The notes below the pieces were generated by a model. That model did not search any database. It saw nothing but the letters and a program-made list of their open reading frames with translations, and was not told the origin of the DNA. The position numbers and the translations under genes are program-made. Below, piece after piece: positions 1-38,996 of a stretch of DNA of 38,996 nucleotides (the first letter of the stretch is position 1; each line of letters starts with the position of its first letter). Source of the DNA: an archaeon (GTDB lineage Archaea > EX4484-52 > GLR71); contig WTCA01000084.1 in NCBI GenBank assembly GCA_013138805.1, forward strand, positions 1 to 38,996, given 5' to 3'.

Positions 1-5
1 AAAAA

Positions 6-1862
6 TCATTCCCATTCTGTCGTCGCCGGAGGCTTTGATGTCAAATCATAGACAACCCTTGATATACCGTCAATTTCAAGAATCTTAGACACCATCTTAT
101 CTAAAGCATCTTCAGGTATATCTTTTCCAGGTACAGCAGGAACACCGGTCATGAAATCATTTGTGATTATAGTCCTTATCCCTATCGATCTTTTCCCGTC
201 ATCGCCAAAGCTCACAGGAAACAGTATCACAGGCACCTGACTTATGCTCTTCACAAGATTATATTCATCTTGCAAAACATCATTGACTATCTTATCTGCA
301 TTTCGCAGCTGTTCTATAGCATCTTCTGTCAGGTGTGTCGTAGTTACCTGCTCAACCGGTTCATCAACATCATCACCAAAGACATACACGACCCTGTTGA
401 CAGAATGTATCTGTTTAGGTATATCCTTTGCAATCCTGAAAAGCTCAGGCCAGTCTTTTTTCCCGCTAAGGCCGCAAAGATATCCATAGCTCCTCCCGTC
501 ACCCTGGACACCGACTGTCCTTACAGGCAACAACATAGGATTAACAGCCGAAGTGCCAAACCTTTTCAAAGAGTCATTAACTGAAAAATAATCATCAGGC
601 ATATACGGCTTTTCAGCACATATTATCCTCACCGCAAGACCGGGACCTGGGAACGGCTGACGATATACAAGATCATCAGGCAGGCCAAGACTTTTGCCAA
701 GTTCCCGGACCTCATCTTTATGATAGTCTTTCAAAGGCTCAATCACTCTGCCTTTCTCTCTCAGTTCCCTTACAAGGCTTGTGTCATTATGATGCGTCTT
801 TATAATATCAGCCTTTCCGCTTGCAACCTCAGAAGCGCTCTCTATAAGATCCGGCCTCAATGTTCCCTGAACAAGATAGACATCTTCAGGATCCAGGCCT
901 AATTCTCTTATAGCATCTTCTGCAACAGTCATGAAAGTGTTCCCTATTATCTTTCTTTTCTCCTCAGGATCTGTCATCTCATTGAGAGGTCCGATGACCG
1001 ACCCGTCGATTGTGGTTGTAGCTTTGTAAAATGTCTCTGACGCATCTACAACCCTCAACAGGATACCGATATTATTAAGTGCTTCTTTGACCTTTTTGCT
1101 CTCATCCATTCTCATGAAACCATTGTCAATATGAAGCGCATGCACTTTCTCCAATCCTAAAGCCTTGTTCAGAAGAGCCACGCAGACAGAAGAATCCACA
1201 CCGCCGCTTACAAGTACAAGCACTTTCTTGTCTCCGACAGTATCACGTATATATTCAATCGCCTTTATCTCACGGTCTTCCATTGTATAATCACCGGAAA
1301 GCCCGGATATATTATATAAAAAATTCTTCAGCATCTGTTTCCCGTTATCTGTCAGGTCAACCTCTGGATGAAACTGAAGCCCATATAATTTCTTGCCGGG
1401 ATTCTCTATACCTGCCACAATTCCGTCTGAACTCGCAATCACCCTAAAACCGGAAGCCACAGAACTTATACTGTCACCATGAGTTAAAAGAACATCCTGA
1501 TCTCTGCCAAGACTGTCAAAAAGCGACGAATCTATCTCAACCGTAACTTCATGCTGCCCGTCTTCCCTCAATGCTTTCTTCTCAACAGTCCCGCCGAAAT
1601 CATAATTCATCTTCTGCATACCGTAGCATATACCAAGTACTGGTATGCCTAATGAAAATATACCTGAATCAATCTTCGGCGCATCTTTAGAATAGACACT
1701 CTCGGGTCCTCCAGAGATTATGATTGCATCATAGTTTCTAAGAACATCTAAAGTAGTATCACAAGGCAGTATATCAGACTCGATATTCAACTCGCGCACT
1801 CTTCTGTCTATAACTTTACCATACTGCGCACCGGCATCAACTATAGCCACTTTTTCAGCCAT
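6..1862 (-). CDS. guaA: GMP synthase (glutamine-hydrolysing), fused GATase + ATP-PPase, eukaryote-like C-terminal region
   Basis: ORF 6..1961; likely start is the internal Met of [24 protein letters not shown] (codon at 1862). GATase motif [10 protein letters not shown], His/Glu [10 protein letters not shown]-loop [12 protein letters not shown]-terminal [18 protein letters not shown]. Confidence 0.96.
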
Positions 1863-1942
1863 ACAACAAGTAAGAATCCTGAAATTTATAATTGTTTTCT
1901 GTGTGATATACCAAAAAAATAAAATAAACATTACAAAAACAA

Positions 1943-2308
1943 TCACAAAAAGACAGAACATTCAGGTGTCCACGCCGGCGCACACACTGCAATAAATTCC
2001 AGGTCACAAGTGCCATATGCAAATATCTGATGCTTCTCCAAAGGCGATATAAATACAGTATCACCGGATTTAACAGGATAATCCTTACCGTTCACAACAA
2101 TCTTACCCTCACCCTTCAATATGCAATATGTCTCCTCAGCCTCAGGATGATAATGCAGGAGAGATGAACATCCCGAAGGAATCACAACATGGGCAACACT
2201 GTGCTTTAAAGCGTCGCCCTGATTCTTCTCACAGCCAATTAGCTCAAAAATAATCTCCCCTTCAGAAGTATCAACACGGTTTCCCTTATCTTTTGTAGTA
2301 ATATACAT
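1943..2308 (-). CDS. Small cupin-domain protein
   Basis: ORF 1943..2365; likely start [12 protein letters not shown] at 2308. Cupin motifs [23 protein letters not shown] and [13 protein letters not shown]. Confidence 0.85.
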
Positions 2309-2422
2309 GACAAGACACCAACATCCTATACAAAGATATGAACAACAAATAATATAAACAATCAAAAAAAATACCTTTTAATATTTATCCTAACAAAATA
2401 ATCTAAGACAGGTGAAAGAAAA

Positions 2423-3367
2423 ATGGCGATAGGAATATGGACAGAAAAATACAGGCCCGAGACTCTTGACGATGTCGTTGGCCAAAAAAACATAGTAGAC
2501 AAGCTCAAAGCATTCATCAAAGAGAAATCCTTACCGCACTGCCTTTTTACAGGCTCGGCAGGCATAGGCAAAACAACATCCGCCATCGCCCTTGCAAAAG
2601 ATCTCTACGGCGCAAACTGGAAACAGAATTTCATGGAGACAAACGCATCTGACGAAAGAGGCATTGATGTAGTAAGAAACAAGATAAAAAACTTTGCAAG
2701 AGTAAAACCGTTAGGCTCAGAATTCAAGATAATATTCCTTGACGAATGCGACGCTCTCACACCCCCGGCTCAGCAGGCATTGAGAAGAACAATGGAAAAA
2801 TATACAGCGACAACCAGATTCATCCTGAGCTGCAACTATTCAAGCAAGATAATACCTCCTATACAGTCAAGATGCGCAATATTCAGGTTCGGCCCGATAC
2901 CGGACAAAGACATAATAAAAAGGCTTGAGCACATAGCAAAAGAAGAGAGCGTAAAGATAAAAGACGACGGCATGGACGCGCTTCTGACAGTATCTTCCGG
3001 CGACATGAGACAGGCAACAAACCTTCTCCAGTCAGTCTCTATAACCTCAAAAAGCATAGGCAAAGATGAAGTATACACAGTCGCAGCATCTATGAGGCCT
3101 GAAGAAGTAAAAAAGATTCTCGCCCTCGCACTTGAAAAAAAGTTCCTTGACGCAAGAAAAATCCTTGCAGAGCTCATGCTTGAGCGCGGACTGTCAGGAA
3201 TAGACGTCATAAAAGCATTCCATAAAGAGATACTAGATGCGCCGATAGAAGAAAAACAGAAAGCAGAGCTTATAGACAAGCTGGGCGAGTACGAGTTCAG
3301 GATTGTCGAGGGCGGCTCGGAAGACCTTCAAATAGAAGCATTTTTGGCGCAGATATCTGCTTTATAA
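2423..3367 (+). CDS. rfcS: Replication factor C small subunit (clamp loader)
   Basis: WTEKYRPETLDDVVGQ, Walker A GSAGIGKTTSA, Walker B IIFLDECDALTPPAQQALRRTME, SRC motif IQSRCAIFRF. Confidence 0.96.
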   Translation: MAIGIWTEKYRPETLDDVVGQKNIVDKLKAFIKEKSLPHCLFTGSAGIGKTTSAIALAKDLYGANWKQNFMETNASDERGIDVVRNKIKNFARVKPLGSEFKIIFLDECDALTPPAQQALRRTMEKYTATTRFILSCNYSSKIIPPIQSRCAIFRFGPIPDKDIIKRLEHIAKEESVKIKDDGMDALLTVSSGDMRQATNLLQSVSITSKSIGKDEVYTVAASMRPEEVKKILALALEKKFLDARKILAELMLERGLSGIDVIKAFHKEILDAPIEEKQKAELIDKLGEYEFRIVEGGSEDLQIEAFLAQISAL

Positions 3368-3443
3368 GCGCCAAAAAGGTTCGAATGATAATGAGACTAT
3401 TTTTGGCGCAAGTATCAGCAATTGACAAGAAATAAAAAGTTTA

Positions 3444-4058
3444 ATGATTCGCATGTTTAAGAAACTTGCAGACAAGTGCATCCCTGACTATGAGATAGAA
3501 AGCTTTGATAATATCACAGATAATTTTCTCAATACTCTAAAAAACAAAGGCATTAAAGCTATATTTCTTGATGTGGACGGCACCATAACTACTCATTACG
3601 GCATTAAGATAACCGAAGAAGCAAAACAATTTCTTATACATGCAAAAAATAAAGGATTTACTTTGGCATATATCACAAACTGCGACTCTAACAGATCAGA
3701 GATTGTCTCTCAAAAATTTGGAGAATATGTTGACGATAACATATTCTGGCCAGGTAAATACAGCAACAGTATATGGACTGACTGGCTATTAAATATACAG
3801 AACAGAAAACCGTTCAGGCAGGCATACCTCAATGCTGCAGAAAAATTAGGTATAAATATAAAACACTGCGCAATAATCGGCGATCAGTATTCTACAGACA
3901 TCTTAGGAGCTAAAAGAGCAGGCATAAGATACACAATCAAAATAAACAACAACCTTTCATCAAACGAGCCGAAAAAGAAAAGATTTCAGAGAAAGTTTGA
4001 GAACGAAGTCTACAAAAATCTTTTAAAATATACAGACAAACGCCCGGAAAATATATGA
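3444..4058 (+). CDS. HAD superfamily hydrolase (IIIA-like phosphatase)
   Basis: HAD motif I IFLDVDGTIT; motif IV IIGDQYSTDILGAKRAG. Confidence 0.82.
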   Translation: MIRMFKKLADKCIPDYEIESFDNITDNFLNTLKNKGIKAIFLDVDGTITTHYGIKITEEAKQFLIHAKNKGFTLAYITNCDSNRSEIVSQKFGEYVDDNIFWPGKYSNSIWTDWLLNIQNRKPFRQAYLNAAEKLGINIKHCAIIGDQYSTDILGAKRAGIRYTIKINNNLSSNEPKKKRFQRKFENEVYKNLLKYTDKRPENI

Positions 4059-4187
4059 ATTTCTCCTGAAACATACTATACTCTTATAAAATATAACTAA
4101 AAACTGAACCTATAAACAACACATAAAAAAACACAACCTTTATAAAGAAACAAAGAAACCTATGTGTTGAAAAAGGATTGAACAAAC

Positions 4188-5603
4188 ATGAAATTTGAAG
4201 ATTTAGGACTTAATCCTCTCATTCTAAAACAAGTTAGGACGGAAGGATTCGAAGAAGCGACCGAGATACAGGCAAAAAGTATACCTGAAATCCAGAAAGG
4301 AAAGGATATTGTAGGCCAGTCAGTCACGGGATCCGGAAAGACAGTAGCATTCAGCATACCGATAATAGACAAGATCAGACAAGGAAAAGGTATTCAGACA
4401 CTGATACTTACACCGACAAGAGAACTTTGCATGCAGGTGAAAGATACTTTTGAGACTTTCGGAAAGCCTATGAAGCTGAAAGCAACAGCAATATACGGCG
4501 GAGCAGGGATGGAAGAACAGATAAGAGACCTGAGAAGAACAGAAATTGTTGTCGCAACACCTGGAAGACTTCTTGACCACATCGGAAGAAGGACAATAGA
4601 CCTGAGGAACATAAGATTTCTTATCCTTGATGAGGTTGACAAGATGTTTGAGATGGGATTCGTAGAGGATGTTGACAAGATAATCAATAATATCCCTAAA
4701 GAAAGGCAGACACTGTTATTCAGCGCTACCATGCCAAAAAAAGTGCACACAGTAATAAACAGATACCTGAAAAACCCGGTAATAATCAAAGGGCAGGTAA
4801 CTGTTGACAGAAGCAAGCTCAATCAGACATATTATGATATAGAACAGAACAGCAAGTTTTCCCTTCTTACTTCATTGATAAAGAAAAGAACAAGCGGCCT
4901 GTCACTGATATTCTGCGGAACAAGGCATCAGGTAGATTCCCTGACCAGCAACCTGAAAAAGAACGGCATAAAAGTTATGGCAATCCACGGCGGTCTCACA
5001 CAGAACAAGAGAATCCACGCGCTGGAATCCCTAAAAAACGAGAAGATAGATGTCCTTGTAGCAACAGATGTTGCGGCAAGAGGTCTTGACATAAAGAATG
5101 TCACCCATGTATACAACTATGATGTCCCAAAGACCTCAGAAGAATATATCCATAGGATAGGAAGAACAGCAAGGGCGGGAAAGAACGGCGATGCTGTAAC
5201 GCTCCTATGCGACAGAGACTACGACAATTTCAGGAGAGTGCTGTCTGACAAAAGCCTCAAGGTCGAAAAGCTGGATTTACCGCAATTTGAAAAAATCAGG
5301 TTTGACAGAGGTCTTGGAAAGCCAAGGACTTCAGGATTCGGTGGCGGCGGATACAGAGGCGGTAACGGACCGAAGAGAAACGGCAGCGGATCAAGAGGCA
5401 GCAGCTACGGACAGAGAAGCAGTAATGGACCAAGAAAAAGCAACGACGGACCTAGAAGTGGCGGCTACGGACAGAGAAGCAGTAACGGACCAAGAAAAAG
5501 CAACGATGAACCTAGAAGCGGTGGCTACGGACAGAGAAACAACAGCGGGCCAAAAAGACAAGGCGGATTCGGCAACAGAAGCAACAGAAAAGTTTCTTCC
5601 TAA
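4188..5603 (+). CDS. DEAD-box RNA helicase with low-complexity Gly/Arg/Ser-rich C-terminal tail
   Basis: Q-motif, SVTGSGKTVAF, PTRELCMQ, LDEVDKM (DEVD variant), SATMP, HRIGRTARAG; tail GGYGQRSSNGPRKSNDGPRSGGYGQRSSNGPRKSND. Confidence 0.95.
   Translation: MKFEDLGLNPLILKQVRTEGFEEATEIQAKSIPEIQKGKDIVGQSVTGSGKTVAFSIPIIDKIRQGKGIQTLILTPTRELCMQVKDTFETFGKPMKLKATAIYGGAGMEEQIRDLRRTEIVVATPGRLLDHIGRRTIDLRNIRFLILDEVDKMFEMGFVEDVDKIINNIPKERQTLLFSATMPKKVHTVINRYLKNPVIIKGQVTVDRSKLNQTYYDIEQNSKFSLLTSLIKKRTSGLSLIFCGTRHQVDSLTSNLKKNGIKVMAIHGGLTQNKRIHALESLKNEKIDVLVATDVAARGLDIKNVTHVYNYDVPKTSEEYIHRIGRTARAGKNGDAVTLLCDRDYDNFRRVLSDKSLKVEKLDLPQFEKIRFDRGLGKPRTSGFGGGGYRGGNGPKRNGSGSRGSSYGQRSSNGPRKSNDGPRSGGYGQRSSNGPRKSNDEPRSGGYGQRNNSGPKRQGGFGNRSNRKVSS
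5401..5550 (+). repeat. In-frame 60-bp tandem repeat (about 2.5 copies) encoding YGQRSSNGPRKSNDGPRSGG
   Basis: Sequences beginning 5401, 5461 and 5521 align at an exact 60-nt period. Confidence 0.93.
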
Positions 5604-5670
5604 AATTTTTAATATAAAAAATGATTTTCAGGAATCAATATTTCCTGAAATCAACCCTATTTTCTTTTAT

Positions 5671-6789
5671 TTATTCTAAAGATTTACTTTCTTTTATCTG
5701 GTCCCACTCATTGAACATGTAAGCTAAATGTTCAGGACGGGTGCCCGACAGATTTGTCATGATACAATTCACAGCGCCTTTAAAGAGTTCAGACACATCA
5801 TCTTTTGTAAAATATAAAAGAGGATAATATTTTTTTGCACCACTGTAAGGGGAGAATTCAACTGCCCCGGATGTCCCATAATCTGTATAAAAGACAAGCC
5901 TATCCTCAGTATCAATAGCCGGCAGATAAGAGATACCACGGCTTGCATATGGTTCCATCATACCAAAAAACGTTTTTTCAACTTTCTTTATATCTGTCTT
6001 ATCAGGCAATTGTGCAAGAATCATATTTTCATAATGAAATGCAAAGTCACGAAAAGCGACACTGTTTAAATCTGGATTTACAATATTACCATCCCAACCC
6101 TGGTTTCCCATAAATTCGCGCCAATTTATCGCTTCAGGAATTTCAATACTGACAGTATCAGCATACTTGAGAACTATAGCGGCAAGGACTGACCAATAAC
6201 AATCATCTGAAAGCAAATAATTGGTTTCAAGCTCTCCGAACAGCACAGCATCATCGCCATCCAATCTTCTCTGATCAGGTTTATAGCAGCTGGAATCTAT
6301 CAGAATCTGATCAATATGCAGATAATTATTATCATCTCCATAAATTCGTGTCTTAAAACCATCTGAACGCCATATATGCTTTGAACCCTGAAGAGCTGAA
6401 GAGTCATCATATTTTTCCTGGAAATAAGCAGCCACAAGACCGTCAAGCTCTGCTATGCTGGAAAAACCAAGTTTCTCAAAACCGTTAATCTCATTTCGGG
6501 TCAGAATACAATCAGTTGCAGCTCCGGATATCATAAAAAGGTCTCTTGACCTTTTACCTGAATCCCCTGATTTTTTCATCCATCTTTCTATAGCTTTCTT
6601 TCTTTCCGGAATTATATCTTCTTCATCAAGAATCTCCTCAATATCAGAAACATCAACAGAAGAGCCGACAGGTATAATAAATTTAGAACACCAATCCTCA
6701 TTGGAACACCAAAACTTATCAATCTTGCTTTTTAGTCCTATTTTCTCAAGAAGCTTATACCCAGCATCAGTTACACCCCAGGATTCCAT
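5671..6789 (-). CDS. Hypothetical protein, 372 aa
   Basis: Long ORF with non-repetitive composition; no family recognised. Confidence 0.75.
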   Translation of the reverse strand: MESWGVTDAGYKLLEKIGLKSKIDKFWCSNEDWCSKFIIPVGSSVDVSDIEEILDEEDIIPERKKAIERWMKKSGDSGKRSRDLFMISGAATDCILTRNEINGFEKLGFSSIAELDGLVAAYFQEKYDDSSALQGSKHIWRSDGFKTRIYGDDNNYLHIDQILIDSSCYKPDQRRLDGDDAVLFGELETNYLLSDDCYWSVLAAIVLKYADTVSIEIPEAINWREFMGNQGWDGNIVNPDLNSVAFRDFAFHYENMILAQLPDKTDIKKVEKTFFGMMEPYASRGISYLPAIDTEDRLVFYTDYGTSGAVEFSPYSGAKKYYPLLYFTKDDVSELFKGAVNCIMTNLSGTRPEHLAYMFNEWDQIKESKSLE

Positions 6790-6820
6790 ATAAAAGATAT
6801 AAGCATTAAAACTTAAAAAC

Positions 6821-7759
6821 TTATGTCATTTTACGACTGAAAGAAGAGGAATAATCTCCAGCAGGCAAAGGACCGCCATTCTCTATCTTCTTTGCAGTAA
6901 GATATGCTGCATAATTTCCTGCAAGCTTCACATCGTCGCCATAAATCATCATGCCGTGCAGAAAGCATGCGATATGAGTGTCACCTGCACCAGTAGTATC
7001 AACAATATCCTCAACATAAGATGGTTCTATATGATAAAATTTTCCTGCAGAATTGATAATAGAACCCCTATACCCCTGGGTGACAATCACTGTCTGAGGA
7101 CCACGCTCAGATAAAGATTCTGCCATATCGCAAATATCACCAGCATAAGCAATATTAAGATTATCTGCAATATCCGACAAATGCCTTCTGGACACCTGCA
7201 ATATATCAACATTCTCAATAATCCCGGAAAGGTCAGGATTAAGATAAGATTCTAAAGAACCGTCAACATTCTCAAAAAGAAGATGCTCCACATCAAGGCT
7301 TATCATAGAATTACTCAGATTATTTCTCAGGTACCTGACAGAGTCTAAAGGGATCTCATTGTTTTTTCCCAGAGCAAGATGTACATATTTACATTCTTTC
7401 AATTTAGCAATATGCTCTTCAAGAATATCAACAGAATACACAAAACTATCATTCACTGCCTTATACTCGCGCTCCTCAAGATCCCTGTCAAGAAAAACAT
7501 TCTCAAATTCCGGAGTCCTGTCAGATATGAAATTTACAAGCTCTATATTCTCATGTTTAAGGTTATCCAATAAATCAAAGTCATCCATACCCACCTTATT
7601 GAAGACTACTGCCTGCACTCCGAGATTAGCAAGCGCAAGACTGCAGTAATAGCTCTTGCCGCCCACCTTTTCTTCAACAGTACCGTAAAATTTCTTCTTG
7701 ATTATATCTTTAGTGATATACCCGATAACGCCAATCTTGTCTATCTCAATCACAGCCAT
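6821..7759 (-). CDS. PfkB-family sugar/nucleoside kinase
   Basis: VGGKSYYCSLALANLG near the N-terminus; anion-hole motif DTTGAGDTHIACF. Confidence 0.92.
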   Translation of the reverse strand: MAVIEIDKIGVIGYITKDIIKKKFYGTVEEKVGGKSYYCSLALANLGVQAVVFNKVGMDDFDLLDNLKHENIELVNFISDRTPEFENVFLDRDLEEREYKAVNDSFVYSVDILEEHIAKLKECKYVHLALGKNNEIPLDSVRYLRNNLSNSMISLDVEHLLFENVDGSLESYLNPDLSGIIENVDILQVSRRHLSDIADNLNIAYAGDICDMAESLSERGPQTVIVTQGYRGSIINSAGKFYHIEPSYVEDIVDTTGAGDTHIACFLHGMMIYGDDVKLAGNYAAYLTAKKIENGGPLPAGDYSSSFSRKMT

Positions 7760-7775
7760 CTATAAATTATAAATC

Positions 7776-8225
7776 TTATTCAGCCCTCGCCTCAGCCCAG
7801 GTAGTAGGAGACTCATAGACTCGCACAGTCGTATCAATCTTTGTCTTTAGCTTTACCCTTCTCGCAAATTCGGAAGCGATATTTTCAGCAGTAGGGTTTA
7901 TCTTATCAAAAGGTGCAATCTCATTCAAAAGCTTATGGTCGTAAGGAGTAAAGATTTCCTGCTCCATGATCTCTTTAAGGTCATAGAAATCCATGACAAA
8001 ACCGTCTTTCACTTCCCCGTCAAGCATGACCTCTATCTTATAGGTATGCCCATGTACATTTGCGCACTTGCCTTTATAACCTCTCAAAAAATGCGCACAA
8101 GACATCATGATGCTTTTTCCGATTCTCATATCTTCCACAGTCCTTATTTTTATCTTATGTTTTACTTTTTTCTTTAAAAAGCTTGCTGCACAGTACAAAT
8201 CAAAAGACAGATAAGTTTTCATCAA
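7776..8225 (-). CDS. 6-pyruvoyl-tetrahydropterin synthase / QueD-like protein (true start may be an internal Met)
   Basis: Zn/catalytic motif CAHFLRGYKGKCANVHGHTYKIEV, DFYDLKEIM, DHKLLNE, PTAENIA, YESPTTWAE. Confidence 0.9.
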   Translation of the reverse strand: MMKTYLSFDLYCAASFLKKKVKHKIKIRTVEDMRIGKSIMMSCAHFLRGYKGKCANVHGHTYKIEVMLDGEVKDGFVMDFYDLKEIMEQEIFTPYDHKLLNEIAPFDKINPTAENIASEFARRVKLKTKIDTTVRVYESPTTWAEARAE

Positions 8226-8234
8226 AAAACGGCC

Positions 8235-8717
8235 TTAATATACATCAGGTTCAACAGCCCGAAACAGGCACGAATTAAATATATATTTGGCAAGACCCGG
8301 CCTTTCGTTAAAGATTAACACAGCCTCATTTTCTATAAGTTCATCAGCAATCTTATCTGATTTTTCATCTAAAAAGTAGCTTGTAAATTTGTAAAATATA
8401 TGCAAAAACTCATGAACCCCTGTTATTGCATATTCATCCAGGCTACTTATTTCTTTAAAAGCAACATCATATACAAAATCATTATTTTTCAAATCATAAT
8501 ATCTACCACGTATAATTCCATCAGCGCCATTATCTTCAAATGTAACATACCTTATATTTCTCTCAAGTATCAGATCAACATCTTTTTTGCTTAAAGGCTT
8601 GGATTGCATTATCTGTTCTAATTCCTCGCGTGAATAGGCACGTTTCAGATTCAATAAAAAATCATGAAAATCTTTGGAATGCAAATTCAACTTAACATAT
8701 TGTCCCACAATAATCAC
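8235..8717 (-). CDS. Hypothetical protein with HExxH zinc-peptidase-like motif
   Basis: GVHEFLHIFYKF (HEFLH) followed by an acidic helix DELIENEAV. Confidence 0.6.
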   Translation of the reverse strand: MIIVGQYVKLNLHSKDFHDFLLNLKRAYSREELEQIMQSKPLSKKDVDLILERNIRYVTFEDNGADGIIRGRYYDLKNNDFVYDVAFKEISSLDEYAITGVHEFLHIFYKFTSYFLDEKSDKIADELIENEAVLIFNERPGLAKYIFNSCLFRAVEPDVY

Positions 8718-8825
8718 TTATTTTACCTTTTATAATTAAAAAAGCAAAGATATTAAATCAGATGAATTTTATAAATCCAATCATCACATCAAAAACTTAT
8801 AATCTTTCCCCACAAACTAATTCTC

Positions 8826-10001
8826 ATGTGGGCAATAGAACTCAAGCCAAAGACCTTCAAGGAATTCAGAGGCAACAGGAAAGCGATAGATCTGATGACA
8901 AGATGGGCGCATAATTTCAAAAACGAGAGATACAAAGCGCTAATCCTCATAGGTCCTACAGGCAGCGGTAAGACGACAGCTGCAGAAATCCTCGCAAAAG
9001 AGCTCAATTTCAACATTGTAGAGACAAACGCCTCAGACATGCGCAGCAAGAAAGAGCTGAAATCTTTCTTCGGCCATGCTCTCCAGCAGCAGTCGCTTTT
9101 CTTCAAAGGCAAGCTTGTCCTTTTAGACGAAATAGACGGCATCTCAGGACAGTATGACAGGGGAGCGCCCGGCGAGATTGCAGACATCATAAAGACATCA
9201 AAGCACCCTGTTGTGATGACGGCGACTGAGGAAAACACAAACGCAGTAAAAGCACTGAAGAAATCTGCAAAGATGATAAAGTTCGAGAAGCTCGATATTG
9301 ATGAGCTCTGTGACACACTAAAAAATGTCTGCGAAAAGAAAGGCATAAAGATAGAAGAAAAAGCGCTGAAAATAATATCAAGAAACGCAGACGGCGACCT
9401 GAGAGCTGCAATAAACGACCTGCAGTCCCTCAACAGCAAAGACAAGACAATAGGCACAGATGCTGCAAAAACTATAGGATTCCGAGATTTTGAGAGAAAG
9501 ACAAAAGATACATTGTCTATAATATTCAAGACATCAAACTGCAGGATAGCAAAAGAGTCAATTGACAATTCAGAGAAAGATCTTGACGAGATGTCAGAAT
9601 GGATAAGAGAGAACCTGCCGAGACAGTACGGAAAAAACGAAGACATCGCAGACGGATACAATATGCTTTCAAGAGCAGACATATTCAGGGGACGGATAAC
9701 AGGCCAGCAGTATTACAGATACATGGTCTATCAGTCAGCGGACATCTCATGCGGTGTGGCAACAGCCAAGACTGAAAAATACAATAAAGCACAGGATTTC
9801 CGTTTCCCCACAAAGATAGCAATACTGGGCAGGACAAAATTCACAAGAGGAAAAGAGAAAACCACTCTCAAAAACATTGGCGATGCCCTCCACTGCTCAA
9901 GAAAAGTGGCAAGGCAGTATCTTCCTATGCTCAGAATGATAAAGACAAAATCACCGGAAACCTACGCAAAGATTTCTGAAGAATTGAAGATTGATCTGTG
10001 A
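8826..10001 (+). CDS. rfcL: Replication factor C large subunit
   Basis: WAIELKPKTFKEFRGN, Walker A GPTGSGKTTAAEILA, Walker B LVLLDEIDGI, DGDLRAAINDLQ. Confidence 0.95.
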   Translation: MWAIELKPKTFKEFRGNRKAIDLMTRWAHNFKNERYKALILIGPTGSGKTTAAEILAKELNFNIVETNASDMRSKKELKSFFGHALQQQSLFFKGKLVLLDEIDGISGQYDRGAPGEIADIIKTSKHPVVMTATEENTNAVKALKKSAKMIKFEKLDIDELCDTLKNVCEKKGIKIEEKALKIISRNADGDLRAAINDLQSLNSKDKTIGTDAAKTIGFRDFERKTKDTLSIIFKTSNCRIAKESIDNSEKDLDEMSEWIRENLPRQYGKNEDIADGYNMLSRADIFRGRITGQQYYRYMVYQSADISCGVATAKTEKYNKAQDFRFPTKIAILGRTKFTRGKEKTTLKNIGDALHCSRKVARQYLPMLRMIKTKSPETYAKISEELKIDL

Positions 10002-10055
10002 TATCTGATATATATCCCAATAAAACTATATTAAAAAAACAGACCAAATACATCT

Positions 10056-10700
10056 ATGAATATAAAACTGGATGTACCTCTTTTCAAGCAGAAGACAAAA
10101 GACATGGCATGTGGATTTGTCTGCTTGCAGATGGTCCTTGCATATCACAATAAAGTGCTTTCTTATGATGAAATAACAAAAATAGCTAAGCTTGACCCTT
10201 ACATGGGCTGCTGGTGGGCACAAATGGCATGCGCAGCGCTTGACCTGGGATACAAGACAGAATATATAAACTACAATCTAGATAACACCTATGACGCAGA
10301 AATAGCCAGCCTGAAAGGAGAAAAGTTGATTGAAAGATTAAAAAAACAAAAAGAAAATATAGACCCGCAATATCATCCCGAAATAGATTATGATATCGAA
10401 ATGATACAGAAAGGCGGAAAATTCAACCTGTCAATACCTCAAAAAGAAGACCTTATCGGCTGGTTGAAACAAGGCATGCCGCCTATCCTTTCCGTCAAGG
10501 TCGGCCCTTTCTACGGCCATGCGATAAAAGAAAGAAAAACACTAGACCAGCACGGTATTGTCGTCTACGGATACGACGGCAAAGATTTCCTTGTACACGA
10601 CCCGAATCCAAGAAAGGACGCGGTTAAAAAGATATCAGAAGACCTTCTGGTGTATTCATGGCACAGAGGAAAAGCTTATACGCTCCTGATAGAAAGATGA
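10056..10700 (+). CDS. C39-like cysteine peptidase domain protein, apparently soluble
   Basis: DVPLFKQKTKDMACGFVCLQMVLAYH (Cys box), DQHGIVVYGYDGKDFLVHDPNP (His/Asp); no obvious TM segment or signal peptide. Confidence 0.78.
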   Translation: MNIKLDVPLFKQKTKDMACGFVCLQMVLAYHNKVLSYDEITKIAKLDPYMGCWWAQMACAALDLGYKTEYINYNLDNTYDAEIASLKGEKLIERLKKQKENIDPQYHPEIDYDIEMIQKGGKFNLSIPQKEDLIGWLKQGMPPILSVKVGPFYGHAIKERKTLDQHGIVVYGYDGKDFLVHDPNPRKDAVKKISEDLLVYSWHRGKAYTLLIER

Positions 10701-10722
10701 ATCGCGATCAAAGTCCTAATCA

Positions 10723-11403
10723 CTAAAGGCGATATATTACTCCAATTGTACATTCTTTAGAGATATACTCTTTTAAATCACTTAAAGTTGTTCTTAATCC
10801 AAATTTACGAAAATATTCAAAAAGGCTGAGATACTCTTCAATTTCACCATCAGATGAAGAATCAAGAGCTTCAGAAATACTATTAGCTTCAATTATCTTT
10901 TTACCTTTATTAAAAGGGGAACCGATATCAGGTAATTCAAATTCGATTTTACAGGAACTTTGTTCGTTTCTGTTATTATCAGCCTCAAAGACTTTTAACC
11001 TTTTACTAGAAAAGATAGGATAACTACCTGAAGAGTCAGAAGATTCACTCCTAATAACAATGGAATCGCCGTATTTTGCTTTTCTATATACATATTGTTC
11101 CATTTCTTTAATTGATTCGTCTATAGACAAACCTTTAAAAAAATACTTGGAGGAATCTAAGAAAAAATTTTGATGCCCTTTTAAATGGACAATTTCCCAA
11201 CCCGTTGCTTTAAGCGTATCAGGAAAACATTCATCAGGATATAAGTCTACCATCTTATCAAGAATTTCAATATAACCCCTAACAATCTCAGGTCCTTTTC
11301 TCCTGACTTTCTTTTCACCAGTAACAGATATTATAGAACCTGATGTATCAAATCTATTGACAGACAGGATTATATCATTGCCATGACCCATAAAATCAAC
11401 CAT
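10723..11403 (-). CDS. Hypothetical protein, 226 aa
   Basis: Uninterrupted ORF; no family recognised. Confidence 0.6.
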   Translation of the reverse strand: MVDFMGHGNDIILSVNRFDTSGSIISVTGEKKVRRKGPEIVRGYIEILDKMVDLYPDECFPDTLKATGWEIVHLKGHQNFFLDSSKYFFKGLSIDESIKEMEQYVYRKAKYGDSIVIRSESSDSSGSYPIFSSKRLKVFEADNNRNEQSSCKIEFELPDIGSPFNKGKKIIEANSISEALDSSSDGEIEEYLSLFEYFRKFGLRTTLSDLKEYISKECTIGVIYRL

Positions 11404-11463
11404 TTAAAGATATCGCAAAAAACAGTTCTACATTTAACAAAGAAAGTTAATCAAAAGAATCTT

Positions 11464-11498
11464 TATAAACTTTAACTAAAAAAAATTTATTAAACAGG
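11464..11498 (+). repeat. Divergent partial copy of the orphan-gene leader core (ataaactttaactaaaaaaaatttattaaacag)
   Basis: Matches the core ataaataactaaaaacaatttattaaacag of the copies at 34938, 35579 and 37031. Confidence 0.6.
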
Positions 11499-11824
11499 GA
11501 AAAACGATTTATAAAAAAGTTCATAATAAAGTAATCTTATTTCAGATAGACCTTTGCACAACCAAAAAATAGTTCACAAATTCCTTTCTAAAACACCCCA
11601 TAATCCACCTTATACTCCTCAAAGATATGAATTGTCTCATAGTTTCTTATTATATCTGAAAATTTGTTCTAGCTGCAATAGCTTCATGAAACTCCTATAT
11701 CATTAAAAAACAGCTCAGGCCTGAAACACTTATTAATTTTTCATCAGAAATATATTAAACCTATTCATCATCTAAAAGTAAACACATTTCAAGAAACAGC
11801 AATATCAAAAACAAGGTAACGCTT

Positions 11825-12775
11825 ATGGCACAAAAAGATATAAAAAGGCGAAAGCCGACAACAGAAGAGACAATATCAGCTATAGAATATGCCACAGAAG
11901 AAAAGATAAGCGGCAATCTTGCAGAGATCTTAAGATGCAAGTCAAGCATACCGTCAATATACAGGAATACACATTTCAGGGAAAGTGATATAGGAAAGAC
12001 AGACATCCTATTCTGGCGCCTGATAAGATACATAAATTACAAATCAGACAAAAAAGAAAATATTCCAGAAGACACCACAAGGATATTGAGAACAATAGTA
12101 GACTCTTCAAAAGATATTTTTGCACAAGAATTATATGATAATATTAAGATCAAAAAACAGAGCGAGTGGGAGGAATGGACAGACAGCACCTGCGAATTCA
12201 ATCCTGAGAAAAGCTACATAGACTACAAAGAGTCAATAAGGCTCAGAGACATGCTAGAGCCTCTGCTGCAGGAAGAATTTGAAAAGAAAAGAAAAAATAT
12301 TATCAGAAAGAAGATTGAAAAAGGCCATCATTCAGGATACTGGATACTTTATACTAATTTTGAGCTGGAATTTGCCCAGTATATGTTCAACGAACTTCCA
12401 GACACCGTCTCAAAACTCTTTAAGATGATTGAAGATACTGAAAAAGATACTATAGAATATTATCTTGAATCATATCTTAAAGAGGCAGAAAAACAGGATT
12501 ACAAAGATCTCCAAAAGGTTCTTGAAAAATTATGGCCGGAAACAGAAGACGAATACGAAACACCAGCGATACACGAAAAGGCAAGAGACCTTATATTGAA
12601 CATGCTCAAAGACCTAAAGAATGAAAAAAAGATAAACAAAGAACGCATGCTAACACTTGTCTCAGATTCATTTAAACTGACTATACCGGAGACAGAACAA
12701 TACTTTTCTATGTTTGAAATTATAGAAAAAAACGAAAAACCGCAGGAAAAAAGATATATAAAAAGATACTTCTGA
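11825..12775 (+). CDS. Hypothetical charged, helix-rich protein, 316 aa
   Basis: Uninterrupted ORF, Lys/Glu-rich and predicted mostly alpha-helical by eye. Confidence 0.65.
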   Translation: MAQKDIKRRKPTTEETISAIEYATEEKISGNLAEILRCKSSIPSIYRNTHFRESDIGKTDILFWRLIRYINYKSDKKENIPEDTTRILRTIVDSSKDIFAQELYDNIKIKKQSEWEEWTDSTCEFNPEKSYIDYKESIRLRDMLEPLLQEEFEKKRKNIIRKKIEKGHHSGYWILYTNFELEFAQYMFNELPDTVSKLFKMIEDTEKDTIEYYLESYLKEAEKQDYKDLQKVLEKLWPETEDEYETPAIHEKARDLILNMLKDLKNEKKINKERMLTLVSDSFKLTIPETEQYFSMFEIIEKNEKPQEKRYIKRYF

Positions 12776-12880
12776 CAGTCTCAAGAATATAATTGATTTC
12801 TCTTTCTGACATCCAGACATCAAGAATATTCTATTGTCTACAATATAGCACTCAACATAACAAACAATAAAATAGATAAT

Positions 12881-12894
12881 ATAATATATATTAT
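12881..12894. promoter_or_regulatory. AT palindrome ATAATATATATTAT upstream of winged-helix gene
   Basis: Perfect 14-bp palindrome about 60 bp upstream of the ATG at 12954; AT-rich context makes chance occurrence plausible. Confidence 0.35.
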
Positions 12895-12953
12895 AGAATA
12901 TCACATAATAAACACCATCAACCTATATATACTACTCAATATAATATACCATT

Positions 12954-13166
12954 ATGTCGACAATAGGTTCCAACACAGAGTCACGGATAATCAAAAAACT
13001 TAATGAAAAACCATATTCTGTATCCCAACTCGCAACGGATCTAAAAGTCAGAAGAGATTTCCTGGCAGGATTTCTTGAAGCTATGCGTATTGCAGGCAAG
13101 CTGGAAGTCATCGATGTAGGAAGAGCAAAAGTATACAGACCTATCAGAGAGGTGGAAGGAATATGA
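12954..13166 (+). CDS. Small winged-helix/HTH protein, 70 aa
   Basis: SRIIKKLNEKPYSVSQLATDLKVRRDFLAGFLEAMRIAGKLEVIDVGRAKVYRP resembles a winged helix. Confidence 0.7.
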   Translation: MSTIGSNTESRIIKKLNEKPYSVSQLATDLKVRRDFLAGFLEAMRIAGKLEVIDVGRAKVYRPIREVEGI

Positions 13167-16100
13167 AAAGATACATAACTGCAATCATCCTTTCAGCCAT
13201 AGCTCTCGCGATAATAGTCCCATACATATTCGCAGCACCGGATTACATCGAAGGCACAGTAAGAAGTCTGGATACAAACAGCCCGATAGGAGGCCTTACG
13301 ATAGACATAGTGAACTGCACAAACAATTCACAGGTATTCAACACCACAACAACCCCCGCAGACGGTACATTCTGGCTGGACTACAACAACACCTGGGGCA
13401 ACTATTCAATAAATGTAAGCGGAAATCCAAGCTACACAGACAAGCAGTTCAACAACGCCAGCCAGTGCTTCGGGAACGGAACTAATATCACGCTCCAGCT
13501 CTACCCTGTCGCGACAAGCAGCCTCAATGTCTCTCTGAAAGACATAGCAAACTCAAGGCCTATACCTAATGCCATAGTAACGCTATACAGGTCCAACCTG
13601 CCTAACGACCCACCGATAGACCAGTCAAACAACTACAGATGCACAGCAGGTATATGCAGGACTGGTGCAGATGGAACCATACTTCTTATAGTCCCCAACC
13701 CAGGAACATACAACATAACGATAGAAAGCGCATATTATAACAACTGGAATGAGACACTTGCCACATTCAATGTATTCAGCGAACTTGGAAAGAACAGGGA
13801 CTATGCAAAAAATCTCAAAGGAAGCGGCCTGATAGCAGGAAGTATTATAGATACATATAATGGAAAGCCTGTCGAGAGTGCTTTTGTAGAGCTATACAAA
13901 CATGATTCAGACCCATACTCTGGAGAAAACCTGAGCATCTCAGGAATATACAATTACAGCGCAGTCACAGGTACAGACGGCAAATACGAGATATATGTCC
14001 CACCAAACATCCTGTCATTAGGCAACTACGATATAAAGGCATCGCACAAAGACTGGACACCCAAGATAAATTACAATAACGATCCAAACCCTGACGGCGG
14101 CTGGGACAGCCTGAACACGAACATAACTGTATCTCTGGAAGGTAAGCTTCTTATAAACGGAAGCATCTACGACTGCAACAACAACGATACAGGACTGTCA
14201 CTGGACATATATGTAACAGACAAATCAGGAAGCGGTTTTGACTATCACATACATACAGACAACGGCAATTTCAGTTTCTTCGTAAAGAACACAAGCCTTG
14301 GATACAACGGATACAACATAACAATCAACGGCACAGAATACAGCGCGACCATACTTTCAAATGCGCAGCAGAACATATCAGAATGTGTATATGGCTCACA
14401 GAAGATAAACGGAACAATCAAAGATATGGAAAACATCCAGCCGATAAACAATGCCATAATAATCATAAGCCTTGGCGACGGGACAGAATACAATACAAAA
14501 ACTATTATCGACGGAACATTCGATATGGATGTAAAAGGAGAGACCTCATTCAGTATAGGTATTGACAAGACAGGGTATACAGCACAGTCAGGCCTTCAAG
14601 ACAGTGACGGCCTCTACGAAACAATATACCTTACAGGAGAAAATCACATATATGGATATATAGAAGACAATGAAGGCTCAAGAAGAGTAGCAGGGCCGAA
14701 GATAGAAAATGTAACAATAGAGATAAAGAACCAGACAACATCTGCTCAGATATACACCACCACCACTGACGCAGACGGATACTATTCTATATACATCTCT
14801 TCTGACATAAACTACACATTATCACTAAACAAAAACCTTTACAATTCAACAGAAGATAATATCTCAGCAGGCGAAAGCCCGAACAGCACAATATACCTGA
14901 AAGGGACAACACATATTGAAGGATCTGTACTTGACGATAGCCCATTCGCTGTAAACAAGAACATAACATCAGGAACAACGCTTGAATTCAAAAACGAAAA
15001 CGAGACAGTATACATACTCACAGCCTCAGGCGGAGAATACTCCATAGACATGGCAATAGACAGCTACAACATAACAGCATCCAAAACAGGATACACAACA
15101 AAGACAGAGACCGGATTCATATCAGGCAGCAATATATACAAAGACATCAACCTGGAAGGAGAGCTGAACATGACGCTGTACACGACTGATGACTTCAGCA
15201 GCCAGCCAGTAAATCTCATAAAGATACGCCTTTTCGACAAGGACACAGGGATAGTAAAGTATGACAGCATCATTACTCTGAACGGCAAAAAGAACATATA
15301 TGTCGACTCAGACAGGGAGTATTACATTGCAGTGTATGAGAACAATTACTTCCCTATTTATGAACTGATAGCTGCCAACGGAACGCAGTTCGAAAAAGAA
15401 TACAGGATGATAGCAAAATACGAGGCGATGATAACAGACAGCGAGAACGGAGCACCTGTGGAAAATGCAGACATATATGCATACCACTATTTCAATGAGA
15501 CATACTATCCTCAACAGCTCAATGAGACAACAGTCACAGTCACTGTCAACTGCTCAGGCATGTTCCTTGACAACATAAATGTCACAATAACAGGAGACTC
15601 ATACTATGACTCAGGAAACACTACAGCAGGTGTGATAACATTTTCAACAGTCCCGTTAAACAATTACACTGTAGAAGCAAACGGATCACTGGACGGATGC
15701 AGCACAAGAAATGTTACTGTAAATGTGACACAGGGCGGCATCGCATACAACACGACAATAGAGCTGAACACGACAATGATCATGGTCCATGTGACAAACA
15801 AGATATCAGAAACCATCTATCCTGCAAATGTCAGCTACGAAAACCTGACAGGCTATAACATAACTATGCAGGGCTTCAACAATACATATTACTACGACAG
15901 CTATGTCGTCCTTGGAAGCTATAACATATCAGCAAATGAAAGCGACCACTACAACAACACTGCTGCCTGCAATGTGACAATACCTGGAGAAGTGAACTGG
16001 TGCAACATAACGCTCCTGCCAAGACCAGGAAACCTGAGCATTTACATCTATAATTCAACAGACGACCCTATAACAGGTGCAACAGTAAACATCACAAATG

Positions 16101-19100
16101 GAACTGACTCATACGAGCTCAGCACGACAGACGGCTGGGCAAATTTTACAGATATAGAATCTGTCTGGAACATGACAATAGACGCGATAGATCTTGGATA
16201 CCAGAACCAGAGCCATACAGATATATACACTTATCCGAACAGTGATACATCATACAATTTCACGCTTAGTATCACAAAAATAACAATAAATGTTACTGAT
16301 GATATGGGCATACTTGAAAACGCAACTGTATCCCTTACAGAGCCGTCAACAGGTGTTATCCTTACAGATTATCTTGGAAACCCGCTGACAGGCCTTACAG
16401 ACAACAACGGAAGCATAACATTCACACAGTTCAACCTGTCATCATACAACCTGATAATAAACGAGACATCTCATGAATTCTACAACCAGACAATCATCAT
16501 ATCAACAGACACAGACAACAGCCTTGAGATAGACCTTGACACGACAAGGATGACAGTGAATGTAGACGACACTTATGGCGCACCTCTGGAAAACATCTAT
16601 GTAATGCTCAAAAAGACAGACGGCACAATGAACTTCACAGGATACACAAACATATCAGGCCAGATAATCTTTGAAAACCAGACATTCCCGCCGGGAATAT
16701 ATAACCTCACCGTAAACGGATCAGCAGAAGGCTACAATTACACAGTAAAGCAGATAAATATCTATGCAGGATCACAGAACATTGAAAATGCAGTTCTTGA
16801 AGAATTCAGGCTGACAGTGCAGGTCAACAGCAGCTATGACAGCACGCCTGCATACAATGTCACAGTTGATATAGGCACACTGCCAGAAAAGACAACAGAC
16901 TTAAACGGCATAGCAGAGTTCAGGAATCTTGAGAACAGGACATACAGCATAATGATAAACGGTAGTGAAGTGGGATATAACAATACCGCAATATCATTAA
17001 ATGTCACAGGAGATACAAAGATATACATATTTCTTAAAGAGAACACATTCAAGATTATTGTTGAAGACGAGGAAGGAAACCCGGTTGACGGCGGCGTTAC
17101 AGTCATATTATATGATCCATATGACTCAATTATATACGACGATGCATTTGGAGAAAATCTTATAAATTATACAACAATCACAACCAACAACATAACTTTC
17201 AGGAAGATGCAATACGAGCCCTCACCGGGAAACACAGTCACGATGGAAACAGACGGAAGCGGTCAGGGATATAGCATAAACCTTACAGATTACACTATAC
17301 TCAACGGCACCAACGGCCCTAACACAACAATACTAAACATCACACAAATACTAGTCAATGTCACAAACGCCACAGGAGGGCCGATAAACGCAGCATATGT
17401 AAAAATAAACACAACTACTGGAGACCCTGTCCAGAACGCACTCGGTCAGACAATGGACGGCATGACAGCATCAAACGGAACAATAACATTCAAAAGGCTT
17501 CTCCCAAACACATACAATGTATCTATTGAAAAGAATGTCAGCGGAACAATGATCTACAACTCAACCCTCATCACAATTTCAGCAGGAGAGCACGCATATG
17601 TCCATCTCGACCCTAATGACACAATAGTCCCGTCGCTCAAAGATACATACTACACAGACATATTCGGCAGCGAAACTTACGAACTCACAATAAATGCAAG
17701 CGGTCTGATAGGACCTGTAAATAACGCAACAGTAAAGATATACGCAACAGGCTACAACTACAGCGACTCATACTGGTACAACTATGAAGCTACAGACAAC
17801 AAGACAACAGATGCAAACGGCATCATAGTCATCTCTAACATGCCCTCTGGAGTATACGATGTACTCATAGATGGAGAAGCGCAGGGATATGGAATAATAA
17901 AGACACAGATACGGTTCGGAAAGCTTGTCTTCTCTAAAGGGACGACCGGAAGCGACGGTGTCATAGAAATACCTGTAGACGGACGCAGGATAGAAGACGC
18001 GGTAGACAATGGATATTTCATAAGAGTAACTGGAGCAGGATACGGAACTTATGACATATTAAACAATGGAGAATCAGGAATTGAAGGTACATATTATGAC
18101 CATGCCCAATATGACCAGGATATATATCCGGGTTATGAAATAAACAACAGGACAGATATATCATTGACAGGTATAATAAACATGACAGGAACAATAATAG
18201 ACAAGTTTGCATTGAACGCCCAACCAAGTTTCAGATATCTTGAAAGCGTATTTTTAGAGTTCATCCTCCACGGCACGCAGACTGTAAGATACACAACATA
18301 CACAGACATCAACGGGACATACCAGATAAATGTCAGCCCTGTAGTAGCAAGCGCAACAGACCTCTCAAGCCCGCTCACCTATGACATAAGATCATCAAGA
18401 ATAGGATACACAACAGACATAGTGGAAGAAGCGATGCCTGCAAATCCTGCATCAATAATATCAGACATAGAGCTTGAAGGGGCAGGAACAATGGACGGGA
18501 CATTGCTTACTTATAATGACAATGGACCAGTATCAGGAATAATCGTAAGATACATAGACAATGCAACAGTTTCAGAGATATACAAGACCACAAGTGACAA
18601 CGACGGAAAGTACAGCATGAAAGTAAACCCATACTATCAGCCATACAAACTGTCATTCTCGGACCCGACATCAAACACGAAGAACCACACGACACAGAGC
18701 TATACAGAGCCGCACACAGACGAGATATATTATCTGTTGGAACAGGATCAGGCAATAATAAACATATATGTTCTTGACGACTACAGCGCAGAAGTAGAAA
18801 ACGCAAAGGTTACAATAGACTCAATTATTGACGGAAATACGACAACATTTTACACAAACGAAAACGGGAAAGTTGACTTCTTCATAGACGGTGAAGACTG
18901 GAACCTTGGCCAGTACAACATAACAGCAGACGGAAAGACACTTGGATACGGCTCAGGCTACAAGACACAGAACATAAACTTAATAGGATACAACTCAGTC
19001 ACCATCACAATAAACACCACAAAGATAAACATAAGTGCATCGAGCAATTTAGGCAATCCCATATACAACACGACAGCAAATCTCACAGGAACTATGTCAG

Positions 19101-21100
19101 ATTCAAAAGAGATAGAAAACAATACGGCAACCTTCAGCAAGATTGTCTCTGGCAATTACACCGTGACATTAACAAGTTCATATTTTAGCTATTACACAAC
19201 ATCTATAGAAATAAACGACAGCAACGCAGGTACTACAATACAGAAGAATATTATGCTTAACGAAAGCATGATATCAATAAGAGTCATCAACCAAACAGGC
19301 GGCACGCTTGAAAACATAAGCATATCTGTCAACGGCCCGACACCATACTCAGAAAAGACAGACTCATCAGGCTGGCTGAACAAGACAGAGATACTCTCAG
19401 GAAACTACACGATAAGCTTCACAAACGCGACAGAATTCACAGGCAGCAACTATTTCATACCACAGAACATCTCAGTCACCCAGACAATAGGAAACACCAC
19501 ATACATAGAAGTGACAGCCATAGAGCGAATAATAAATGTCACAGTCCATGCCTACGACATAAAAGACATATACAATGCATCAAGAACAGAGATATCAGGT
19601 AACACGCTGAACATAAGCCTCACAAATGATACAGGCATCACCCAAAATAAGACAGGAGACGCAAACAGCATAATTACAGGCAACGGAATCGCCAACTTCA
19701 CAACGCTGTATGAAGGAGTATACAGGATAAACGCGAGCGGACTGAACTACACATCAGACAATGAGACCACATTCAACACGACCGAGCCCGGATTCTCAAA
19801 CACGCCGCAGGAAATATTTCTGAAAAAGATTGATATGGCCTACATCAACGAGACAGTGCTGTCAGGCGGGTCAGCTATAGGCGGGGCTCAGGTAAACTTA
19901 TACTGGAACTCTACCACGCTCATTGAAACAATGACAACAGACACTTACGGAAGAGCAATTATCCCTGTAAATGCCACACTCTACAACTCAACACTTCATC
20001 TTGAGATATCAAAGACAGGATACGTGACAAAGACAACGGCACAGTTCAACATAAATATCGGTGATATATATGACAACACGACAAGCATGACACTGGAAGA
20101 CTCTGGTTACAATCCCCCCGGGGGCAGCAGCAGCCCGGGCAGTTCATCACCACCATCATCCTATTTTCCGCCAAGCCCGCCACCCCAAGACAATGACACT
20201 ATAGAAGACACAGACTTAATACAGAAGATATACGAATATCCAGAGACACGGGAAGAGATAGAAACAGAGATAAGAGATAACACTGGTCTCAACAATATAC
20301 TAAGCGAATATTTCGGAGACCTGTCAGAAGAAGACATCTATGAAATTTCAATAGAGACAGAGACAGGAATCAAAGACTTTGAGATATCAAGAGACATATA
20401 CACAGATGAAGAAGGAAAGACAGTCATAGGCATAAACGCATACTACACAGGAGACAGCACAATAGAAAGCCTTGCCATCTATGATATCCTGCCGCAGGAA
20501 CTGATAGAGATAAGCAATATAGCATTCACAGAATCATCGGCAGAGATATTCACCGATATAGACAGAAATTCATATCTGTCAATAAATTCCGGCATAGAAC
20601 CTGGCACCTATCACAGGGTTGAATACATTACAGAAATAAAGATTGAAGCGTCAGACATAGACAGTTTCACAAAGCCGGTAATAATTCTCACAGGCATGGC
20701 AAAGAAAGAGGCTGTGACAGAACCGGACAGGACAGATATCATAGATGCACCTGAACCAAAAAAGAGTATCCTTGACTATTGGTGGATTTTCGCCCTTGCA
20801 GCCATAGCAGTAATAGCTGGCGTAATTGTTGCAAGAACGGCAGGGAAAAAGAGTACAGGAAATTATAGTTTCAGTCCAAATGAAACAAGAAAGCCATTGA
20901 ATCCCCCCACAACGCCTGATGCAGGCACACCTTATGGCTTTGGAATAAGCCAGAACAAGATTGCGACTTTGCCCGAAAAAGTTGCCAGCACAGTAGAGAA
21001 GATAGAAGAAGAGATATCGGAAGATATCAAAAAAGTAGCCCAAAAAGAGGTTGCATACCTCACAAAACAGCTGGAGAAAGGAAAGTTCATAGTTGACTGA
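13163..21100 (+). CDS. Giant (2645 aa) secreted, membrane-anchored surface protein with tandem carboxypeptidase-regulatory-like beta-sandwich repeats
   Basis: N-terminal signal-like MKRYITAIILSAIALAIIVPYIFAAP; repeats of type G.I.D..G.P...A.V.L...TDANG.Y.I..L..G.Y.I; very many N-x-S/T sequons; Pro/Ser linker PPGGSSSPGSSSPPSSYFPPSPPP; C-terminal TM WWIFALAAIAVIAGVIVA plus cytosolic charged helix. Confidence 0.9.
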   Translation: MKRYITAIILSAIALAIIVPYIFAAPDYIEGTVRSLDTNSPIGGLTIDIVNCTNNSQVFNTTTTPADGTFWLDYNNTWGNYSINVSGNPSYTDKQFNNASQCFGNGTNITLQLYPVATSSLNVSLKDIANSRPIPNAIVTLYRSNLPNDPPIDQSNNYRCTAGICRTGADGTILLIVPNPGTYNITIESAYYNNWNETLATFNVFSELGKNRDYAKNLKGSGLIAGSIIDTYNGKPVESAFVELYKHDSDPYSGENLSISGIYNYSAVTGTDGKYEIYVPPNILSLGNYDIKASHKDWTPKINYNNDPNPDGGWDSLNTNITVSLEGKLLINGSIYDCNNNDTGLSLDIYVTDKSGSGFDYHIHTDNGNFSFFVKNTSLGYNGYNITINGTEYSATILSNAQQNISECVYGSQKINGTIKDMENIQPINNAIIIISLGDGTEYNTKTIIDGTFDMDVKGETSFSIGIDKTGYTAQSGLQDSDGLYETIYLTGENHIYGYIEDNEGSRRVAGPKIENVTIEIKNQTTSAQIYTTTTDADGYYSIYISSDINYTLSLNKNLYNSTEDNISAGESPNSTIYLKGTTHIEGSVLDDSPFAVNKNITSGTTLEFKNENETVYILTASGGEYSIDMAIDSYNITASKTGYTTKTETGFISGSNIYKDINLEGELNMTLYTTDDFSSQPVNLIKIRLFDKDTGIVKYDSIITLNGKKNIYVDSDREYYIAVYENNYFPIYELIAANGTQFEKEYRMIAKYEAMITDSENGAPVENADIYAYHYFNETYYPQQLNETTVTVTVNCSGMFLDNINVTITGDSYYDSGNTTAGVITFSTVPLNNYTVEANGSLDGCSTRNVTVNVTQGGIAYNTTIELNTTMIMVHVTNKISETIYPANVSYENLTGYNITMQGFNNTYYYDSYVVLGSYNISANESDHYNNTAACNVTIPGEVNWCNITLLPRPGNLSIYIYNSTDDPITGATVNITNGTDSYELSTTDGWANFTDIESVWNMTIDAIDLGYQNQSHTDIYTYPNSDTSYNFTLSITKITINVTDDMGILENATVSLTEPSTGVILTDYLGNPLTGLTDNNGSITFTQFNLSSYNLIINETSHEFYNQTIIISTDTDNSLEIDLDTTRMTVNVDDTYGAPLENIYVMLKKTDGTMNFTGYTNISGQIIFENQTFPPGIYNLTVNGSAEGYNYTVKQINIYAGSQNIENAVLEEFRLTVQVNSSYDSTPAYNVTVDIGTLPEKTTDLNGIAEFRNLENRTYSIMINGSEVGYNNTAISLNVTGDTKIYIFLKENTFKIIVEDEEGNPVDGGVTVILYDPYDSIIYDDAFGENLINYTTITTNNITFRKMQYEPSPGNTVTMETDGSGQGYSINLTDYTILNGTNGPNTTILNITQILVNVTNATGGPINAAYVKINTTTGDPVQNALGQTMDGMTASNGTITFKRLLPNTYNVSIEKNVSGTMIYNSTLITISAGEHAYVHLDPNDTIVPSLKDTYYTDIFGSETYELTINASGLIGPVNNATVKIYATGYNYSDSYWYNYEATDNKTTDANGIIVISNMPSGVYDVLIDGEAQGYGIIKTQIRFGKLVFSKGTTGSDGVIEIPVDGRRIEDAVDNGYFIRVTGAGYGTYDILNNGESGIEGTYYDHAQYDQDIYPGYEINNRTDISLTGIINMTGTIIDKFALNAQPSFRYLESVFLEFILHGTQTVRYTTYTDINGTYQINVSPVVASATDLSSPLTYDIRSSRIGYTTDIVEEAMPANPASIISDIELEGAGTMDGTLLTYNDNGPVSGIIVRYIDNATVSEIYKTTSDNDGKYSMKVNPYYQPYKLSFSDPTSNTKNHTTQSYTEPHTDEIYYLLEQDQAIINIYVLDDYSAEVENAKVTIDSIIDGNTTTFYTNENGKVDFFIDGEDWNLGQYNITADGKTLGYGSGYKTQNINLIGYNSVTITINTTKINISASSNLGNPIYNTTANLTGTMSDSKEIENNTATFSKIVSGNYTVTLTSSYFSYYTTSIEINDSNAGTTIQKNIMLNESMISIRVINQTGGTLENISISVNGPTPYSEKTDSSGWLNKTEILSGNYTISFTNATEFTGSNYFIPQNISVTQTIGNTTYIEVTAIERIINVTVHAYDIKDIYNASRTEISGNTLNISLTNDTGITQNKTGDANSIITGNGIANFTTLYEGVYRINASGLNYTSDNETTFNTTEPGFSNTPQEIFLKKIDMAYINETVLSGGSAIGGAQVNLYWNSTTLIETMTTDTYGRAIIPVNATLYNSTLHLEISKTGYVTKTTAQFNINIGDIYDNTTSMTLEDSGYNPPGGSSSPGSSSPPSSYFPPSPPPQDNDTIEDTDLIQKIYEYPETREEIETEIRDNTGLNNILSEYFGDLSEEDIYEISIETETGIKDFEISRDIYTDEEGKTVIGINAYYTGDSTIESLAIYDILPQELIEISNIAFTESSAEIFTDIDRNSYLSINSGIEPGTYHRVEYITEIKIEASDIDSFTKPVIILTGMAKKEAVTEPDRTDIIDAPEPKKSILDYWWIFALAAIAVIAGVIVARTAGKKSTGNYSFSPNETRKPLNPPTTPDAGTPYGFGISQNKIATLPEKVASTVEKIEEEISEDIKKVAQKEVAYLTKQLEKGKFIVD

Positions 21101-21848
21101 AAAAGAAGGATTCTTTCTCCAGCAAGCCCATTTTCTCATTTATCTCTTTTCTCGCTTTATTGTCAGCTTCAAACCTGATTCCTGCATCAATATCAATAAG
21201 TATCAGGTTTTCTGGTTTTGCTGCCTGATATTTTTTACTGATTCTTCTTTCGATAAGATCTAAGACATCATCCTCTGACAGCTTCCCGAAAGAATAGTCA
21301 GTCATGCACTTGACAATACGCCGTATCATCTGCCAGAGAAACCCGGTCCCGTAAAAATGAACAATCACAAACTTGCCTGCATCCTCAACAGAGACATCTA
21401 TTTTCCTTACAGGAGACTTTCCTTTGTCTTTCTCAATCCTTGCGAAGTTGGAAAAATCATGCTCTCCTGAGAAAAGTTTTGCCGAGCGGACAAGCCAATC
21501 TATATCAATCTTAGGAAGCTCATATTTCAATATAAGATAAGCATAATGCTTCTTAAGAGGATATCTTATCTTCCCATCAGATTTCCCGATCACAAATATG
21601 TCTTCCGGAAGCTCATGGTTAAGTCTTGATATGCTAAGATTCCCTTTAGGCTCAAACACGGCCAGGTTGCCGCAGGCAGACACACCTCTATCAGTCCTGC
21701 TCAATATCCGAAAACGAGAATTCGCATCAGGATTTATAAGTCCAAGCCTTTTAAGCGCAGAGTTGATCTCGCCTTCCACAGTCCTGCCTTTAGGCTGTAC
21801 CTGCGATCCGCAAAAGTTCCTGCCGATATAAGCGACTTTAAGTATCAT
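21087..21848 (-). CDS. truA: tRNA pseudouridine(38-40) synthase
   Basis: KVAYIGRNFCGSQVQPKGRTVEGEINSAL, catalytic SRTDRGVSACGN, FYGTGFLWQMIRRIV. Confidence 0.93.
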   Translation of the reverse strand: MILKVAYIGRNFCGSQVQPKGRTVEGEINSALKRLGLINPDANSRFRILSRTDRGVSACGNLAVFEPKGNLSISRLNHELPEDIFVIGKSDGKIRYPLKKHYAYLILKYELPKIDIDWLVRSAKLFSGEHDFSNFARIEKDKGKSPVRKIDVSVEDAGKFVIVHFYGTGFLWQMIRRIVKCMTDYSFGKLSEDDVLDLIERRISKKYQAAKPENLILIDIDAGIRFEADNKARKEINEKMGLLEKESFFFSQL

Positions 21849-21883
21849 AAAATAAAATGCACAAAAAGAAATAAAACCTTTTA

Positions 21884-21940
21884 GAGTGCCAGCACCTGCC
21901 CACTGAGCAGAGCTTCGGGGTATTAAACCCAGATAGAACT
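21884..21940 (-). other. GC-rich hairpin element resembling an IS200/IS605 (TnpB-associated) right end
   Basis: Minus strand AGTTCTATCTGGGTTTAATACCCCGAAGCTCTGCTCAGTGGGCAGGTGCTGGCACTC; hairpin CTGCT-CAGTG-GGCAG; shares spaced sequence with 35514-35555. Confidence 0.4.
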
Positions 21941-21946
21941 AAAAAT

Positions 21947-22453
21947 TCAGCAGCAAATGTTAAAATCGGAACAGCAGCTTACCTGCGTCACAATACCGTT
22001 TGTCGCAAGACCGACAAGATCACAAAAACCATTGTATTCATACCTTAAGCACCATGCATTTGTCCTTATCTCCTGCTGTATGTTAACTTTTGCGGATTTT
22101 ATAATATAATCGATAGATATATTGTTCGGATAAACACCTATATATGTCACATCTTTTTCAAAATATAGGGAATATCCAACCTTACTGAGAACATCCCGCT
22201 CATATATCAGGTATTCCTCAATATCATCTGGTATAGATTCATGATCAACCACAGAGATTATATTATCCAAATCAGATTCTATCTGCCTCATAAAAAAGAC
22301 AGTCATATCGCTCTGCATATATGATAGATCAAGTTCACGGTCCTGCGTAAGTATCTCATTCAGGACAGTAAGAGAGAACAGGATAATCACTATGCCTATC
22401 ACAAAGAACTGTCCTTTTCTTGCCTTTGCTTTCGCACAGCAGCATTCAGTCAT
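21947..22453 (-). CDS. Pilin-like protein with class III-type signal
   Basis: N-terminus MTECCCAKAKARKG/QFFVIGIVIILFSLTVLNEIL. Confidence 0.7.
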   Translation of the reverse strand: MTECCCAKAKARKGQFFVIGIVIILFSLTVLNEILTQDRELDLSYMQSDMTVFFMRQIESDLDNIISVVDHESIPDDIEEYLIYERDVLSKVGYSLYFEKDVTYIGVYPNNISIDYIIKSAKVNIQQEIRTNAWCLRYEYNGFCDLVGLATNGIVTQVSCCSDFNICC

Positions 22454-24038
22454 AATACCACGTTTTCAATTTCATAATATATGGCTGCGACATATCCTTA
22501 TTCGCAAGCAGCACAAACTCTTCAGACATCACATTCATCGCATTGTCAGATACCTCAGATACCATATATGTTTTCGGAGACACCCAAAGCACAAGGCTGC
22601 GAAGGAAATGCCAATCATCCCTGGATACGATATTATCTGTAAACCAGGCAGTCCTGCCTGTAAACTTACCGTAATTGACAATAGACACAGGAAGATTCGC
22701 CCCATAGCTTGTCAAAAGTTCAGACTCCATAACAACAAATCGTGACCTGTTCTCAAGATTGCTGTCAAAACCATCGACATGATACACTTCATTATCCATA
22801 TTCAGAACAGAAAAATTATGCGGCATCTCAATACTGAATTTTATATAATTTCCTCTTGAATCAATCTCAACAATTGTATAATTGTTCCCATCCAAAAACA
22901 GCATATCTCCGGCAGAAAGACCTGAAAAATTTCCGTCATTGGTAAAATTACGGTCCTGGTTCTCATCAATATAGACAAGATCGTAATCAATGCCTGAAGA
23001 ATTGATAACAATCACCCCATAATCCTTATGTTTTAAAGACACTATATTAAAGCCATATATGCCGTTCGTTGAATTGATAACTTCTGAATAATTCAACGTA
23101 CCACTATTATCGCCGGAACAAGGTGATGGATTATTTACTGTGCATTTGGCCATACCTATTGTATGGTTAGTTTCACCCAGGTATACATCAACAGTCCCGG
23201 CAGTCATGTTCCACGAATTTTCAACTGAGAGATTGAATCTAACAGAACTCTCAGTACTAAGATAAAAAGGAAATGCATAAAAATACTTATGCAGGTTATA
23301 TATATCCTCAGAAGGGCGGGCATAAGATATATAAGATCCCTCTGCACCTGAAGGCAGCACTGTCGTGCTGTTCCACTTAAGGCCGAATATATCTTTTTGG
23401 ACATCAAGATTCACAAGCGACTCATTGCTAAGATTAGACACCTGTATTATTCCCTTACCAGACAGAAGAAAAGTTGAAAGTTTTTGATGATAAGCTGAAT
23501 TCATAAGCGTTATGTTCCCGAGCATATCAACATAAGGCCCTTCAAAAGGAATAAGCAGGACATCAAAATGTCTCCAGTCACCAGTCCAGGTAGTATTGCG
23601 CACCTCAAAACGTGTCTCTCTTCCGTTTATGATAACAGATTCATCCTGACCGAAAAAATTCTGGGATATGTTAGTGCTATAGCAAAGATATACATCATTA
23701 TCATATGTCAGGACTCCTACACGCAGAAGCGGATTTATAAGATTGTACGTAGATATGGCCACGCCCATATTCTGAAAATCGGACATATACATCGCAAGAG
23801 CCAAAAAAGAATCCTGGCTATCTGCAACAAGCATATCTGTATAGCCCAAACGGCTCATAACTTCCGCAATCTCACGCGACTCCTGGGAAAGTCTTGAGAT
23901 GCGCCAGTCATTCCCATCAGGTACAACATCAATCACCCTTGCCGAATAGCTCAGAAGAATCATGATAGCTATGACAGCCTCAAGACTATGTATGAACCCG
24001 TCACGTCGCCTGCGCGACGATACAGCATTCAAGCACAT
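22446..24038 (-). CDS. Large pilin-like / pilus-associated exported protein
   Basis: ORF 22446..24089; start MCLNAVSSRRRRDG/FIHSLEAVIAIMILLSY gives a prepilin-like N-terminus; sequon-containing extracellular domain. Confidence 0.7.
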   Translation of the reverse strand: MCLNAVSSRRRRDGFIHSLEAVIAIMILLSYSARVIDVVPDGNDWRISRLSQESREIAEVMSRLGYTDMLVADSQDSFLALAMYMSDFQNMGVAISTYNLINPLLRVGVLTYDNDVYLCYSTNISQNFFGQDESVIINGRETRFEVRNTTWTGDWRHFDVLLIPFEGPYVDMLGNITLMNSAYHQKLSTFLLSGKGIIQVSNLSNESLVNLDVQKDIFGLKWNSTTVLPSGAEGSYISYARPSEDIYNLHKYFYAFPFYLSTESSVRFNLSVENSWNMTAGTVDVYLGETNHTIGMAKCTVNNPSPCSGDNSGTLNYSEVINSTNGIYGFNIVSLKHKDYGVIVINSSGIDYDLVYIDENQDRNFTNDGNFSGLSAGDMLFLDGNNYTIVEIDSRGNYIKFSIEMPHNFSVLNMDNEVYHVDGFDSNLENRSRFVVMESELLTSYGANLPVSIVNYGKFTGRTAWFTDNIVSRDDWHFLRSLVLWVSPKTYMVSEVSDNAMNVMSEEFVLLANKDMSQPYIMKLKTWYYD

Positions 24039-24085
24039 TGCTTTTCCATAACCGCAAAATACCATAACAATCAACATGATTTCAT

Positions 24086-24778
24086 TCAAAAAAACATTAT
24101 TTTTATCCTTGCAATAAACCCGTCAAGAACAGAATACCTGTTCACAGTAACCATATTCCTTTCCACACTGCCCCAACCATATGACAGTATTGTCCTTTCA
24201 AAGATAACAAAATTTCCGTCAGGATCAATCCTTGATAGTGTATAATTCATGCCGGATATTAACAGTGTATCACTTTCATAGAGGCCCAAAGACAATGCAT
24301 CTGCTTCTACATCAACAGTGGTATAGGTTAAGGATGTCGTATTCTTAACTGTAAGATTTACAGTAAAAGGATTATACGTCTTGTTGAATACAGCGCTGCC
24401 AGTATGGTCATAGCCGTCCATATCTCTAGTGAGGATGACAGGGTACTGGTCAATCTCAATCTTCTGCCTGTACCTATAATTCTCATCTATGGAATCGCGG
24501 AGTTCAGTCTTGTTCTCAGCATAGCTATAAATCTGTACCTCATTTATGACATGATCTTCTGTCTCTATCATATTCATGAATCTTTCAGAAAATATCCATG
24601 CCTCAGCACGGAGATTGTTGCGGTCTATTGAACTGTAGAACGGGCCGATAGAATCTAATGCAGTAGTTGAAGCATAAACTATGGAAAGCGCAAGAAGAAA
24701 GAAAGCGAAGAGATAATCTATGTTTAGCTGGCCTTTACGCAAGGAAGTATTGTTTTCGCAAGAGGTGGAATAAAACAT
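24086..24778 (-). CDS. Pilin-like protein with class III-type signal
   Basis: TSLRKG/QLNIDYLFAFFLLALSIVYA. Confidence 0.7.
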   Translation of the reverse strand: MFYSTSCENNTSLRKGQLNIDYLFAFFLLALSIVYASTTALDSIGPFYSSIDRNNLRAEAWIFSERFMNMIETEDHVINEVQIYSYAENKTELRDSIDENYRYRQKIEIDQYPVILTRDMDGYDHTGSAVFNKTYNPFTVNLTVKNTTSLTYTTVDVEADALSLGLYESDTLLISGMNYTLSRIDPDGNFVIFERTILSYGWGSVERNMVTVNRYSVLDGFIARIKIMFF

Positions 24779-24783
24779 AGTAT

Positions 24784-25716
24784 CTACCCGAAGACCAAGA
24801 ACACCACAAATGCGACCACAGACAGGACAATTGCATGCTTTACGCCGGCAGCCGCAGAGCCCTCGCTGATTTCACCTGCCATAAGGCCGCTTGTTATCGC
24901 CTGCACCATAGCCATTATAAAGAACAGGGCTTCAAAATAGCACAGCTGACCTTCACCAAAACCGAAAGGCACACATATGGAGCACACAAAGGGAACCATA
25001 GTGCAGTAATCTACATCTCCTGATGATGAGCTGGATGACCCGAAAAGGTTAACTTCCACAAGCCCTGAAGATAGAAGAGGTATAAGAATATTATACATCA
25101 TAAGAGCAATCACAAGGAAAAGTACAGAGATAAAATACATCATGATGACCTGCTGCGACATATCTGATTTCCTTTCATCACCAAGCCCTTTTATTGTCTT
25201 TATATCTGTGGAAAGGTCATCCATCACTTCAGTGACATCACCTCCCGCATTGAACGCTTCAAGAATTATGGTGAATGAACGCTTCATTATAGTGCTGTAC
25301 TTAAGCCTGTCAGCAAGAGATGACATGACCTGCATAAAAGGCATACCCCATGAAAGCTGATGTACTGCTCTGGATATCTCCTGATTAAGTTCACCATAGT
25401 CTGTATTCTGACGGCTCTTCAACGCATCCTGAAAAGTCATGCCGCTCTTCTTGGCTTCAGCAAAATCCCTCAGGAATCTTGGAAAATGATCCTCCATCTT
25501 ACTATATTTAGAAAAGTTGAGATACGCATATAATGATGATGGAATAATAGACATTATTGCCCCAATAAACAGTACAATAATACCAACAGACTGCAGAAGA
25601 GGATCAAATGCAAGAGTGAATCCAAAGATGATGAATAAGATACCTAAGACAAGAGAGCCCAGCTTGATAAGTTTCTCATTCTCCGGCCTGAAAAATAATT
25701 TTATGTCAAAAGCCAT
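24784..25716 (-). CDS. Type II/IV secretion integral membrane protein (TadC/T2SSF-like), second copy
   Basis: DFAEAKKSGMTFQDAL, LNQEISRAVHQLSWGMPFMQVMSSLADRLKYSTIMKRSFTIILEAFNAGGDVTEVMDDLSTDI plus several TM segments. Confidence 0.87.
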   Translation of the reverse strand: MAFDIKLFFRPENEKLIKLGSLVLGILFIIFGFTLAFDPLLQSVGIIVLFIGAIMSIIPSSLYAYLNFSKYSKMEDHFPRFLRDFAEAKKSGMTFQDALKSRQNTDYGELNQEISRAVHQLSWGMPFMQVMSSLADRLKYSTIMKRSFTIILEAFNAGGDVTEVMDDLSTDIKTIKGLGDERKSDMSQQVIMMYFISVLFLVIALMMYNILIPLLSSGLVEVNLFGSSSSSSGDVDYCTMVPFVCSICVPFGFGEGQLCYFEALFFIMAMVQAITSGLMAGEISEGSAAAGVKHAIVLSVVAFVVFLVFG

Positions 25717-25718
25717 CT

Positions 25719-26645
25719 CTATTTCATCTCCGGTGTTATTCCTTTTATAAATATTATTATACCTGCAGACACGATTGGTATGATAAAAAATATCAAAGCC
25801 ATCTGAGAGCCTACAATCATCCCTGAAAGGTCAGTGCCTCCCATTGAACCCATTATAGCTGTTATGACCATGAACATGATAGAGCCGATCATCACGACTG
25901 TAAGATACATTTCAACAATCATTGAAAGCTTCTGCTGGAACGCCTTGAGTGTCATCTTATAACGCGCAAGAGCCGCTTTTGACTTTTCATGAAGATATAT
26001 CCTAAGATCACCCCCTGCCATTTCCACAGTCCTCATACCCCACAAAAGATCAACAAACTGGTTTGACGGTGTTCTCTCTGCCGCATTCTTAAGCGCACTC
26101 AGCATATCTATACCAAGAACATCCACTTCCTCAACAATCTTCCTCGCTTCTTTGGATATCTCACCATAATCATCAAACTTAGCAAGAGTCCTGAACATAG
26201 CTATAGGAGGCGTACCGCCACCGGATATAGTCGCAAGGTAAAGAGTAGCATAAGGCACAAGGCCGTCTATCTTTTTCTCTCTCTCGCCCATGCATATCCC
26301 GGGATATACGTAGAAAAAAGCAAATATAAGGACAGAAAAGAAAACTGCACCGAAAACTGAGAGGAACAGTGACATGAACAGGCTACCTGTTATCAGAAGT
26401 ACTAATATAGATAGTGGCAGTGCCATGAAAAAAAAAACAGCAGCAGATGTGACAGCAGCGACAGAGATATAGTCTTCTAAAGACATATTTATATCTGCTT
26501 TTTTCAGGGAAACCTTAAGGCTCTGGAAATAAATGAAATAAGGCTGAATATGAGGCACTGCAAGATTTGATGCAAACCTGGCATAATCAAATTTTTCATG
26601 TGTATCTTCAGTATTTTTTGGAGGTTCAGAAGTCTTCAACGTCAT
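25719..26645 (-). CDS. Type II/IV secretion integral membrane protein (TadC/T2SSF-like), first copy
   Basis: LATISGGGTPPIAMFRTLAKFDDYGEISKEARKIVEEVDVLGIDMLSALKNAAERTPSNQFVDLLWGMRTVEMAGGDL; TM segments. Confidence 0.87.
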   Translation of the reverse strand: MTLKTSEPPKNTEDTHEKFDYARFASNLAVPHIQPYFIYFQSLKVSLKKADINMSLEDYISVAAVTSAAVFFFMALPLSILVLLITGSLFMSLFLSVFGAVFFSVLIFAFFYVYPGICMGEREKKIDGLVPYATLYLATISGGGTPPIAMFRTLAKFDDYGEISKEARKIVEEVDVLGIDMLSALKNAAERTPSNQFVDLLWGMRTVEMAGGDLRIYLHEKSKAALARYKMTLKAFQQKLSMIVEMYLTVVMIGSIMFMVITAIMGSMGGTDLSGMIVGSQMALIFFIIPIVSAGIIIFIKGITPEMK

Positions 26646-28761
26646 AATCCTCCCCTATAAGATCCATAAGTGTTCTGGTGTCATTGTAGTATGCCTTTAT
26701 GACTTCATTGACCCGCATAAAATTGGTGATATACTTATCAGACATCCACTCAAGCACCTTCATCCTTTGGCGTAGCTGGTCTTTGAGCTGATTTACGCTT
26801 ATGCCTGTCTCAGCAGATATCTTGCCTAAAAGATAGCTGTCAGAGATGACAGAGAATGTGTCATTAAAAGGGTTCCATTCAAATGGCTTGTTTGTTATGA
26901 TTTCATCTTTTTCTGAATCATATCCTTTTATCTCTTGTATCTGGGTTACCCGTCTCACATATCCGTTCTTGAGCTTGATTCTTTTCACAAAGACAAGCAT
27001 ATCCAGTGTCTCGATAAGGGATTTGGAGAGATTTATAGGCCTTGTGACCAGCCTGTCTATCACTTTTTCAAACGAGTCTGCATGGAAAGTAGAAAGTCCG
27101 GGATGCCCTGTCGCTATCTGCTGGAAAAGGACAGATGCCTCAACACCACGTATCTCGCCCACAACAATATAATCAGGTCTCTGACGCAGAGAGCTTTTCA
27201 GAAGGTCAAACATGCTGACCTCACCACGATGCTTACCTGTAGTATCTGCCTCCCCGAAACCAGATCTTGAGACTTCAGGCACCCAGTGCTCATGAGGCAG
27301 CTTAAGCTCAGGTGTGTCTTCTATTGACACTATTTTAGCTGTAGGCTTTATGAACATTGAAAGAGCGTTCAGGACAGAAGTTTTCCCTGAAGCTGTAGCA
27401 CCCACAATCAAGATAGATTTACCATGCTCGATATTAAGCCATAGATATGCAAGCATACGGGAATCAATACTTCCGAAATTCATCATATGCACAGGTGTCA
27501 AAGGTTCCTTAAGAAATCGCCTTATTGTTATGTTTGAGCCTCTTGAAGCGATATCTGTAGCAAGGGTGGCCTGGACTCTCGAACCGTCAGGCAGAGCGCC
27601 CTGAAGTATCGGTTCTGCCATAGATATCGCCCTTCCGGTCTTCTGCGATATCCTCATGACAAGCTTATCCAGCACCTCATGTGTCTCAAAAACGACATCT
27701 GTCTGCAGTGAGCCAAGCTTTGGATCCCTGTGATACACATAGACAGGTATGCCCATACCGTCACAGCTTATATCCTCAACCTGCGGATCATTCAGCAGCG
27801 GCTGCATACGGCCAAGACCTATAAAATCACGGAGTATATAATACTTATATATATCAAGCTTGCTTGCATCTATATTAAACTTAAAACGCTTCAGTATCTT
27901 GTCCATCATAGATACTATATACTCTTCAGAAGACTCCTTGCTGAAAGATTTGAAATCAACATCAATTTCATCTTCAATAACTGTCTTTATCTGTAATATA
28001 CGGCTCTTGTCCTGAGCAGACTGCACAGGCTCAACAACTTTGTATACCAGGCTGTTTGCCTTATTATCCCAGACAACATTTGCCCAGGCATACACTTTCT
28101 CACCACGTTTAGGAGATGGAGGTGTCAACGGATATTTTATATCAGTCTTCAGAAAATCATCAGCAGTAAGATCTTTTCGCACCCTGACTGTTTTTACTTC
28201 AAGATTTTTGAGATCAACACTTTTTATATCATCCTTAAGCTGATTTTCTTTATTCTTAGAATTATCTTCTGGTGCATCATTGTTAAAGTAAGACCCGCCG
28301 ACTGGTGTCGCGATGTAAGGAATAACTGCTCCTATACGGGCAGGAGCAAAGTTCACATTTCCTGAAGAGTCTATCTGTTCTGCCTTAACAGAAGATATAT
28401 TCTCTTGTTGAGATAAGGGCTGGACATTACCACCAGAACCGGATATCGAACCGGAACCGGATATCGAACCAGAACCGGATATCGAACCAGATTTAGGTAT
28501 TGAACCTGATTGCGGCTGCCCGGGATACATGCTAGGAAAATAGCCGGAAGATGGTGCATTCTCCTCAATTATAACAATAGGAGAAGACTTGCCTTCTGAA
28601 GATGAAGAAGAATGTAAACCAAGATTTTTAATTTTAGAGACTAATCTATCAGTATTTTCTGCGCGTGTCCTGTCAAGAGACCTGCGCCTTGCAGAATGTT
28701 TGTATTTTTTTGCAAATGTCCTTGTTACTTTTCTGAGATTGAACTTCTTAATACATCCCAC
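26626..28761 (-). CDS. Type II/IV secretion system ATPase (TadA/FlaI/VirB11 type) with long low-complexity N-terminal extension
   Basis: Walker A ILIVGATASGKTSVLNAL, Asp box IVSIEDTPELKLPHEHW, Walker B RPDYIVVGEIRGVEA, His box GHPGLSTFHADS. Confidence 0.95.
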   Translation of the reverse strand: MGCIKKFNLRKVTRTFAKKYKHSARRRSLDRTRAENTDRLVSKIKNLGLHSSSSSEGKSSPIVIIEENAPSSGYFPSMYPGQPQSGSIPKSGSISGSGSISGSGSISGSGGNVQPLSQQENISSVKAEQIDSSGNVNFAPARIGAVIPYIATPVGGSYFNNDAPEDNSKNKENQLKDDIKSVDLKNLEVKTVRVRKDLTADDFLKTDIKYPLTPPSPKRGEKVYAWANVVWDNKANSLVYKVVEPVQSAQDKSRILQIKTVIEDEIDVDFKSFSKESSEEYIVSMMDKILKRFKFNIDASKLDIYKYYILRDFIGLGRMQPLLNDPQVEDISCDGMGIPVYVYHRDPKLGSLQTDVVFETHEVLDKLVMRISQKTGRAISMAEPILQGALPDGSRVQATLATDIASRGSNITIRRFLKEPLTPVHMMNFGSIDSRMLAYLWLNIEHGKSILIVGATASGKTSVLNALSMFIKPTAKIVSIEDTPELKLPHEHWVPEVSRSGFGEADTTGKHRGEVSMFDLLKSSLRQRPDYIVVGEIRGVEASVLFQQIATGHPGLSTFHADSFEKVIDRLVTRPINLSKSLIETLDMLVFVKRIKLKNGYVRRVTQIQEIKGYDSEKDEIITNKPFEWNPFNDTFSVISDSYLLGKISAETGISVNQLKDQLRQRMKVLEWMSDKYITNFMRVNEVIKAYYNDTRTLMDLIGEDYDVEDF
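28435..28494 (-). repeat. In-frame 18-bp tandem repeat (ggatatcgaaccRgaacc) encoding GSGSIS units
   Basis: About three tandem copies in the ATPase N-terminal extension, SGSISGSGSISGSGSISGSGG. Confidence 0.9.
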
Positions 28762-29185
28762 CTCTCAAAAATATTGAAGACCCATCATATTCTATCTTGA
28801 TTGACCTACCCGAGCTTGACACAATACCCGACACAAAAACAGGAGTATCTGTAATCATTCTGTTATCGCCCATCTTTATCATGAACTGCTTTCTGGGAGG
28901 ATTAAAGCCGGATATTATGTAATTGTCCCTGCTGACTTCACTTGGTATGTCAAGCACAACATAGCCTGACGTCACATTTGCGAACACGAGCCTGTCAATT
29001 GCAGACAATATGAAATTAGATATCTGTGCAACATTCTGGTCTTCAAAATCATCTGATACACGATTGTTTATGCTGTTGAACGTCGCTGACACACCAGTAA
29101 GCACAACAATGCTCAAAGCGACAAAGAGTATCTCTTCAAGCACAATATTCTGTCCTTTGCGCTTTTTCACAAAAAGTCGCATCAT
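28748..29185 (-). CDS. Pilin-like protein with class III-type signal
   Basis: MMRLFVKKRKG/QNIVLEEILFVALSIVVLTGV. Confidence 0.75.
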   Translation of the reverse strand: MMRLFVKKRKGQNIVLEEILFVALSIVVLTGVSATFNSINNRVSDDFEDQNVAQISNFILSAIDRLVFANVTSGYVVLDIPSEVSRDNYIISGFNPPRKQFMIKMGDNRMITDTPVFVSGIVSSSGRSIKIEYDGSSIFLRGGMY

Positions 29186-29189
29186 ATCA

Positions 29190-30137
29190 CTAACTGCCGA
29201 AAGACATTGTTACGGGAGTCACTGTAAGAGGCCCACCTGTCTTCTCTGCAGGTTGAGTACTTTCCACAAAACGGTCAAGCCCTGTTATTGTTATTGATGT
29301 CTTAGACTGGCCAAAATCAAGCGCCCCGGCGAGAGTATTTCCTTTTTTTGTAATCTGGACAAGATTCCCTTTACCTCTGCTGTCATCCAGATCATCAAGC
29401 TCTCTGTAGACAAGTTTGAATATGACTTTATACTTGTCACCGTGCGGCACTGTCCTCACCACGATGACACCTGCATTATTGACACCTGAGAAACCTGTGA
29501 CAGGCTTTTCAGGCCCGGCTATAGTGACATATTCGCTACCTGCCGTACAGTCTATATACTCTATCTTATATTCTGAATTAAGGATATATCCCTCACCAAC
29601 ACCACCCACAGTCGGTCCCTCTGTACAGGTTAAGTCAACTACACTTGAACCTGGACATAAATTTGAAATTGTGCAGGTATTTGAAGGAGGCAAAAGCACA
29701 TCATCCCCATTTCCTCCACTATACATCCCCTGCGAAATCGGGTTGAACCCGTCAAGCGGAATCCACAGTCCTGTAGCCGATGCGACACCGCTCGTAATAA
29801 TAGTATATGTTACTGAATTTTTCCTGTCAGGCGGAACATTCACTTTTATGCTCCCGTCTGCCTGTTTTTCCATAGATGCACCTTCAATGACCATTTCACC
29901 CCTTAGATTAATGTTCACCACTCTTGACCCGCCGGACATAGAGACCTCATCTGTTGCCTTTTTTATTTCCTGCATTATAGATACTGCCTGTGTTATCTCC
30001 GAATTGGATTTGCTCTTGTCCAGCATAGGAAGACCCCACCACAAAGCACCGGAGACCGCAGCGATTGTAATTCCTGTAAGCAGGATCATAGAGACTATCT
30101 GAACCTGCGCCTTTCTTCCATAGAAACATTTACCCAT
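29190..30137 (-). CDS. Pilin-like protein, 315 aa
   Basis: MGKCFYGRKA/QVQIVSMILLTGITIAAVSGALW. Confidence 0.72.
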   Translation of the reverse strand: MGKCFYGRKAQVQIVSMILLTGITIAAVSGALWWGLPMLDKSKSNSEITQAVSIMQEIKKATDEVSMSGGSRVVNINLRGEMVIEGASMEKQADGSIKVNVPPDRKNSVTYTIITSGVASATGLWIPLDGFNPISQGMYSGGNGDDVLLPPSNTCTISNLCPGSSVVDLTCTEGPTVGGVGEGYILNSEYKIEYIDCTAGSEYVTIAGPEKPVTGFSGVNNAGVIVVRTVPHGDKYKVIFKLVYRELDDLDDSRGKGNLVQITKKGNTLAGALDFGQSKTSITITGLDRFVESTQPAEKTGGPLTVTPVTMSFGS

Positions 30138-30239
30138 AAAAACACCTCTGAAACATCAATATATTATCAGACTATAGTTATTGATAATTTGTGTCTTTGT
30201 AGAATATATAGTTTTTACGGAAAAGAAAGGAAATCAAGA

Positions 30240-30298
30240 GAATAAAATAGAAATAAAAAAGAGATAAGAAAAAAAGAAAGGGGGAAAAAGGAAAAAGC
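30240..30298 (-). terminator. Oligo-pyrimidine/oligo-T terminator downstream of the probable major pilin
   Basis: Minus-strand sequence after the stop: GGCTTTTTCCTTTTTCCCCCTTTCTTTTTTTCTTATCTCTTTTTT. Confidence 0.65.
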
Positions 30299-30820
30299 CT
30301 AACAGAAAGTATCTGCCGCATTAGCCAGATTGCAGCCATAAGATACTGTAACACCTGAATCTAAAATTAATTCATAAGTTACAGTTGTTACTGAATCACC
30401 CGGAAGAGCTAAAGGATTTATAAGATCTGTGACTTCCAAAACACATACATCACCAACTTCAATCGTACCTACACTAGTACATGTTCCAGCAAAAGTTGCA
30501 TCAAATCTTAAATCCCCATCTTCTTTAACACTTAATTTAGTACCATCAAACTCTGGAATTTCAAGTGATCCTACATTTTTAATATAATAATCAACATCAC
30601 CAGCAGCAGCGGCAGCACCCTTCACCTGAATAATCCTAAACTCAGTCCGCATCTTATTAGATTGAGCATCTACCTGCTCACCGATAGCTTCTGTCTGCTT
30701 CTCACTCATGTTCATTATGAACTCATATGCAAGACCGGCTGCAGCGACAGTCATCATAAGCAATAGTACTATTGCAATTACAGGAGTAATACCTTTTCTC
30801 CTAACATTTGTTTTTACCAT
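30299..30820 (-). CDS. Probable major type IV pilin / archaellin-like pilin
   Basis: MVKTNVRRKG/ITPVIAIVLLLMMTVAAAGLAYEFI: canonical archaeal class III prepilin N-terminus; RBS-like gaggtaat upstream on the minus strand. Confidence 0.88.
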   Translation of the reverse strand: MVKTNVRRKGITPVIAIVLLLMMTVAAAGLAYEFIMNMSEKQTEAIGEQVDAQSNKMRTEFRIIQVKGAAAAAGDVDYYIKNVGSLEIPEFDGTKLSVKEDGDLRFDATFAGTCTSVGTIEVGDVCVLEVTDLINPLALPGDSVTTVTYELILDSGVTVSYGCNLANAADTFC

Positions 30821-30825
30821 AATTA

Positions 30826-31044
30826 TTACCTCTTTTTATTACTTAATACCTTATAGACCCTCAACAATATTATCGCATTGAAATACAGCGCACCGACAAC
30901 AAGGAGAAGAAGCATATTTGTTATGCTCACTGCCAGAAGGCTTGAATTGAGCATACCTCCCCCAAGTATCAAAAATGCTGAGATTGTCATAAGCATAATA
31001 CATATTACCAAAAAATTTTCAAGCATTTCAGTCCCTAATCTCAT
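30826..31044 (-). CDS. Small two-TM membrane protein in pilus operon
   Basis: FLVICIMLMTISAFLILGGGML and MLLLLVVGALYFNAIILLRVY. Confidence 0.65.
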   Translation of the reverse strand: MRLGTEMLENFLVICIMLMTISAFLILGGGMLNSSLLAVSITNMLLLLVVGALYFNAIILLRVYKVLSNKKR

Positions 31045-31047
31045 AAA

Positions 31048-31605
31048 TCACATACCTCCGTAATTCGGCTTCTGTTGCGGTGTTGCCTGCTGTGTTGGAA
31101 ATGGTGAAGATGTCTGCTGTGAAGATACGGCCATAGAAGATGCAGTTCCTGACCTCTTAAGCCTCTTATCGATTGTAGCCAGATTCTCTGCAATACTCTC
31201 ATTGCTTCTCAGCATCTTTTCATTAGAGTCTGTTATGCTCTTGACAAGAGGAGACACCATACCCTTCAGCGCAGTCACAGCTTCAGACTCATTCACATCT
31301 TCCTTGCCTGCCTCTTCAACAATATCAACAAAGCTTGTAAGCTTACTCTGAAGAGAATCCATTTTACCGATAAGTGTAGCAAGATCACCGCGAAGAGATG
31401 TATTTGCCTTGACCATCTCATCGACAATCCTCTGGTTAAGCTCAACCATGTCAAGTATCTTGTCCATCATCCGCTCAAGATTAGAGAAAGACTTGGATGA
31501 CTCCATCTGGCCCATCCGTTTCTCAAGACGCCTGATAGGTGTAAGAGGAACTACTTCATAATCCTCTTCTTCGCCTATCTGTTCATAATCATCTTTCTTT
31601 GACAT
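31048..31605 (-). CDS. Coiled-coil protein in pilus operon
   Basis: Heptad-like RRLEKRMGQMESSKSFSNLERMMDKILDMVELNQRIVDEM; Gln/Pro/Ser-rich C-terminus; position upstream of the pilin genes. Confidence 0.65.
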   Translation of the reverse strand: MSKKDDYEQIGEEEDYEVVPLTPIRRLEKRMGQMESSKSFSNLERMMDKILDMVELNQRIVDEMVKANTSLRGDLATLIGKMDSLQSKLTSFVDIVEEAGKEDVNESEAVTALKGMVSPLVKSITDSNEKMLRSNESIAENLATIDKRLKRSGTASSMAVSSQQTSSPFPTQQATPQQKPNYGGM

Positions 31606-31711
31606 GTTTTCACCGAACTATAGATAGTTGTTTCTGATTTAAAGTTTAGTAGAAGTTAGTATATATAGATTATGGTTATCAAACAAAAAAATTGACAGCA
31701 GATAAGAGAAA

Positions 31712-31740
31712 TAAGAAAGAAAAAAAGAAAAAAGGCTATA
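31712..31740 (-). terminator. Oligo-T terminator downstream of thermosome gene
   Basis: Minus strand after the stop: TATAGCCTTTTTTCTTTTTTTCTTTCTTATTTCTC. Confidence 0.65.
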
Positions 31741-31745
31741 ATGCC

Positions 31746-33422
31746 TTACATCATAGGAGGCATTCCGCCGCCGCCCATTGGAGGCATCCCTTCAGGCATT
31801 CCGCCACCGCCACCAAGCTTTGAAGCAGATATGACATCATCAATCCTCAATATCATCTCAGCAGCCTCAGAAGCGGATTTTATAGCCTGCGTCTTAATCT
31901 TTATCGGCTCTACAACACCCTGCTTAAGCATATCCTGAACTTTATTCTTAAATACATCAATCCCTGCCCATTTTACGCCCTTGTCATGCTGTGACCTGAG
32001 TTCCACAAGGATATCTATAGGATCAATACCTGCATTCTCTGCAAGGGTCTTAGGGATGATATCCATAGCATTAGCAAAAGCAGATATGGCAAGCTGTTCT
32101 CTTCCACCGACAGACTCACTGTATTTTCTGAGATCTTTTGCAATCTCAGCTTCAGGAGCGCCGCCGCCGGCAACAATCTTTCCGACTTCAATAGATGCAG
32201 CAACACCGCCAAGAGCATCTTTCATAGCCCTCTCTATCTCATCGACTACATGTTCTGTGCCGCCACGGACAAGGATAGATACAGATTTTGGCTCTTTGCA
32301 TTTCCTGACAAATATCATCTCGCTGCCGGAAATCTTTTTCTCTTCAACAATGCCGGAACTGCCAAAATCTGATGCAGCCATCTCATCAAGATTAGATATC
32401 ACGCTTCCGCCCGTTGCCTTGGAAAGTGCATCCATATCTGATTTCTTGACCCTTCTTGTAACCATTATACCAGCCTTTGCAAGATAATGCTGCGCCATAT
32501 CATCAACGCCTTTCTGGCAGAAAACAACATTTGCCTTTGAAGCTATAATCTTATCCACCATACTTTTCAGCATCTTCTCTTCCTGCTCAATAAATGCATT
32601 CATCTGGGACGGGTCAGTAATCCTTATCTGCGCATCTCTCTCAAGCTCCTTGACCTCAATTGCGCTGTTCAGAAGCAATATATTCGCGTTCTCAACTTTA
32701 CGCGGCATACCTGAATGCACAATTTCCTTATCAATTATAAGCCCGCTGATAAGCGTTGTCTCATCAGTGGATCCGCCTGCCTTTTTCTCAAGCTTTACCT
32801 GGTCAAGGTCAATCACGATCTTGCCATCATCCTCTACTGCCACCTGACTTATCGCCTCAACAGCAATCTTTGCAAGGAAATCTTTAGCAGACTCGCTGGA
32901 TTTGCCTGTCATAGATGTAAGAGCAATCTTTATCAAAAGCTCCTTATCTTTTATACTGACATCAATGCCTATCTTATTGATTATCTCAAGCGCCTTCTCT
33001 TTCGCAAGCCTGTATCCCTGAGCTATGCTTGTAGGGTGTATCTTCTGTTCCAAAAGACCTTCTGCCTGCTTAAGGAGTTCACCCGTAAGAACTGCAGCAG
33101 TTGTCGTTCCGTCGCCCACTTCTTCATCCTGCGCCTTTGCGACCTCTACAACCATCTTTGCAGCCGGGTGCTGTATCTCCATCTCTTCAAGTATTGTAAC
33201 ACCGTCATTTGTAATGACAACTTCTCCAAGAGAATCAGTAAGCATCTTATCCATACCTTTAGGACCAAGAGTGGTCCTTACAGCATCAGCCACAACTCTT
33301 GCTGCCGCAATGTTTGACATCTGAGCGTTCCTTCCGCTCTCCCTGAAAGTGCCTTCAGGCACAACAATTATAGGCTGTCCGCCAATCTGTCCGTTCATAT
33401 CTTTCATCCTCCGTCTTTTCAA
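31746..33422 (-). CDS. Thermosome (group II chaperonin) subunit
   Basis: [50 protein letters not shown]-terminal [22 protein letters not shown]. Confidence 0.96.
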
Positions 33423-33569
33423 AGAAAATCGATTATTATATCTTTATCAAGAGTATCAATTCTTATGCTGCCAAGTTTTATAAACTTTATGTTTATGTAG
33501 GGATACGGATAAAAAACATCAGACAGCTTAAGTCAGTTCCAGAAGCTTGCAAAAGTCTTTAGATCTCAA

Positions 33570-33947
33570 TCATTCAGGCAGATATTTACCTTCAATAAAT
33601 TCATCAATCTCAGGTGAAATACCGCTTAAAGTATTGATAATCAGTTCTTTATCCGCGATTTTTATGAAATAATCAAACCACTCGCCTTCATTTCTTCGCG
33701 AAGTAACCGTTAGATAACCAAAGTCATACAAATGAACAATATCATCCAGAAAATCAGGTAAATATAAACTATTACCAATTATACTTGGATAATACGGAAA
33801 AAGATCCTTATTCATCTTTTCAAGTATAACAACAGAATTTTCCACATGCCTGAGCGGAAGCTCCTGCTCATTTCCTGTAGAGAGCCTTGCTATAAGATAA
33901 ACAAGCTTATGATATCTACTATTATATTCAGCTCCCACAAGTATCAT
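33570..33947 (-). CDS. Hypothetical protein, 125 aa
   Basis: Uninterrupted ORF MILVGAEYNSRYHKLVYLIARLSTG; no family recognised. Confidence 0.6.
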   Translation of the reverse strand: MILVGAEYNSRYHKLVYLIARLSTGNEQELPLRHVENSVVILEKMNKDLFPYYPSIIGNSLYLPDFLDDIVHLYDFGYLTVTSRRNEGEWFDYFIKIADKELIINTLSGISPEIDEFIEGKYLPE

Positions 33948-34060
33948 TCCTTATCATATTTATCATACCAAATTTTATAACTTTATGATTCTGTAAGTAT
34001 ACGATAAAAAAACGCCAATATATCAAAAAACAAAGATTAATAAAAATATTCTCTTTTAGT

Positions 34061-34921
34061 ATGCGCATGAATACTGCAAAAATAGCTGATTTGCTCACAG
34101 ATGTAGAAAAGATTAGACCTCTTGAGAAGAAATTCAACATATTGCGTCAATTACTATATGATACTGGAGCAGACAGATATCAGGATCATGAACCGGAAAT
34201 CAGGCATAAGATAGAAAAAGTGAGCAGTGAGATAGAAAAAGAAGTAAAGAACTATTACGAACGACCAAAAATAGTAGAAGGATATCTCAAGATAGGTAAA
34301 AGAGTAAGAGACCCGTCCGGCTGGGAAATCAAAAATCTCAATAAATTGATACAGTTAGTCAAAGAAAATAATGTTACTGAAAGTATCCTTGATATCGGCT
34401 GCGGTTACGGGCACGATGTCATATGGTTTGAACAGCATGGTTTTGAAGCTTTTGGACTGGACATTTCAGAACCACTTATCGAGAGAGCAAGAACTCTTTA
34501 CGAACCCGACACAGGTATAACAGATAACGACATATCCAGATTTATCGTAGGCTCAATGACAGACATGCACCAGTTTGATGACGCAAGTCTCGGCTGTGTA
34601 AAGATGGACGCATCACTTTACCATCTGCCATATTATGGTAATGACAGCCCAGTGAACCTGACCATCCGGGAAACACACCGCATCCTGGAAGATGGAGGAG
34701 TAATCTATCTCAGGGTTCATAGTGTCGCAGACGGCGAAAACGGTTTCATGGAGCTGGAACAGCGCGGAGAAGATCTAAACAGCAGATACGGACAGAACCT
34801 AACAAGCGAAGAGGTAAGAGATATGCTTGAAAGCAACGGATTCGAAATCATAGAACTGTTAAACGAAAGACAAGGCAAAAGGCAAAGAGACTGGTGCAGC
34901 GCCTATGCCAGAAAGGTATGA
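34061..34921 (+). CDS. SAM-dependent class I methyltransferase
   Basis: Motif I SILDIGCGYGHDVIWFEQHGFEAFGLDIS; later GCVKMDASLYHLP and IYLRVHS. Confidence 0.88.
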   Translation: MRMNTAKIADLLTDVEKIRPLEKKFNILRQLLYDTGADRYQDHEPEIRHKIEKVSSEIEKEVKNYYERPKIVEGYLKIGKRVRDPSGWEIKNLNKLIQLVKENNVTESILDIGCGYGHDVIWFEQHGFEAFGLDISEPLIERARTLYEPDTGITDNDISRFIVGSMTDMHQFDDASLGCVKMDASLYHLPYYGNDSPVNLTIRETHRILEDGGVIYLRVHSVADGENGFMELEQRGEDLNSRYGQNLTSEEVRDMLESNGFEIIELLNERQGKRQRDWCSAYARKV

Positions 34922-34937
34922 GCATCTAAAAGAAATA

Positions 34938-35099
34938 CTTGATTTACAACTTATTCTATAAATAACTAAAAACAATTTATTAAACAGTTTTTAATAAAGT
35001 TTTAAAAATTAACACACACCAGTGAATACAGGATTTAAGAGATTCCCTAAAAATCAAAGGAACTCTTGAGTACCTGAATTTTAAAGGAGATGAAAAAAT
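34938..35099 (+). promoter_or_regulatory. Orphan-gene leader copy 1 (TATA-like box, two hairpins, RBS)
   Basis: About 160 nt, aligns nearly end to end with 35579-35740; hairpin arms 34976-34984/34990-34998 and 35039-35046/35059-35065; RBS aaaggaga. Confidence 0.75.
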
Positions 35100-35513
35100 A
35101 TGGGAGAAAAAATAGGAAAGGTCTATACATGCGACCCTGATAAAGGACAGGGTGAAGGATATCAAGTATTATTTGGAATAGATGTTTCAGAAGAATCAGT
35201 TAAAATCAGAGATAAAGGACTTAACCTGTACATAAAAGACGGCCGGGTTGTTGGAGTTGATACAGGAACCGTTTTCGGTGCACCGTGGCCGACAACAGGC
35301 ATGATGTATGCATTAACTGAACTGATAGAAGAAAATGGCCAGATTGACCCAGTGAAATCTACAGCAGTTATAGCTGAAAGAGATAGATATGATGGCGGAG
35401 AAAAAAGGGAAGTTAATCTAAAAGAAATATATGAAATCGGATGGAACATACCGGACTATACACTTGAAAATTTATTAGGTAAAAAAACCGACGAGATTGA
35501 TCTTCTGCAATAA
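35100..35513 (+). CDS. Orphan hypothetical protein, 137 aa
   Basis: ATG with RBS aaaggagatg upstream; no family recognised. Confidence 0.65.
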   Translation: MGEKIGKVYTCDPDKGQGEGYQVLFGIDVSEESVKIRDKGLNLYIKDGRVVGVDTGTVFGAPWPTTGMMYALTELIEENGQIDPVKSTAVIAERDRYDGGEKREVNLKEIYEIGWNIPDYTLENLLGKKTDEIDLLQ

Positions 35514-35555
35514 ATGAACTGCCCGAGGGGCCGCAAGCTCCCTGGCATTAAACAC
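35514..35555 (-). other. GC-rich hairpin element resembling an IS200/IS605 right end, abutting the stop codon of the upstream ORF
   Basis: Minus strand GTTTAATGCCAGGGAGCTTGCGGCCCCTCGGGCAGTTCA; stem GGAGC/GCCCC with G-U pair inside TGCC/GGCA. Confidence 0.4.
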
Positions 35556-35578
35556 AATTAAGAACATACCCCAACCCC

Positions 35579-35740
35579 CTTGATTTACAACTTTTTCTAT
35601 AAATAACTAAAAACGATTTACTAAACAGTTTTTAATAAAGTTTTATAAAGTTCACACGTATCAGTGAGTACAAAGTCTAAGAGATTCCCAAAAAATCAAG
35701 GGAATTTTTGAGTACCTGAAATTTAACGGATGTGAAAAAT
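35579..35740 (+). promoter_or_regulatory. Orphan-gene leader copy 2
   Basis: Aligns with copy 1 from cttgatttac to the ATG; hairpin arms 35617-35625/35631-35639 and 35681-35689/35700-35708. Confidence 0.75.
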
Positions 35741-36118
35741 ATGACAAGTGATAATGCCGAAAGTCTCAAATTCAGAGATATTGAAGGATATAAAGATGGT
35801 GAAACGCATCTTGTGTCATTCATACAGGGAGAACATCATAAGCTCTATGAAGAAACAGAAAAACTAAACGATGCAATGACATACTCATGGAATCATGATG
35901 AACCAAACATAAGTTATTGGAATTCTGTATATGCCCCACAGATAGAGAAAAACGAAGAAAGGATGAAACTTCTCAAATATATTGCAAGAGAAAAAGGCTC
36001 TGTTCTTGTGAAAAGCGTTGAGAATTATATAAACACTCTAAGAGAAGAGTTCGAAACCAAAATGGGAGAATATGAAGATATTATCCAGCAGTTCAACGAA
36101 AACTCATTGGACCCTTAA
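35741..36118 (+). CDS. Orphan hypothetical protein (MTSDNAESLKF...)
   Basis: ORF 35732..36118; alignment of leaders 1 and 2 places the ATG at 35741 rather than the GTG at 35732. Confidence 0.62.
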   Translation: MTSDNAESLKFRDIEGYKDGETHLVSFIQGEHHKLYEETEKLNDAMTYSWNHDEPNISYWNSVYAPQIEKNEERMKLLKYIAREKGSVLVKSVENYINTLREEFETKMGEYEDIIQQFNENSLDP

Positions 36119-36156
36119 GGAACACAAAACTCTTCAAACCAGCAGAAAAACAGACA

Positions 36157-36178
36157 GTTCCCCTGTAAAAAGGGGAAC
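36157..36178 (+). promoter_or_regulatory. Perfect 8-bp hairpin GTTCCCCT-GTAAAA-AGGGGAAC
   Basis: Inverted repeat in the intergenic region, 35 nt before the ATG at 36214. Confidence 0.75.
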
Positions 36179-36213
36179 CTTTAATCTTTTCAAAAAGATA
36201 AGGTGAATTAAAA

Positions 36214-36930
36214 ATGGAAAAAACACATCATTTAGAAAATGGAAAAAACCTCAGTGTTTTCGCAAATTTTGATTTTTATACAAATAAAGAGTCAGATGAA
36301 GCGTATAATATACTAAATGATTTAAAACCGGACATGATAATAAGTTCAATATATGATAATTCTACAACACCACTATATTCAAAAATTATCAGCAGATTAA
36401 GCGGTTGCATGACTATACCTTATACAATTGCATATGCTATGGCGACAAAAAGATCAACTAAGCAATTCACAATATTTGATTATGATAGAACTATACCTCA
36501 AGAAAAAATTGAAATCAGGAAAAAAGAATCAATCCTTGAAAATATTATAACGCCTGCAGTATTTGGAATACACAATCTTGTGCTTTTTCCCGTTGCATAT
36601 CCTTTGCATAAATATGCGGGAGATCATCTAAGCAATGAATTTTATGAAAAAAAAGGGAGACCAGTAACAAAAAGAATTGCAAGAGGAATAGTATCTTTAC
36701 CATACGAATTCGAAAGGCTGCTTCGCAAAGACGAATTTCTTGAAGACATGTACAGGCCGCTTATAGAAAAGTCTGCAGAAGTCTTAAAAAATGATGACAA
36801 TAAAATACAAAACCTTCTGCTTGTAATTAATAACATAAGAGATTTTGGAGTAATTGAAAATCTGATTGAAGATGAATTTAGCAATTATCTAAAAATAGAT
36901 AACAGTATAGAAAAAAGTGATAAAAAATGA
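36214..36930 (+). CDS. Hypothetical protein, 238 aa; very weak TraB/PrgY-like impression
   Basis: RBS aaggtga; segment LLRKDEFLEDMYRPLIEKSAEV...NLLLVINNIRDFGVIENL; family link uncertain. Confidence 0.62.
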   Translation: MEKTHHLENGKNLSVFANFDFYTNKESDEAYNILNDLKPDMIISSIYDNSTTPLYSKIISRLSGCMTIPYTIAYAMATKRSTKQFTIFDYDRTIPQEKIEIRKKESILENIITPAVFGIHNLVLFPVAYPLHKYAGDHLSNEFYEKKGRPVTKRIARGIVSLPYEFERLLRKDEFLEDMYRPLIEKSAEVLKNDDNKIQNLLLVINNIRDFGVIENLIEDEFSNYLKIDNSIEKSDKK

Positions 36931-37019
36931 CAAAAGATAACAGCAATATCATTGAAAGCGAAGATAATAATGCGAAATTAACAGAAACAATGATTCCGAT
37001 TTCAAAAACTGGTTTGTAA
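36927..37019 (+). CDS. Possible 30-aa small protein translationally coupled to the upstream gene
   Basis: ATGA overlap (ATG 36927, upstream stop TGA 36928-36930); MTKDNSNIIESEDNNAKLTETMIPISKTGL. Confidence 0.4.
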   Translation: MTKDNSNIIESEDNNAKLTETMIPISKTGL

Positions 37020-37030
37020 TCAAAAAACAT

Positions 37031-37100
37031 CCAATTTATAACTTTTTCTATAAATCACTAAAAACAATTTATTAAACTATTTTTAATAAAGTTTTAAAAA
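37031..37100 (+). promoter_or_regulatory. Orphan-gene leader copy 3 (5' half conserved)
   Basis: ttctataaatcactaaaaacaatttattaaactatttttaataaagttttaaaaa; perfect hairpin arms 37068-37076/37082-37090. Confidence 0.72.
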
Positions 37101-37173
37101 GATAACAATAAACAATATATATGACTAAAATAGAGTTCAGACCAATTAAAAGTCAAACAATATGGTGATTATC

Positions 37174-38268
37174 ATGGAAAGAACAAACCCACTGGAAGAA
37201 TGTTTAGGTATTGAATACGGAAAAGGTACGATTTCAACAGGAGGCTACAGGTTCAGCACAGGTATCCCGAAACCAGATGTTTGCCTTCGTGGAAGAAGAC
37301 CGGACGAAGAGGCATATAAGTTGTTTTGTAATGCTTTCATTGGCGACAAAGATTCAGGAACTCAGGCTATAAAACCCGGTGATTTCAGGTATATACCTGA
37401 ACTTAAGACCTGGGCACATATACCAGACTCTTACAGATCAATTGAACAGAACATGAACACAATAGTCAGGGAATCTTATTCAACAGATCCTACAAAAGAA
37501 AAAGACAGCGGCAAAACAGTCAAAGACTTTTTCAGGATTGACTCAGGCGGCCATCCGGACCAGTTCGGAATGCTGGACCAGCACAACAGAAGAAAAGCCG
37601 GAAGAGCAATATTCAACACATCCTACGATGAAAACGGAAACCTTATCGAAGAAGAATCATTCACTCCAAGACAGATGAGAAAAGCAAGAATTCCAGAGAA
37701 AGGAGAGCATCTCACAATATTATACCCTGAAGCTTATGAGCGGGCTTTTGATGAATCCTCAAAGAAAAAAGCACTGAAAGAGATAACAGGCTATGAAACA
37801 ATAGATGAAGCAAGCTGGCTAGGGCTTAAAGAATACAATGGTCTCGAATGGTCTTTAGGAAAAATATCATCAAGCGGAAGTATTGATGAATATCCAGGAA
37901 CAGGAAAACCACTCTATACAAAACCATTCAACAGGGCAAACAGTACAGTGATTATAACAATACTCAAAGACGGAAAACGGACTGTCGGTGCAGGTGGCGG
38001 AGACACATCAGTTGGGAATCTTTATCAGCACTGGGATTTAGAAGCGCTTGAAAAAATACCTGGCGGTATAGAAACTGCTCAACAGATAGAAGATGAAGTA
38101 ATAGAGACACGCCCGGAAAACCTGGAAGGCCTGCAAATCGCATTAGGCACCGTAATCGGCAGAAAAGCAGGGATGACACCACCATACGGCCATGCGCTTA
38201 AGGTTACAGGAATTATTGAATATAACTATATAACAGATAATCCATACACTAAATGGGGTATTCAATAA
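37174..38268 (+). CDS. Orphan hypothetical protein, about 364 aa
   Basis: ORF 37162..38268; start MERTNPLEE at 37174 preceded by ggtgatt RBS. Confidence 0.72.
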   Translation: MERTNPLEECLGIEYGKGTISTGGYRFSTGIPKPDVCLRGRRPDEEAYKLFCNAFIGDKDSGTQAIKPGDFRYIPELKTWAHIPDSYRSIEQNMNTIVRESYSTDPTKEKDSGKTVKDFFRIDSGGHPDQFGMLDQHNRRKAGRAIFNTSYDENGNLIEEESFTPRQMRKARIPEKGEHLTILYPEAYERAFDESSKKKALKEITGYETIDEASWLGLKEYNGLEWSLGKISSSGSIDEYPGTGKPLYTKPFNRANSTVIITILKDGKRTVGAGGGDTSVGNLYQHWDLEALEKIPGGIETAQQIEDEVIETRPENLEGLQIALGTVIGRKAGMTPPYGHALKVTGIIEYNYITDNPYTKWGIQ

Positions 38269-38303
38269 ACTTCCCTCTTTTATTTTTAAAAAGGTGAAAA
38301 TAA

Positions 38304-38993
38304 ATGGCAGAAGACAGCAGTAATCCTTTTGAAAAAGGAATAGACCCTGATACATACCATGCTCTTTTCGAAGAGGATTTTAAAACAGAGGATCCCTGGA
38401 GCTTTGGAACTTCAAAATATGAACAGACAAAATACGGACGACAGATAAAGGTCTCAAAAAAATACATGCCAGACCCAAAGAAGGTATTAGAGATTAGCTG
38501 CGCTGAAGGCGTATATACAGAAATGCTTGCAGATGAATTCAAAAACGCGCATATAACAGGAATAGAGATATCTCATAGTGCTTTAGAAAGAGCAGAAAAA
38601 AGACTGGAAGCATACATAAAAGAAGGAAGAATAGAACTAACAGAAGGAGACATAACTGAAGAGATATACAGCCTACCTGAAAATTCTTCAGACCTGACAT
38701 TCTGGAGCGAATCTATACCCTACCTGAATGCATTGATCACTCCTGTAGACATATATAACTGTATCGAGCAGCTCCATAAAGTACAAAAACAAGGCAGCCA
38801 CCTTGTAATGGCCAACATAATAGACCAGGAAGGTTATCCGGAAGGCCCGATAACAAGAAAAGTGCTTATAGACAATATCAAAAGCATTATATCTGAATTC
38901 TTTGAGCCTGTATGTGAAAGAAGCTACAGGGAATTTAAAGTGGAAGAGAATCAGGAATTTGATTACGAAATCTGGGTTTTCAGAAAGGATTAA
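38304..38993 (+). CDS. SAM-dependent methyltransferase (NodS-like motif I)
   Basis: KVLEISCAEGVYTEMLADEFKNAHITGIEISHSALERAEKRL; RBS aaggtga. Confidence 0.82.
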   Translation: MAEDSSNPFEKGIDPDTYHALFEEDFKTEDPWSFGTSKYEQTKYGRQIKVSKKYMPDPKKVLEISCAEGVYTEMLADEFKNAHITGIEISHSALERAEKRLEAYIKEGRIELTEGDITEEIYSLPENSSDLTFWSESIPYLNALITPVDIYNCIEQLHKVQKQGSHLVMANIIDQEGYPEGPITRKVLIDNIKSIISEFFEPVCERSYREFKVEENQEFDYEIWVFRKD

Positions 38994-38996
38994 ATC

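Follow-up and report, generated by a model that had tools for sequence, protein, structure and literature searches.

A promoter-like repeat conserved upstream of unrelated, mostly ORFan genes in a genus of Aenigmatarchaeota

What kind of element is kept in place when the gene behind it is not? The question arises in a stretch of 38,996 nucleotides (contig C52 of genome G000, which comprises 1.33 Mb in 103 contigs; hereafter the window), where a block of about 160 nt had been noticed at 34938-35099 and 35579-35740, each time running up to the start codon of a different protein, with its 5' half again at 37031-37100. The original prediction took the block for a long structured 5' leader placed before unrelated genes, pointing to a cassette-like system or an expanding regulon with control at the RNA level. 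For many genes of DPANN archaea neither function nor regulation is known, and this locus shows one way in which, in a small genome, newly arrived genes may come to be expressed.

The repeat and its probable core promoter

By repeat search we found the two longer copies where they had been placed, at 34938-35008 (copy 1) and 35579-35649 (copy 2, 94% identical), with a further 110-nt match between them (77%) that reaches the start codon, and a third at 37030-37100 (copy 3, 87%). Common to all three is a 67-nt block on the plus strand (34942-35008, 35583-35649 and 37034-37100). Matches to it within the 1.33-Mb genome have E values of 4.5e-30, 2.3e-27 and 4.7e-24, which excludes a chance origin of the copies. 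Copy 3 is present as predicted, though not as a 5' half, since it comprises the whole block including its TATA end (37091-37100); missing from it is only the transcribed leader, a separate stretch shared by copies 1 and 2.

The last ~10 nt of the block match the BRE/TATA boxes of the genus. In a position weight matrix comparison its final 16 nt (ATAAAGTTTTAAAAAG) match promoters of unrelated genes, among them that of the thermosome subunit (31746-33422, minus strand), whose sequence ATCATAAAGTTTATAAAACTTGG is conserved within the genus and served as our TATA reference. At copy 1 the putative TATA box is GTTTTAAAAA (34999-35008, plus strand), with a BRE-like AATAAA before it. Very probably, then, GTTTTAAAAA/GTTTTATAAA, with which the block closes on its 3' side, is the TATA box; TATAAATAACTAA, about 40 nt upstream, which had been proposed originally, is probably part of the upstream element. 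With the TATA box at the end of the block, ~57 nt of the block lie upstream of transcription and the 5' UTR of copy 1 becomes about 70 nt, not 100-120 nt as first estimated. From the TATA positions we infer start sites near 35030, 35670 and 37121, with 5' UTRs of ~50-70 nt. At a further copy, on contig C65, the TATA box stands about 35 nt ahead of the ATG of a glmS paralogue, the spacing expected in a short-leader archaeal gene.

The DNA upstream of the TATA box appears to be under strong constraint. Between the window and G003 (copy a) or G005, block copies are 79-86% identical; the thermosome gene, compared between these species, reaches only 49-51% at its fourfold-degenerate sites, a difference that gene conversion between copies of one genome may inflate. 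The constraint might stem from local DNA geometry instead of a specific factor. A search for a palindromic operator gave a best dyad in the AT-rich block that was no better than column-shuffled controls (P 0.18).

A profile-type search of the genome and its relatives, of the sort originally suggested, revealed a family larger than three copies. Using blastn and a sequence-only profile we obtained 17 matches in four of the seven genomes of this Aenigmatarchaeota genus (four in G000, nine in G002, two each in G003 and G005), 13 of which had gone into building the profile; the four independent of it are G002:C172, G002:C27:1559, G005:C22:22089 and G002:C153, the last being weak (E 1.8e-4). The same profile found no match in 27 other genomes of the order. 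The consensus of the block is ATTTATAACTTTTTTTATAAATAAnTAAAAAnAATTTATTAAACAGTTTTTAATAAAGTTTTAAAAA. The fourth copy in G000 is the one before the glmS paralogue (C65:206-271), unlinked to the island in the window, and a search of the whole genome also returned a partial match at 11464. Fifteen copies keep an intact TATA end, and every one of these is followed by an ORF in the same orientation, which for the minus-strand copy of G002:C27 holds only if its contig is closed on itself. The two TATA-less copies are not before an ORF: one lies beside a DDE transposase (G005:C22:22089), the other between convergent gene ends (G002:C27:1559). The genomes compared are fragmented metagenome assemblies, and the genome-wide promoter statistics rest on the loci retrieved.

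Transcribed leaders and RNA structure

Since the conserved block ends in a TATA box, it sits upstream of the likely start site. Behind it, the leaders of copy 1 (35009-35099, plus strand, with a hairpin at ~35029-35077 and the SD-like sequence AAGGAGATGA) and copy 2 (35650-35740, plus strand, hairpin at ~35678-35710) are homologous to each other. A structured model of the ~80 nt following the TATA box recovered only four places, namely copies 1 and 2, G002:C113:4884-4963 and G002:C172, which are the very sequences from which the model had been constructed; the shared transcribed leader is thus present at 4 of the 17 block matches. Folding gave a z of -3.8 for the leader of copy 1 and a weaker -2.2 for copy 2, and was not significant over the leaders of the G002 pair. 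Within the 10-bp leader stem 90% of cells pair, compared with 33-70% when the stem is slid, and covariation across the four sequences did not rise above shuffles. The block itself yielded no RNA consensus structure, the remaining block leaders are non-homologous and unstructured, folding no better than shuffles, and Rfam gave no match at the gathering threshold or at E up to 1.

RNA-level regulation had been deduced from the length of the 5' UTR, a deduction that was not supported: the block lies before the likely start site, is free of structure, and is accompanied by the shared leader at under a quarter of its matches. As this leader is common only to copies 1 and 2 and two places in G002, it argues weakly for regulation of this type, and an RNA-level step at copies 1 and 2 is possible.

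Two further hairpins were observed. One, GTTCCCCTGTAAAAAGGGGAAC, lies at window positions 36157-36180, between the genes for the 125-aa and 238-aa proteins described below, and is partly retained in G002. The other belongs to an interspersed nested-hairpin element (GGAGC..GCTCC followed by GGGGTATTAAACCC) found at 21906-21942 in the window, at 1107-1260 in locus L017 and at 4720-4880 in locus L022; it forms two stem-loops in L017 and L022 and had no Rfam match.

Cargo genes and their replacement between species

The genes behind the three copies all lie on the plus strand. Copy 1 precedes a 137-aa ORFan (35100-35513) with a homologue only in G003 (46-50%), likewise behind a block copy. Behind copy 2 is a 125-aa ORFan (35741-36118), for which we found a distant homologue in G005, again behind a block, and a 3'-end remnant in G002; the 238-aa ORFan that follows (36214-36930) has no block of its own and is possibly co-transcribed with it. 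Copy 3 precedes a 364-aa ORFan (37174-38268), whose G002 orthologue also stands behind a block copy. The conserved left neighbour of copy 1 is a SAM-dependent methyltransferase (34061-34921, plus strand) and the right neighbour of the array a NodS-like SAM-dependent methyltransferase (38304-38993, plus strand), with the thermosome gene forming the conserved edge of the variable island.

None of the four ORFan proteins gave anything credible in Pfam, NCBIfam, PADLOC or PHROGs. The predicted structure of the 137-aa protein is mostly beta (pLDDT 73) and the model had no significant match in the PDB; that of the 364-aa protein is a low-confidence model (pLDDT 30.5). The proteins behind copies 1 and 2, which had looked dissimilar, are indeed not homologous (BLASTP E 8.4; profile-profile probability 0.2%), and when cargo from four genomes was compared all against all, the only pairs were of one gene in different species. 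At other places in the genus the block stands before the GlmS paralogue, a 404-aa protein related to island proteins, a 297-aa gene with a short-chain dehydrogenase behind it, and further ORFans. Together with the NodS-like methyltransferase, a PIG-L de-N-acetylase located in or beside related islands and a phosphomannomutase-like neighbour, the glmS paralogue and the dehydrogenase suggest amino-sugar or glycan chemistry.

Comparison between species revealed replacement of the gene behind the block. G000 and G002 are syntenic (89% identical) from the left methyltransferase through block 1, and the alignment ends at 35014, 6 nt past the block, beyond which the window has the 137-aa gene and G002 a 222-aa gene. 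It resumes over block 2 and its leader and ends at 35726, within the leader, where the 125-aa gene of the window faces a 240-aa gene in G002; G002 has kept the tail of the 125-aa gene (36047-36225 aligned). In G003 a block precedes the 297-aa gene. The G005 sequence matches that of G003 from the ribosome-binding site of this gene onward, its upstream DNA being different, and in G027, from another family (72% identical), the gene is preceded by an ordinary TATA promoter without a block. Fourfold identity of this gene between G003 and G005 is 87%, against 64% for the thermosome gene, which is no more than suggestive of a faster exchange. The island adjoins the thermosome gene, which in G005 it separates from the phosphomannomutase-like gene; in G006 these two genes are 117 bp apart. 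Regulatory DNA is therefore kept and genes differ, between copies, as the original prediction had anticipated, and also between species at the same place, and because of this its description as an expanding regulon or cassette-like locus is a fair one. In the integron sense the term cassette is not supported, as no integrase above cut-off and no attC-like pairs were found (see below).

We considered whether the 364-aa gene had passed from one genus to another, since its 83% in G008 exceeds the 69% of a clamp-loader subunit, but set this aside because the three short near-identical G008 contigs may be mis-binned strains. Loci L072, L085 and L086 of G008 hold near-identical variants of the region comprising the 364-aa gene, the methyltransferase, a 113-aa gene and the PIG-L gene in a single bin. 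The 3666-bp G002 contig C27 (locus L020) is apparently closed on itself, with a gapless alignment to G000:C65 across both contig ends; it contains the glmS paralogue, the 404-aa gene and three block copies, and may be a small circular element or the assembly of a tandem repeat.

Readings of the locus

We consider it likely that the block is a regulated promoter peculiar to this genus, and that mostly ORFan genes turn over behind it. The ~57 bp of conserved upstream DNA, joined directly to the BRE/TATA core, would be a putative binding region for a transcription factor or an architectural protein, and the block would place a changing set of mostly ORFans, plus the glmS paralogue elsewhere, under common control. 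In the thermosome-side island, recombination would have repeatedly swapped the gene behind the block, the promoter remaining. Copies 1 and 2 have their first ~70 transcribed nt in common as well, where a hairpin may bring in a further step of control, which would be secondary. Recognisable from its sequence, such a promoter allows ORFans that could not be read in any other way to be assigned to one putative regulon, and ties them to enzymes suggestive of amino-sugar chemistry.

Archaeal regulons with a conserved motif just upstream of BRE/TATA have been described for the UV-inducible hexanucleotide of Sulfolobus acidocaldarius (PMC5817253) and for TrmB-family sugar regulators (PMC10817205). 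As far as these accounts describe them, they resemble the present case in having a conserved element before the core promoter that several genes share. They differ in that their motif is short, whereas 57 bp are conserved here, and in that the genes here are mostly lineage-specific ORFans that change between species.

Were the repeat instead a structured 5' leader, a riboswitch or protein-binding hairpin copied before different genes, the folding of leaders 1 and 2, the preferential pairing of their stem and the homologous leader at two more G002 genes would fit, and copies 1 and 2 do resemble the riboswitches and cis-regulatory leaders of Rfam in sharing sequence between promoter and start codon. 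However, the universal part of the repeat is unstructured and stops at the TATA box, most leaders are unrelated and fold like shuffles, and the covariation and Rfam results likewise go against this reading, which we regard as unlikely. Tandem gene duplication followed by protein divergence would agree with the match of copies 1 and 2 from 4 nt ahead of the block through to the ATG. The original prediction had itself named diverged paralogues as the outcome that would overturn it, but the cargo proteins proved non-homologous in both comparisons, which excludes gene duplication; moreover, for each of them a separate homologue exists in a different species, and G002 carries a different gene at the same position, so that we give this explanation almost no credence.

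The block could instead serve for recombination, as a specific site or a hot spot through which cassettes move, in which case its location at promoters would be a by-product. The breaks in synteny at the block, the serial arrangement of blocks with unrelated ORFs and the ends of contigs close to copies (0.2 kb from a block in C65, a few nt in C27) are all in keeping with this, but the same breaks are expected from ordinary homologous recombination between conserved promoters, and the copies keep their TATA box and their orientation toward the ORF. In Aenigmatarchaeota attC sites have been reported (PMC9668308), and archaeal integrons and gene cassettes likewise consist of small unrelated ORFs in a row, every one of them flanked by a copy of one repeat. 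Here, in contrast, the repeat is on the 5' side and promoter-like. A search for the integron integrase (TIGR02249) gave two tyrosine recombinases far below cut-off, with the 14 control genomes alike; as the genome is 93% complete, this absence is not absolute. No attC-like pair (RYYYAAC ... GTTRRRY) was found in the island of the window or in four related regions. An integron was rejected on both grounds, and a recombination site of the kind considered here seems quite improbable. Even less is to be said for a short mobile element, MITE-like or derived from a virus or plasmid, that carries a promoter: its copies would be dispersed over several contigs, as observed, and a DDE transposase adjoins one truncated copy, yet the repeat search found no long terminal inverted repeats bounding the block and nearly all copies are directly before ORFs. 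Neither the block nor the two cargo proteins searched had relatives among viral contigs, phages and plasmids.

Returning to a regulated promoter with changing cargo, it is conceivable, if rather doubtful, that this promoter is at the same time the point at which a gene-capture locus exchanges its genes, integron-like in function without integrase or attC, the archaeon being reduced and probably host-dependent. Incoming ORFs would then recombine at the conserved promoter and ribosome-binding site, and each new ORFan would be expressed at once under the existing regulon.

Several other genes were observed in the course of the analysis. Locus L054 encodes two ArsR-type HTH paralogues (7448-8353 and 11803-12747) with an S_layer_C-like match at the C-terminus. 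Their genes adjoin the housekeeping glmS and the gene of an EamA transporter, the latter being separated from the first of the pair (7448-8353) by a weak block. In the same locus, the product of 2245-3060 matches MbnB/TglH/ChrH RiPP modification enzymes (E 5.6e-10) and its gene adjoins a phosphomannomutase-like gene. At 13163-21100 the window encodes a predicted 2645-aa surface protein in which Ig/carboxypeptidase-regulatory-like segments recur many times and the C-terminus forms a membrane anchor.
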